Origin: Pyrrhoderma lamaoense | Lineage: Eukaryota > Basidiomycota > Agaricomycetes > Hymenochaetales > Hymenochaetaceae | DNA: 64,000 nt | Direction: 5' to 3' | Assembly (NCBI GenBank): GCA_002794735.1 | Contig: NBAZ01000001.1 | Location: 744,001 to 808,000, forward strand | In this document: positions 1-64,000 of the stretch, one piece after another | Layout: each line of letters starts with the position of its first letter | Position numbering within the stretch: the stretch's first letter is position 1 | Program-made: the position numbers and the translations under genes | The notes under the pieces: generated by a model | Database searches by the model: none | Told to the model about the DNA's origin: nothing | Seen by the model: only the letters and a program-made list of their open reading frames with translations

Positions 1-2
1 TC

Positions 3-506
3 GAAAACGGAAGGTCATCGGAGAGCCCTCGGGAACATTTCCAAACTCGACTACATGAAAAGCGGCTTATCGAACTCAAAAAATGGGGGTATAACGAAGG
101 CGATCCGCAAGAGGTTTTGCACACTGCGGAAGCCGCTGCTGAGGCCGCAAGTAAACCTGACCGCATTGTCCCTCTCAATTCAATGAGCTACAGAAGGTTT
201 CGCGAGGAGGTAGTCAAACCACTGATGTCCGTACCCAAAGTTGGGAAGAACAAGAAAAAAAATAGAAAACACCAAGGTTCGAGTGCGTCTTCGACGGATA
301 CTACATACGGAGGAGAGAGCATCGGTCCAAAATCACGTCTCGCCAGATCTGTAAGAGATTTAATAGAGGCGAAGGATATTGAAACTTTAGAAAAGAGAAG
401 GGATACAGCGGTGAAAGTTAATCTGATGCTGAGGACTATTGGGATACCTGACGATCACGTTCTACGTAAAAAGTTGGATAAATTCTCGTCACAACCTAAA
501 GGTTGA
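3..506 (+). CDS. C-terminal part of an unrecognised protein (5' end outside window)
   Basis: The frame is open from base 3 to a TGA ending at 506, giving the last 167 residues of a longer protein whose start lies upstream of the window. The fragment is hydrophilic, with a basic stretch (KVGKNKKKNRK near residues 80-90) and a serine/threonine-rich linker, then a helical, charged tail (SVRDLIEAKD, RDTAVKVNLMLRTIGIPDDH). The segment around MSYRRFREEVVKPLM looks like a folded helical domain. I do not recognise the family. No membrane segment or signal is visible. It is convergent with the dihydroorotate dehydrogenase gene. The coding call rests on frame length, composition and the absence of stops; function is unknown. 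Confidence 0.65.
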   Translation, partial: ENGRSSESPREHFQTRLHEKRLIELKKWGYNEGDPQEVLHTAEAAAEAASKPDRIVPLNSMSYRRFREEVVKPLMSVPKVGKNKKKNRKHQGSSASSTDTTYGGESIGPKSRLARSVRDLIEAKDIETLEKRRDTAVKVNLMLRTIGIPDDHVLRKKLDKFSSQPKG

Positions 507-1141
507 ATAATTATATACCCACCTCAAATATCCCCCCTGTAAACTAGACTGGTGTATGTTAAGTCTATCTTTCTCTTGGATTCCAGGTTCAGTAACACTT
601 GGATGTTAGTGATTTCGTTTTCCCAAGTTAACTATTTTCTAAGACATTATGAACTCTATTTTTATTAGTTAAAGATTATCCATATCATTGTTACTTCTGG
701 TATCAATGCTGATTTATACCATTTCATATCCAATATCTCTCTTTATAGTTGTATTGCATCGTGTAACCGCTAATAAATTACTCAGCACAACACGTTTAAA
801 TTCCCTTATGACTTTCAGCTTCCGGATTAAACTTTGTTTGATATGCATCTAATTCAATGTATCAGTACTAGTACAATCAATATCCGGATGTTAAATGATA
901 ACTGTATGCCCTCTTCCAGTTGTATGAACATGTTCATTCTCCACTTCAATCTCAAAGAATTGTGTATATTTATGTATTCGCCGGCGCTTTGGATATTACG
1001 TGCCAATATGCACCTTTACGTCACTAAATAATGTTCCAGTAAAGCAATCCTAAGTCCCCGCCATACTAGATAGAACCTAACCGAGTACTACACTTTGGAC
1101 ATCGCCCCATTCCACCGATACTCAAGACGTCGTATTTGAAA
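507..1141. other. Convergent intergenic region, no gene seen
   Basis: AT-rich DNA between two convergent genes. Short frames here lack coding character. It probably holds both 3' untranslated regions and polyadenylation signals. Confidence 0.6.
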
Positions 1142-2189
1142 TTAGATAGATGAAAGTATCTCAAATGCTCGAACCCCCGCTCTCCCTATGAGCGTTGCAC
1201 ATGCGACTACTTGAGCACCGGCTTTACGCATGCGGGCAACAGCAGCGGGAGTAGTGACACCTCCGACACCAATGATTATGATGCGGTTTATAGAGGGATC
1301 CTCAGATTTCGAAAGGATCTGGGAAAATGTATATACATTTCCTAAAGAGAGTGCATGTATAGCTTCTCCGGCAAGACCCCCCAAAGGAGTCGGCAAAGCA
1401 AACGGCTTTTCACTATACGATATGTTCATAGGGACGTAATCGTTTGATCGGTGAAGAGAAGGCTTGACCCTAGTGTATTGGTACAGGAGAAGAATGAGAA
1501 TGGATTATATTGTTTTCCTTCGACCTCAATCGTGTGAGCCTTTACTACTTCGATAAGATCGGTGAATTGCGTCGAGTACGTGTAAGGTGGGAGTTTCAGA
1601 CCGATAGTAAGAGTTCTATCAGAGGCATAAGCTTTTGAAAGAGTTTGAAGGAGCGGATTGAGTGCTATTGGATTATATGCAGGAGGTGGTGCGTATGTGA
1701 TATTTGGACAACTAGTATTGAGCTCAATTCCAATGCGACTAGGTCGATCCTCGTCAGAATCGTTTATTCTGGATCGTAATGCTTGGATAAGTTCCACCAT
1801 CTTCTCAAGCTCTGATGGATCGGCAGATGTTATACTAATTATGATCGGTTTTCTTGCACCATTAGGGGCAAGTAAAGATTCTATCCAGGACAGATAAGTA
1901 GATAGCGGATATGGTGAATATCCGAAAGAGTTCACTGATGATATCGACTCAGAAGAAAAAGCTACCTTTGCATCCTTTAGTACACCTCATGATTGGATAA
2001 TCAGGTAGAACGCACGGTGTGAGTTTCTGGTCTACTTTCCTTGAATCCAGTCAATGTTGCCGTGCGAGTCGTGATCGCTCCCGTAAACTCCGAATCATAT
2101 AACTCGCGTAATTGGACCTCGTCTGAAGCCCAAGCACAAGAGGAGTTTATCAGTGCGGGTGAAATCTGTAAGCGATTGACGGAAATCAT
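1142..2189 (-). CDS. Dihydroorotate dehydrogenase, class 1 (cytosolic type), with one frame break
   Basis: Oxidises dihydroorotate to orotate in pyrimidine synthesis, using FMN. Exon 1 (2189-2016) holds the class 1 N-terminus (ISPALINSSCAWAS, TGAITTRTATLTGF). A 50 bp GT-AG intron (2015-1966) follows. Exon 2 carries the substrate-binding motif LNTSCPN and the NTLGSSLLF strand. The C-terminal FMN-binding part (GGLAGEAIHALSLGNV, IIIIGVGGVTTPAAVARM) follows in another frame. The lack of a membrane-anchoring N-terminus and the LNTSCPN motif indicate the soluble URA1-type enzyme rather than the mitochondrial class 2 enzyme. The frame changes near 1430 without a convincing intron; a one-base deletion is the simplest explanation. 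The start at 2189 matches the usual family N-terminus. Confidence 0.9.
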
Positions 2190-2358
2190 GTCCTATCATG
2201 AGACTGACAAACGAGCCCTAGTGATAGTTGTAAAGACATCCAGCCCGGAAACTCTTTCAAGATAAGATGCTGATTTGATTATATAATCGGGCTTATATGT
2301 ATATAGACTCCACAACAGTAACAACATACAGATAGTTATTAAGGCGTAAAAACATGGT

Positions 2359-3301
2359 TTACTTTAATGCTTCTTCTCTTTCGATGACAGATCTGTCTAG
2401 TTTGATTAGAATAGTTGTTCGAGAAGGAAGTGCGTCCGTTGGTGTACTATGAGCCGTTACCCGTGCAGGCTGCAACGAGGAAAATATATTTAAAACCAGA
2501 AGCGTAATCTCGAACCAATGATACTCACAAAACCCAGTCCATCTAGCACGGCTTCTACAATGCCGGCGGTGAGTGAAGAGCAACTTAGCTGATTCATCTC
2601 TCGAGGAACGGAGATATATCGCGTTATTGGCGGATCATTGTCAATGATCATGTCTTTTTGACGGAGAAAGTCAGAAAGAGTATATCAGACATAGTCCTTA
2701 GTGAGAGTTATGTGAGGGATTACGAATGTGTACCTACATTCATCGTCATGCTCGACACTCTTTTCAATAGCATCAGCAGGTTTTCCAAATACAGCTCTCC
2801 AAACTTGCGTATGTATAGACATCAAAGCGGGTAAGAAACGTATTTCCCTTTTCGGTGCTTTGGTTTGTCCTTCTGTTCTCCATATCATTAATTCAAGCAC
2901 TCTGGTACCTATACGATAACCCAGTACATTTAATCTATTTGATGGAGTAGTTTTTGACGGGTAAACTTCTGGTTGACATCAACAAAGCAAGCAAAGCACC
3001 TTCGTTCTAGGTCAGCAATCCCACTGACTCGTTTCTGGGTATATTGCACAATCTCCGAAAAGAGAAATGCATATGCGGAGAGTGAAACTTCGGTTGTACG
3101 TGTCTTATTGAGATGTCGATCATATATATTAGGTCTAGGTTTTCCGATACTTGCAATAGCAGCAAGATTGGTTGTAGTTATTGGAGTTGTACTGGGCAAT
3201 GAAAAACGTGTAGAACTTGAGGCGGGAGAGAAGTGATCTGAAGGAAGGGAAGTAGATGAAAGGACCGACATCCTTGGGTTTACTGCTTGTGGATAGGACA
3301 T
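2359..3301 (-). CDS. TRS31: TRAPP complex subunit Trs31 (TRAPPC5)
   Basis: Core subunit of the TRAPP complexes, which tether vesicles and activate the Rab GTPase Ypt1 at ER-Golgi and Golgi membranes. Four exons join in frame: 3301-3000, 2934-2738, 2653-2529 and 2469-2359, giving 244 residues. Introns are 65, 84 and 59 bp, all GT-AG. The Bet3-like fold is recognisable by IYDRHLNKTRTTEVSLSA, FSEIVQYTQKRVSGI, VWRAVFGKPADAIEKS, RYISVPREMNQLSCSS, GIVEAVLDGLGFPARV and the terminal RTTILIKLDRSVIEREE. The first 60 residues are a serine/threonine-rich extension common in fungal orthologues. The reading frame is intact. It lies in tandem behind the dihydroorotate dehydrogenase gene, 169 bp away. Confidence 0.95.
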
Positions 3302-3781
3302 AGTATGGTTGATTATAATCCAGAAGTATCTTCAGTGTTTTCCTATTCACATATATGTATGTTGTTAAGAGCGCTCAATCTACTAAATAAATTCGTGTAT
3401 ACACTATCACGTGTACATACATACGAATTAAAATAGTAATTTAACCAAGTCTAAAATAATAGAATGTGTATCAAACTTACCTAAGTAATCCATTAGTCCA
3501 TTACATAGGGCCACAACAAGTATTGGCTGTAGTTTGAGAATATATCACTTGTGTTACATGTAATATATAATGAATGCATGTACAACTATCACATGATATA
3601 AATAACTTAGCAAAATACAAAGCAATGACTCAAACAGGTTTCCGAAAATTGACAACAACTAGACAAAGAAAACAAAAAAGGAGAGCAATTGAGAACATGG
3701 CGAGTCCAGGCCAGGACTTTATCAGGTGTGCATAGGTGCGATGGTATAGAAATTTACAAGCGTTGAATGCAATTGAAAGGC
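3302..3781. promoter_or_regulatory. TRS31 upstream region
   Basis: AT-rich intergenic DNA between the TRS31 start and the 3' end of the HMG gene. It has a CACGTG hexamer at 3408-3413, 107 bp upstream of the TRS31 start codon. No gene is visible. Confidence 0.5.
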
Positions 3782-5188
3782 CTACACGGACTTCCTGCCC
3801 GATCCCGACGGTCCACTAGTAGATTCTTCGGTAGGTTTACGAAGAGTTTCTTGAACAGATCTATTGGGAGGCAAGCAACCAGTGCTTGTATGGCCAGTGT
3901 CAGAAAAGACTGGTGCGTCATATAAACCGGAGCTGAAGTACTGAGATCCACCAACATCTCCGGATACAGGTGCTGATGATATAGATGACGGCCCAGGTGA
4001 CGATTCGTGGGGTACTAGAACGCTACTAGCATCGAGCTGGTTGAAAGGCATGTGATTGAGAAGGTTATAATAATTTGACCATTGAGGTTCGAGCTATCTT
4101 TGTAATAAGCATTGTGTCGACGGGTTATGTCATCTTCTGTAACTTACAGGAGCAGGTGCATATGACCAACTTGAAGGTGCAGCAAACATCTCAGGTAAGA
4201 GGGGAGGGTAAGGATGAAAGTCCCGTGCAGAATTAGAAGTATAGACTGGAGCCGATGACAACTGAGAATTCATGAGTGGAAGTTGGGATGTAGTCTAGAA
4301 AAAGCATCATAGTTAATAACACTATTTTATGTAGTGTCAACAAAATGAAAGGTAATTACCAGTGATCTAGTCATTCTTGTTGCTCTTCCGGCCTGAAGGT
4401 GAGTTGATCCTGGTCCGGAAGAAAGAGGGGCCTGAGTGTAGTGTGTACGTCCACTGTTGTAGACCGGTGGATTATGCATGATACTATAATCAGGTACGGG
4501 TGGTAGAGATACGGGTGGGATTGCAATACTTGGGGTGGAAGTAGTCCCTGACTTTCGAGCAGTCGTTTTAGTACCTTTTCCCTTCTGTTTTTCTTTGTTC
4601 TTATTGCGTTTAGGTTGGTATTGATATCCAGGATACTTTGTCTCGTGTTCCTTCTTTGCTATGCTTGCTCTCTCCCTCCAGGGAGCTTTCTCGATTTCAG
4701 ACATCTCCCTCCACCTTTGACCGCCCTTACGCTCAGATCACGATTGTTTTGGCCTTTGAATTGCTTCCGATACGCGCATGCAAAAAGTATAAAGGGGTTA
4801 GGAGGCCGGGGTATATGACCATCATTCCGTTTCTTGGTAGACGGGCGGGGTACAAGGACAGGGGAGTTAGAAGAGTGAACTGTGGTGTTGGAGGGACCTG
4901 CATCCGGGTTTGCTGAAATTTCGGATTCTGGCAGCGTGTGAAGGGAATTGATGGGTGTTGGCCGGAAAGAAGAGATGGGAGTAGCCGCGGGGAATGACTC
5001 AACACCGGAGGCGAGTAGGACGAGTGGGAGGGAGGACGATCCAGAGTTCCATTAGACTCAATCGGAGTTTGGAGCGGATGCAGAAGTTGCAAGTCGGAGA
5101 TATTATCCACGAGCAAGCCCGCTTTCTTGTACGAAGACAACATACGAGCGGAACTGGCTATAGGAACGGAACAGATATCTTGAGGCAT
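3782..5188 (-). CDS. HMG-box DNA-binding protein (MATA_HMG type), frame broken twice
   Basis: Probable sequence-specific transcription factor. The HMG box starts at HIPRPPNPFILF and continues as QRWREMSEIEKAPWRERA and KKEHETKYPGYQYQPKRNK, the order of elements found in fungal mating-type and related HMG proteins. The tail is basic, then serine/proline/tyrosine-rich and disordered, and ends in SGPSGSGRKSV. Two downstream introns are clear: 4359-4295 (65 bp) and 4147-4037 (111 bp). The frame changes twice without an intron: near 4980-4995, in a proline/serine-rich N-terminal region beside a CCCCGCGG run, and near 4716-4735, inside the HMG box between its first and second helices. Both fit single-base deletions; a pseudogene is the alternative. 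The ATG at 5188 is the best visible start, but a further 5' exon cannot be excluded. Confidence 0.8.
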
Positions 5189-6386
5189 AGCGATCTACTT
5201 CTAACGATAGAGAGGTTCAGAGTCGCCATACTTATAATCCAAAGCTATTGAAAGAGGTGTATGCCCAATCTTGAAAACCACTCTCGCTTACTATTCAATT
5301 TCTCTACGGTCCCAAAACAGGTAACTGTTAAAGGACATCGTACAAAGGACCAAACATGAGGCAATCGACCAACAGCGAGGGTACATGCTCCAGTCCTAGG
5401 CTTCTTGAGCCATATTAGACCAAAGGTTGACGCGAAATTAATTCCACGTGCTTTGACTCTAGGGAGACTATCTATCGAGAACAAGTCTGGCCTTGGGCCC
5501 GCAAGTCGAAACATGACGTATGGTCTTATCACGACAGACGATGCATATCTAAGCATTGGAATAATTCTCTCACTACTTTACAGCCAGATACAACATCTAC
5601 CCTCCGGGTTAAAAAGTATAACAGAAGCTCTCGGTGCGAATTGTTTATTTCCGTTGAGTAATCTGATGAAATTGTGCGTTGAGGTTATATTCTATGAAAT
5701 CGACGAGTAAACCCGTGACACGAGGCAAGCCCGAAGGAGAGGCTCATTTGGTCGGTGGAGAGGACGCTCGGCTGGACCGACCAAGAGCTTGAATAAAAAT
5801 GTGTCTCCAAGAGGAAAAATTCAGATTCGTTGAAAACAACCAAGGATGAGAGCCAAACGAGCTGCAATAAGAGATTGTACATGACTACCGATGAGCAGCA
5901 ATAGCAACAACTTTTTCCCAAAAATTGAACCAGCTGTGAGAAGTGACAGCATTGTTTAGAAACGTATAAAAATAAGATGGTAAAAAATGTTCTGGATAAG
6001 ACAGGATGCAATTCTAAGTCACTAGTAATTGAACATTAGCACCCTAAACGCCATGTAATCGTGACAATTCACGTGCTCGCTGAGAAAGTGTTTCTCTTTT
6101 GTTCTGGAAAAGTCATTCGAACGAAACAATGCACTTCCAAATATGCGTAAATCCTTTAAACATCTTTTGTTCAGCTTTGCCTTGCTCTTCGAGCGCGCAT
6201 TCCGCATAACACGGCCATAATCTAGGTTGGGCAGAGAGAAGTAGAAGACGGTTTAAGGAGTTTTTTTTTTTTTACTTTGATTGGGGGGAAATGGAGCACA
6301 GAAGGATGAAAAAGAATTGTAGGCGTTTGTTGGCTATCGTTTGTAGCTTGGACCTACTTTCATAACTCAAAAACGCCACCAAGACA
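5189..6386. other. Intergenic region between divergent HMG and PARP genes
   Basis: About 1.2 kb without a recognisable gene. Frames on both strands lack conserved motifs. CACGTG hexamers occur at 5445-5450 and 6070-6075, and a 13-base T run at 6261-6273. A 5' exon of the HMG gene could lie here. Confidence 0.45.
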
Positions 6387-6428
6387 TGACTCACAAGAGA
6401 CGCGACACGTGTTATGTAAGCTGAGTCA
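6387..6428 (+). promoter_or_regulatory. Cluster of bZIP/bHLH-type sites upstream of PARP
   Basis: TGACTCA (6387-6393), CACGTG (6406-6411) and TGAGTCA (6422-6428) lie within 42 bp, 106-147 bp upstream of the PARP start codon. The outer two match the AP-1/Gcn4 heptamer in opposite central-base forms and the middle is a palindromic E-box. Binding is inferred from the motifs only. Confidence 0.45.
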
Positions 6429-6533
6429 TACGCGTTCGATCACAGAACGTGCTGCAGCGGTCCCGACGCCCGACGCTTGGCGCGTAATATAAGGTGCCCG
6501 CCTCTTGTTCGCTTCCATAGACTACCATACATT

Positions 6534-9500
6534 ATGCCTCCTCGTAAAGTGAACAAGAAAGTCGCCGCCGATGCCGCCGATTCCCAAGAGCCAACAGAAG
6601 CTACTGACGTGGTTAGTCCCGTGCCTCCCACTCAACCACTCCGCAAATCAGCTCGTCAAGCCGCGGCAGCGGCATCAAATAAAGCTTCTGTGACCCCTCC
6701 CACTAATCCCGTAACTTCCAAAGCTCAGAAAACGAGCGGCACTCGAGCAGGTCGCAAAACAACAACATCAGGCTCAAGGCCTGTAACATCCTCTGCTTCA
6801 AGTGCACTTGCCTCAAATGAAGCCTCAATTGCAACACATACGAGCACCAAAAGAGATCGCTCGGAGTCGGAAGAAGAGTCTACTAGTAATGCTAAACCCG
6901 CCTCGAAAAAACTGAAGAAATCGAAACAACCCAGAACTACGTCGGATTCTACTGATACTGTGACTGATAACAAAAATATGGTATGTCGCTCACAATAACT
7001 CTTACTATTGAAGGGATAGTTCATAAACACATTTGACAGGTTAGTGTACTCAAGCGAGGTGCTGCACCAGTGGACCCTTGTTCACCTTATACCTGTACGT
7101 AATGTAACGCAGCAAGGTAATATATTGGCATCGGGCTGAAAATAACTATGCACAGTGACCCATCAAGTCTATGTGTCACCAGATGGGACTGTATGGGACG
7201 CAATGTTGAATCAGACAAATATTGGAAAGAATGCGAATAAGTGAGTTGTATTAGAGCTTATTTATTCATCCTTTTTTAAGCATGAGTATGGGTTAGATTC
7301 TATGTCATCCAGCTACTCCATCCTATTGGAGATACGTCATCATGTATACTATATGTTCGATGGGGGAGAACTGGTGAGAATGGTTCAAATCAGACTAAGG
7401 TACTCTTAATGTTATATTATTATATATGTGGCGCTTATAATCTTATAGGGCCCCTGGCCGGTACTGACGGCAGTCAATGAATTCAAAAAACAATTCCGTT
7501 CAAAAACTGGCACACCATGGGAGAAAAGGCAGGGAATGAACGCGAATCCGGGTAAGTATCGATTTTGTATTGATATTCAAGTATCAACTCACACGTGGTC
7601 TCGAAGGCAAATATACGTGGCTGGGTAAATTGACTTCTGCTGTACTTCTAATCCGTATTTTTATTTTTTCTTGTGAACAGAACGGGATTTGACTGATGGT
7701 GGAGATTTGGGAGTATCTGCTCCAAAAAGCAAAGGGGAGGCTTCGGAAAAACCGAAGTCGGTGAAGATTCCTGAGTCGACTCTACCGGATGAAGTCCAGG
7801 TAATTCGTACAAATACAATAACAAATTGTGATTGATTACTTATTGTTCCTATTCTTGAAGAGTCTCTGCAGGCTCATATTCAATACAAGGCAAGGAGAAT
7901 ATATCCTCTTTGTCTACCTTATTAATTCAATGCTGACATGATGTACAGCTTTATCGATGCTGCTTTGTCTTCAATGAATTATGATGCGAATAAGCTCCCT
8001 CTGGGTCTGCAAAGTCTTGATTTATGTTTGATCACCTCTGATTTGAAGTACAAAAATTTTCAGGCAAACTGTCCAAAGCCACCATATTAAGGGGTTTTGC
8101 AGCTCTTAAGGTAGTATAATCATTTCACATTGATTTTCGAGCTCACCGTTCTGATTTTGCCTCACTTTCTCCTCGTGTCAGTCGCTATCGGAAGTAATAG
8201 AGGATCCAGCAAAAGCCACCCAATTTGGCGGTTTTGAGGAAGCATGTTCACAGCTTAGTGGACAATACTACTCGTATGTGAACTTTATTAGGGCGACTGA
8301 TAATGGTAATTTAAATTGAGTTTCCAGGATAATTCCTCACGTGTTTGGACGCTCATTGCCAATTGTCATCAATACCATGCAAAGGTTGAAAAAGGTACAT
8401 GTACATCCTACTGCTTTCTTTTCCATAAGATATTAATCCCACGAAAACCATCAGGAATTAGAACTCGTTGATGCCTTGGGCGACATGGAGATTGCACAAA
8501 AGCTCATCGAGGAGAAAGGTACCGAAGACGAAATTATAAATCCAATAGATGCTCGCTTCAGATCACTGGACTTGGAATCGATTCAACCTATTTCGCCTGC
8601 TAGCAAAGAATTTTCGGCTCTAGCCACCTATGCTCGAGATACGCATGGTACTACTCATAGCCATTATAAAGTTTCTATTCAAACAGCATTCAGGATCAAA
8701 AGGTTAGACTCCGCTCTTGAGGAAGCGGAGTGTATCTCACTTACATTCAATCTTAGGAAATTTGAAGATGAGAACTGGTCAAAGGCTGGCTTTGATAAAA
8801 TGGAGGGTCATCGCATGTTACTTTGGCATGGCTCGCGTTCCACCAATTTTGCAGGTATATTACTGGAATTTCCCTTTTTCCTGAGTCAAATTTCATATAT
8901 GGGATTGTCCTTTTAGGAATACTAAGCCAGGGCTTGCGCATTGCCCCTCCGAGGCACCAGTCAATGGTACGAAGGCATTTCCCTCTAGATGACGTCATTC
9001 TTAAGAATCAATATGATCCACAGGATATATGTTTGGAAAGGGTGTATACTTTGCTGACGTACGTGATACCATGCTAATCACTGAGATGATCTGTATCCTG
9101 ATGTGCTCTATGTGTAGATGATATCTAAGGTAGGGCTTCGATTCTTCCTGGCTCGATAATCTTGTAACTGAACCTGACTTGAAAAGTCCTATAATTACTG
9201 CTATGCCCAGTGAGTTGTCAGTATATATCGCATAATTTGTGCTCTAACGTCTCCTTTAGATCGAGTGGGAATATAGGGATATTGCTCTTATGCGAGGTCG
9301 CCGCTAAACCACACCATGAGCTGGTACATGCTGATTATCATGCAAAAGAAGGCTGCAAGAATGCTGGAAAATTGTCAGTGGTTTCTTTCTGCTGGAAATT
9401 AGTTAGATTACTGATGTAAAGTATTTCCCAGGGCAACGAAAGGAATTGGTCGAATCCAAGTAGCTGAATGGCAAGATGCTGGGGAAGCTCTCGACAACGC

Positions 9501-9704
9501 GGAGCTCATAGGATGCATTATGCCCAAGGGAGAAGCACAGGAATTATCAAAGAGTACAGATCTAATGTATAATGAAGTAAGTACTGTTCTCATGGAAGTG
9601 CCTGTGATTTTTTATCTTTACACATGTCTTTCATCTAGTACATCATATATGACACGTCTCAGATCAAAGTTAAATATCTATTAATGGTGAAAATGGAGCA
9701 CTGA
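6534..9704 (+). CDS. Poly(ADP-ribose) polymerase, PARP2-type (WGR + regulatory + catalytic domains)
   Basis: Transfers ADP-ribose from NAD+ to proteins, typically at DNA breaks in the nucleus. The N-terminus (MPPRKVNKK onward) is a basic, Ala/Ser/Thr-rich, disordered tail; no zinc fingers or BRCT domain are visible. It is followed by a WGR domain (LYVRWGRTGENG, SKTGTPWEKR), the helical regulatory domain (YDANKLPLGKLSKATI, EDPAKATQFGGFEEA) and the catalytic domain. The catalytic His (LLWHGSRSTNFAGIL), Tyr (YMFGKGVYFAD) and Glu (NEYIIYD) are all present, so the enzyme looks active. The gene has over a dozen short introns. One is GC-AG (7890-7948, GCAAGG donor). Another (8702-8755, 54 bp) is a multiple of three without a stop. 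The exon chain can be joined in frame to the TGA at 9702-9704. A decayed copy follows directly downstream. Confidence 0.93.
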
Positions 9705-10559
9705 AGGTCAGCCTTGTTGGGCGTTGTGGAGCGGATCTTACTGTGGATGATCATGATCAAATTGTAATATATCGTGTAATTTTTTGAATTCCCCGCTTTT
9801 TGGATATACAAGCTGTATTATGAATATATACTCACATTTAGTATATGTCAAGTAGAAGTGATTTATTCCAACTTGTTCCGAAAGGTTATGTGGAAGATCA
9901 GACCTCATAAAGCTTTTTTGATAGACAGCTTATTGAGATTTTCAGATTCGCTTTCCAAAGTAATATAGCATCTCCATCAGACGACTCTTTTTTCAGTAAT
10001 CAATATGATGCAGACCGGCTCTGTATACTGTCGTAGGCTTATCATAGAGTCATCCTATCTGCACTTTAACGATACCAGAGCTTCTGGAGCTCTGGGTGTG
10101 CTCTATTACAAAGTCTACCTTTCGGTTGGTGAGCGTCGTTGACGAACGAAACAGAGCTTGTGACACATGCATAAATACCTTTGTGCGTACATATTCACCT
10201 GTGGTTACCTCTATGCGTTGATTCATATACTATACTAGTATAAGTTTAAGTGACCAGGACTATATACTTATGGGCACTTGCCACTCGACTTATACGGGCC
10301 CTTTCCGTTTTATCTACTTCATATCAGAATTGGAATTCATTACGTTTCAATCTTAACCCATAAATATAGGTAAAGGCCATGCCTGAGCATCCGAAACCAT
10401 GTTTGTATGAGCTGCAGCTAGACATCTGTAGGTACGTACAAACATCTTGTAGCAACATATGCACTTATTGTGAGAAGCTTATTCCTCTCAAACCAATCCT
10501 TGACGGGCAAAACCATAGCCATGGGTAATTCGGCCAGGCAAGTATTAACCTTTGGCTCA
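9705..10559. other. Region between PARP and its decayed copy; no gene seen
   Basis: AT-rich, stop-rich sequence with no recognisable exon. It probably contains the PARP 3' untranslated region and the remains of the promoter and first exon of the downstream copy. Confidence 0.45.
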
Positions 10560-12985
10560 GCGCGATAGATTGCGCAAGCGATCAGACGATGATGAAGCCA
10601 GCACATCCAGCTCGAAGAAGGTAAAGAAACCAGAACCGAGACAGCATAAAAAAGACACATACTCTGCTACAACTTGCGCACTGTGTACATGATGGAGAAG
10701 AATACGTGAAGATGGAATCCTTGACCTAGAGTACTCACTATTTTAGTCTTTCACGTCCGTCATATATATATGTTTATACTTTTTCAGGGGTTCCAGAAGC
10801 GATAAATTTTTATAAAACTGTTCTATCCAAGGACTGGTACGCCCCTACAATTCAAAAGAGGAAATATGGTACCAATAAAACTAGGTAGGACCTATCATGT
10901 AAAGCGGAGGCAAATGGGCCTGAGTTATTTTTACATACAATTGTAAGGTAAAAATTATACGTGGCTAGGGAAGCTGTTTCCTAGTATAAGTTAAATTAAT
11001 ACCAATAAAAATCTCACATATACAGAGTGAGAATCAGATTATGGTGGAGATGAGGACGTGTCTGCTCCAAACCGTGAATGGAAGGCTTCGGAAAAAGCAA
11101 GGCCAAAGAAGATTACTACCCCAATTCTACCAGATGAAAACCAGGAATTGAATGCAAAATCAACAATAGCCAGTATTGATATTAATTCTATTGTTGCTAA
11201 AATGTTCTGTAGGCTCATATACAATAGGGCAAAAGAAAAAATATCCTTTTTGTCTCCAACGTGGTGAGCGTGTACAGCTTTATCGAGTCTGCTTTGTCGT
11301 CAGCGTATTGTGACGCAAATAAGCTACCTATAGGTTGATCTTCGAAATTCGTTTATATGAGATAAACTCGATCAAATCCCCAGAAGGTGATTAAAGGAAA
11401 CTATTTCAGATCAGTTCTTTGCTCTTGAGGTGAAGTGAAACTTAGTAATAGACCTCTGGGTTCGCTATTCTAAACTCGCCTCATCTTTTCCTCGTGTTGG
11501 TGCCTATCGGAAATAATAGAAGATTCAACTGTAAGCCGCTCAAATTGATGGGCTTGAATAAGCCTGTACACAGCCAAGTGACTCTTTTGAGGAAAGAAGG
11601 CTATCACTTGACCTCCAATTTTCAAAATCAAATCTCATGTGCCTGGACTGCGTATGAAGTCATTCCTCATTAGCACCATACAACATCTTGAAAAGAGATC
11701 TCCTTTTTCCATTCACTTTTTGCACATTGGCGTCCTGGGTCTTTTAATCGCCCTACGATTTCAGGACTTGGGACTTATTGATGCCTTGGTAAATTTGGAA
11801 GTAGCACATAGATTATTGGAAAGATGGTATACAAAGACGATAATATCAATCCTTTAATGCATGTTTTAGAGACGAATCGAACTGTTTCGCGCGAGAGCAT
11901 AATATTTGGAAAGTTATACTAAGAGCACAAGTGAAGCAGAGAAAAGCTATAATCAGCTTTCTCTATAGTTTTTTAGGGTCAGGCTGTCCATCTTCTTCCT
12001 ATTTTAGATTCCCTAGCAAAATTAGTTCTACACTTTTGATATAGTAGATCATAGGACTTTGAAAGTGTGAACTGGGCATAGGTCAAATTTGATGGAAGGT
12101 CTGGGATTCTGATGTTACTTCGGCATGAATCACATTCTTTAAACTTTGCGGGTATTATTTAGTTTTGTTTCTGATCCTCTGCCACTAATTATTTGTTTTT
12201 ATGAGTAAATTGAGACGGGTGTACGTATTGCCCCTCCTGAAGCACCAACCAACGATAAAATGGTCAGCGCTTTCCCATCAGAGGTATATTCGTCCATTCA
12301 AAGGGTTCAGATCCGGGAAAGGCGTTTGTTTTGCAGATATACAATGTACGTTCAGAAGCGTCATATCATTTTCATGACGACTTAGGGGCATTCGCGCAGT
12401 TTATTGCCATGGTAAGGTATCGAGTCTAAGCCTTTGCAATAAGATACATTTCTCCTATCTATTCGCTACAAGGTGTCCTTCTCTTTGCTGCAAGAACAAG
12501 CACGTCGTAAGCCTGGGAAAGGGTCAGTTAGTTTCCCTCAATGACATCACCTCTAGCACTAGCGAGAACATAGGCGTCCTGCTCTTGTGAATTTGCTGCA
12601 TCACCCATTACGATCTAGTGAATTGCATCAGCCACGTGGATGAAGGCTGTTAACGTGTGGGAATGCTGAGAGTTAAGACTTCAAAGCTTTGAAAGATGCT
12701 CTTCTTTTCGATTGCACCAGAAAGACGAAAAGCCCTTGAAGAAAGGGCAACAGAGGTCTTTGGGAATTCAGCCGGGGGATGGCAAGACGCTAGACAGGTC
12801 TTCTGAAACGAGGAACTTAATGGAAGTATGGTATTAAAGAAGAGGAGTAGATCGTCGAAGCAGGATTGGGATATAACGAGGTAAGTCTAGAGTTCGGGGA
12901 GCTTACCGCATTACGATCATCTAGAATGTTGTGTAACGGTATAGGTTGATGTAAAATACCTGTTGATAGTGACGATAGAGCATTG
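10560..12985 (+). pseudogene. Decayed tandem copy of the PARP gene
   Basis: Blocks in the same order and strand as the intact PARP gene reappear without any open chain. They are: a charged Ser/Lys tail near 10572-10640; the end of WGR near 10795-10875, with the TATACGTGGCTAG counterpart at 10957; the regulatory domain near 11035-11330 (FIESALSSAY.DANKLP against FIDAALSSMNYDANKLP); HVPGLRMKSF...STIQHLEK near 11635-11705; LIDALVNLEVAH near 11770; RIAPPEAPTN near 12230; WQDAR near 12780; and DVKYLLIVTIEH near 12950-12983, matching the PARP C-terminus. Intron remnants lie between the blocks, including the one after the regulatory-domain start. This points to a DNA-level tandem duplication rather than a retrocopy. 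Frames are broken repeatedly and the catalytic core motifs are mostly lost. Confidence 0.85.
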
Positions 12986-13195
12986 GATCCTCAATGATAT
13001 CCAACGCAATAACCATGAACTTTGAACCATAAAGTGTAAGACTCCTTAATCGTCACCTCTGTCCTAAACGATGGCATTAGGGAAATTCTGTCGTGATGTT
13101 ATACAAATACATTGAATAAAGAGTAGCGTATCCTGACATATCCTGTGAGTTTTGTAAAAAAAAAAGCACAAACGGTGATGAGAGAAAAAATGGTT

Positions 13196-15171
13196 TCAAT
13201 CTGTCCGTTGACGCTTTCCTCTTCTGCTTTCATCCGGGGAGCGTTCTCGTTCTGTTGAATGCCATCTGGGAGACTCACGCACTCGATAGTCATTACGTTC
13301 GTGACGACGTGGAGATCTTGAACGAGAGCGAGGAGCATTTTTCCTATCATAGCTGTCTCGATTGTCTCGCCTTCGAGAGTATTTATCATCGTCCTGTCTT
13401 CTGTCGAAGTACCTATCCCGGCTTGAAGTTCTCCCATCTCTGCTCCTGGGCCTTCTACGACCCTTTGTGTTCGACTCTAATGACCCATCTTTCTCTCTGG
13501 TATTATATAGGTCTGAGTCTAAACTAGCCCTGCCTCTGTAGCTCGCGCCGTCGGTACCATTACTGCCACGATCCCGGTCGGCATGAGAACGGAATCTATC
13601 ACCTTCTTTCTCCCGACCTTTATCTCTGTCGGCATCCCTAGTTCTATTTTTATTTGATTCCTGAGTAGTATTATTTGAGCCAGTGATTGGAAGGCGGGGA
13701 CAGTCTATACAGATCAATTACGGAGAGAAAAACTTCATAAGTATTTAACATTGACAGCCAAAAGAAGGTGACCCGACCTTTCTTCAGATGAGGACCACCA
13801 CAATTGAAGCAACCACTTTCAAATCCCCCAGACTTCCCTCCTGTCATTCCAGGTTTTAAAGAGGCACCTCCAAATCCGCCATTACCAACCGTAGTATCTT
13901 GGTCCATTAGATGCGTATATTTTGTCCGCCCGCGTTTCCCAAAATCTCGGACCTGCATCACCTTAGGCAGTATTGATACATCCACAGTGCTTGTTGTTGC
14001 TTTTGTAAAGTCGTGTTTCTTGAGAATGTCAAGGTCTTGGTGGAATGCACCCTTGTGCCAGTATTTCTGTAAGAATTTCTGCGACCCTTTCGGTTTTGCG
14101 TCACGGGTATTTTTAGCATGTTCAAGATCTTCAGCTAGTCTTTGTGCTTCTGGAAGAGCTCGGCGCCGTTCTATCTCTTCGCGTTCGAGTTCACGGGCCG
14201 CTTGCGCTTCTTTGTCTCTCTTGATTCTACTCAATTCACGTAGACGCCAAGCTTCAAATTCAGCATCAGGATCGAGTCCATCTGTATCATCAACGTCAGG
14301 GACCTCTTTCTCCTTTTCTTCTTTACAATGTAGTTAGTATGGGCCTAAAGTTGGAAGTGGTGCACAAGTAACTTACTTTCTAATAACTCTCGTTTGATGC
14401 TTTCCGCAACTAAATCATGGCTTTCTTTCCTTCTTTCCTCTTCCTCAACACGCTTACGTTCCAATGCCTTCTCGGTGTCTTGTTCTTCCTCTTCACGTTC
14501 TTGAATGGTGATGCGACCACGCCTTATGTGTTGTTAGCAATGGGGCTGTGCATGATATGTTGTATTGACATACTTGGGTACAAAAACAGGCCTGAAAGCT
14601 GGCTTTGGAGGTTCCTCCTCTTCTTCCGATTCTTCTTCAGAGTCATATTCGCTTGACTGCGTTGGTTGTAGTTAGAAAATGTGATAATGAGACATACTCA
14701 GAGAAATTCACCTCATCTGACTCTACTTTTGCTTGTGCCGCGGGTGTCTCTTCATCCCCATCTTCCGATTCTTCTTCCGACTCCTCTTATTTGGACATTA
14801 GAAGCTTATTGGTAAAGTTAGTTGCTAGATATACCTTCCATTGCAGTTCGACCAGATTCCTCTCTGCCACCCACGATAACTTTTCCTTCTTTAATATCTA
14901 CGTCTTTTAGAGCTATGCTCATTTTCCCTGTTGCTTTTTGTTTTATTTGAAAAGGTTGTCCTCCATCATCTTCACCTTCGGCATCTTCATCTCCTTCTAC
15001 TGCTGCAAGAGGCGTATCCTCCTCCTCCTCCTCTTGTTCTGGGGCTTCCCCCAGTTCATCTTCGTCCTCAGATTCAGATAATTCTGTAACACCTTTTGGT
15101 GCTTTCCCTCGCCAATAACGAGCCACGGGACGGGCGGGTCGAGGAGCCTGCTTTCTGGCTACCGCCGACAT
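13196..15171 (-). CDS. MFAP1-family spliceosomal protein with zinc knuckle and RS-like tail
   Basis: Component of the spliceosomal tri-snRNP/B complex in organisms where the family has been studied. Six exons (15171-14835, 14785-14712, 14656-14574, 14522-14377, 14320-13778, 13704-13196) give 563 residues with all phases consistent. The N-terminus is acidic (glutamate runs). A coiled, charged middle (ERKRVEEEERRKESHD) leads into the conserved MFAP1 C-terminal domain (FLQKYWHKGAFHQDLD, ILPKVMQVRDFGKRGRTKYT, LMDQDTT). A CX2CX3HX4C knuckle (CFNCGGPHLKKDC) is interrupted by the last intron, whose splice restores it. The final 150 residues are Arg/Ser/Asp-rich (RSRSRSPRRHER), unlike animal MFAP1, which ends soon after the domain. 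No frame break is seen. Confidence 0.9.
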
Positions 15172-15353
15172 TGTTAAGTTGAGTAGTTGAGGTGAGGTAT
15201 GGACAAGTTGTGACCGGGGACTAATTTCAGGAATTAATTATGAAGAAGTTTCGAAATAGAATTTCCAACAACGTGACCACTTAACCTTGGTGACGCGTCG
15301 CGTATATTTGCATCTACTGTGCTAGTATTGATTGCTCTTTATACTTATCCGCC
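15172..15353. promoter_or_regulatory. Divergent promoter of MFAP1-like gene and UMP1
   Basis: 182 bp separate the two divergent start codons. GACGCGTCGCG at 15292-15302 contains an ACGCGT core and recurs almost exactly in the POLA2/NIC96 divergent promoter. Confidence 0.5.
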
Positions 15354-16006
15354 ATGGTGAGTGCTTATAGTGGCATATAGGTAGGCCGTAAATAATAATT
15401 CATACATATAGTCATCATACAGCCTTGTTCCGAGCTCAGAGACAAAGACTGCTTCCATACAGGACACTTCTAATAGTTTCGGACTTCATGATACTCTCCA
15501 GTATGGCCTACGAAACCTTGCAACGGAAGCTAGTGCACAAAGTGCTTTGAAACATAGACTTGACAATGTCAGTAACGGTATTTCATATAAGAAACTGAGA
15601 AATACTAATCTGTTCTCGTTTTTCACAGTGGGAGGAGACCCAGGACAATCTCAAACTTACTATGCAGCGAAACTTATATGGGATCCATGCTCCAGTACGC
15701 CTGGCAATGGAAAGGAAAATCGTGTCCACCGTAAGCTACTATGACTACAATATATAACCTACTGCAATATACATACTCTTCTCTTCTTTGACTCAGAACT
15801 TCCACATGCCAGCTATGCGACAGTCAACTCTCCATCTCGATATCTTAATGGGTAGAGATGAAAGTCTAGATGTCTGCGATATATTTGAAGGCGAGTTGAC
15901 TTCATGTTGTGTCAAACTATCACTAAGTACGTTAACTTCAACAGGGAGGGAGGTACCGCCACCAATGGATATCCATGGTGATATGGAACGCAAACTACGC
16001 TTGTGA
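15354..16006 (+). CDS. UMP1: Proteasome maturation factor Ump1/POMP
   Basis: Chaperone of 20S proteasome assembly, degraded when the particle matures. Five exons (15354-15356, 15412-15567, 15629-15730, 15797-15890, 15945-16006) give 138 residues. The first coding exon is only the ATG. Family motifs are clear: SFGLHDTLQYGLRNLA, WEETQDNLKLTMQRNLYG, HAPVRLAMERKIV, MPAMRQSTLHLDILMGRDE and the terminal MDIHGDMERKLRL. The last intron (15891-15944, 54 bp) starts with GCGAGT instead of GT; the phase and the conserved protein on both sides require it. Frame intact, and length matches the family. Confidence 0.95.
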
Positions 16007-16226
16007 ATCTAATTCCAATGTACATTCATAGCAAATAATGCAATCAGATTAAAGTCATTGTATCCATGAAGAACCCGGGAAGTTCCATAAAGTAACTAAC
16101 AATTGTAGGATATCATATGCATAAGTATTATTGGCATCATAAATATACAACAAAGATACCTGAACATGCGTGCCTGTGTACAGCATTACAGTAACACATC
16201 TAATCACTTAGTTATCTCCTGTCTCA

Positions 16227-18491
16227 TTATTCCTCGCCATTCTCATCAAACAAGTACTTCCCATATACAGGCCTCCAAGCTCCTTCGGTTACACGTCTTC
16301 TCACTTCGTCTATACTCCACCCTTGCACTTCTTTCCGTGCTAATCCCTCCTCTATTGCACGTTCAGCCACGGCCACAGCAACTTCAACATTAACATCTGG
16401 AGCGTCTGCGAAATCAGGCAAGAGTGCACTATCTGGATTGGCCAACGCAGGTGATAATGACGCAAGCCGCTGTGCTCCAGCAATGATCATGCCATCTGAA
16501 AGAGCGCGGGCACCGGAGACTATTGCACCAAGCCCAAGCCCTGGGTAGATGAGTGCATCTAAGAGAGATGTTAATAGGACTAGACACTTTTCATGAAAGC
16601 AAAACCAATCATACTGTTGCATTCAGCAATACTGGTTATACAAGTTAAGTTTTGCATCTCAAAGTCAATAGATAAACATACACGTATTCCTTTCCATCTG
16701 GCATTTTTGCCGGGGGGAACGGACTTCCCGTAGCAATCAGCGCTCGACCATCCGTCCATTCGTTTGCCTTGTGAGGATGCACCTCATGTAACCGACTTGG
16801 GTTACTCAAGGGAATATGATAGGTCTGTCAACGTGCTGTGCCATTGTCCGTATAACCTCTTCTGTGAACGCTCCAGCAACAGTAGAAGTCCCGATCAGTA
16901 CAGTGGGATGAACGGCCTTCACTACTTCCAGTAGACCGAATGAACCATACTCATTGAGTTTCAGTTCTTGAAGGCTTCTGTACTCAATTTCTGCCCAGCT
17001 ACTGTCTTCACGCACGAAAGCTTCTGTACCTTCCCTTATACGTTCCCTTCCCAAGCTACGTTTAACTAATCCAAACCTGTCGATGAGCCAAAACTTTGAG
17101 TTTGCTTCAGATTCGGAGATCCCATCTGTTGCCACCATTGCGTCTCGCAGCTGGTGCGCGATTCCAAGTCCGGCGGATCCTGCACCAAAGATGACAATAC
17201 GCTGGTCTGCAAGTCTGCTCTTTGTAACACCTACGGCGGACATCAGGCTGCTAGGGTAACTGCTCCTGTTCCCTGCCTACACTCGGCCACATTAAGTAAG
17301 AACCTATAGGATATAATTAGAACAAAGACAACGTACACATCATCATTGAACACTGCGTGTTTATCTCGATACAGACTCAAAAGACGTTGAGCGTTTGAAA
17401 CTCCGAAGTCTTCAAAATGAAGGAGACTTCTAGGCAGATGCTTCCTTACAAGCTGGACAAATCTAGTAGAATAAAGAAGTTGAGTGCACTGAAATGCAAA
17501 GAAGCTGTGTTACCAACTTATCAATAAAGGCATCATATTCCGCTCCCCGCACCCTTTCATGTTGCCAGCCCTGAATATGATATAAGTAAGAGTGATCGCT
17601 AAACATAATTTAAAGGGACTTACAACATACAAAGGATCTTCCAGGAGTTCCTTATTATTCGTACCTACATCTAAAGTTACAGGAAGAGCTTTACCAGGAT
17701 CAACACCACCGATAAGACTACAAAAGAAATCAGTTTGAGGCTATGAAGATGGTAGATAGAGGATAATCATACGTATGAACAACTGCCTTCGCAGTTGATA
17801 TCTAGATAAGTTGTCAGACAATTACAGTGGAATCCATCTTAAGATAGAAGCTTACACCTATGCCCTATAATTAGCACTGATTAACGCATACGTCTATTTT
17901 GTTTTGTTGCTACAATCACTCACCCCTACACCCTGGTCCCCAATACCAAGAATCGCCTCGGCATCCGAGCATACAACCAGGTCAATATCCCGCCCCCTGA
18001 TCTGTTCAAGGAAGTCTTCCTCCATGGAGTCCACATTTGCAAAGGTCAGGTATAAGCCCTCGCTCCTTCTGAACAAATGTGAATACTGGGCAATCGCGTC
18101 TGCCTATATCACCACAGTAGCGTCAGTATGGATTTCAGAGACTCCTAATTACTGGAATGGGTGCAATTTTTAAACGACTAACTTCTGTAGGTGTATAGAT
18201 TATAGGCATCAGTTCCCTCAAGTTCCTTGATAGCATAGCATAGTATAGAACTAGATTTTGCTCCTTGAGACTTTGCAAGAAAGCATTCTTCTGCAAGTCA
18301 CTTGTTTGAGCTTCGAGCTGTATTGTTGCTCGAGCACATTGTTGATCGAGAGAATTAACAGTGTAAGGCAAGCGTCCGGTCAATCCAAATTGAACTCTTT
18401 CTTCAACAGTAAATGCAGTTCCTTTGTTCCAACGAGGATGAGATAACAAAGAAGAACCACGTAGACGAATCCTATAAACTGGATCGCCCAT
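16227..18491 (-). CDS. NAD(P)-dependent malic enzyme
   Basis: Oxidative decarboxylation of malate to pyruvate. Motifs run in order from the ATG at 18491: [48 protein letters not shown] (malic N-domain), [38 protein letters not shown] and VFNDDVQGTG. The NAD-binding domain follows ([17 protein letters not shown]), then [26 protein letters not shown] and the C-terminal [14 protein letters not shown] helix, ending at 16227. At least seven introns split it. Near 17247-17252 the frame breaks in the VTLAALMSAVG segment, where one base of a C run appears missing. Subcellular location is not clear; no obvious mitochondrial presequence is seen at the chosen start. Confidence 0.92.
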
Positions 18492-19046
18492 TGCAGATGA
18501 TAACAGTATGAAAGGTCTTTGGTCAATGACCCGAATAATCTGCCAGTATTTTATGGGGTTTTGAGCAAGAAAATACGGAGATACTCGGAGTGAAGACGAT
18601 ATAGATAGAGTCGAGTGTTAGAGATAGGAGGTCCACAGCATTTCGGTCCATATATATATTAAGTATATTTGTTACTTTATGGTGATAAAGATCAATGACG
18701 ATATTGTATTTATAGCTCCGTGACATCAGCGGCGGATAGCCGGTGTTCCTTGAGAAATTTATAGAAACTGAATCAATGGTAAATAACAACTATCATAATA
18801 CATCGATTACACGTGTGTGCGCACAAAAAGTAGTGATATAAAAAACTATGCAAACAACAAATGTGACAAAATAGAAATTAAGCATCATAAATCCACGATC
18901 TCCCAACTCATCGCCCTACTGAGATTCTCTCGAGAAGTATCCGGCATAGTGAGTAGCGCATACCTTCCTTTTGACAGGAACGATGGATTTATAGCCCAAG
19001 TAGAGTCTACAAGCTATGATATAGTATTTGTTAACTGTTGATATAA
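18492..19046. other. Intergenic, malic enzyme promoter and POLA2 3' side
   Basis: AT-rich, no coding sequence seen. CACGTG occurs at 18810-18815, 319 bp upstream of the malic enzyme start. Confidence 0.5.
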
Positions 19047-21069
19047 TTAGTATCGGTTTCCTCTTTCACATACTTTCTTGAATTGTTTGAATTTGCTCGG
19101 AAGGAAGAGGACATCTGGTGCGTATTCCTCCGACCCAGGATCCAGTCTTAATCCTGCAGAATGGGAGACATCAAGATTTACGTCCGATGAAAGTTCGACT
19201 GGTACAGGGAAAATAGGATAGAAACTATTGAGGAGTTTTGTTACCACCTGCACATGTGGTAGATCAAGAGCCGAGTACGTACCTTCTTTGAACCAAAAGA
19301 TGCTTACACATATTCGTCCAAAGATCAGGATTAGATGTTTCTGGTGACGTAGATGGTAAAGCGTCGACTAAGATGCCCCGCTGTGTGAATTCCTTGTTAC
19401 GCATATGTAGTAAAACATCGACAGAAGTACTGCCAAAAGTGACACCATTAATTGAAAACCGACAAGGATTAGGTATTGTCCGTATATTTCTCCTGTTTTC
19501 CTGTCGCAGGGGCAATGTGATGTAAGCAAATACTTCAGCAGTTGGGGCTCGGTACAACTCACAAATCTATTTACTATCTCAAGCTCGCATTGCGGAAATA
19601 CAGGATGGTCGCTCAAGATGTCCCTGACGCTAGGCTGAATGAGAACAATTGTACCTCTTGAAGTCTCAAGGAATTTGTCGATTGGCTTCCTAAAGTGTTC
19701 TTCAAATAGTTCCTCTGGAAGTTGCTCGAGGTTTCCACTTTTAACAAGGGGGTGCATAGCATCAACAAACGGCCCGAGCTAAATATATCGTATCAGCAGG
19801 TATCGGATATTGTCGTGTTAGATAACATACCAATAGTAAGACAGAAGGCTTTAATACCGACATCTTGGTTAAAAAGGTCTTGAAGTCCGAAAAATCTAAG
19901 AAATTCTCCATAGTGTCTGGTTTTCGTTCTGAAGAGTATGGACCGCAAGTCATAGCCAAGGTAAATCCTTTGTGATGTGCTCGTTCGGGGAGACTTCTAA
20001 AGCCGGTACCTGTTGGGACTCTAATGAGATTTTACGCAAAGAATATATAATGCAATATTTACACCCAATATCTCGTCTACAACAAACGATCCTCCCCCAC
20101 CATTTCTCCCTTTTAACGCGACTATTTCACCTGGGAATAAGGTGATACTGTTTACTCCTTGAGTCATCCCGCGCAGTTTGACCGTTGGGCTGAAATGTAG
20201 TGGGACACGAGATCCTGATCCGCCCATGCGAGAGGATTCTAAGAAAATGGATCCCTCAACCAGCTTTGCAGAATGATTTTCTGCATCCCCACAAATTCGA
20301 CCAACAACGATGACATCCTCCTGGGTTGTGTTAGCAAGTAAGCTGGCTCTACAAGTCTCTATGATTTACCTCCGAGGAAGAAGATGGATCACCAAGCTCT
20401 ATATCGTCTAAATGTCTGCGGATAATCTCGCTGAATTCATCTATCCGCTCGTCAAGAACTAAAGAGATTCAGTATATAATACAACGCAGAGATAACCAGT
20501 GGGATACCTTCGCTCCTTTCGGATATCTTTTCATACATATATCGGACTAAGGAAGTGCTCAGTGAGAACCTATGTCTAGGTGTTTCTGACGCTTACATCT
20601 ACGTGTTTCTCTATCATTTTCTGAAGGACCCTTGAAGTCAGCTCCCAGTTGCACACTTTTCACGGGCTGAGAAATTATTTTCGTGGGACCGTTGACGTTT
20701 CTGCGAAGCATAGTGTTTATTGCAGCCCCCTTATAGATGGCATCGTTTCGTCGTTGCTGTTCTTTAGCGCGTTTTGCATTGAGAGTAGTTATGAGCTCTC
20801 TTTTGACAGATTCAACATCTTCAGCATTTAATTCACGAGATTCTCCCCCAAGACGGTTTAAGCTATTGAACCTCTTTGCTTCAATTTTGTAACCGAAATC
20901 TTCAGCACTTATATTGTAGTTTTCGCAGATAGAGATACCTGCGAGTAACGAATGTAAGTATGTTTAAGTTGTGCGTACTAATGGAGTTCATACATTCTGT
21001 AAGTAGCTTCTCGTGATCCGATAGCTCTGGTAGTTTGTTCAGAAGTTCCTGTCGAATCTTACTCGTCAT
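19047..21069 (-). CDS. POL12: DNA polymerase alpha subunit B (POLA2/Pol12)
   Basis: Regulatory B subunit of the polymerase alpha-primase complex that primes DNA replication in the nucleus. The N-terminal helical domain runs from MTSKIRQELLNKLPEL. A linker contains IISQPVKSVQLG. The OB-fold core shows GSRVPLHFSPTVKLRGM and LFPGEIVALKGRNGGGG. The inactive phosphoesterase-like domain shows LAMTCGPYSSE, GPFVDAMHPLV, TIVLIQPSVRDILSDHPVFPQ, NPCRFSINGVTFGSTSVDVL and HSAGLRLDPGSEEYAPDVLFLPSKFK at the C-terminus. Introns are short and phases join well; for example the segment after HPVFPQCELEI splices to a block containing IPNPCRF. The promoter carries two ACGCGT elements close to the start codon. Confidence 0.92.
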
Positions 21070-21257
21070 GGTGTGCTCCAGTAAATTAACATCTTAAGAC
21101 GCGTCGCGCATATTCTAAGATGTCGCGTACAACGTCACGCGTGACATAAACTAGAGCGCGCCTGGCAACATTTGTGAACTCTTGAAGATTGGTTGTAGTG
21201 GTTGTCAGTGCTCAAGATTCTAGCTTGAGCATCATTCTGTTACATTCATCTGAAAAA
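21070..21257. promoter_or_regulatory. Divergent POLA2/NIC96 promoter with two ACGCGT (MCB-like) sites
   Basis: 188 bp between divergent start codons. ACGCGT is present at 21099-21104, in a GACGCGTCGCG context, and at 21137-21142, within the palindrome GTCACGCGTGAC. In yeasts ACGCGT is the MBF site of S-phase genes including polymerase alpha subunits; here this is inferred from sequence only. Confidence 0.55.
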
Positions 21258-24200
21258 ATGACAACAGATCTCTCAGCACTTCTCGAGTCCTCAAGGCTCT
21301 GGCAGCACACTTAGCTCGTCGTGACCTACCATCTGTTAATCTTTCTCTTGACCAGATTGAGGCACAATCCCGTCGTCTTGTTTCCCGTCAACCTGGCACG
21401 TCAACAGATAATGATCGAGCGTGAGCTCTCAACCATCTTTGTACTCTCTTCCTTTTACTTACACTACATATAGAAACTATATTCTTGCTCAAGCTCATGT
21501 TGATGCACCAGCATTGGCGAATTCCATTGCGCATCTCAACACATCCACGACTTTCTCTCCGCTTCAGCCACTTCATGATACAGATGTCAATGGTTTCTTA
21601 AGACATGCGCATGAGCAAAATCTTATATCTACAATAGAAGAAGGGCGCCGGGAGACCCAAGAAGATTTCTATCGTTCACTAGATGACCGTAGAAGACGAG
21701 ATTGGGAAGCTCGGAAAAAGAGGATTTTCGAAGAATTAGGAGGTCGTTCGGGTACTGTTGAGGGTTCATCTGGAGGATTGTCGAAGAAATCCTCTCGTGC
21801 AAGCACAACTCTTTCGGTGAGGAGCCAATTTAGCTGATAATTTCCTCAGTCTCTGATTGCGACTAGTCCTCAACAGCTGGTCCTTGTCAAGTAATCTTCA
21901 AATGCAAAGCAAGATGCTTGCTTATGATCACGCAGTCACCGAGCTCAATAAGGCCAGGTTACGAGGGACATCTTACCCCATAGTTCATACGTTACTTAAA
22001 ATCTCTCAGGAAATCAACACAGATGTGAGACAAGTTCATGTTTACTCTCAGAATTAGTTCCTTATAAGATTGTTCCATACCGTAGCGCAACTCACAGATC
22101 CCCCAACTCTTCCATACACTCACCAAAATAACTGGGGAGCCTCCTGCGCTACCTCCACTCGAGCATGCTGGCGCTCACATCCTCAACGCTCCCCGCTTCG
22201 AACGTAAATATGCTCGTATTTACATTGGTGACCCCGAGTCCCGTGATGCCATAGCTTTACGCCAGCAAATAACTAAGGGCTCAAGAGTTGCTCTTGAGGA
22301 ACAATATTGGGACGTACTGGAGAGAACTGTCCAGTCACGCCCAGCGGATGCTCGCTTGGGTGGAGATCCAAGTGTTGCAAACCATGTTCGTGCCTTCTTA
22401 CTACTAAGATACTATCGCGGTGGTGAATGGGAAGAGCGCATTGAGGTTTGTTGTGCCCTAACGAACAATTGGTACCCCTCAATACTTATATATGATTTCT
22501 TAGCTTGTTGGTAGTCAACCATTATGGGCAAAACTCTTCTATCTTGTTCGAACTGGACACATGGAGGAAGCACATAGTGAGGCTATGAAAAATCAGCGTG
22601 TGCTCGATAGCCGAGAATCTGGATTTGTTAACTATTTCAGATTGTGGCTTGAGGCTCCTAATGGAAGGTAACGAATCAACTCCCTCTTCTTTCTGATGGT
22701 ACTCACACAGATCATAATTTCAAGGCTTCCTCAAAATGCTCGCGAGCACCTTCAGGCAACATATAATGCCCACATGCTTAATAGCGCAACAGCTGATCCA
22801 TTCAAACTCGCCTTGTTTAGACTCATGGGAAAGATTGATCCCGCACGCCGTAGCATCCCATTGGTTACCGCTACTGCCGAAGATTGGCTTTGGTTCCAGC
22901 TTGCTATGGTTGATGAAGAGGAGGCTGGAGGCTTGCGAGCGCTTGCTGAGGTTCTGATGAGCTATGGTGAGCGTCACTTCGAAGGGACGGCCGGACATAG
23001 ACGTCAGGGTATGTGGGCAAATGTGCTGCTTATGTGTGGACAGTTCGAAAGGGTAATGATACTTCAAGAGCGCTATAATTTGATATCTGCTTGACTGTTA
23101 TTTTGTCTAGGCTGTAGCCGCTCTCGATGATAATGCGGAAACCAAGGTAGAAGCTATTCATCTGGCCATAGCTCTTGCGTATCATGGCCTTCTTCGGGTT
23201 CCGTCCAGAAGCGAATCATCAGATTATGATATTTGTAGGTTGACTCGCTTTATACTCGTGAACTCTAACCGATTTTCTTCTTCCTAATTTAGTGTCAATT
23301 TCACCATCAACACCTCCTGCGCTTAACTTTGCTGCCTTGATACACAAATATGTCCGGCCATTCACAAAACATGATTCGCAGCATGCTCTGCAATACGTTG
23401 CATGTATCTGTCTATCTGCAGATCAAGGTGAAGGCGTTGGCAAGGAGCAGATTGAATACGCTTGGTCTGAGGTGCGCAAGATCATTGTCCTGGCTGAGGG
23501 TTCAGGCTGGGATGAACTGGTCGGTGGTTTACGTCCTGACGGGTCTCGCTTCGTAAGCACCTTTCTTCTGAAGAATCATTGTATCGTATATTTATTCTTT
23601 TGATAGCCCGGCTCAATCGAGCATATTGCACAATTACTCCTACTTAAAGATGGTGATGATTATAATGAACATATTATCCGTGCTGCAGCAAGTCTTTGCG
23701 AACGAGAACGCCGCACTCTTGAGGCAATCAAGCTCTACAACATCGCTGGTGCTCATGAGACTGTCGTTGAATGTCTTGCTCAGGCCCTGGGAGACGTTGT
23801 GTCAACGCCAAATGTAGGCGGAGAAGATAATCGACGAGTTGAGGCCACTGCTCGAGAAATATACTACCATTACACTCGCCTGAACCGGGCTGCGGGACGT
23901 GCACGCGATGCCGTAGGGGTCCTGCTACGGCTACGTGAAGCAGCAGCCGCGAAAGAAGCTGGAAGATTCGAGGCAGCTTTGGAAGCCATTGAGACTACAG
24001 ACCTTGTACCGTTTGAGGGTGATGCGGCCCGCTTGAACCGTCGTGCTGCTGAATTTGAAACGGCTCATCATGATGCCGTCAAGCGCAACTTGCCTATATA
24101 TCTTCCTTTGAGCATGGAAATTCTTTCTGAATTACACAAAAAGATAAAAAATTCACCTGCTGCGTATGCTAGCAAAAAGCTGGTAAGTCTTATAACAACA

Positions 24201-24363
24201 CGTTGATTGTCTGTTATCTTATTCACGGACTACTTTTCAGGCTTTGGACTCTTTACGGGTAAAGTCTCGTTCTCTTGTGATGTTTGCTGGTATGCTGCGC
24301 TTCAGGATGCTACCTGAGGTCTATTCATATCTTGCTCGATTGGATGTAGAGATTGCACTGTAG
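21258..24363 (+). CDS. NIC96: Nucleoporin Nic96/Nup93
   Basis: Scaffold nucleoporin of the inner ring of the nuclear pore. The N-terminal helix region (DLPSVNLSLDQIEAQSRRL, NYILAQAHVDAPALANSI, FLRHAHEQNLI) is followed by the long alpha-solenoid (FERKYARIYIGDPESRDA, LLLRYYRGGEWEERI, LFYLVRTGHMEEA, ALAYHGLLRV, CICLSADQGEGVGKEQIEYAWSE in pieces, LYNIAGAHETVVECLAQAL). It ends in MLRFRMLPEVYSYLARLDVEIAL at 24363. About eight GT-AG introns can be placed. Two single-base frame breaks occur: near 21291-21295 (TCCTCAAGG, one A short) and near 21885-21892, between STAGP and SSNLQMQSKML. The rest is uninterrupted and well conserved, so sequencing error is more likely than loss of this essential gene. 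Confidence 0.92.
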
Positions 24364-24583
24364 ACGCCCTTCTTACTTGACTTGTAATGTGTTTGTTTTG
24401 TATACTACACATACTGTATGTCTGAAAAAACATTCTGGCTACTGTGTGAGATATTGCTGCTAAATCTATAAATTATATTCGAAATACCCAATAACATATA
24501 TGAACGAGTTATGTTGTACAATAACAATGAGTACATGATGCAGATAAAGTGTTATACAAATGAGAGGGTGAAGAGCTGAAATA

Positions 24584-25584
24584 TCAGACGCTAGGTTTTG
24601 CTGGAGCTTTGCCTTTCTTCACTACTTTGATTCCTAAAGAGTTAACAAGGCTTGTTTTCTGCTTCTTTACAGATGGTGTACTTTTGGTTAAAAGAGCCTT
24701 GGCGTTATCTGAGAGTAGTTTATGTAGTTCAGGCTCTTCACCATCTGCTTTTCTTTTGACCACCGTGGGCTTGGTTTCCGTCGACAAATCACTTCCAGAG
24801 GACGAGTCGTGTAGCCCCGCTAAACTTGAGGGTCCAGGACCAGCAGCATTAACCCTCGAAAACACCTCTCGTACAAGTTTCTCGTCTTCCTCGTCTTCTA
24901 ACTTCTTTACCAGCTCCTCCTCTTCTTCGACCTCCACCCTAGCTAGCTTATCCAACAATTCTGAACCGCCTGCTTGAGCAACACGTTCGTTACGTGCATT
25001 TCGAGCTCGAATATCCTGTAACGCATCTAACACATCCATCTCCCTCTTTGAGTCCAACGTTCGATTCTCTAACGCTTGCATAGGGTTATTCTCTTCAGCC
25101 TCAAGTCTAGCAAGTTTATCTTCTTCGTCTGCTGCCGCTTCTTCTCTCCATGGCTCGAAGTTCCGTGAGGCACCATGCTCAGCAGCATAGTCAGTGTTCT
25201 TTGGGTCAGTCTTGAAGGTTATCTCTGCAGAACAGAGGGTGCATTTGATGTAGAATCGGAAGATCTTGATTCCAAAGTAATCCTCGCCTTCTACTGTTTC
25301 TTTTCGTGCATTGAACTTCTTTCCCTTATAAATGTATTCGCCACAGGTATTGCATCGCCTATATTTAGAGAGTATACATCATGAAGTAATCAACATATTT
25401 CGAAGTAGACATACATCGAAAACGGTGCCATGAGACGAACAACTTGCTGTGTATTCCTTGGCACCTTTCGCCTTGGAATCAATGACGGATCGAAATCCGG
25501 AGGGATGTACTTATTTAAAACTACTCTTCGTCAGTTTTAATTATAAAACATGAAAAAACTTGACGTACCTTTACGTTCAGACAT
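24584..25584 (-). CDS. YJU2: Splicing factor YJU2/CCDC94 (CWC16 family)
   Basis: Promotes the first catalytic step of splicing as part of the NTC-associated spliceosome. Three exons (25584-25569, 25520-25415, 25358-24584) give 298 residues. The family N-terminus [18 protein letters not shown] is created by splicing a 16 nt first exon. The zinc-binding core follows ([38 protein letters not shown]), then [17 protein letters not shown] and a long charged helical tail with [17 protein letters not shown]. The C-terminus is lysine-rich ([11 protein letters not shown]). Frame intact. A TCACGTGA element lies 97-104 bp upstream of the start. Confidence 0.93.
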
Positions 25585-25960
25585 GGTGTATGGAAAAATT
25601 AAGCAGGTATGCAGAAAGGACTTCTTCGATGTACGAGAGTAAGTCATGAAGTTTAATTAACATTAAGGAATATAACTTGATCACGTGAGGTTGAGGCTTA
25701 CAAAGTACTAAAGCGCAATTATTGTAAGGTCTGCAAAAAATTATAATTATACAGAAGACTACTTTTATAATAGTATACATTGGTACTGTGATGGTACTGT
25801 AGATATCCTGCGCAATTGCTATGTAATTTTCAGGTCCCGTATCGCGGTTTAAAGAAGGCTGGTGGCAATTCCCGAAGTACATCTCCGAGGGGCCTTTCTA
25901 CAACTAACAACTCTCCCGAAACTAAGAAGTCCACACATAAGTTAGGCCGATATCTTGTCA
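25585..25960. promoter_or_regulatory. YJU2 upstream region / UTP4 3' region
   Basis: AT-rich intergenic DNA with TCACGTGA at 25681-25688. No gene seen. Confidence 0.5.
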
Positions 25961-28949
25961 CTATCTTAAATTCGAAAGTGTCTCCTCGTTCTCAGTGTCG
26001 TCGTTTTCATTATTAAAGCCGCTGCATGGGTCGAATTCTTGTTCCTTGAGTCTATTCTTGGTTTCTGTGGGCCAGGAGGTCCACCACGCCTTCGCTTTTT
26101 GGCAAATCCACCCCATCCGACCGGTGCATCGAGCGTGATCTTACAGAGCCATGTAGACCCCCACATGATAACATTGTGACTTTTTTGCATTTGTTCTGAG
26201 GCTGGTTTTCCACGGCCCGAAGTATTCGGAAAAGCGGAGGTAGGTTCAACTGCGATTCCAAGGACACTGTCATGTAAACTTGTCCACCGCTTCGGTAACT
26301 GAGTTCGTTGAGACAAGTGATGTGCCCAAGGTGCAAATTGTCGGGATTCAACATCGTATACACCTATCGTTGAGTCGGTATGCGCAAGAACTAACAAGGT
26401 TGATGGACGAGAAGAGTGTGATGACTGAGATGAGAATGCAAGAGCAGAGACTGGCGAAGCTGAGGTAGGTAGAAGTGCATGATGCTACGAATTATACAAG
26501 TGATATAAGTGAAATCAGATACAAACTCTAAATTGTTAATCTCCTACCTGTACCGAGTCAAGATTGAATATGCGAGTACGGCAGTGACTATCTGTTGTTG
26601 CCAACCATTGCCCATCAGGACTGAAAGCCAGATGAGTTATAAGGGTACCTGTTTCCTCTTCTTCTGCCATATTCGGGGTATGAGAAATACCTCCATTCAT
26701 TTCGATATCCCCATCAACATCTCGTTCCACTTCAATATTGTCATCTTCATCACTTTCACTTGCTGCTTCGCCGTGTGAGAGGTTCTTAACCACTCTATCA
26801 CCAAACATGGCACTAGCTAACGCATGGTGCTCGAAGATTCTTAGTATTACTGGAAAAGGCCGACCTTCCGATGTTCGGCTAGATATGTCGACGACTACTA
26901 GTCGTGCACTGCGTGCAGTAGAGATAACAAGTCGACTGCTATCTGGTGAGAAACCGAGGGTGCTTGCACCTTCAGGCTCTCTTGGTCCTTTGATGATACA
27001 TGAAGCAAGAGCTTCAACGAGGAGAGCCATAAGGGGTTTGATACGACGTGGCTGCACTGCATCATCCTGGTACAAAAGTTCAAATAGCTTTACTTCATAC
27101 ACATCTGAGATAGCAAGCCATTTTCCATCTTCAGATACTGCACGGGCACTCAGATTTGTTGTCGTATCTAACTCCATATCTAAAATTTTCTCATAACCAC
27201 ATTCTTCCTTTCCTTTCTGCGAACTCTTGTCTTTGGTACTTTCGTCATCTACAACCTGTGCGGCCAGTAAATCCTCCTCTAGCTGACTTGTTGTTTTTGC
27301 TTTCCCTGTTAATTTCCAAATACTGACTCCTGCGTCTCTTGCGAGAACCACCAATCGACCTTTGCGTGAAACTGAAACAGCAGGGTTCAGGCCTGTCGGA
27401 TAAGCGAGTCTTCGATGATATGAATCTTCAAACGTCGAAACCATACTTGTAACAAGAGGGTTGACTATTTTATTTTGGTTTATACTTGTCGAAGCACAAG
27501 GAGAAAGAACCAACGAGCGTCAAGTCCTCCTGAAGCGAGAATAGGAGCAACACCAGAAAATGGGCTAGCTTCCTTGATATTGCGGGGACTATTCACCGGA
27601 AGATACGGAGGCCAGATAGCTAATGCTCGCACGTCATGAGAATGCATCCGTTTTGAAGTTGAGTGAATCCAGCGTGAATTCGACTTTATCTTCCTTCCTC
27701 CGTCCCCATCACTTATAATATTGACGTGGGTAAAGAGAGAGACTTTTTGGTCCACTCCAGAAGTAAAGATTGTGTTTCCATCCTATATTAGTGATTGAAT
27801 ATCATATTCTATGATAGTATTATTTACACATACCGGTCCAATTGCCAAACATAAAACATCGGCTCCGTGAGCAGGAAAGCTATACAGCTGCGTACACGTT
27901 CTTGAGTCCCAAAACTTTACCATTCCAAGAGAATCTCCGGATACAATGGTCCCGTCACTATAAAGAAAGCTCTGAGATACTTTATGATAGGATTGGAACA
28001 CCTGAACTTACGCCAGAGTACCCACCGCCCAAATTAGCGTGCGTTCTCCCTTCGCTTTGTCCGTGCTCATCCTATCTAGCACTCTCCCTGTTTTAGCATC
28101 CCATTTCCGTAAAGCACTATCAGATCCTCCAGACACAATCCATGAGTCCTCCCAATCCTCCTCCTCGTCACTATCCTCACTATTAGCAGAGTTTCTGTAA
28201 ACGGGCGTAGGCGGCACAGCCGGGCCCCATGCGATACTGAGGATCCTACTCTTGACACGATCGAGTCGCCTTGAATGAGCGAGCTCATTGGCTACTATAT
28301 CAAGTAGTCGTATGCGGCCATCTTCACATCCGAGAGCAAGAATTGTACTTGCAGGATTTACCGACATACACCAGATTGCGCCTCCTTGTGAGTTCAATGT
28401 TCGCTGAACATGATCTGTAAGTAGCAGGAGGGAAGCACATATATTGCATATCTTACAAGCACAGTTCCAGTCGTAAGATCCCATTCAACAAGTTCACTAC
28501 CCCCACCTGCACTGAAAAGACGCAAATCCTCGAGGGCAGGTACTTGATTATATGCCAATAAGTAAGGGTGTTTCAGCGTGAATACAAGCGAGTCTATTTT
28601 GCTAGGATTAGGTCCATATAGAATCTGGATTAGAGTGTAAGCATATGATCTACAAAAGTTGACGTTATATTATTAGGACTCACTTTGGAAAGGACCCAAG
28701 CTTGAGGAGCCTGAGGACACCTTTCTTGTTCATGAGGGGGAGTTGCCCATTCATATATTTCTACGTTACCATTTGCACGTCCAACAGCCAGAGTACCAAA
28801 TCGGCGACCAGAAGTCGATGTGACCTTTGGACTTTTGGACTTATATGTTGATGACTTAGGGAGGGCAAGTGGAGGAAATGCAATAGCGGTTATGGCCGGT
28901 GGATTGTAATCTACAAACGGCAACGATGAACAGCGAACGACTGTACCAT
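25961..28949 (-). CDS. UTP4: U3 snoRNP (t-UTP) component Utp4/Cirhin, WD40 protein
   Basis: Subunit of the small-subunit processome needed for 35S pre-rRNA transcription and 18S maturation in the nucleolus. Tandem WD40 units are visible: TLAVGRANGNVEIYEW, LRLFSAGGGSELVEWDL, ILALGCEDGRIRLLDI, SWIVSGGSDSALRKWDAKTG, TIVSGDSLGMVKFWDSRTC, VLCLAIGP, DVRALAIWPP, PILASGGLDARL, RLVVLARDAGVSIWKL, AFSPDGQWLATTDSHCRTR. The C-terminal signature LDAPVGWGGFAKKRRRG is followed by an acidic end. The ATG at 28949 (MVQSFAVHRCR) is preferred because it gives the family N-terminus, but it needs one extra T near 28914-28918 to run into VDYNPPAITAIAFP. A second break near 26071-26083 moves the tail into the frame ending TENEETLSNLR at 25961. 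An upstream in-frame ATG at 29067 is less likely. Confidence 0.9.
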
Positions 28950-29125
28950 CGGATTTGAGGAAGACCCAACCGGGAGGGGCACAGGCATTTTCGAACGTAG
29001 GGACCCCTTTGATATTGAAGCGAAGTGAATCCAAAATTTTGAGTAATAGTCCGGGCATCACGTGCATGACTTTTTATGTTTCTTCGTTCGTGCCTACGGC
29101 AATCGTAGTTAAGCTATCACCTACC
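28950..29125. promoter_or_regulatory. Short divergent UTP4/TIM10 promoter
   Basis: 176 bp between start codons, with CACGTG at 29059-29064 (62-67 bp before TIM10, 110-115 bp before UTP4). Confidence 0.45.
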
Positions 29126-29513
29126 ATGTCTTTCCTTAGAGGGTCTCCCCAGGCTAATGGTGCCATTAATCCTGAGCGAATTGAAATGGCAACAGCCGAG
29201 TATGAGCTACTTCGATCTTGCTAAAAATGTAACTCATATCCACTTGCAGGCTTGACATGATTACAGATGTGTTTAACCGTCTTGTGTCGTAGGTACTTAG
29301 TTTTCAAAATCAACAAGACTCTAAATTACATATAGGACATGTTATACGAAATGTATTGGGACTCGATTCGCGGATGGCGAGCTCAATAAAGGGGAGAGTG
29401 TCTGTGTTGACCGCTGCGTCGCCAAATTTTTTGAAGTAAACAAGAAGGTCGGCGAGAAAATGCAACAAATGGGTGCAAACGCTCAAGCAGGCGGATCTTT
29501 TGGTGGCCTATGA
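29126..29513 (+). CDS. TIM10: Mitochondrial small Tim chaperone Tim10
   Basis: Intermembrane-space chaperone that, with Tim9, escorts hydrophobic carrier proteins to the inner membrane. Three exons (29126-29199, 29250-29288, 29336-29513) give 96 residues. The twin CX3C motif is present as CYTKC and CVDRC, joined by IGTRFADGELNKGESV. The ends (MSFLRGSPQANGA and KMQQMGANAQAGGSFGG) are also typical. The middle exon is only 39 nt. The reading frame is intact and the length is normal. Confidence 0.95.
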
Positions 29514-29787
29514 GGCTCTAGCAACTCATGACGCTGTAAACCATGTGGATGATCTAGCCGTATCACCTTCCTAGCATGCACATTAAACATAATACCTCCA
29601 TACCTCCATAACTCACGGAAAATCGACACGTCGCTCTAAAAGTCATTCAATACTTGTACGCAATTCTATAATTATAGTACCCCAAACTCTTTGTATACAG
29701 TAATACAATAGATAATCCAATGCATGAGAAAAAAAGGTAATCGCTCGACAGCGTGATTGTGGTCCTTGTATGAGTGAATGTCAACGA

Positions 29788-30230
29788 TTAGTTGAGAGGA
29801 TCAAAACAATCTTCGTATGTTTTATTATGCTTGTTTTGAGCATGTTCAAGAAGCCTTGGATAAAGCAATGAATAAGTGACCCTAAGAAGGGATAGATTCG
29901 ACTTACTGAGGCTGACGGGTTGTAGACATCTACAGATATGGATAAGATACTCAGATGGTGTACATGATTAACTACTACAGACGTACAAACGCGTTTTTGC
30001 AAACTTTGCAGATGATTGTTTTGGAGGCTTCGTTAGTCTTTAGTTGACTCTTTCCACCCTTGCCTTGAGCTTCTTTTGCATTTCTTTCACGTTTCTGAGC
30101 CGCTGCATCATACAGATATTGAGGATACGACCTGGTCTGATTATCTTTCTACTACATACCCTTAGCACCCTATCAAAAGAATAATTAAGTGTAGCTAATG
30201 AACAGTGGCTTTCATACATACGTTACCCAT
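29788..30230 (-). CDS. Small zf-met2-like zinc-binding protein (At2g23090-like family)
   Basis: Five exons (30230-30222, 30179-30170, 30102-29987, 29929-29907, 29854-29788) give 74 residues, all in phase. The N-terminus MGNGAKAAQKRERNAKEA is the family hallmark. The zinc-binding part is CKVCKNAF followed, after a 23 nt exon, by LLEHAQNKHNK, which supplies the C2H2-type ligands. The C-terminus YEDCFDPLN is also typical. Exons 1, 2 and 4 are 9, 10 and 23 nt. The function of this conserved eukaryotic family is poorly known; a role with nucleic acids is guessed from the finger. The call rests on the splice reconstruction. Confidence 0.88.
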
Positions 30231-30489
30231 GTTGAGATACCCTAAAGAAGTAGAGAAGAAGTGAACCTTCTAGTTCAAAGTGATCGAGGGATCAACTGAC
30301 AAATTGTGAAAAATATCTAATCCTATGCTTATGTAAAATAACGTCTATAACTGTAACTGTTACATGTGCACCGTTGCCGATGATCTTAAACTCTCTCCGA
30401 AAATTAAATTTACAATTTAGTAATATAAATAACGAGGTCCCGTTGTTTTTACTTGTATATTCATTGAGTCACAACAAGCTTATATATAT

Positions 30490-32056
30490 ATGCGCACGGT
30501 TCTCAGGTCATGTTCCAGTATCTTTTTGAAGCAGCCTCTCGGTCTGCGACATCACCAGTCTCCCTCTAATCGTCGGACAATAATGAGTCAGATTAATGGC
30601 ACAACAAACCCAGAACTCAATGAAGCTCGCCTGAAGCTATTCAAGAATATACAATTTGATATTCTCACTGCTATGCAAGACTCTGAGAATGTGATCACCA
30701 GACAGAAAGTTGCTCGAACATTTACCTGTGTGTAATCAAGGAATCATGCCAAAAAAACTAACTATATTCATTGCCAATTCTACTAGCGGACACTCTTACG
30801 GGTCGGTGATAATAGTATACTATGTTCTTGACACCCCTTTAACGATAGTTACCGCCTTTAGTACCTAGCCCAGAGATGCAGTTGTATGCAATCAAGGCGT
30901 CACTTGGTGATGATGTATATGATGATGCCACAACTAAGGCCTTGGAAGCGTCTATAGCTCGTTTGACAGGCAAAGAGGCGGGTCTATTCATGCCTTCCGG
31001 GACGATGAGTAATCAAATTGGTTACGAACTCACTTGAAGCAACCACCATATTCTGTACTCTGCGACCATCGTGCGCATATCTATAAGTACGAGGCTGGAG
31101 GCACCGCCTTCCATTCTGGTGCACAAATTATCCCTGTTATGCCCAGGAACCGTAAGTACATACTATCCCTCAACGATAAGCAGACTTAGATAGCAGTATA
31201 TATAGATCATCATCTGACATTAGAAGACATTCAGGACAATGTTATTATTGGCACAGACTTCCACTATGCTCCGACAGAAGTAATTGAGCTGGAAAACACT
31301 CTGAATGGCACAATATTCCCTCAGTCTGAGATAATTGCTATCTCCTCATACGCTCGCTCGAAGGGAATTGCTATGCATCTTGATGGCGCACGGTTATGGC
31401 ATGTAGCTGTTGAAACTGGTTTACCACTCGATGAGCTCTGTGCACCTTTTGATAGTGTATCTCTATGCTTCAGCAAGGGCTAGGTGCCCCTGTTGGATCC
31501 ATACTTGTCGGAAGCAAGCCCTACATTGCACAGGCACGACGCTTCCGCAAGCTATTTGGTGGTGGGATGAGACAAATAGGGTCACTTGCCGCTTCTGCGG
31601 CTTATGCTGTAACAAATAATATGAAGCTTCTCCTCGACGTTCATGCATTAACACGCAGGCTCGAGCGTGGGCTTGAGGAAATCGGCTGCAAAATTACCAG
31701 TCGGGCAGAGACGTGCATGGTACGTAACTCACTTTCTCTTCATCCATCTATAACTCTGAAAATTCTGTGATGTCTAGGTGTTTTTCGATCCTTCACCAGT
31801 GGGTGTATCCCTTAGCGAAATAGTTTCACGGGCAGAAGCTCTTCCAAACCCTATTATTCTACTCGGATCAAGGCTTGTCGTACACATACAAACTTCACAG
31901 GAAGCTGTTGACGATTTACTGTCACTCGTACGTACTTTAGCAGAGGAGAAACGTCTTGCTGGCTTTGTCAAGCCAGACCCGAGCAATGAAGCAAATACTG
32001 AATCTAGTCCATATGTGTATAAAGATGTCTATGTCCGGAAGGGTCGCAACTTTTGA
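30490..32056 (+). CDS. GLY1: Low-specificity L-threonine aldolase, frame broken twice
   Basis: PLP enzyme that cleaves L-threonine to glycine and acetaldehyde. The first exon (30490-30727) encodes an Arg/Ser-rich N-terminus that may be mitochondrial targeting, with a second ATG at 30583. Splicing across 30728-30786 and 30802-30861 creates [23 protein letters not shown] in family order. Conserved parts are [46 protein letters not shown] and the PLP lysine region [11 protein letters not shown], then [15 protein letters not shown] and a C-terminus ending [11 protein letters not shown]. Two one-base losses break the frame: near 31021 (ATTGGTTACG) and near 31477-31481 (AAGGGCTAGG, within the PLP loop). 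Both sit in runs and fit sequencing error. Confidence 0.9.
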
Positions 32057-32233
32057 TTCTCACTTGTATTCATATCCATAGACAAAGTAGTAGATAGTTG
32101 TTCGCACAGTAGATGCAGATAACTGATGTATGTAACCGAGTTATCTTACGTCGATCACGTGAAAGATTCTCAGCACAGTAACACCCAAGATTAGCCCGTT
32201 ATAATATAATCCTGCTAGGAACGCAAAGGTGGG

Positions 32234-33563
32234 ATGTTTCTCTTCAGAGGATTGGGAATATCTAGACCATCAGTTCTTCTACGCCAGACTCAACATCGAG
32301 CGATGTCTGGCTCAGCACCCTACTTGATTACACCTAAAGCATTGCAAGTGTCTCTCTCTGGGAACAACAATGTTCCATCCGGTGCTCCTGTTATTCTCGA
32401 CGTCAGCTGGTTTATGCCCAACATCCCTCGCGATCCCAGATCTGAGTATACGAAGAATCTCTTCCAACCTCACAATTTCTGGACCTTGATGAATTAGCTA
32501 GCACCCATCCACTAGGTCTGAAACATATGATGCCTTCCCCGGAACAATTTGCCTCTGCCTGTGGTACATCTTATTACATTTCTTGAATCTTCAACATGCT
32601 AAATACCTAATAATCCTTTTCTGTGACGTTCTTCTTCAGAGGGTTTTGGTATTACCCAGAATACACATGTAGTATTGTATGTTACCGCTCACATTCTATC
32701 CAGTCACGGATCTTGGAACAATTGCTTCTTATTAGGTACGACTCCCAAGGAATATTTAGTGCACCGCGTGCGCTTTTCATGTTCCGCTCATTTGGTCATA
32801 CAAAATCCAGTGTTCTCGATGGCGGCCTTCCTCGCTGGGAGGCTGAGGGTTTTCCTACGGAACCTGGGTCCCTCAGTTCGATAGATAAACCGGGGACGAT
32901 TAATTATCCAACTCCGGCTTACGATACAAGTGTTGTTGCAAGTTTGTAGCGAATTTGCGACCTACATTCAACTCGATCCGTGGGACTAACTTACTGTACT
33001 AGGTTATGAACAAATAGTTTCGAATTCACAACTTGACCCGGAAACTAACTCCGCCAGTTTGGTCGTGGACGCCCGCCCAATGGAAGGTAAATTTTTACCC
33101 TACATTCACCTAGACCAAGTCCCTATTGCTCTGCACTACATAGATTCATTGGAAAGGACCCAGAACCACGACCCGGACTTCCTTCTGGGCATATTCCAAA
33201 TTCAATTTCTGTGCCATTCACGACTTTCCTTGAATCTCACCAGACTCCAGATGGATCTTCATATACAACATTCTTACCCAAAGATAAACTTCTTGAAGCT
33301 CTTAGGAGTAAGATTGGGGAGAAAAATACTCAAGATGTGTTAGAGTGGAAACGACCGATCATCGCAAGCTGTGGAAGTGGTATGACTGCTGGGGTTCTAT
33401 GGCTTGGATTAAGTATTTTAGGAGTGAAGAAGCTTTCTCTCTATGACGAGGTAGAGTGGTAATAGCTTTTTTTCTCTGTCAATATCTGATCAGTGACTGT
33501 ATCTAGTCGTGGACGGGCTATGCGTTGCGAGAGTCGAGTAATATTTCTATGGTTAAGGACTGA
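32234..33563 (+). CDS. TUM1: Thiosulfate/3-mercaptopyruvate sulfurtransferase (two-rhodanese), frame broken twice
   Basis: Transfers sulfur from 3-mercaptopyruvate, and in fungi can feed tRNA thiolation. The N-terminal 30 residues are Arg-rich and may target mitochondria. The first, inactive rhodanese domain has VILDVSWFMPNIPRDPRSEY, FLDLDELASTHPLGLKHM, FGITQNTHVVLYDSQG and SVLDGGLPRWEAEGFPTE. The second has VVDARPMEG, GHIPNSISVPF and the active-site loop ASCGSGMTAGVLWLGL with the catalytic Cys, ending SWTGYALRESSN at the TGA 33561-33563. Frame breaks near 32470-32478 and 33085-33087 look like missing single bases. TCACGTGA lies 72-79 bp upstream of the ATG. The CGSGMTA loop favours mercaptopyruvate over thiosulfate. 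Confidence 0.9.
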
Positions 33564-33769
33564 TTACCTCAAGTTTTATATTTATAGGACGAGCTATCAT
33601 ATCACATGGTCATAGAGGATGTTGGGAAACTACTATTATTATCTATCCTGAATTTTATAATAATTGGATGTCCAAAATTCGCAGTTCAAAAGCGGAGCAT
33701 ACTGTCAATGTACAACGTACGTTCTTCCCTTACTAATCTACACATATGCATGCACGGAGCCAGACTTAA

Positions 33770-34632
33770 TTACAAATTAGCCCTCATCTTCTCTAGTGTT
33801 GCCGCTAACTCTTCTTTCTTAGCCTGACGTATCGGCCAGTTATCATCAACACTCAAAACTAGTCCTTCCTTTTCGTTTGGCTTCGGAATTACATGGAAAT
33901 GGACATGATCAACGTGCTATAGGATGATTCATGCATAAAATATAAATTATCGTTTGATATATCCAGTATTAGTCGTTGTAATGCTTTCCCTACTTCGTGA
34001 GGAAACCCACCTGGAAAGCCAGCTTCCCGTTATTCTGAGTCAGGACGCTTTAGAAAGCTTTTCATTTTCTAAAGTATCTAGGTAGGTACGAACCTGGAGA
34101 ACATTATACTGTTCAGCGCCAGTAGCCTTAGCTACCTTCTTGAGTAAGGGTCCTATATCAGTTAGGTACTCGTCCGGAAGGTCTCCAATAGTCCTTGCGT
34201 GATCTGATTTCAAACATATAGGGATCGTGGTCAGAATGACATGATAGGGAAGTGTGCATTAGCGTACACTTGGGTATTATCTGAGTATGACCCTCAGATA
34301 CTGGGTTGATATCGAGAAAAGCGAGGCTATACAACAAGTTTCAATTTCACACAGTAACAAGAATGTTTATACCCGATAACGGAGCTTAGTCTAGCTAAGA
34401 TATTTCATGAAAGACATGCCTATGCTCGGTCTCAAAGACTTTGTGACACGGTATGTCTCCTAGTAGATAATCAATCTGAGATCCTGTCCACTTTGTGATG
34501 TCAATGATCACCTTTGATTATCATACAAAATATGCATCTGCAAATAGTTTCTAGATGTTAATGATCCGTTCGGAAATCGGAAGTAATTGTCACTTTGACC
34601 CACTTTTCTCCTATTTTGACATTATCAGACAT
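33770..34632 (-). CDS. HNT1: HIT-family nucleotide hydrolase (HINT/Hnt1-like)
   Basis: Histidine-triad phosphoramidase. Seven exons (34632-34604, 34537-34512, 34459-34420, 34326-34268, 34203-34094, 34034-34011, 33916-33770) give 144 residues in one frame. The zinc-type N-terminus CIFCMIIKGDIPCHKV leads to FLDINPVSEGHTQIIPK. The catalytic HxHxH triad is DHVHFHVIPKPNEKEG. The fourth exon is joined by a GC-AG intron (34419-34327, donor GCATGT); this is needed to keep phase between ETEHS and LAFLDIN. A 24 nt exon encodes NNGKLAFQ, just before the triad. No frame break is seen. Confidence 0.9.
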
Positions 34633-35196
34633 AATTAGCCTTCTAATCTGTTGATGTACAATATGAGTATCTAGATTCGACTGCGGACTTGGGGGATGAC
34701 GCTCTTCACTTTAATCTCAAAAATCTCAGTAGATATATACCACCAGATATTAACACGTGAATGAACAACATCAAGCATGGTATGATCTTGAATTAATCTT
34801 TGTAGAGAGGCGATCTTCTTCTACCCAATGTCGAACACCGAGTGATCCGGTTTCTCGTCGGAAATACGAGATGCAATTTTAGATCTAAATGGTATTATTA
34901 TCATACAGACGAAGGAGTACTATTTGAGAATGCTATGTACATTTTCATGAACTAAGCAAGATATCTACATGAGTCTTGTTTGGAGCAAGCTGGATGGGAC
35001 GACAGAGCAAAACAAAGAACTAAGGATACAGTTTACAGTTGTGAATAAGAATAATCAAAGATGTAAAATTGAAGATGAAACAGGCTGAACCGAAAGAAAA
35101 GCATTTAACAAAAGAAGCTACAAATACTACGAAGTCTAGGAAAGAAAAGAAGCATTACTTTTCCTCTCAGAATGAAAGAGAGAGAAAGTATATGGC
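34633..35196. promoter_or_regulatory. HNT1 upstream region and Mpv17 3' side
   Basis: AT-rich, no gene seen. CACGTG at 34754-34759 lies 122 bp before the HNT1 start codon. An A-rich tract occupies 35060-35160. Confidence 0.45.
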
Positions 35197-36035
35197 TTAT
35201 CCTGTAGTTTGTTGTAATGCATCTTCACGACGTACCTCTCGATTCTCGCGTGAATTGAGTAACGAGAGATACAAATTCCAAAATATTCCACAAGTAGCTT
35301 GGAACGGTACACGCGCTGGTAAAGGCATATACCGAAAATTCACGATCTGTGCCAAAGGCCATACTTGCCAGTTTGCCATAAGGGCACTAGAGTACATGTC
35401 TTTGAATTTTCGTTTAATGTGTGGGAGATCTTGGCCTTCGAGTGTACCCATTGAGCCGATGAAGAGAGCAAGACCGATAGGAGCCATGATTAGTTGATCA
35501 GCTGCAACACGTTTTGCGACAGCTACACCACTTGTACGGGGCATCTGACCAATCGGTGAGTACAATGGAGCTGCAGGTGCAGTTCTACCGAACTGAACTC
35601 CACCTGATAAAGGGGAGAAAGATTGTGTAGTGGGGACACGCAGAGGGAAGCGGGTCTCTAAAAATTTGTTCCAACGTCCAATCACTGGGCCTATGATATA
35701 TATGAGATAATATGTCAATGTACAACCTTCATCTGTTGATACTGATGTACTGCTTACCCATTGCAAAACCAAACGTGAAAAACCGTAGAGTTCGCTGGAT
35801 ATCATATCTTGGTACATCTTCATGATTGGTTGGTTTTGTACCCTTCATTGTTATCAGACAGTCAGTACTCATCCATTGATAAGCAGATGTCCAATTTACT
35901 TACTAATATCTGCGCAACTTGGGCAACGTAGTCACCAACGGCACTCAAAAAGCCATTAGTGATAGCAAGGGTAGTATAAGGACGAGAATCAAAGCTTTGT
36001 TGATATGCACGAGTAGCGTGCTGTATGGTAGCCAT
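35197..36035 (-). CDS. Mpv17/PMP22/Sym1-family membrane protein
   Basis: Predicted small integral membrane protein of mitochondria or peroxisomes. Three exons (36035-35904, 35842-35758, 35690-35197) give 236 residues, all phases consistent. The N-terminus YQQSFDSRPYTTLAITNGFL and GDYVAQ is typical, followed by DVPRYDIQRTLRFFTFGFAM, GPVIGRWNKFLE, VAADQLIMAPIGLALFI and the family signature WQVWPLAQIVNFRYMPLPAR, VPFQATCGIFWNLYLSLLN. Four hydrophobic segments can be drawn. A 60-residue insert rich in Pro and Ser lies between the second and third segments, as in some fungal members. It is either the Sym1 or the peroxisomal branch; I cannot say which. Confidence 0.92.
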
Positions 36036-36404
36036 TAGAAAAGAGTGGAGATGATGTGGTCTCTAGCGCTTGAGGCGCGACCTGTTTTGCATTCTTGTAT
36101 TTGAACCCAGACTTTGCTCTTGCTCCAATGAAAAAGGTGCCACTCCTGTGCGGTAACATCTGACGCGATAAGGTTCGCTTTCGTGGAATAAGAACCCCAA
36201 ATGATTGTGATGTCAGAATTCCCTGATTCAGTAAAGTAGCCATCACGTGCTCTTGAACCTTCTACAAATTTCCATCCAATCACTTCAAAATGCCTCAACA
36301 ATGATTGATTGTAGTCATAGTGATACATATAAGATTATTGTTTACAAGTATGAGTCAACCTTTTCCAACATAGCGTTGCTTTTCATAACTACGCCATAAC
36401 AATT
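36036..36404. promoter_or_regulatory. Mpv17 upstream region / URB2 3' end
   Basis: A 97-residue open frame (36328-36035, minus) lies here, but it overlaps the Mpv17 promoter, has no recognisable motif and I do not support it as a gene. CACGTG is at 36244-36249. Confidence 0.4.
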
Positions 36405-39400
36405 TCAATGCAGCTCTCCACTAGCATCGCTAGTCCAAGCCATCAACGCATTTCTTCCATGTTCACCCATTGATTCACAAAGCACATACAAGCCCGGAAC
36501 CAAAGCCTCTCGAATATTCGTCGGCGTAAGTAATAGTGGATTGGCCAAATCGGTTAGATAGGCGCTAATAACCGAGGCGGCATGCTTTGAGAAAGGTGTC
36601 AGAAGCGATTCAGCCGTTCGTTCTTTTGCCTTGGTTTTTTCATTAAACGTTCGCGGGATTGTTTTTGCTTGAAGAGCTGTAAGTAGTCGCGCCACCTCTT
36701 TTGATTCTTGTACACCAAGAGGAGCTGAAGGAGAAATCCACATTGGAAGCGTGTTCGCAACAAGTGCAAGTTGACGTGAGCCAAGTTGAGGTCGGGCGCA
36801 CACAGTGTGTGGATTAAGAGGCGTAGGATGACTACTAAATGTGGAAGATTGGAAACTACCAAGTCTCGTCTTAATCGGATTATAGACCCAATAATTGAGC
36901 ATATGGAGCGTAATATAGCTGGATGACTTTCGGACGTATGTTCAGCTCTCCCGGTCAAGAAATTCGATAGTATAACCCAAATAGAACCGACTATGTTCAA
37001 CCGTAAGAAAGCAGGCTACAGGATAACAATAAGTATATTTATCACAAAGAAGATCAAAAATATATGCACCCGAGTGATGACAACGGTTTCGATGAAAGTA
37101 AGCACTTCAGAACACAGACTAATGTCACCAGACGAGAAAACTTCGTTCCCCAGAAATATCCGAACAGTCTCCTCCGAGTGTTCCTGAATCACTCTCATTG
37201 CCCCTAACATGTATTATTAGTACAAAGAAAGCGGAGGAAGTATCTCTATATACCTTCGGGAGCAGCTTCTAATAGTACACGGGATAAATGCACTAAAAGA
37301 CGTTTTTCACCGGAAGCGGATTTTTCAATCGCCTCACGAATGAAGGAGAGTACATACGAGTACTCTGACACGGATATATTCTTAATTGTACGAACCAACG
37401 CAGAATCGCAGACGATAGTTTCTGAATGAAGAAGATTGGGAAAATAAATTTTTAGTGGATATGTAAATATCCAAAACGTCGAAAATCAGATAAAATTACT
37501 TACTCGAAAGTTGTAGGCGATCGAGGAGGACATAGGAGGAAACTATTATGGATAGATGCATCAAAAGGCTTTCAGCAATATGAAGTTCTTCCAGAAGAAG
37601 ACAAAAGACTTGAGTTCCCAAAGCTCTTAGTTCCCCAGTAGTACTCTTTGCGGCAATCACGTATTGTAGGATCTTTACACCACATAGACTTTCGTGACCT
37701 ATATTTTTATGTTAAAGACTAGATTCGCACTATTGTCGATAGAATGTATACCATTGATTCCGAGCCAGTGAGTAAGAGCGAGATATACCCTCCAAGAATG
37801 AATGATATCTTCACTTTCCTGAGCTTTATTGAGATTCAGAGCTGCTGTTGGAGAAGTCATGACAGATGCATATTGTGCTCGTAGGAACGCAAGTAACTCC
37901 CTGATAGTACCCAAAGCTGACGCCGGAAGTTTGCTAACAATAATCTTAGTCAGCATATTGTTCTGAATTCAATCACAATCTAAGACACTGTCTACCTTGA
38001 ACTCGGGCATTCAGTCAGGAGAAAGTCAATAAAAAGGAGCAAGTAATTTTCTTCTCCGGTAGCAGCCAGCTTTTGGAGTGAGCCACAAACCTTGGTGAAT
38101 TGCTCTGTTTCTCCATGCAAAGAGAGCCGGATTACTTGTCTGATGGATTTGATCAGCTCAGTTCGACAAGGTGAGGGAGTGCTCGTTTCATGCTCACTTG
38201 AAAATAACGATAAGCAATTCCGTGGTCACTTGCACATACAGATCATTGTTATCCTTGGAAGAGCACGCAGATGACTGTATAGATATCCAATGTAATTATC
38301 AGGCTCGCTGAGGAAAGAATCAGCAAAATTAAAAGAACGTAGCGTCATTGATAGCTTACCGCGATCTCCCATAAACCAATATATCTGCATTAGCTACGAG
38401 CCAAGCTCTCGCAAGGGCTTGAGTATATCGACATTGTGATGATCTTGAATATTCTGCACCAGTTTCACGAGCAAACAAGAAACACTCGAAATCCGTTACG
38501 AGAGCACGTTGAATGATCAACACCCGAGATGCTCGAGAAAGATACTCTCTTGGACTCCTCAGAAGGGTAGAGAACACAAATTGAGCATAGATTATTTTTT
38601 GCATGTTCCAACTGGCTTGTATCATTCTTCCTCGTTTAGGTATGCCTGAAAATGACTGGGAGATGTACTCTGAATAACTCTTCAACTCATTTTGAGGGAA
38701 AGATGACTCAGCCTCGTTTATCAAGGCATCTGTTACGGTAGTTTAATATTGATTTGTCGATTTAGAATCTAAAAAATATACCTCGTAATCTTGGTAACTC
38801 CCAAAACGAAGCTGATTGCATCGTTCGACTTAAGATCCACTGGATTGATATACCTCCATCCGATGCCTTCTTATCGACTGGTAATTGTAAGAAACACAGT
38901 CTTGCAATTGCTTTCAGTTGTGCCTGAGATGCAATCTCCCTTCAAGGACGTATTAATTTCAGGGGGGGAATTGATTTAGGGTAAGAACGTACTCGATAAT
39001 GGAGAGCCATCTATCCAAAGTTAAGTACAAAACAGCTAAAGCACCTCGTGCATGGCTTCCAGTTTCCAGTGTGTTTAGGCTGCTCGAAAGACCATCCCAA
39101 GAGAACTCAGGCACGGACTTTCGATCAGATTTATCCTCAACCTCAAGATTCGAGGTTATATAGCTTATCAGATGACTAATTATACCCTCACTAAGTGATC
39201 GGTTCTCAAACAGCACATCGTTGTCAAAAAAGGATCTAAACTGAGTAGTTATGACGTAGGTCAGGGTATATCCTTCAAATTCAATAGATGTTGATTACTT
39301 ACAATCTCTACAATAAGCTCTGGTATCGTTTCTGTCTCTTTAAGAAGCGTAGGTATATTCTCAAGGATGCAATTTGGTGTCGGTACATTCAATGGGCTTA

Positions 39401-41541
39401 AGTAAGGGCTCATACGGAATGTATGCTGGAGTCTGAGAGTTGCTATTGAGACACACTGCATTGGCCACTTTGACAGACATGTGGGAAAAGCCTGTTTAAG
39501 AACCTCGTCCAATTCCGAGGACATACTCGAAATTGAGGATAGAATGAGATCCTTTGATGCCTCTGAGAGGGTAGAGTACGGAAGTGAAGGGAGAATAATG
39601 GCCATTAGGCGAGATAACAGAGAATAAGACAAAGCTGCACAATCTGCTTTCGTCAGCGAAGACATATTCTCCATAGACGATCGTCGATGTCTTCTTTTTG
39701 AAACATCGACATTCCATCCATTAGGTTCATCTACATCCATAGCGTCTACGTTCTCCCAAAGCAAATCTTTACAAGATTTGAAAGCAGCGACGACATCCTG
39801 AACTACTTCAGGAGTCTGTCCGGGTGTGAGAAAACTTCGGGTGATTCGAGATAGGTTTTCGATATGAGAAAATCCGAGAAGAGATCCAGCTAGGCAACTT
39901 TGAGTAGCAAGCCTGATATCAGGATATTCTTTTGATGTTCGCAAAGAAGAGGGGAATTCGATAAGGCACATGACAAGATGCGAGATATAGGAAGGAAGAG
40001 TCCGAGCCTTGACATGGAATTCTAATATTTCATGCAGTAACTCATTACACGACGGGTAGATAGTTGGATCCATCTAGTTGAATTAACATTTAGCCTTCAT
40101 ATACGTCGAAACGTGGGAGATATTCACTTACCGTTAAAAGATTTGAAAGGGTATCGGATAATCGAGGACACACGAAGTCAAAATCTATTCGTGTCAACAT
40201 ATGAAGAACTTTCACAGCTAATTCTTGCACTGTATTGTTTTCCGCTGGGAGGGGTGAGTTACAAGCAGATACATTCTAGCGAACATATGAATACTACCTT
40301 TTAGTTGAGTTAAAGCGGAAGAAATGACATCATCAAACATGTCTATCCTTTCTGAAATGTTATTTCCCGTCAAATGTGCTGCTTCCATTATTTCTAGAAC
40401 TTCATGTATGCATCCCCATTTCCTTTCATTGTCCTCAAACTCTCGTAAAGTCCGGTAACAAACAGAGAAAGCTTTTAGCCCAGCTTCTTTGTACTTATTT
40501 TGATTGGTTTGTTCCTGGGCCTGACTTGATCCAGAACCAAATATGGTTGCACTGGACTTTTGTATCTCTTCAACGTAAGCTTTGTACAGGAGCGGGACTG
40601 CCTTCAATTGAGAGCAAGGTGTCCCGCAAGGAGAGAAGTATCCCTGGGAGAACACTAGATCCAATGGGTCTTGAGGTCCCTTTAGAGCATCAATGGAGAA
40701 GAGTATGTCGATACCAACTTGAGTGAGCTCAGATTTTAGTATTTTTCTTTTGTCTCGTTGTGTCTTATCTTCAAACGCGGGCTCAGAAGTTATGAATCTG
40801 ATCCAAGCACTGAAGTTTTGTTGTACAAACGATGTGAAAACCTTGAGGATAGTGATATTAAGCAGTGTGTATGGTAAGTACAGAAAGTTAGACCAACCTT
40901 CTTTTTTGTGGACGAGTTTCCAAATGAATAACGAAACGAGCGAATGATCATAAGACAGACTGAGTCTAGCTTGGAGTCCGTGAAATCAGGAGTAAGCGAC
41001 ACATAACTCATCACTGCATTGAAGCAGTCTGTCAAGGCATCCAGGTTCAGTCGAGCTGTGACCAAAGGCCAAATGACTTGCATGCATTGAGCAAATTGTT
41101 CAAGTAATGAGCCTTTCATTTCTTGATGTAGTCTCTTCACGGCACTTATAAACGTAGATATCATTGGGGAAATAGAATATCGAACCAAGAAAGGGGGAAG
41201 CCATACTCTGCTTGAACGAGAAGCCTGAGGGTTAGACGAAAGTACTTGGTTAAGAAGAGACCAGTACAGTTCAGAGAACAGTGTACTTGTTATGCTAGGG
41301 GGCTTCAGTATTGAAAGACAGATAAAATTACGAGCTAAACCTACTCTGGGTTAGCCTTCTCCTTCAAGAAAGAGTTGATTATCCATTCCGCCAGAACCTC
41401 ATCTTTGTTTGGAAAGCGTATAGCCGTTGAGTCCCAAGCAAACTTTGCAATCTCAATTTTTGAAGGTCCACCATTCTTCGGTGGGTCGTTCGGACCTTTG
41501 AGAGCCTTGATAATGGTTTGAGGTGTGCAATACGCCTCCAT
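36405..41541 (-). CDS. Urb2/Npa2-like nucleolar ribosome biogenesis protein
   Basis: Large alpha-solenoid protein expected to act in 60S subunit maturation in the nucleolus. About nine or more exons are seen, including 41541-41341, around 41188-40790, 40664-40218, 40073-39261, 39216-38959, 38724-38356, 37956-37699 and the last to 36405. Total length is roughly 1,300-1,500 residues, depending on introns that I did not all place. Family identity rests on the C-terminal domain: VARLLTALQAKTIP, PFSKHAASVISAYL, REALVPGLYVLCESMGEHGRNAL and a short tail. The rest is leucine-rich helical sequence with little motif content. The N-terminus (MEAYCTPQTIIKALKG, FAWDSTAIRFPNKDEVLAEW) looks typical of fungal orthologues. 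Assignment is from recall of the C-terminal pattern and is less certain than most here. Confidence 0.7.
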
Positions 41542-41733
41542 TTGAGAGGCAACAGTAGGCCAACTCTGAGCAAAAATGCTATATATTTTACTGAACTCAG
41601 AACTATTTTACAAAATGTTGGTTACGTAACATAAGATGATTAAGTGATCGTATAATAATAATCATGCGTAACATGTTTAATAATTACAGTGAAGTACTAG
41701 TGTGCACATGTACTCCCCTTCCATTTCTACCTT

Positions 41734-43307
41734 ATGGCATCTGGAGTACATGATGAGGAACTGCAGGTTCTGAAATCAATATATCCCGACTATATACTTG
41801 AATGTGACCGAGGGACCGTGAAACTAGAAGTACCAATTGAACTTGGAGCTTCTAGACGGGTATACATCCAAAGCACAAAAGACACTGACGATCACTCTTC
41901 AATCAAAGTTAACCATCTTCCTCCGTTGTTATTATCGGTTCATCTCTTGGATTCATATCCAGATCAAGGACCACCTATAATCTTCGCTCTTCGTGCCACA
42001 CATGCATGGCTCCCACTTGAACGAGAGCTTGTAAGATACTTAAATGAGCAGTGGCTAGAAAGAGAAGGGGTCTTATGTACTTGGATAGAAGCCATAAGGA
42101 GCGGTGACTTCCTAAACGCTTTGGGACTTGCTGACCGAAATAATGATATTTGGTAAGTGTTAATTGATGCAACTTCTGTGTTGTTGCCAATGTCTTAGCA
42201 TAGGCTCCCTTGTCCAGGATTGCAGTCTCAGCTATCTCAGCTTCTGATAGATTATGACAGAAACGTTAGCAATAGGGAATTCTCGCAGAATTCACATCCC
42301 TGTTCCCTATGTTTTACATCTGTCAAAGGGGTCCGATGTATACAGCTTTCATGTGAACATGTTTTTTGTCGGTCTTGCCTACAAGAATATTGGAGCTTCT
42401 GTATATCCGAAGGTTCCGTTGAAAGAGTGGGGTGTGCAGAATCTGTATGTATCAAGAAATCTGTTGAGGCTACGGAAGAGGAGGTGCGTCGGGTTGTATC
42501 CGAAAAGGAGGTAATAAGATGGAAATGGTTAAGGACGAAAAGAGCAATCGAGAAAGGTCGGTAATCTGGAATTTATCTGGTCCAAGCTTTTAATTCAATA
42601 CAATATAGATCCGAGCATAATGCATTGTCCAATTCCGTCTTGTCAGGAACCGGTACCAGTTCCTAGTTTGGATTCCAATGCATCTTCTGGTTGGAGTAGA
42701 TTCCGTAGCTGTCTGTTCTGCGGGTTCAATTTTTGTTCATTCTGTAAACATACTTGGTGAGTAAGGTTCTTATAATCGTAAACCAGTGCATTTATTTATA
42801 TATATAAGGCATGGTCCGGTGTCTGAGTGCCCAAAGTCCGTCACTCTTACACTAGTGATGGAGTATCTCGACCTCCCTGAAGGATCTCCTGAAAGAACTA
42901 TTTTGGAACGCAGATTTGGAAAGGGTGTTATCATTAAGCTCGTCAATCAGTATTTGGAAGAGAAGCAGACGGAAGATCTGTTAAAGAAAATGACTACGTC
43001 GTGTCCCGGATGCAATGTCCACATTGAAAAATCTCTTGGATGCAACCATGTATGTTTGTCGTTAATTTGATCATAATTTTTATTTGTGTTGTCTTACTAA
43101 CAGGTTCCTACATCAATATTATAATAGATGTGTTGCGTAAAATGCAATCAGCACTTCTGTTATCGGTGCGGAGCAAAATTGAACGCACTCGATCCTTATG
43201 CACACTTCTCCGCCATAGGAACTAGGTGCTATGGAAAATTGTTTGATATTGACCAAAATCTAGAAGAGGACGGTTGGCAAGCTATTGAATGGGTTGATGG
43301 CCTATGA
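41734..43307 (+). CDS. RWD + RING-between-RING E3 ubiquitin ligase (RNF14-like)
   Basis: RBR ligases pass ubiquitin through a cysteine thioester. The N-terminal RWD domain (residues about 5-130) begins DEELQVLKSIYPDYILECD, with SYPDQGPPIIFALRA. RING1 is CSLCFTSVKGVRCIQLSCEH with VFCRSCLQEYW. The in-between domain includes HCPIPSCQEPV, CLFCGFNFCSFCKHTWHG. The catalytic Rcat domain is CPGCNVHIEKSLGCNHMCC followed by KCNQHFCYRCGAKL, in which the Cys of GCNH corresponds to the active residue. An acidic helix ends at 43307. Introns near 42150-42210, 42560-42608, 42756-42808 and 43050-43128 join in phase. Frame intact. It is divergent from URB2, with 192 bp between start codons. Confidence 0.92.
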
Positions 43308-43981
43308 TCTTATGGTCTTGATGTAATAATCTTGTATGGGCATATGTGCATTATTTTTTTTTCTACTTTCATTTGTTACGAGAGCATCATGATTTGTTAA
43401 AGTTTTTTTTAAAATAGAATAAAATTAATAAACATTCTTGACGTAGGGGGGGAGGGATACTGCGGTATAGGAGCCGCGATCCGAAATTGGCGCAACATTG
43501 CTGAAATTTTCAATTTCTTATATGTGTTTTATTTTTTGTGGCTAAAAAGGGAACGAAATAAGGAAGAGGGCACGATAATTGAGTAAAAAATAGAGAAAGA
43601 ACTTTTTTTTACAAAAAAAGGCGGTGGCTAGGAACCGGGGGTGTCTCAGCCGGAATTTTGAGACTTGAAACGGCTGTCTAGAATCATTGTCTTACTCGAC
43701 CCCGTCCGCGCCTTCATGCTCCTCTACTGAGCACTGTTATATCCCTTTACTTCTTTCTTGTCTATTTACTTTCTCTTCCCTCGTGCATAGCGACTAGGTC
43801 GAGACGAAACCGTCGCTCTATATCCTCTTCGCTATACCCAGCAGCACACTGCCATACCCAAAAAAAATCGTATCCGTCAGCGCATCCCCCAAAAAACGCT
43901 GGTCGATACACTCTTGACTTACTCACATAGATCTCTGCTTTCTAAACCATTTTCTTTGATCTACGGGCACTTAGTGCAACT
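43308..43981. other. Intergenic region upstream of the KH gene
   Basis: No gene seen. Contains a G-rich GGGGGGGAGGG tract near 43446 and pyrimidine-rich runs close to the KH start, as in a transcription start region. Confidence 0.5.
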
Positions 43982-46900
43982 ATGGATATCTATACAACTT
44001 CTTTTACATATCCTCGAGTACCACCAACTTCGCATCCTCTGGACTATGGGAATCCATTTGCATCGATCCAGAATGCCTTAGGAGATCCGACGACCATGAC
44101 TGCTCTGGCAATGGACGCGGAAACTATCTCTCAAGTTTCTATGAAGGCAAGTCAGACACATGGTTGTCTTGTTTCGTTCACCAAGGCCTCTCATGGGAAG
44201 AGCTGGAACTTTCATCTCTCCGGAGCATACCAGCAAGTCATTGCTGCTAGAGGTATGATTCTCCGTGAATGCCCAACTCAGGTACGTTATCTTCCCTGAA
44301 CTTGTGTTCTACTTCTTTACTCTCTTATTGGGTTTTGAATTCACGTTTTGCAATACAGCATCGGGCTTCTATTCGTCTAACTCGATCTGAGATACTTGAC
44401 CTTCCTTCCTCCAGTCCTGCTGTAAAGCCGGAAGTGCGCGCCCGTCTTGATGAGATTGCCGCCCAGACTGCTGTAAGGATAGCTGTCGTAAATAGTTCAC
44501 AGTCAGCCTCGTTGGCATTACCTGAGAGTATTGCTTCGGACGGTCTTTGGACTGGGCTGGAAACAGAACGCATATGCGAGTTAGCGATCTCTGGAAGCGG
44601 AATTGACCTTGTAGATGTAGCGAGAGTTCGGCTTCTTGTTATGTTGGATGAGCTTGTGCGTTGCTAGGACCCTTTCCTTTGTGAAAAAGAAGACTTACGC
44701 TTATGATTTTTGTTTCAGAGTGGCCTTCATTCCGAAAGTTGTGATATTGACCACAAGTTGCATTCGATAATTGCTGGACGAAGACGTAGTGCTGTACAAT
44801 CCATCCAGGAGGAAACAGCCACGAACATCTATTTCCCTTCTCCTTTACAAGGTCTTGTGGGCCCTGATGTTGGAACGAATAACGTTACTCAACCTCCAAT
44901 CGGTTCCGCCGCTCGTCAGAGCAATAATACGATATGGATCACTGGTGAATTCTTTGAGGTGCAAAGAGCCAGGGACATGCTTTGTAAATTAGCTACGCAA
45001 AAGGTATCTTCATACACCCCTAATATTTCTTTACGTATTGATTGATAACTCTTCCAGAGTAATCAATTGATGTCAAGAGACACTGCAATCCTCCACGCAA
45101 ACTAGATTGGATGCTGACAGACCGCATGGATGACCTCAAAACAATAATGAACGATAATGCCACCTTCATTAATTTTCCTCCTATAGGGAGCTCTACTAGT
45201 TTAATCACTGTCTACGGGGATAGCAAAGTCAATATACAACGGACTATAAGATCAATCATGCAATTAGTAAGCTTATCGATCTTTAAGCTTAAACATTGCT
45301 AATTAGTCTTTGATCAGGCTTGTCAATTCTATGTAGCTTCACTTTGGCTTCTCCCCATACAATTTAATGTCCTCTTGCCTCCCTCAACTCTTAATCCCGC
45401 GCAGATGACTACTGTCTTGAAACAGATTTCTGATGTTTCTGGAGCAGAAGTCGTATTCAAAAGCATGTGCTTTGAGATGCACGGACTCGAACAAGAGGTA
45501 CGGTCGGCCGTTTCAATGGTACTCGAACTTGATGCAATCAAGGTATGATATATCATCTCTTGATCTCAGATAGCCTGCTTTACTAAGCGGACTCGTTTAG
45601 TCTTTCCAACATGAAATTCGCTTCCAAATTGAGCTTGCTAATGAACACCGTGAGTTTATCAGCGGCAAGAAGAACGGAAAGATCAACAAGATCATGCAAA
45701 CATCTAACGTAAAAGTAAAGTTTGAGACTTTTAATGACCACAACTTCCTGATCGATATCTCGAGTCCCGATGTTGGAGCTTTGCAAGGGCTCAGTCTTTT
45801 GCAGGAAGAATTACCTGCAGAAATATCCTTCCACGTCCCTGAAGCATACCATAAACGTATCATTGGTGTTGGGGGTAAAAGCATACAGCGGATCATGAAA
45901 AAATGGGGCGTCTACGTGAAGTTCTCAAACGCGGACGAGTTTTCTGCATTAGGAGGTTATTTAGATAACGAAGATAATGTCGTTGCTCGAACTCCGGCGA
46001 AAAATGCAATGAATTTGGAAAATCTGAAAGCGGCTGTTATGGAATTAGTCAACCCCAAGGTATATCAACTTACTATTCTTATCAGATGAACAAGATTTCA
46101 TTGGCTAAATCACCTACTAGGATCGAGACTATGTGACTGAGAAGGTTGCTATTCCTAGAAAATACCACCGAACGCTTTCAGGAGAGAAAAGTATTTTCAT
46201 CCATGATATTGAAGGGAAAACGAATTGTAGATTCCGATTTCCTGACAAGGAATCTGCTTTGGATGTTGTTTTAATATTCGGACCTGAGTCTCAGGTCCAT
46301 ATTGCTGCCACAATGCTTCTGGTAAGAATCTTCTCATCGTTGCTTCTAATGTCCTTCTCACTCCTATTGTATTGTAGGACCATGTTCCATTTGAAGCGGA
46401 GATGGCTGTTCCTCCTAGTGGTGATGTGTCTCGAGTTTGTTCGTCACCTGATTTCTTGGCTTTCATAGAGCGTATTAAACGCGATTTCCAAGTTTCGATC
46501 ATTTCGAACATCAAAAAAGGAAGTAATAGCTCTCCTTCTGTAACACCCGGAGAAAGCTCTTTCAAATTTGTTTGTCAAAGAAGCAATAGTGATTTCTTGG
46601 TTACTGCGAGGGAGTCTCTTGAACAGTTTTTAATATCCCAGAATGTCCCTGTCTATCCGACGTACAGGTCTCACAAGCGTGTCGACTCGTTTGCAGATTC
46701 GTTGCCTCACTTCGATAGCAAGCTCCTTTCTGCTGCTCATGCTCATGGGCACAATTCAAAGTCCGCATCATTCAGTTTACCTACTCGTAGACCGACAAAT
46801 GTCTCTGCAGTTCCTGAACCTACGTTGGATAGGAGATTGAGGATGGCGAGCTCATCTCCAGATGTCAAGGCCCTATTTGATAATCACAGCCGAGGCCATA

Positions 46901-47484
46901 ACCATAGTCATTCTGCTCAACACCAAAATACATTTTTGTATAACATCGAGCAAGAGGATTCCGCGGAAACGGATTCCGTATACGATTCTCCATCCGCTGA
47001 CTACTGGACCCCTCTCCCTCAGATTGTGAGTGATCATACGTACTATCCTCTTTCAATCTCTTACGGTGATACACAGGGAGGACCAATCGTTAGAACCCGT
47101 CACCAAAGCGAAGAGTCGTTCAAGCGTGGATCCGACCCTCTCTTGCAAGAGAAGCTCAAGGAAAAACTCAAACCACGTTCACTCCAGAATCGTGCCCAGT
47201 CTCTTGACCTCACATTCTCCCTCGCACGCATAACGGAAACCGGAGTTACTCGCAGGGCCGACTCTCCGACCATTTCCAATCCGGACGAAGACCTTTCACG
47301 GCCGACATCGGCTACAGCGCCGAGTTTCCCGAGCGTATATGGACCCCCGGGTGTCGGGAATTTAGGTTCCGGGTTAGGGATGTCTTTGCGTGGTTTTCCG
47401 CAGTCGGCAGCTCGTGCCGCACGTATTTTAGACGATGAGAGTGTTGAAGAAGTTAGTCGTGTCATTTCAAATCTTGGTCTTTGA
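43982..47484 (+). CDS. Multi-KH-domain RNA-binding protein
   Basis: Contains several KH-type modules separated by introns. The clearest is the GxxG motif in YHKRIIGVGGKSIQRIMKKW with the following VYVKFSNAD strand. Others are DHKLHSIIAGRRRSAVQSI, RQFISGKKNGKINKIMQ-like sequence (EFISGKKNGKINKIMQTSN) and RKYHRTLSGEKSIFIHDI. This resembles Bicaudal-C/vigilin-like proteins, in which some KH copies lack a perfect GxxG. The C-terminal 250 residues are low-complexity (Ser/Pro/His-rich, HSRGHNHSHSAQH) and end EVSRVISNLGL. About seven short introns. One frame break near 45088-45093 (between SRDTA and PPRKLDWML) looks like a missing base. Targets are unknown; it probably acts in cytoplasmic mRNA control. 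Confidence 0.82.
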
Positions 47485-48351
47485 ACGCATAAAAATATAT
47501 GAAATGCCAACGACATACACACATACATTTTATCATACACACATATACATCGTCCTTTAGCCTATCGCCTTTTTTCTTTCAACTAAAAAAAGGTTCCTAA
47601 ACCCTTTGCTCAGCAATATTGTTTCGCCCTCTTTCATATTATTTTCATTTCTTATTCAATCTCTTTTTTCACTCTTTTTTCATAATCATCTGTGTGTTAC
47701 AAAATATTTCAGGGGAGAAAAAAGGAATATTGTTTTTTATAAAGGAAATAATTCATCTGATTCTCTAATCCCTGGAAGGACATTGGACTATCTTATTCTA
47801 TTTTCCCTTGCTATCACTTATATGCCATTTTCTCTTGATAAATTTCTCTGCGTTTTTGCAATTGTCTATCCCCCTCCTCGAATATACTACTCTTTCTTGC
47901 TTTCTTTCCTCGTTTTCATTTTTTAAAACCGCTTTTGTTTCAGAGCATAAGAACTTCTCAGTATATTAAATATTTTATATTGAACCCCTCCGCTATTTCA
48001 TCGCATCCTACATTTACCTTTTTCGTTTCTTTTCTGCCCCAAACGACCTCTGCTGATGAATTGTAAAATGTACACCCTCCGATCATATATTTATGACACA
48101 GGATGTCGAAATCTCACTAATATCATAATGGTTAGAATTGAGGATTTAAATTCCAAAGAAAAAAATTTAAAAAATTTAAAAATAAAACGGAAATTTGTGC
48201 AAGTATTCATGAACTGTCATTCGTGTCATGTGAGAGAAATGCTTCATTACAATTTTCCAGTTTCATTTCATCTGCCCGCCTATTTACAGCGAGATGTGAG
48301 GTATAATAACATAAAGTAGAAGCCAATCAAGAATAATGGTTTAATAGTATA
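47485..48351. other. Convergent intergenic region, T-rich
   Basis: 3' untranslated regions of the KH and VMA5 genes. Long T-rich and AT-rich tracts, no gene seen. Confidence 0.55.
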
Positions 48352-49986
48352 TTAGTTTACTATCCAAGGGACGTCAAATACTACGAAATCAAGGAATTCT
48401 TGCTCCATGATTGTTTGGTATTCTCCTAGGAAGTCTTCCCCGCCCGACCCTGCTTTGTTCTTGGATCGAGCACTATTGGACCGGGGAGCAAGGTATGAGA
48501 AGTGTGAGTTGAGTGTTGATAGAACCTTCTTTTGAGTCTTCGGTTCGGGCTAAGTATACAGTCATAAATTGAGCAAGAACTAAGGATATTCCTGTAAGGT
48601 GAAAAAATAACCGTACCAATATAGTAATGCCGATATAGTTTGCAGGAAGACCGTACCTCAACACACTCTCAACGAAAAGGCGAATAACCTTTAAGTGTAC
48701 AAGAAGTTGGAAGGCTTCTGAAAAGTTGGTTCTCGAGATGCGTAGTAATTCAGTCTACGATGAAGTAAGCGATTGTATATCTATTGAAAGTTTTAGCGAC
48801 ATACCCAAAGCTCTTTTTCTGTAGTCCCTGCAATATCTAGTTCTTGTTGGTGCTTGGCTGCAAGTTCATCTGTATACGTGAAGTCCCGTGCCAAAAACCT
48901 TGAACCAGTATCGGTCATTATGCGTGGCAACTCAAACAATAGATACCTACTTATTCTCTCGGCATTTCTGGACAAACTCATCGTGAATGCGTTTGAAAAT
49001 TACTACTCCGAAAAGGGTATACTCATCGTCAGATGCAATCTGACTATAGAAACCATGAGAAGGGACCACATAATGATTGAGGATTGCTACACTGACTTTG
49101 AAGAGCGAGGGACAACCATAGGCGCTAACCGTTCGTATTTAGACTTCCATTCCTTCACTAGAGCACTATGTGAAGCTTTAGTCCATGGAAAAACATAACT
49201 ATTAGTGTGTAGCAGGGCACATACTTTGGAACAGCAACAAGTACAGTCTCTAAGTGTTCCGAGTCTTCGATAAAGTCTTCTTTTGATACAATGCCGATCA
49301 GTGAGCGTACAGAAAGGTTTCCACTTGGTGATGAATGTTAGCACGATAAAGACATCGAGACTAGTCACAACGTACGTCTGCTTCCTCTGCATTTGTACAA
49401 GGGCACCCTTTGCAAGATTGTAATTGTTCAGTTTGACTTCATAACACCATCTATTGAAGTTAACTCCTATAAAGGGAGTGCATATAGTGAGTACAATCAA
49501 TCCCAGAGTGACAACACACTTACCCTGTTTAGTGTATCCACAAGATCCTTCAATCCTTTTTGTACGTTGTAGCGACCCTCGTTCCATTTCCAGTCCGTTA
49601 ATAGATAGTCTTCCACGGTTCTTTCATCTACCAGGGTATGTTGTCCCAGCTTTTGTGGGTCATTGTTTAGAAGATTCCGGAGTGTATCGACAATCTTCGC
49701 CACAACAGAGGTGAAGTAGGTGTCCTGCTTCGGTAAGTCCTCAGCTAACGTTACAAGGAGATCAAGAGTTCCAGTCTACATATGTATTATGTTTACTTAT
49801 TAATTTGTAATTTAGAGAACTCATTGTAGAGCATACTTTGAAGGAAGGGATGGTAAATTCGGAGATGTTCCGAGAAGTAAATGAACGAGACTGCTGCTGG
49901 ATCTTGAATGTTAATTCCTGGACGACATTTTCGGTGTCACCATCATGGGGTACCGCTAAAAGCCAAGTACTCTGTTCCGAAGGCAT
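48352..49986 (-). CDS. VMA5: V-type proton ATPase subunit C (Vma5)
   Basis: Peripheral-stalk subunit of the vacuolar proton pump, controlling V1-Vo assembly. Motifs from the ATG at 49986: [173 protein letters not shown], and the C-terminus [20 protein letters not shown] at the TAA 48354-48352. About eight introns, phases consistent where checked. No frame break found. A GTCACGTGAT element lies 112-121 bp upstream. Confidence 0.94.
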
Positions 49987-50097
49987 GTTGTCTTAATATG
50001 CACGTAGTTTTGCAACGGGATAACTTAGAAATCAATCGTAGACTGCTACCTCTAGAGCTAGTAGAAGCACAAATATGGTGGCGATTCATTGGTGTTG

Positions 50098-50107
50098 GTC
50101 ACGTGAT
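50098..50107. promoter_or_regulatory. GTCACGTGAT E-box upstream of VMA5
   Basis: Extended palindromic E-box between the VMA5 start (49986) and the 3' end of PRP17. It matches 9 of 10 bases of GTCACGTGAC, the element used by bHLH factors on lysosomal V-ATPase genes in animals; a role here is inferred. Confidence 0.4.
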
Positions 50108-50220
50108 CAACCTATTATGTGCACGTCCATTTGACTTAGATTATAAATACTATGACGAAGACAACGAATCGAATAATTATAGAAATGTACATCTACGGTA
50201 AAAAAACAAGATATTATACA

Positions 50221-52324
50221 TTAGTCCTATAGGTTAAAATTTACTTAGTATTCTCCGTGTGCAAAATTTATAATAAACACATACCCATAACTTGATGAGC
50301 CCGTCCCAGGATGCAGTAAGTACTTTGGACTAAATGCAGTTGTCAGACGTAATCCTCAATCATGCCCAAGTGTAAAATATAAGGCGTACAGTCTCATGTG
50401 GAAGCCATTCGTGGGCTATTACTACTTTTTGATGGGCTTTTAGTCGAGATTTTATTCTACCGGTTTTCCAATCCCAGAATACGACATCACCGGAGCTATC
50501 ACCACTGCTCACCCACTTCCCGTCCGGAGAAAAGCCTACTTGGCAGGCATAACCTGCAACAGTATGACCAGCGAAGCGTTTCTTACGGTTCTGCCGGAAG
50601 TTATCCGTGCTGTAAATCAGAATTTGATTATCCAAAGACTGAGCCGCAAAGTATTTTTCTATAGGAAACATATTTTCAATAGTGAATCGAGATGTATTAA
50701 TAGTCTACTTACTAGAGGGATGGAGAGTAACTGCAGGCATCGAGTGCATGAAGGGCTCGGCGATGTACTTGATGACAACCGGAATGTCAAAGTCCCAAGC
50801 TCGAATTGTTTTATCGTCCGAGGTTGTGACAAACCGTCTATTCTCATCTACAAAGGTGATTGTATTAACCGGTCCTAGATGTTGATCATATTCTTGAGTA
50901 ATCTCTCCAGAGTCCATATCATACTGCATCCGCTTGTATTCAGCCATGAGAAGTTCAACAATTGTGAGGTTATCCTTACTTGGATGATCTTCTTATCAGA
51001 CATTCCAGCCAGGAAAATATTCTGCTTGTCATCATCTGGATGGAATTTCACAACATAGGGTATTTTTCCGTTACTAAAGCGTTTGATGCACTGTCCGGTT
51101 TCGGTATCCCAAAGTTTCATTTGACGGTCATAACCGCAGGATAAGAATCGTCTACCATCATTTGAGAAACAGATATCTTTTACGGCCTTAGTATGTCCCA
51201 TAAATGTTCGTAAACAGTTCCCAGTCGTATATATGTCCCAAAGCTGAAAACAAATTATAATTAACCAAATAAGAAGTAAGTTGGAGTATGTGCTTACCTT
51301 AATTTTTGTATCCATAGATCCACTTAGGAAAAGATGAGCAGTTTTTGGAAGAAGCCTGAGGACTGATACTCCTTGAGTATGACCAGTATACGTATGTACA
51401 CAAACTTTGGGAATAAAACATTCTTGGCTGCCAGGTTCCGACATGATATGAGGAGCCTCTGCGAGAGGAGGATGCATGTAAGTCCGCCCTTGGTAGTCTG
51501 TAAGAGATTTTCCGTGGAATATTGAGGATTCCTGCCCTGCTCCTCCACGTCTTGGTTTGGCTTTTCTGTCTTTAATCGTGACTGCTTGTTCTTCCTCCGA
51601 TTCACTCTCATCGTCACCTTCTGCTTCAAACGCAGATTCTGGAAGGTCCTTATCCTTATCATCTTTTTCCCAGGACGCCCAAGGCCCCACATAAGCACCA
51701 TCCCCCTCTACAACGTCCAAGTCGCCTTTTGGCTTTCTCTTTCGTTTTAATTCTTTCTGTTAGAACGACTAGTCTGTACTGCATTAACAGTTGCATATCC
51801 ATTAGCCTGAGCCTTTTCTATGTTTCCCAGAAATGAAGGAGCATTAGGATCCACTGAAGGATTTGCTGAATAGCCAAGGATACTATAAGTGAGATGCTGT
51901 TGTCGAAAGGCATGCTCTGTCATTGCTTGTTCTTCAACATGACCAGCCAGAGCATTCTGATTTGCAAACCTATTTCTATCGCTGAATGGGTTTTCTGGAC
52001 CTTGCACTGGTAGAGTCATATCGTTGAATGGAATATTAACATTCATCTGAGTGTCGGATGGTCTGGTTATAAGAGAGGTTTGTTTCAAGGATCCTGAAGT
52101 TATGTGAAAGCAAATATCAGAGAGTGATTAGCGATAGAGAGTTTCTGTCAGCTAACCTCTAGCAATACATCTGGGGCACTCGTTACAACATTATCAGGAG
52201 CTTCAGCATTGTCTACGCGTAGTTTCTTTGCAGAAGGCAGTTCCGAGATGTTGAATGAATCCCCTCCAGTAGTTGTGACGTGCATTTCATCCTCATCTGA
52301 GGAGTAGTCTACTGCAAGGGACAT
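50221..52324 (-). CDS. PRP17: Pre-mRNA-splicing factor Prp17/CDC40, WD40 protein
   Basis: Second-step splicing factor. The N-terminal region [14 protein letters not shown] leads to [40 protein letters not shown] and [15 protein letters not shown]. After an acidic linker the signature [14 protein letters not shown] precedes seven WD repeats ([117 protein letters not shown]). The final intron (50285-50227) leaves a six-base last exon, GAC TAA, giving the conserved ending LWD. One frame break near 51749-51756, in an A run between SRSNRK and LKRKRKPKG, looks like a missing base. Confidence 0.92.
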
Positions 52325-52564
52325 ATTGTTGTCTACGTTGTGGTCAGTGTGACGGTTTATAGGACAAGAGGAAACGTTTAGGTATTAAATATTTAACTCA
52401 GTGCCATAGCTCTCTGTACTGTCACATATGTGTCTGAAGGATCTTCATGTGGTTTCTCGATAAAGCAAAAGAGTCCCACAATGAGTGATTTGATTATTGG
52501 TCTCAATTACAAGAAATATTCAAACATATCCCTTCTCGACATTCAACGGTAAATACCGATGTAA

Positions 52565-54740
52565 ATGAGCAATTCGGGCAACATTGGGCGTCCGTGGACA
52601 CCATATGAAGACGGTCTTCTTACTGAAGCTGTTCATAAATATGGTGAAAATACGGAGAAATGGAAAATAATTGCTCTTTCAGTTCCGGGAAGAACGAATA
52701 AAGCTTGTCGAAAGGTATGTAATTATAGTAGTTCGAAATATGGATCAAGCAATGAATAAATTTATCTTAGCGATGGCTACATTCCTTATCTCCATCCGTG
52801 AAGAAATCTGCGTGGACTTCTGAAGAAGACCAGCTTTTACTATCGCTATTCGAGAGATATCCTAATAAATGGTCTCAAATTGCAAGGGAAATCCCTGGTC
52901 GGACAGATGATGCATGCTCAAAACGATATCGCGAAGCTCTGGATCCAAATCTGAAGAAAGATGAATGGACGGAGGACGAGGATAAAAGACTTTTAGAGGC
53001 ATTGACTAGGCACGGTGGTCCATCAAGGCCAAAGTGGGGACTAATTGGCCAGGAATTACGTCGTAGTGGGCTTGGATGCAGGAATAGATGGAGACTACTT
53101 GAACGTAAGAGACTAGCTTCTGTTCGTCAAACATCCTCTTTGTCTGGCAATCTTCCTTCACAAGGAATGCCGGATTTATCTCCGTTCCCGTTGAGGATAA
53201 TGCAATATCATTCTGGGACTCGTCATGGGACCCATCTGAGCTTGGTATTCCTGTTATCTGGCAAGGTCAACCTACCTCTGAACTCAGTCTACCTTTGAAT
53301 AAGGTGGCCATGTTTGGGCAACCTGAATCCTCGGCACTTATGGAACATCGCTCGGATTATTTCCGGCCCAGTTCAATACAAACCAATTTAATAGCCCAGC
53401 AAGCAAGTGAAGGAGGCAATTTTTCATCCATGACGTTCAACGATACATTCCGCACCACCATATACTACGGAACATCGGTCAACCTATCATAGATAATCTA
53501 CCTCTCGATATGACATTCAATGAAACCATGGACTCAGACTATCATTTACAACCGCAGTCAACCGATAATCAATTAACTATAGAAGTTCCTACTGTAGATG
53601 AAGACTCACAACTATGTTGTGGGGACTCCTTCGTAGTTCACGATTCTGAGAACACCGAAGATGTTACAATAATTGATGCAGACTCATCCGACTTGCATAT
53701 CAATATTGCGGAGCTAGAATCTGAGGTCAGCAGTGCTTCCCCAGAAGATGAGGGAGCATACTTTCCGGTGCCATCTCCCTTGCCTGACCCTTCTCTGCTA
53801 AATACTCAAGATGGATCGTCTAGACAACAAGGAGCCTCGCAGGAGCAGGAAAATCACCTCGCTCCCTTGAAAAAACGACGTCGAACTGTTACAAACGGCT
53901 CCAGTTTCCGAGGTGTACATATCATGTCAATCACTGTTGGGGATCCAAAAGCTCCGCCAAAGCTATCATCCTCGCTACCTGTCTCTAATGAGTAAGTGTG
54001 ATTCTATGGTGGCAGAAGCTCGTCGTTACAAAGTTATCAATGAGGTTTAGTTGTACTATTCTAGCATATGCATGTGGACACAAGGACTGCTGGCCAGTTA
54101 GTTGTCCGAAGAGCAAAGCATGTTATACGACCTCCGGGGAGCTTTTGGCTCATTTCAAAGATCATCATATCAGTGACTTATCTGCCTGTGAACTACCTCC
54201 GTTCAGATGTGGTCTGAAAGATTGTGGAAAGGGCTGGAAGGTTCGTGTTCTCAAACTTAGAACCTTACTTTGTTTCTGAGAAACTAGTCTCTTTGGGTAC
54301 TAGAGTATCAATGGTCTCCAATACCATCTGCAAATGTGAATTATGGTCAATTTGTAATCTACATCCATATCTGACTTTACTTTCCTAGATCAAAGGTCCA
54401 CTACATCCAAGTTCTGGGTGCTGCACGGCCAAAAATCTCGACAGAGGAAGATCTTACTAGTAGAATTTCTCCCTCCTTACCAAATGAGGAGATCACAAAG
54501 TCTAAGAGGAGAGTTCATCGGTGCACATTCACAGGGTGTGGTAAAGAATATAAACAGCTTAGTGGTTTACGTTATCATATCTTACATGTAAGTATCGATT
54601 CGTGTGGTGCACCAAGCCTCTCCTCTGACCGTACCATGTAGGGACATCCAAATATCACACCTGCACAACTTGATGCTCTGCCTCCGACGATTGCGAGTAA
54701 ACTAAGCTTAGAGAGTAAAAATCCTCAAGAGACTTCCTAA
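52565..54740 (+). CDS. Myb-repeat protein with C-terminal C2H2 zinc fingers, frame broken
   Basis: Probable nuclear DNA-binding protein. Three Myb/SANT repeats: GRPWTPYEDGLLTEAVHKY with KWKIIALSVPGRTNKACRK; SAWTSEEDQLLLSLFERY with KWSQIAREIPGRTDDACSK; and DEWTEDEDKRLLEALTRHG with KWGLIGQELRRSGLGCRNRW. A long acidic, Ser-rich middle follows. The C-terminal part has cysteine/histidine clusters (YACGHKDCWPVSC, HFKDHH, CGLKDCGKGW, HRCTFTGCGKEYKQLSGLRY, HILHGHPN), ending at the TAA 54738-54740. Frame breaks near 53180-53192 and 53448-53460 separate stretches that clearly continue each other; a third near 53995 may be an intron I placed imperfectly. The three Myb repeats resemble SNAPc/Myb families, but I do not assign an orthologue. 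Confidence 0.82.
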
Positions 54741-55219
54741 CTTGCCCTTTCCGTGAATTTGGGAATTTGTCCATTTCTCATGGTACACTCGAGGTTATAA
54801 GAAGATGTCACTTGATTTTTTACACCTCTTATGAAGATAATTGGTTCTACTATTTTTCTAAAGGTCTGTATTGACTTTGTAGTCATGGATTCGATGTTAG
54901 ATCGATCAAGGACGCCATTCCATTCACCCTTGATGTTTCGGTGGGTTACTACTATATCCTTCGCGATTTGAAATCTGTATCCTGAATTCAAGTCTAATTT
55001 GTGGCTGAAGTCGGGAAATACAACTGAACTCGAGAAGATGATCAAATTTAGATTGGATGGAAGATGGCTGGGGACCGGATATCTTGCACCTCTTCACAGT
55101 TCACGTAGGAAACTCGGTTTACTTTTTGGAGAGTGAACAGCGTTTTGCCTTTATACTACAAACCGATCATAGATTTATCTCTAGCCCTTAGATACAAGAT
55201 CAATGATACATATATTTAG
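54741..55219. other. Intergenic, nothing supported
   Basis: An antisense open stretch (55045-54737) has some coding-like composition but no ATG near its start and no known motif. I do not call it. Confidence 0.35.
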
Positions 55220-55582
55220 TATGATGAACAATTCAAGAGCTGTGAAAGGAGGAAATCTGTATCCCTACTTACGAACTTAAGTCACAAGGAGATCAACTCA
55301 ATTCTTATTGAGTTCCAGAAAAGGCAAGACGAATTCGTCGAGGAAGGGGAAAATACTGGATTACTAAATCAATCAGCTTGGTTACTCACTTGTATCATGC
55401 ATAGGATTTTCAGGCAACCTGCAGTAAACGGCAAACAACAAGATGATACGAAAATTTTTCTGTCTGCTTTCTTCGGTTTATATCGGATGCTCGCACGTTA
55501 TATCTTCAAATGGAAGTCTCCTTCAGCTATGACTTTTCTATGCAAACATAGAATCTCTCCAGTTATGGTGGCTTCGAGGTAA
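55220..55582 (+). CDS. Unrecognised coding-like open stretch (exon candidate)
   Basis: About 120 codons open to a TAA at 55580-55582, with coding-like composition (SILIEFQKRQDEFVEEGE, LSAFFGLYRMLARYIFKW). There is no ATG near the 5' end, so if real it is an internal or terminal exon, or a gene fragment. No family recognised. The hydrophobic/aromatic C-terminal half could be a helical domain. Chance openness cannot be excluded. Confidence 0.25.
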   Translation, partial: YDEQFKSCERRKSVSLLTNLSHKEINSILIEFQKRQDEFVEEGENTGLLNQSAWLLTCIMHRIFRQPAVNGKQQDDTKIFLSAFFGLYRMLARYIFKWKSPSAMTFLCKHRISPVMVASR

Positions 55583-56689
55583 GGTGATACACGTGGAAGA
55601 TGCTTATCAAAATTAAGCTTCCAGATAGATATTTGTATTATCGTGGGGTATGTATTGATACAGATTAGATCCCGTCACGGCCATTGAATCATGGCATTGG
55701 TTTAGTTTTTCAAAAAGAATTCAGACTCAGACTACCCGCATCTACGCGCAGTGATGCCTTCTGACTATAAATATCATCCTTATAATACAAACCAATATTC
55801 TAGGGTAGATGGGGTTGTCAAGGGAAGGTAGCTACTTACTTTATAACAAGAATAAGCAATAGAAGGAAACCGCGTCAAAGTTAAGGGACCAAAGAAAAAC
55901 GTGAGGAACAGAGTTAATTCATATCATTACTTCCATCCCGACCCAAACGTACCAACTGTCGCCACCACAAAAGATCTCTTATTTTTGCCTCCATCTCGTT
56001 AATTTCATCCTAAATAATGTTACAAGAGGTAGGGATTATGCTAATTGAGATCAAAAAGTTCCATACAGGCTTTCGATCCAATGAAAAATTTCTAATTATA
56101 ATGACAACAATAACGCGCACTCTGTAAATTACATATGTAGCTTAGATAGTGCCGGTGTGCCTGGCGAGCCATCAAAAAGTAAATAAAGGTGTACGGCACG
56201 GGCAGTCTTCTTGCAGAAAGAGCCTCTTAGTAAAAAGTGCAGCCTCATGTATGATGTACCTACTAAGTCTACCCGTGATGGCGCGGATGTATGCATTTTC
56301 GTTGAGTTCTAGTTTCAAATGAAGAGCTTAAGCATGGAAGCTTTGGACTCTATGTACCTGTCTCTGCATGTATACCATAATCACAGTTCATCATAAACTT
56401 TAGATGAACGGTGCCTTGCTGATCCCAATCATAACCCATACTTGTTGCAGTTCATTTATTTTTAACGAAAAGACGAGGTAGACCATGAGTAGTGAATGAA
56501 GATTTCTTATCATATTCTCTACGACCACGATGACCAAGGAACAGATTGAAAAAGATATCCCACAGTACACTATCATAAGCACTCGTCAACTAATCATATA
56601 GAGGTATAAACTATTGTGAATAGGCTTATGGGATATCAGTTTAACATGGATAGAGAAACAATTCATGTCTTCTAAATTTGTAAACTACC
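55583..56689. other. Intergenic, nothing seen
   Basis: AT-rich, stop-rich in all frames. No repeat or gene recognised. Confidence 0.5.
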
Positions 56690-58411
56690 TACTTACTGTC
56701 CCCGAGGTAGGTTTTCCCGAAAAGTTATAATTATTCTGACCCCCAATCTGAACCTTTCGGACTTGTCGAACGATGCAAGAGAAAAAGGGATGAATGGTGG
56801 GTCTTCTGCCACCAGCCTCGTGAGAACATCAAGGTGGCCCCATCGGATTAAGTCTGGCAGAACGTTGCATCCACTCCACCCCATATTGCATAGCGGGCCA
56901 TTTGATAACGTTTGATATCGCTTCCTAAAACTTCAGAACCGGCAGGTGACTAAGGCCTGATACCATACTGTGATTATCTGCATCAATAATCTTTGTGTCG
57001 TCTTCAAGTCATGGGTTAGACAGGTACATGCATTATCATGATTTTATTTCGTAGAACTCTTCTTCAATGCGGTTATCGTGCGAAAGGGTCCTCGTAATGA
57101 CCTCAGGCTATTACTTTTATCGACTCCTACCTCTTAAAATAGGAACAACTTCGGATACATGTATAGAGGTATTTAGTCCCGAACTTACTTTTTTTTAGAT
57201 CTCTGGTCATCATCGGCTTCTGAAATCTTTCAATTTTAAGGGTAGATAAGATGTGTGCTAGTCTGGGACACCAACAATCAGATATAGACTTACCATACGG
57301 ACCGGCATTAGACTGTGCAATTACCTTGTATTTATTTGTAATTTTGCCCTACATGGGGCCCATTTCTCCATAACAGATACCAGCTTCAAATACTGGTTCA
57401 TGAAGACCGGGTAAGGGAACAATTACCAGATTGTTAATACGCACTAGAAACTATATCTAAATTTGTTGTATGCGACCTACAAATACCTCACCAAAGAAAT
57501 AAGAACACGTCAGAAAAAAAAACACACACAAGAATTTTTAGTATAAATAAACGGTTGGAAAGGACCTTGTGCTCTTAATTAGCCACGAACCAACATCCAA
57601 GAACTTAATAATACCAGAATGGGGGTACAAGGAGACATGTGAACACGTATCGTTAGGCGAATAAGCTGGAGTTAAAAAGTGTAGGCGTAACAGGGTAACT
57701 TTTGGTTCCGATACCGGTAATAGAGTGCTCGAGCCAGTCTTGTGCAGAGCAATAAGCTATCAAATCATGGCTCCAGTACAAAAGATACCTTCTGGTGATA
57801 AAGACAAATGAAATACAGGCTTTGATTCTTAAAAGGCAAATGGCGAGCGGTGGCAGTGTATTAGTTACTACAGGATCATTTCTCCTCGAGACCCTTGCTG
57901 AGTATTTATGAACACAAACAGAACAACACATCCAAGTGTTCAGTGGCTGAGGCATAGCCAATTGGAGGCACCGCCTCATCTCCAAATCATCCGGAGCGAA
58001 CAGTAGATCTGGTCCTTGGAGACAATCCATAAGGTGAGTGGCATTCTTGGCTTCTGCTAGTATTTTATTCGCCTTCGAATCTGTAATCTACGTGTAATTC
58101 GTGTGCTGGTTAGATTTACTTGGCAAAAAGGATGAATTGATTTTAGCCAATAGATCCTCATTCCGGGAATCACCACACAGAAACCAGATTAGTTGTAAAT
58201 GACATGAGCTGAGATGATGTTTCAAGCCAGTCGCTTCGGGAAATGATTGGTCAATGGTAGGAAAAGAAGGGTATGTAGTCATGACCGGAGTTCCGATATT
58301 ACAAGGCTTATAAGCCGCGAGTGAGCAAGCATCATAGATGCCAGAGATAGTATTCGTCCTCGAGTCGGATGTAAGCCGACCTTCGATACCAGAGTATAAA
58401 TCAAAAATCAA
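56690..58411 (-). CDS. Unclassified protein-coding region, incompletely resolved
   Basis: Several minus-strand stretches look coding but match no family I know. From 5' to 3': 58411-58128 (GIYDACSLAAYKPCNIGTPV, LSSCHLQLIWFLCGDSRNED), which runs into KINSSFLP; then, after a possible 39 bp intron with an in-frame stop (donor GTAAAT, acceptor TTACAG), SKANKILAEAKNATHLMDCL, LLFAPDDLEMRRCLQLAMPQ and NTLPPLAICLLRIK to about 57830. Separated by about 900 bp lies LGSDIKRYQMARYAIWGG and, after a frame change near 56865, PDLIRWGHLDVLTRLVAEDP and DKSERFRLGVRI to 56690. They may be exons of one gene or of two. No signal peptide or catalytic motif was recognised. Confidence 0.4.
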
Positions 58412-59055
58412 AGGCGGCCGTACGATGTCGTCTATCGCTGATCACGGCATTAATACCAAGAAAGGCTCGAAGGGGTGGGTCAAGTGTGCACGAGAGGAGT
58501 ACGAGAGAGGTAAAGATAATCAGGGCGTCGTTTGAGAAGACTGAGAAAAGGTTTCAAGTTGATTATTGACATAACCTAAGGAATGATCATGAACTTTCTG
58601 GGCGTGAGATGCAAGATGTAAAGCCACTGCGCTGGCACCGGGGGACTCGGAAGGACCTGGTTTCCGTATTAGATGGATTGCTCACGAGTAATTCTGAGTT
58701 GTCGATGATATAATACAGTGTTTTCGCTAGCAGATACATATGATGCTGGTCTTGGGAGCAGAGAGACTGACGGGTGAAAAGCATGCTACATGTCAGTGGG
58801 CAGACACCTAGTTAGGAATGGCGATCTGTCGATAGATATAAATCAATAAAATAAAGATTAATGCCATGTGGACATTCCCGTATTAGGAGGTGGCATTCAT
58901 ATACCGGTAATGTACTCGCGGGGTCCGAGTTGAATCCACTCCCACAGTGTTATAAAAAGGCTTCAGCCCTCTCCCAAGCCCCCACCCTCCCACCTTCGCT
59001 GACGCTGCGCCAGAACAACCTCGCCCTTCAGCTGTGAATCCGTAAAATCTCTCAA
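58412..59055 (+). promoter_or_regulatory. Promoter of peptide precursor gene A
   Basis: TATAAAAA at 58951-58958 lies 98 bp before the ATG at 59056, followed by a C-rich stretch near 58970-59000, typical of a strong fungal promoter and leader. Nothing coding is supported in the rest. Confidence 0.5.
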
Positions 59056-59710
59056 ATGTTGTCCACAAAGATTACTCTTGTGCTCTCTTGTCTGTTTTCT
59101 CTACTCTTCGTTGTATATGCTGCTCCCGTATGTCTCCGCTCGGATTTAAGAATAATGCGCCGCTCTCTCACATTTTCTGCCCGCAATCATCTTTAGGTGG
59201 CTTCCCCCAACGAGCTTCTTGAACGTGTCCCTGAGCCTGTAAGTTTAAACTAGATAAGAGGTGTACTGCATATGTAGTTTATGTCCTTCAACTTCAAGGC
59301 CTTTGGTGATTCGGCTCAGGATTGGAAGAGGGTTAGTTGCCTACTCGATCTTCGTTAAATAGCCCAACATATAGTTAACTAAATATATTATCTCAGCAAA
59401 TGGGTAGCATGGACAAAGACTGGAAAAGGGTGAATTAGATTCTAGTACAGACCGCTGAGTATGTGGTATTCTAAAAGTTAAATTATTACAGGGGATGGGC
59501 GGAAATGACCAAGACTGGAAACGAGTGCGTAACCTCCCTTTTAATTTCTTAAAACATAGTGATGCCGACGTAGCTGTAGAGCAATGGCATGAACCAGGAC
59601 TGGAAGAGAGTGAGAAATTCCTCCCGTCTTATAATTTGATATTCTCCTTTCAATCAGACGTCTGACAGTATGCACAGGGCCTGGGTGGCATGGATAACGT
59701 ACAGGCTTGA
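59056..59710 (+). CDS. Secreted multi-peptide precursor A: one DW-KR peptide per exon
   Basis: Seven exons (59056-59127, 59197-59238, 59299-59331, 59397-59429, 59492-59524, 59580-59609, 59678-59710) give 91 residues; every intron is GT-AG and phase 0. Exon 1 is a signal peptide: a Lys near the start, a hydrophobic core, then AYAAP-like small residues (VVYAAP). Exon 2 is a short acidic spacer (VASPNELLERVPEP). Exons 3-6 each encode one unit ending DWKR: AFGDSAQDWKR, QMGSMDKDWKR, GMGGNDQDWKR, SNGMNQDWKR. Exon 7 (GLGGMDNVQA) is a degenerate terminal unit without DW. Lys-Arg is the Kex2 site, so four short peptides ending in Asp-Trp are predicted. Codons of the repeated DWKR differ (AAG AGG, AAA AGG, AAA CGA, AAG AGA), which argues for selection at protein level. 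Function unknown; pheromone, signalling peptide or RiPP precursor are options. Confidence 0.85.
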
Positions 59711-60602
59711 TGCCTTAAATGCTATAATAAGATGGGTTATTGTCGTTCTCTGGGTTTTGTGCTTGTGGATTAGGGGTTTTGTGTGGTGTACGTTCATTGC
59801 TTGTCAACTCAATAATTTGTATCCGACCAGTTTTTGATGATCTGCTTCCATAGACTGTATTCTATCTCGTCTTTCCTACCTTTTCAAACTTTATAACCGT
59901 TCTTTCCTACTCCGTACCGTGCTCTATTAATCGAAACTTCTTCCGCCTCTTTATTGCTGCTTCGACACAAAGTCACTTTATATAAATGTGCTTTTCGAAT
60001 TCTCCATCTATTTGTTGAACTTTCTACGTAAAATTTCTGCTCCCAACTGGTCGTTTGGGCTGTCCGACGATATTATACTTTCCTTAGTTGTTTCTTGTTG
60101 ATACTGCCAATGCGCCGATGACGCATTTTGTCAACTTGACTATTAGTTATTTTTTCATCTCCGTCCTTCATTTTTTTTTCCATCTTTCCCACTTCTGGAT
60201 GAAATAAGCTATTGAATCTATTTTTTTTTCCAAGTTCTCTCTATTCTTCCACCCCCCCTCCCACTTACCCCTCTTCCGCTCCTTTTTTGCTTCCGCTATT
60301 CTCATGCCAGAGTCTTGGACGCGCATTGCGCCTTCTTTGGACATACCCAGAGCTCTGCCTTCTCGCTTCTCTGTATTCTAAGCTAGACTTCATTCGGAAA
60401 GCAAGGAACCCCGTATCCAGTGCAAGTGTAGCTCTTTTTTTGTTACCAATAAGCAATGTTAAATTCTTATCTTCCCCCTCCCCCCCCCCCCCTGTATTAT
60501 CATCGCTATTCTCACTCTTTATGGTCAGAGAATCCACGCGCTCTCCTGTACTTCCTTCTTTTCCTCTTCTTTTTTTATTGATACTTAATTCAGGGTTTTG
60601 AT

Positions 60603-60648
60603 GCACACACTCACTCACGCACGCACACACACACACATACACACACAG
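60603..60648. repeat. CA-rich microsatellite
   Basis: Interrupted (CA)n with CACT and CACG variants. Confidence 0.85.
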
Positions 60649-61399
60649 TAGAGAGAAAGAAAGAGATTAAGGGATCTTTAAACTTTTTGAGTTGCTGTGT
60701 TGCTGCGCAGTCAGCCACAGGCCGCAATACTATAGGTTGATTGGCTGGGTATGGGCGTGAAGCCAGTTATCCTCCACACCCAGCCACTTCCACTTCATGG
60801 ATGCTTTTAGAAGGCGCGCGCGGGGGGGGGGGCTGTGGCTGGACGAAGATCAGAAACCCGTAAGAAACTTGGAAAGAAACTATAATTTGAGTGATAATTC
60901 TTCACGTACATCAGATTGTCACATTATAACTATAATATATATTTTCTCACTGCTCCGCTCACAAATAACTCGAAACTTTTACGAGAGCTTTGTCATTTCG
61001 TTAGGATATAAATAAACAAATAAACGAATGAAAGAGTTAAAAAAGATAGAGAGATTTGTGGTTTAAGAGTATAATTGAAGAACGCCCCCCTCCCCACCAA
61101 CTTCCCCCTGCCCTTTATTCTTCTCTCCTCCTATGAATGAAAAAAGGCGGAGAGAAGAAGTGGTGTTGGTGTTGGTTACTACAACCACAACACGTCTTTT
61201 TTTTCTACTTTGTCGTTATCGATCGCAATGTGGAAATTAAAAATGAAAGTAAAGAGAAGAACCTAGAATCCCGTTCTTCGAGTGCTTCGCAAATAAAAGT
61301 TACTTAAATAGAACATATGATAATAATACCTATTTTGTTTTGTTATATACACATATGTTACAAAGTAAACAAAAATAAATAATAAATAGTAAATAATAG

Positions 61400-61417
61400 T
61401 AATAATAATAATAATAA
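61400..61417. repeat. AAT/ATA trinucleotide repeat
   Basis: About six AAT units in AT-rich DNA; a similar short AAT tract occurs at 62457-62472. Confidence 0.75.
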
Positions 61418-61827
61418 ACGAAAAAGAAGATTGAGGATTAATATATTATAATTATAATTATTAAAGAAATGAGAATTTGAAACAATCTGAAAGAGTTATT
61501 TGTATCTTTAATCTTACTTCTCTTTCGTTCGTTCGAGATTCATTAAAAAAAAAAAAAAGAGAGATGCCATCCCCTCCAACCCTCCCCAAAGACGCAAGAC
61601 GTGCCGAGTATCGAGTACGGGATCAAGGCACCTCCTTCTTAAGAGAAGATGTCTGATGTGCCAAGTTTATTGGACTTCTGTGGTGACTTACCTTGGCTAT
61701 CTTGTTACTCCATATTGAACAAATGAGATATTTAACTTGTCGAAGTGTCGGAGTGAGTGAGTTCTCAGACGTGGCTCAATTCAAGAGACGCCGGTCAAAT
61801 GTTGTCAGACGATAGAAAAGAAGAGAA

Positions 61828-61855
61828 AAGAGAGAGAGAGAGAGCAGCAGCAGCA
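61828..61855. repeat. GA dinucleotide repeat followed by CAG units
   Basis: (AG)n of about 8 units followed directly by four CAG units. Confidence 0.75.
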
Positions 61856-62680
61856 TGCTTGCGCGAGAGCACGATTCCGAGGTTGAATGACGAAGCCGTT
61901 TAGAAACCCCGTGAGCGATCGATATATCGGATATGTGACACCCCCAACTTATTCCGTTCAAGACTTTTTTCCCCCTTCTTCCGTACTCAAACGAGCACAG
62001 CTTTTTCTTTTCTTTCTTAATTTCTTCGAGAGCTTGGCCCCGTCGTCAATTATTATGCTTACTCGATATTGTGACAATGGGCCCCCCTCGAATGACAGCA
62101 TCGGCATCCGTATTCTTGGATCAGTTCGAGAAAATATACCCTATCAAGGACGGGGATACCGACAGCTGCGGAAGACGGAGCTCGCTATAAGTGGAAGGTT
62201 TGCCCCAGGGAATTGCAGCTGACTGGCTCGATTGTAAGCCCAGGGGTAAAAGAAGCAATGTCGACAATCCAGGAGCGGGCCTGAAACGTGACACACGTAA
62301 CGCCCAATGATGATTTCCTTGGGTCAGGCTGTAACTCTCCCCCTTGGCATACAATTATCACAATTTGACTGTTTAAACTTGTTTTTTTTGTTTGTTTTTA
62401 ATTGTGCAAGCTCATGAGTATACATTCTTTCCCTATTCAGATGCTAGAAAAGAGTAGTAATAATAATAATAATATTAACAATAATTATTGTAGATCCACA
62501 AAGGCAAGAATGAGGACGGAGCATGAGAAAGAAAGAAAAGGCGAGGAAATGAAGAAAACGAGTGAACCTGAAGGTTTTTACTTTCGCCAAAAAGCAGGGG
62601 TTGCCAGGCACCGCCCGTTCCTGGACTCGGATCTGTGCACTCTCTCAGCATTCTGCCCTGGCCCATCTCCCTCCCATGCT

Positions 62681-62690
62681 ACTTAAAAAG
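62681..62690 (+). promoter_or_regulatory. TATA-like element of peptide gene B
   Basis: ACTTAAAAAG about 156 bp before the ATG, followed by a CT-rich leader up to the start codon. Confidence 0.35.
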
Positions 62691-62845
62691 CGTACGAGTC
62701 CCTTCTCATCCCCCTCACTTGTTCTCCCCTGTCCTCCCGAGCGTCTAATCTCCACACTATAATCAATTCTCCAAACTAAACGCTCTTCTGTGCTTTCAAT
62801 CCACCTAGCACTCGAAACACCATACAATTAACCACTTCACACACA

Positions 62846-63064
62846 ATGCGCTTCGCCCCACTCCTCGTCGTCCTCGCTGCAACTATCTCAGCCGTCATCG
62901 CAGCTCCTTCCCACGGGAAGCGTATCTCCCAAGACTGGAAGAGAGAGGCTGAGGCCGAAGCTTTTGGAGGAGGTGATCGGGACTGGAAGCGGGAACCTGT
63001 TTCACAGGACTGGAAACGCGTCGCTTCACCTGAGCCTGTCGTCGGAATGAGCAAGGATTGGTAG
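62846..63064 (+). CDS. Secreted multi-peptide precursor B: alpha-factor-like DW-KR repeats
   Basis: A single exon encodes 72 residues. The first 20 are a signal peptide (Arg near the start, LLVVLAATISAVIAA core, cleavage after AIAA-like residues). Then come PSHGKR, ISQDWKR, EAEAEAFGGGDRDWKR, EPVSQDWKR and VASPEPVVGMSKDW with the stop. Three internal peptides end DW-KR, and the fourth ends exactly at DW. EAEAEA and EP directly after KR resemble the spacers trimmed by dipeptidyl aminopeptidase (Ste13) in yeast alpha-factor. The codons after the TAG (AAG AGA) would read Lys-Arg. The VASP element also occurs in the spacer of gene A, so the two genes are related. The coding call rests on the signal peptide, repeat structure and shared motif. 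The receptor and role are unknown. Confidence 0.85.
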   Translation: MRFAPLLVVLAATISAVIAAPSHGKRISQDWKREAEAEAFGGGDRDWKREPVSQDWKRVASPEPVVGMSKDW

Positions 63065-64000
63065 AAGAGATGAACTCCTCCGACCCCGATCGGTCTTTTC
63101 TCCTGGGTTTATCGTCCTTCATCCCCTGTCCCCATCCACCTCCCACACCTCACACCCTCACCACCCCCCTTTTTTCTTCTCCGCTACCCAACGCACTTAT
63201 GGAGGAAGTACGCCGTACGCGGAGCTGGACGGATTAACTTGTATGGAACTGGGGGGTAGGGGAGGAGGAGGTTGGGAAGGAAAGCAACATATAACCTACA
63301 TACCTATATCCATATCCATCTCTTCGAGGAAAACCCGGATGAAAAAAAACCGACTTTCGACCCACGTTCTCTCTCCTGTCCTTCATACTTTTTTCTTTTC
63401 TCTTTCTTTTTCATTTTCATTTTTCTTGCCCGTTACACCTTATCTTTATTCCGAATTCCGAAAGTACATGTATTATACATGTATGTATATTAAGGGATCC
63501 TCTCCCCCTCACCGCCCCTTCCCCCATAAATCCATGTATATGTGTTCCCTCCCCATCCTCCCCTCGTGTGTATGAGAACGTTAAAGGACTTGCAGTGCTT
63601 ACGATTTTTCCTTTTTCTTTTTCTTTCTCCTTTTTTCTTTTTCTTTTCATCATCTACGTTTCTTATATCTTACATCTTTCATGCATGTAAATAGCTTTTC
63701 ACCTCCTCCCCCTCCTGGTTTTCTCTCTCTCTCTCTCTCTTTTTTTTTTTCTTCTCGTGTTACATTCCTCCCATTTATAGTAGGGCCTGAATCGAAAGTC
63801 TGTTGCATGTCTATGAATAAGATTTCTTTATATTGATTTAAAGTGGGCGGGAAGCGATGGGGGGGGGAGCGAGAGAACTGGGCAAAAGATCTCACTTCGG
63901 CTTGAGGGCCCATAACCATATTCGAATCCTACTTCTTTTTCTCGCTCTCTCTTTCTTTCTTTGACCCCACCCTTCCCTTCCCTTCCTCCCAATAATTATA
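63065..64000. other. 3' region of peptide gene B, low complexity
   Basis: Pyrimidine-rich tracts, a (TC)n repeat at 63722-63740 followed by a T run, and a G run near 63860. No gene seen. Confidence 0.55.
63722..63750. repeat. (TC)n repeat and T run
   Basis: About nine TC units followed by ten T. Confidence 0.8.

Follow-up and report, generated by a model that had tools for sequence, protein, structure and literature searches.

Secreted Kex2-processed repeat proteins (KEPs) were named in PMC6339444, and the available text of that study describes a conserved XSDW motif together with Ste13 signatures in Basidiomycota. According to the accessible part of PMC9769878, the peptide SGTGEASAADW from L. 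edodes and the peptides MSGVAADW, SGVAADW, and LSGVAADW from Pleurotus were detected by MS, the precursors of MSGVAADW carry Ste13 motifs, and a Ste13 motif is reported for the Pleurotus precursors and not for the Lentinula one. As DW peptides derived from KEPs are already described in these portions of PMC6339444 and PMC9769878, the kind of peptide considered here is a known one. Within the same accessible part of PMC9769878, a KEP is recognized when one fragment resembles at least two others, with 40% identity if the fragments are short; expression of a C. cinerea KEP in Pichia led to peptides with a single-arginine end, knocking out six KEP genes in C. cinerea did not produce an apparent phenotype, and it was proposed that the KEPs of this fungus have a role towards other organisms.

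The DNA analyzed here, referred to as the window, is a stretch of 64,000 nucleotides from Pyrrhoderma lamaoense (contig NBAZ01000001.1), and the genome searched along with it comprises 30.65 Mb in 72 contigs. This genome gave 15 Peroxidase_ext matches, two of which (C12:68336-69315) lie on opposite strands with about 600 bases between them; for one of these peroxidases, the best match of a 201-aa piece was manganese peroxidase 1mnp. We take this peroxidase set to be typical of agaricomycetes and the fungus to be, presumably, a white-rot agaricomycete.

Gene 1 extends over seven exons on the forward strand (window positions 59056-59710) and encodes a conceptual precursor of 91 aa. Exon 1 (59056..59127, 72 nt) encodes a signal-like peptide, MLSTKITLVLSCLFSLLFVVYAAP, whose hydrophobic stretch was read from the translation, and exon 2 (59197..59238, 42 nt) encodes the spacer VASPNELLERVPEP. 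Four exons follow that each contain one complete unit, namely exon 3 (59299..59331, 33 nt; AFGDSAQDWKR), exon 4 (59397..59429, 33 nt; QMGSMDKDWKR), exon 5 (59492..59524, 33 nt; GMGGNDQDWKR), and exon 6 (59580..59609, 30 nt; SNGMNQDWKR). Exon 7 (59678..59710, 33 nt including the TGA stop), for which the acceptor was chosen by us, encodes the degenerate unit GLGGMDNVQA, in which DW and KR are both lost; this exon is similar above shuffles to exons 4 and 5 and not to exons 3 and 6. The core thus ends in DW in four of five units. The series of signal exon, spacer exon, DWKR units of 33, 33, 33, and 30 nt and degenerate end put forward in the original prediction was borne out by direct reading, as were its phase-0 GT-AG introns (6/6, 55-69 nt), and the anatomy, with one unit per phase-0 micro-exon, agrees with the Kex2-type secretory repeat precursor that had been proposed. 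Counted by eye, GMGGNDQDW is identical to QMGSMDKDW at 5 of 9 positions and to AFGDSAQDW at 4 of 9, and the gene 1 units between dibasic sites show the repeat similarity by which KEPs are recognized. The DWKR units 1 to 4 lie in reading frames 0, 2, 1, and 2, respectively, and because they are spread over all three frames, a single protein containing them requires splicing. Upstream of gene 1, positions 52771-53295 encode a piece of a Myb-type DNA-binding protein (Pfam Myb_DNA-binding, two stretches).

In order to evaluate the splice sites, scores of the proposed introns were compared with those of random GT..AG pairs of 50-70 nt. The splice model was seeded with a fungal-type prior, a score cut-off of 1 was used, and 33 reference introns joining long open frames were retained from 81 candidate groups in an automatic and rough procedure; a looser initial model based on 804 ORF-pair groups lacked a usable consensus and was replaced by this stricter one. 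The local reference introns (n=33) have a median length of 60 nt, compared with the 55-69 nt of gene 1. Scores equal to those of intron 1 (59128..59196, 69 nt), intron 2 (59239..59298, 60 nt), intron 4 (59430..59491, 62 nt), and intron 5 (59525..59579, 55 nt) were reached by 0.7, 3.1, 2.3, and 2.8% of random pairs, respectively, intron 2 being without a good branch-like site and intron 5 having weak ones. In two cases the splice sites are weak: intron 3 (59332..59396, 65 nt), with the weak donor GTTAGT, was equalled by 13.1% of random pairs and intron 6 (59610..59677, 68 nt), in which a CTGAC branch-like site begins 16 nt before the intron end, by 7.5%, and the rank of 0.00 of both within the reference set is partly due to the cut at score 1. 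Altogether, the scores of gene 1 are better than those of about 87-99% of random GT..AG pairs. An alternative acceptor for intron 6 at position 59657 was rejected, as it had a score of -0.74 compared with 0.84 for the chosen one, was equalled by 19.2% instead of 7.5% of random pairs and would lead to a long hydrophobic tail (TSDSMHRAWVAW...) unlike the units.

A second DW precursor gene, gene 2 (62846..63064, forward strand), which was missing from the original prediction, is located 3.1 kb downstream of gene 1. It is intronless and encodes 72 aa, arranged as MRFAPLLVVLAATISAVIAAPSHGKR (hydrophobic leader and APSHGKR), ISQDWKR, EAEAEAFGGGDRDWKR, EPVSQDWKR, and VASPEPVVGMSKDW followed by the stop codon, so that three DWKR units and one DW-stop unit are present and all four units beyond the APSHGKR piece end in DW. 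In both proteins the hydrophobic N-termini, read by eye, end in VYAAP or VIAAP. XA/XP pairs occur after KR in gene 2 (KREAEAEA, KREP, and KRVASPEP), and such dipeptides are absent after KR in gene 1. Neither precursor reached the cut-off of any Pfam family, no relative of the gene 1 product was found among solved structures (best E 0.44), and nothing matched in Rfam between positions 58000 and 64000 of the window. When the gene 2 precursor was used as protein query against its own genome only the self-match was obtained, and the 655-base upstream regions of genes 1 and 2 have no 10-mer in common. The adjacency of the two genes is not odd, because, according to the available text of PMC7329392, 767 of the 6120 KEPs that have no DUF3328 neighbor are accompanied by another KEP gene. 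The region between genes 1 and 2 (59711-62845) contains no evident gene; it is rich in pyrimidine runs and short AT repeats and includes two frames, of 132 and 133 aa, that run from stop to stop.

Could short open stretches ending in DWKR ahead of GT have arisen simply by accident? Units following AG, open, ending in KR or RR and then followed by GT were chained over introns of 45-90 nt, DW not being asked for, on both strands of 164 kb (the window plus 50 kb per side). Isolated units of this type are frequent, with 69 on one strand and 79 on the other, which by itself would favor chance; however, the longest chain in the 164 kb was four units and corresponds to gene 1, the maximum on the opposite strand was two, and among 120 scans of dinucleotide shuffles (60 shuffles, two strands each) a chain of three occurred in three and a chain of four in none, even without a requirement for DW. 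In the whole genome, DWKR codons followed by GT gave 19 matches (10 in the reversed control), four of which are gene 1, and a gene 2 match to this pattern lies 3.4 kb past the last gene 1 match; DWKR followed by a codon pair including XA/XP gave 4 matches (5 in the reversed control), three of which are in gene 2; and plain DWKR codons gave 158 matches compared with 177 in the reversed control. Plain DWKR is not commoner than in its control, again a point in favor of chance, and as the plain and XA/XP-type counts do not exceed the reversed control it is clustering and not abundance that is unusual. At least three DWKR together on one strand were found only in genes 1 and 2, both among the plain matches listed (100 of the 158) and among all 19 GT-type and all 4 XA/XP-type matches. 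A DWKR pair at C6:139933 and 140349 was discarded as unrelated, since the first member reads DWKS and the second is outside the main open frame; the locus looks like a gene for a coiled-coil protein. With a second DWKR gene adjoining gene 1, an accidental origin appears hardly conceivable to us.

The comparison of the two genes also bears on whether gene 1 might be related to the intact gene 2 but in decay or silent, either a pseudogene or a scarcely expressed gene, to which its degenerate final unit and its two weak splice sites might point. Against such decay, all differences between the DWKR codons of the seven units compared (four from gene 1 and three from gene 2) are synonymous; arginine uses five codons over these seven units, and DWKR was preserved in 0 of 200,000 simulations given equal numbers of random changes. 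Also, no in-frame stop interrupts the exons of gene 1 before the terminal TGA, and a TATA-like box (TATAAAA at 58951) is present 105 nt 5' of the ATG. Decay is on these grounds quite improbable, and the preferred reading is that gene 1 very probably is an agaricomycete KEP that is spliced and releases short linear DW peptides.

In the genome, Kex2-type P-domain matches occur at two places and there is one DPPIV_N match; from these Kex2-type and Ste13-type family matches, the sequence anatomy, the frames, the codon conservation, and the presence of gene 2, we infer how genes 1 and 2 would be transcribed, spliced, processed, and employed. Removal of the six short phase-0 introns would lead to the 91-aa precursor, which would enter the secretory pathway, where a Kex2-type protease would cleave after KR and a Kex1-type carboxypeptidase would trim KR to give linear peptides ending in DW. 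As the final unit of gene 2 is DW-stop, the mature peptides most likely end in DW, and DW as mature end fits Kex1 trimming of KR. Peptides predicted from gene 1 are AFGDSAQDW or a longer form of it, QMGSMDKDW, GMGGNDQDW, and SNGMNQDW, and in the spacer the VP-EP that follows the single R in LLER would fit a Ste13-type trimming that yields AFGDSAQDW. For gene 2 an additional Ste13-type trimming of the EA/EP/VASPEP spacers is predicted, giving ISQDW, FGGGDRDW, VSQDW, and VVGMSKDW; judged from their sequence, these spacers (EA, EP, and VA-SP-EP) belong to the type that Ste13-type dipeptidyl aminopeptidases cut off. The DW peptides would probably have an extracellular role, either in signaling or in interactions with other organisms.

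A signal-like leader and Kex2-cut repeats are also features of the secreted precursors of dikaritins (ustiloxin, phomopsin, and asperipin), and gene 1 could thus be a RiPP precursor of this type, with cores that UstYa (DUF3328) proteins would cyclise; matches to this family are present in the genome. However, the six UstYa matches are located on contigs C5 (1048543-1079442, four matches in about 31 kb), C6 (1202450), and C11 (626018) and none on C1, the contig of gene 1, and tyrosine is absent from every unit of genes 1 and 2. Because the UstYa matches are on other contigs and the cores are without tyrosine, this explanation is disfavored and we regard it as very improbable. The C5 group suggests a possible dikaritin-type cluster elsewhere in the genome; no precursor was found in the 16 kb scanned near these matches. 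A scan for dibasic repeats in the window, its flanks, and the 16 kb at the C5 UstYa matches returned only gene 2 and a basic-rich stretch at L037:5087-5305, which was taken for chance.

In gene 1, eight of ten exon pairs are alike at p of 0.05 or less. Recent intron copying of the introner-like kind is not supported, as with 15 tests no intron pair is conspicuous (15 pairs; lowest p 0.013, for introns 5 and 6). Exon likeness without intron likeness would fit two histories: blocks of an exon plus an intron were duplicated long ago and selection has since acted on the exons alone, or the introns were gained separately. The original prediction that peptide number could change without disturbing the frame held for the five inner exons, which are all symmetric and of which all 32 possible subsets preserve the frame. 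Retention of intron 1 or 2 leaves zero units, retention of intron 3, 4, or 5 truncates the product after 1, 2, or 3 units, respectively, and retention of intron 6 leaves all four. Together with the weak donor of intron 3 and a microexon switch reported for Trichoderma Xlr2 in the available text of PMC11121469, these properties could indicate a device tuned by splicing, in which skipping or retention sets the number and kind of DW peptides according to condition. On the other hand, duplication of exon-plus-intron blocks alone also yields symmetric exons. Fungal splicing proceeds mostly by intron definition and varies mainly through intron retention, so that skipping of exons of 30-33 nt is less to be expected than retention. 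We consider such tuning unlikely on balance; regulation of gene 1 through exon skipping appears possible from the exon structure, and should the output be tuned by splicing, retention would be no less likely a mechanism than skipping.

The original prediction knew of no described fungal family of this design, which stands at most for the exon layout, absent from the literature searched, and does not stand for the peptides, since DW-ending KEPs are described in Basidiomycota (PMC6339444, PMC9769878). In the literature searched, mainly the main texts of freely accessible papers, a KEP with each unit in its own micro-exon was not found. The layout is absent from the accessible parts of PMC8786786 and PMC10182648, neither PMC6339444 nor PMC7329392 contains the words intron, exon, or splic in its main text, and PMC9769878 mentions an intron once, on cDNA cloning. 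What seems to be undescribed is therefore the placement of one KEP unit in each symmetric micro-exon. According to their available texts, the survey in PMC6339444 drew on protein catalogs and that in PMC9769878 on a predicted proteome, and since such KEP surveys rely on predicted proteins, precursors divided into exons of 30-33 nt could escape them. A further, speculative proposal, which we hold to be possible and not probable, is that gene 1 is the first seen of a hidden fungal class in which a Kex2 unit equals a symmetric micro-exon, the number of units changes in evolution through exon duplication and is adjustable by splicing, and members were missed by proteome-based surveys as such short exons are easily lost. 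Should the layout be found again, present counts of secreted fungal peptides would be too low. Because an intronless sister with the same peptide ending adjoins it, gene 1 also offers a clean test case for the evolution of peptide repeats via exon duplication.

Other known systems resemble gene 1 in part. Ascomycete alpha-pheromone precursors (for example, MFalpha1) share the Kex2/Kex1 repeats, and with gene 2 they share EAEA-like spacers. The last unit of MFalpha1 is without KR, as in gene 1. They differ in that basidiomycete mating peptides are a-type, as described in the available text of PMC6339444. A search of the genome for STE2 gave no match, the controls being equally silent, and a search for the basidiomycete pheromone family PF08015, run without a working control, gave none either. 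In schistosome micro-exon genes a secreted protein is likewise made from short exons (available text of PMC10526429), and splice isoforms are reported for these genes in the accessible part of PMC10399815. Their introns reach up to 5 kb, compared with 55-69 nt here, in an unrelated organism, and Kex2 repeat units are absent from the description in the available text of PMC10526429; short exons between long introns, a trait of the schistosome genes, are not found in gene 1.

The closest counterparts are L. edodes KEP 2599 and P. ostreatus KEP 1091723 (PMC9769878) and the basidiomycete XSDW proteins (PMC6339444), which, as far as these sources describe them, are secreted, with several short cores between Kex2 sites and DW ends; with their predicted secretion, genes 1 and 2 fit these known DW KEPs in anatomy. 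Ste13-type spacers are common to the Pleurotus precursors, as described, and gene 2, whereas the gene 1 units are without XA/XP after KR. Compared with the described DW KEPs, the cores of the present locus are of other sequence and variable within one precursor, each core of gene 1 is contained in one symmetric micro-exon, no exon structure being given for the described genes in the accessible texts, and an intronless partner is located 3.1 kb away.
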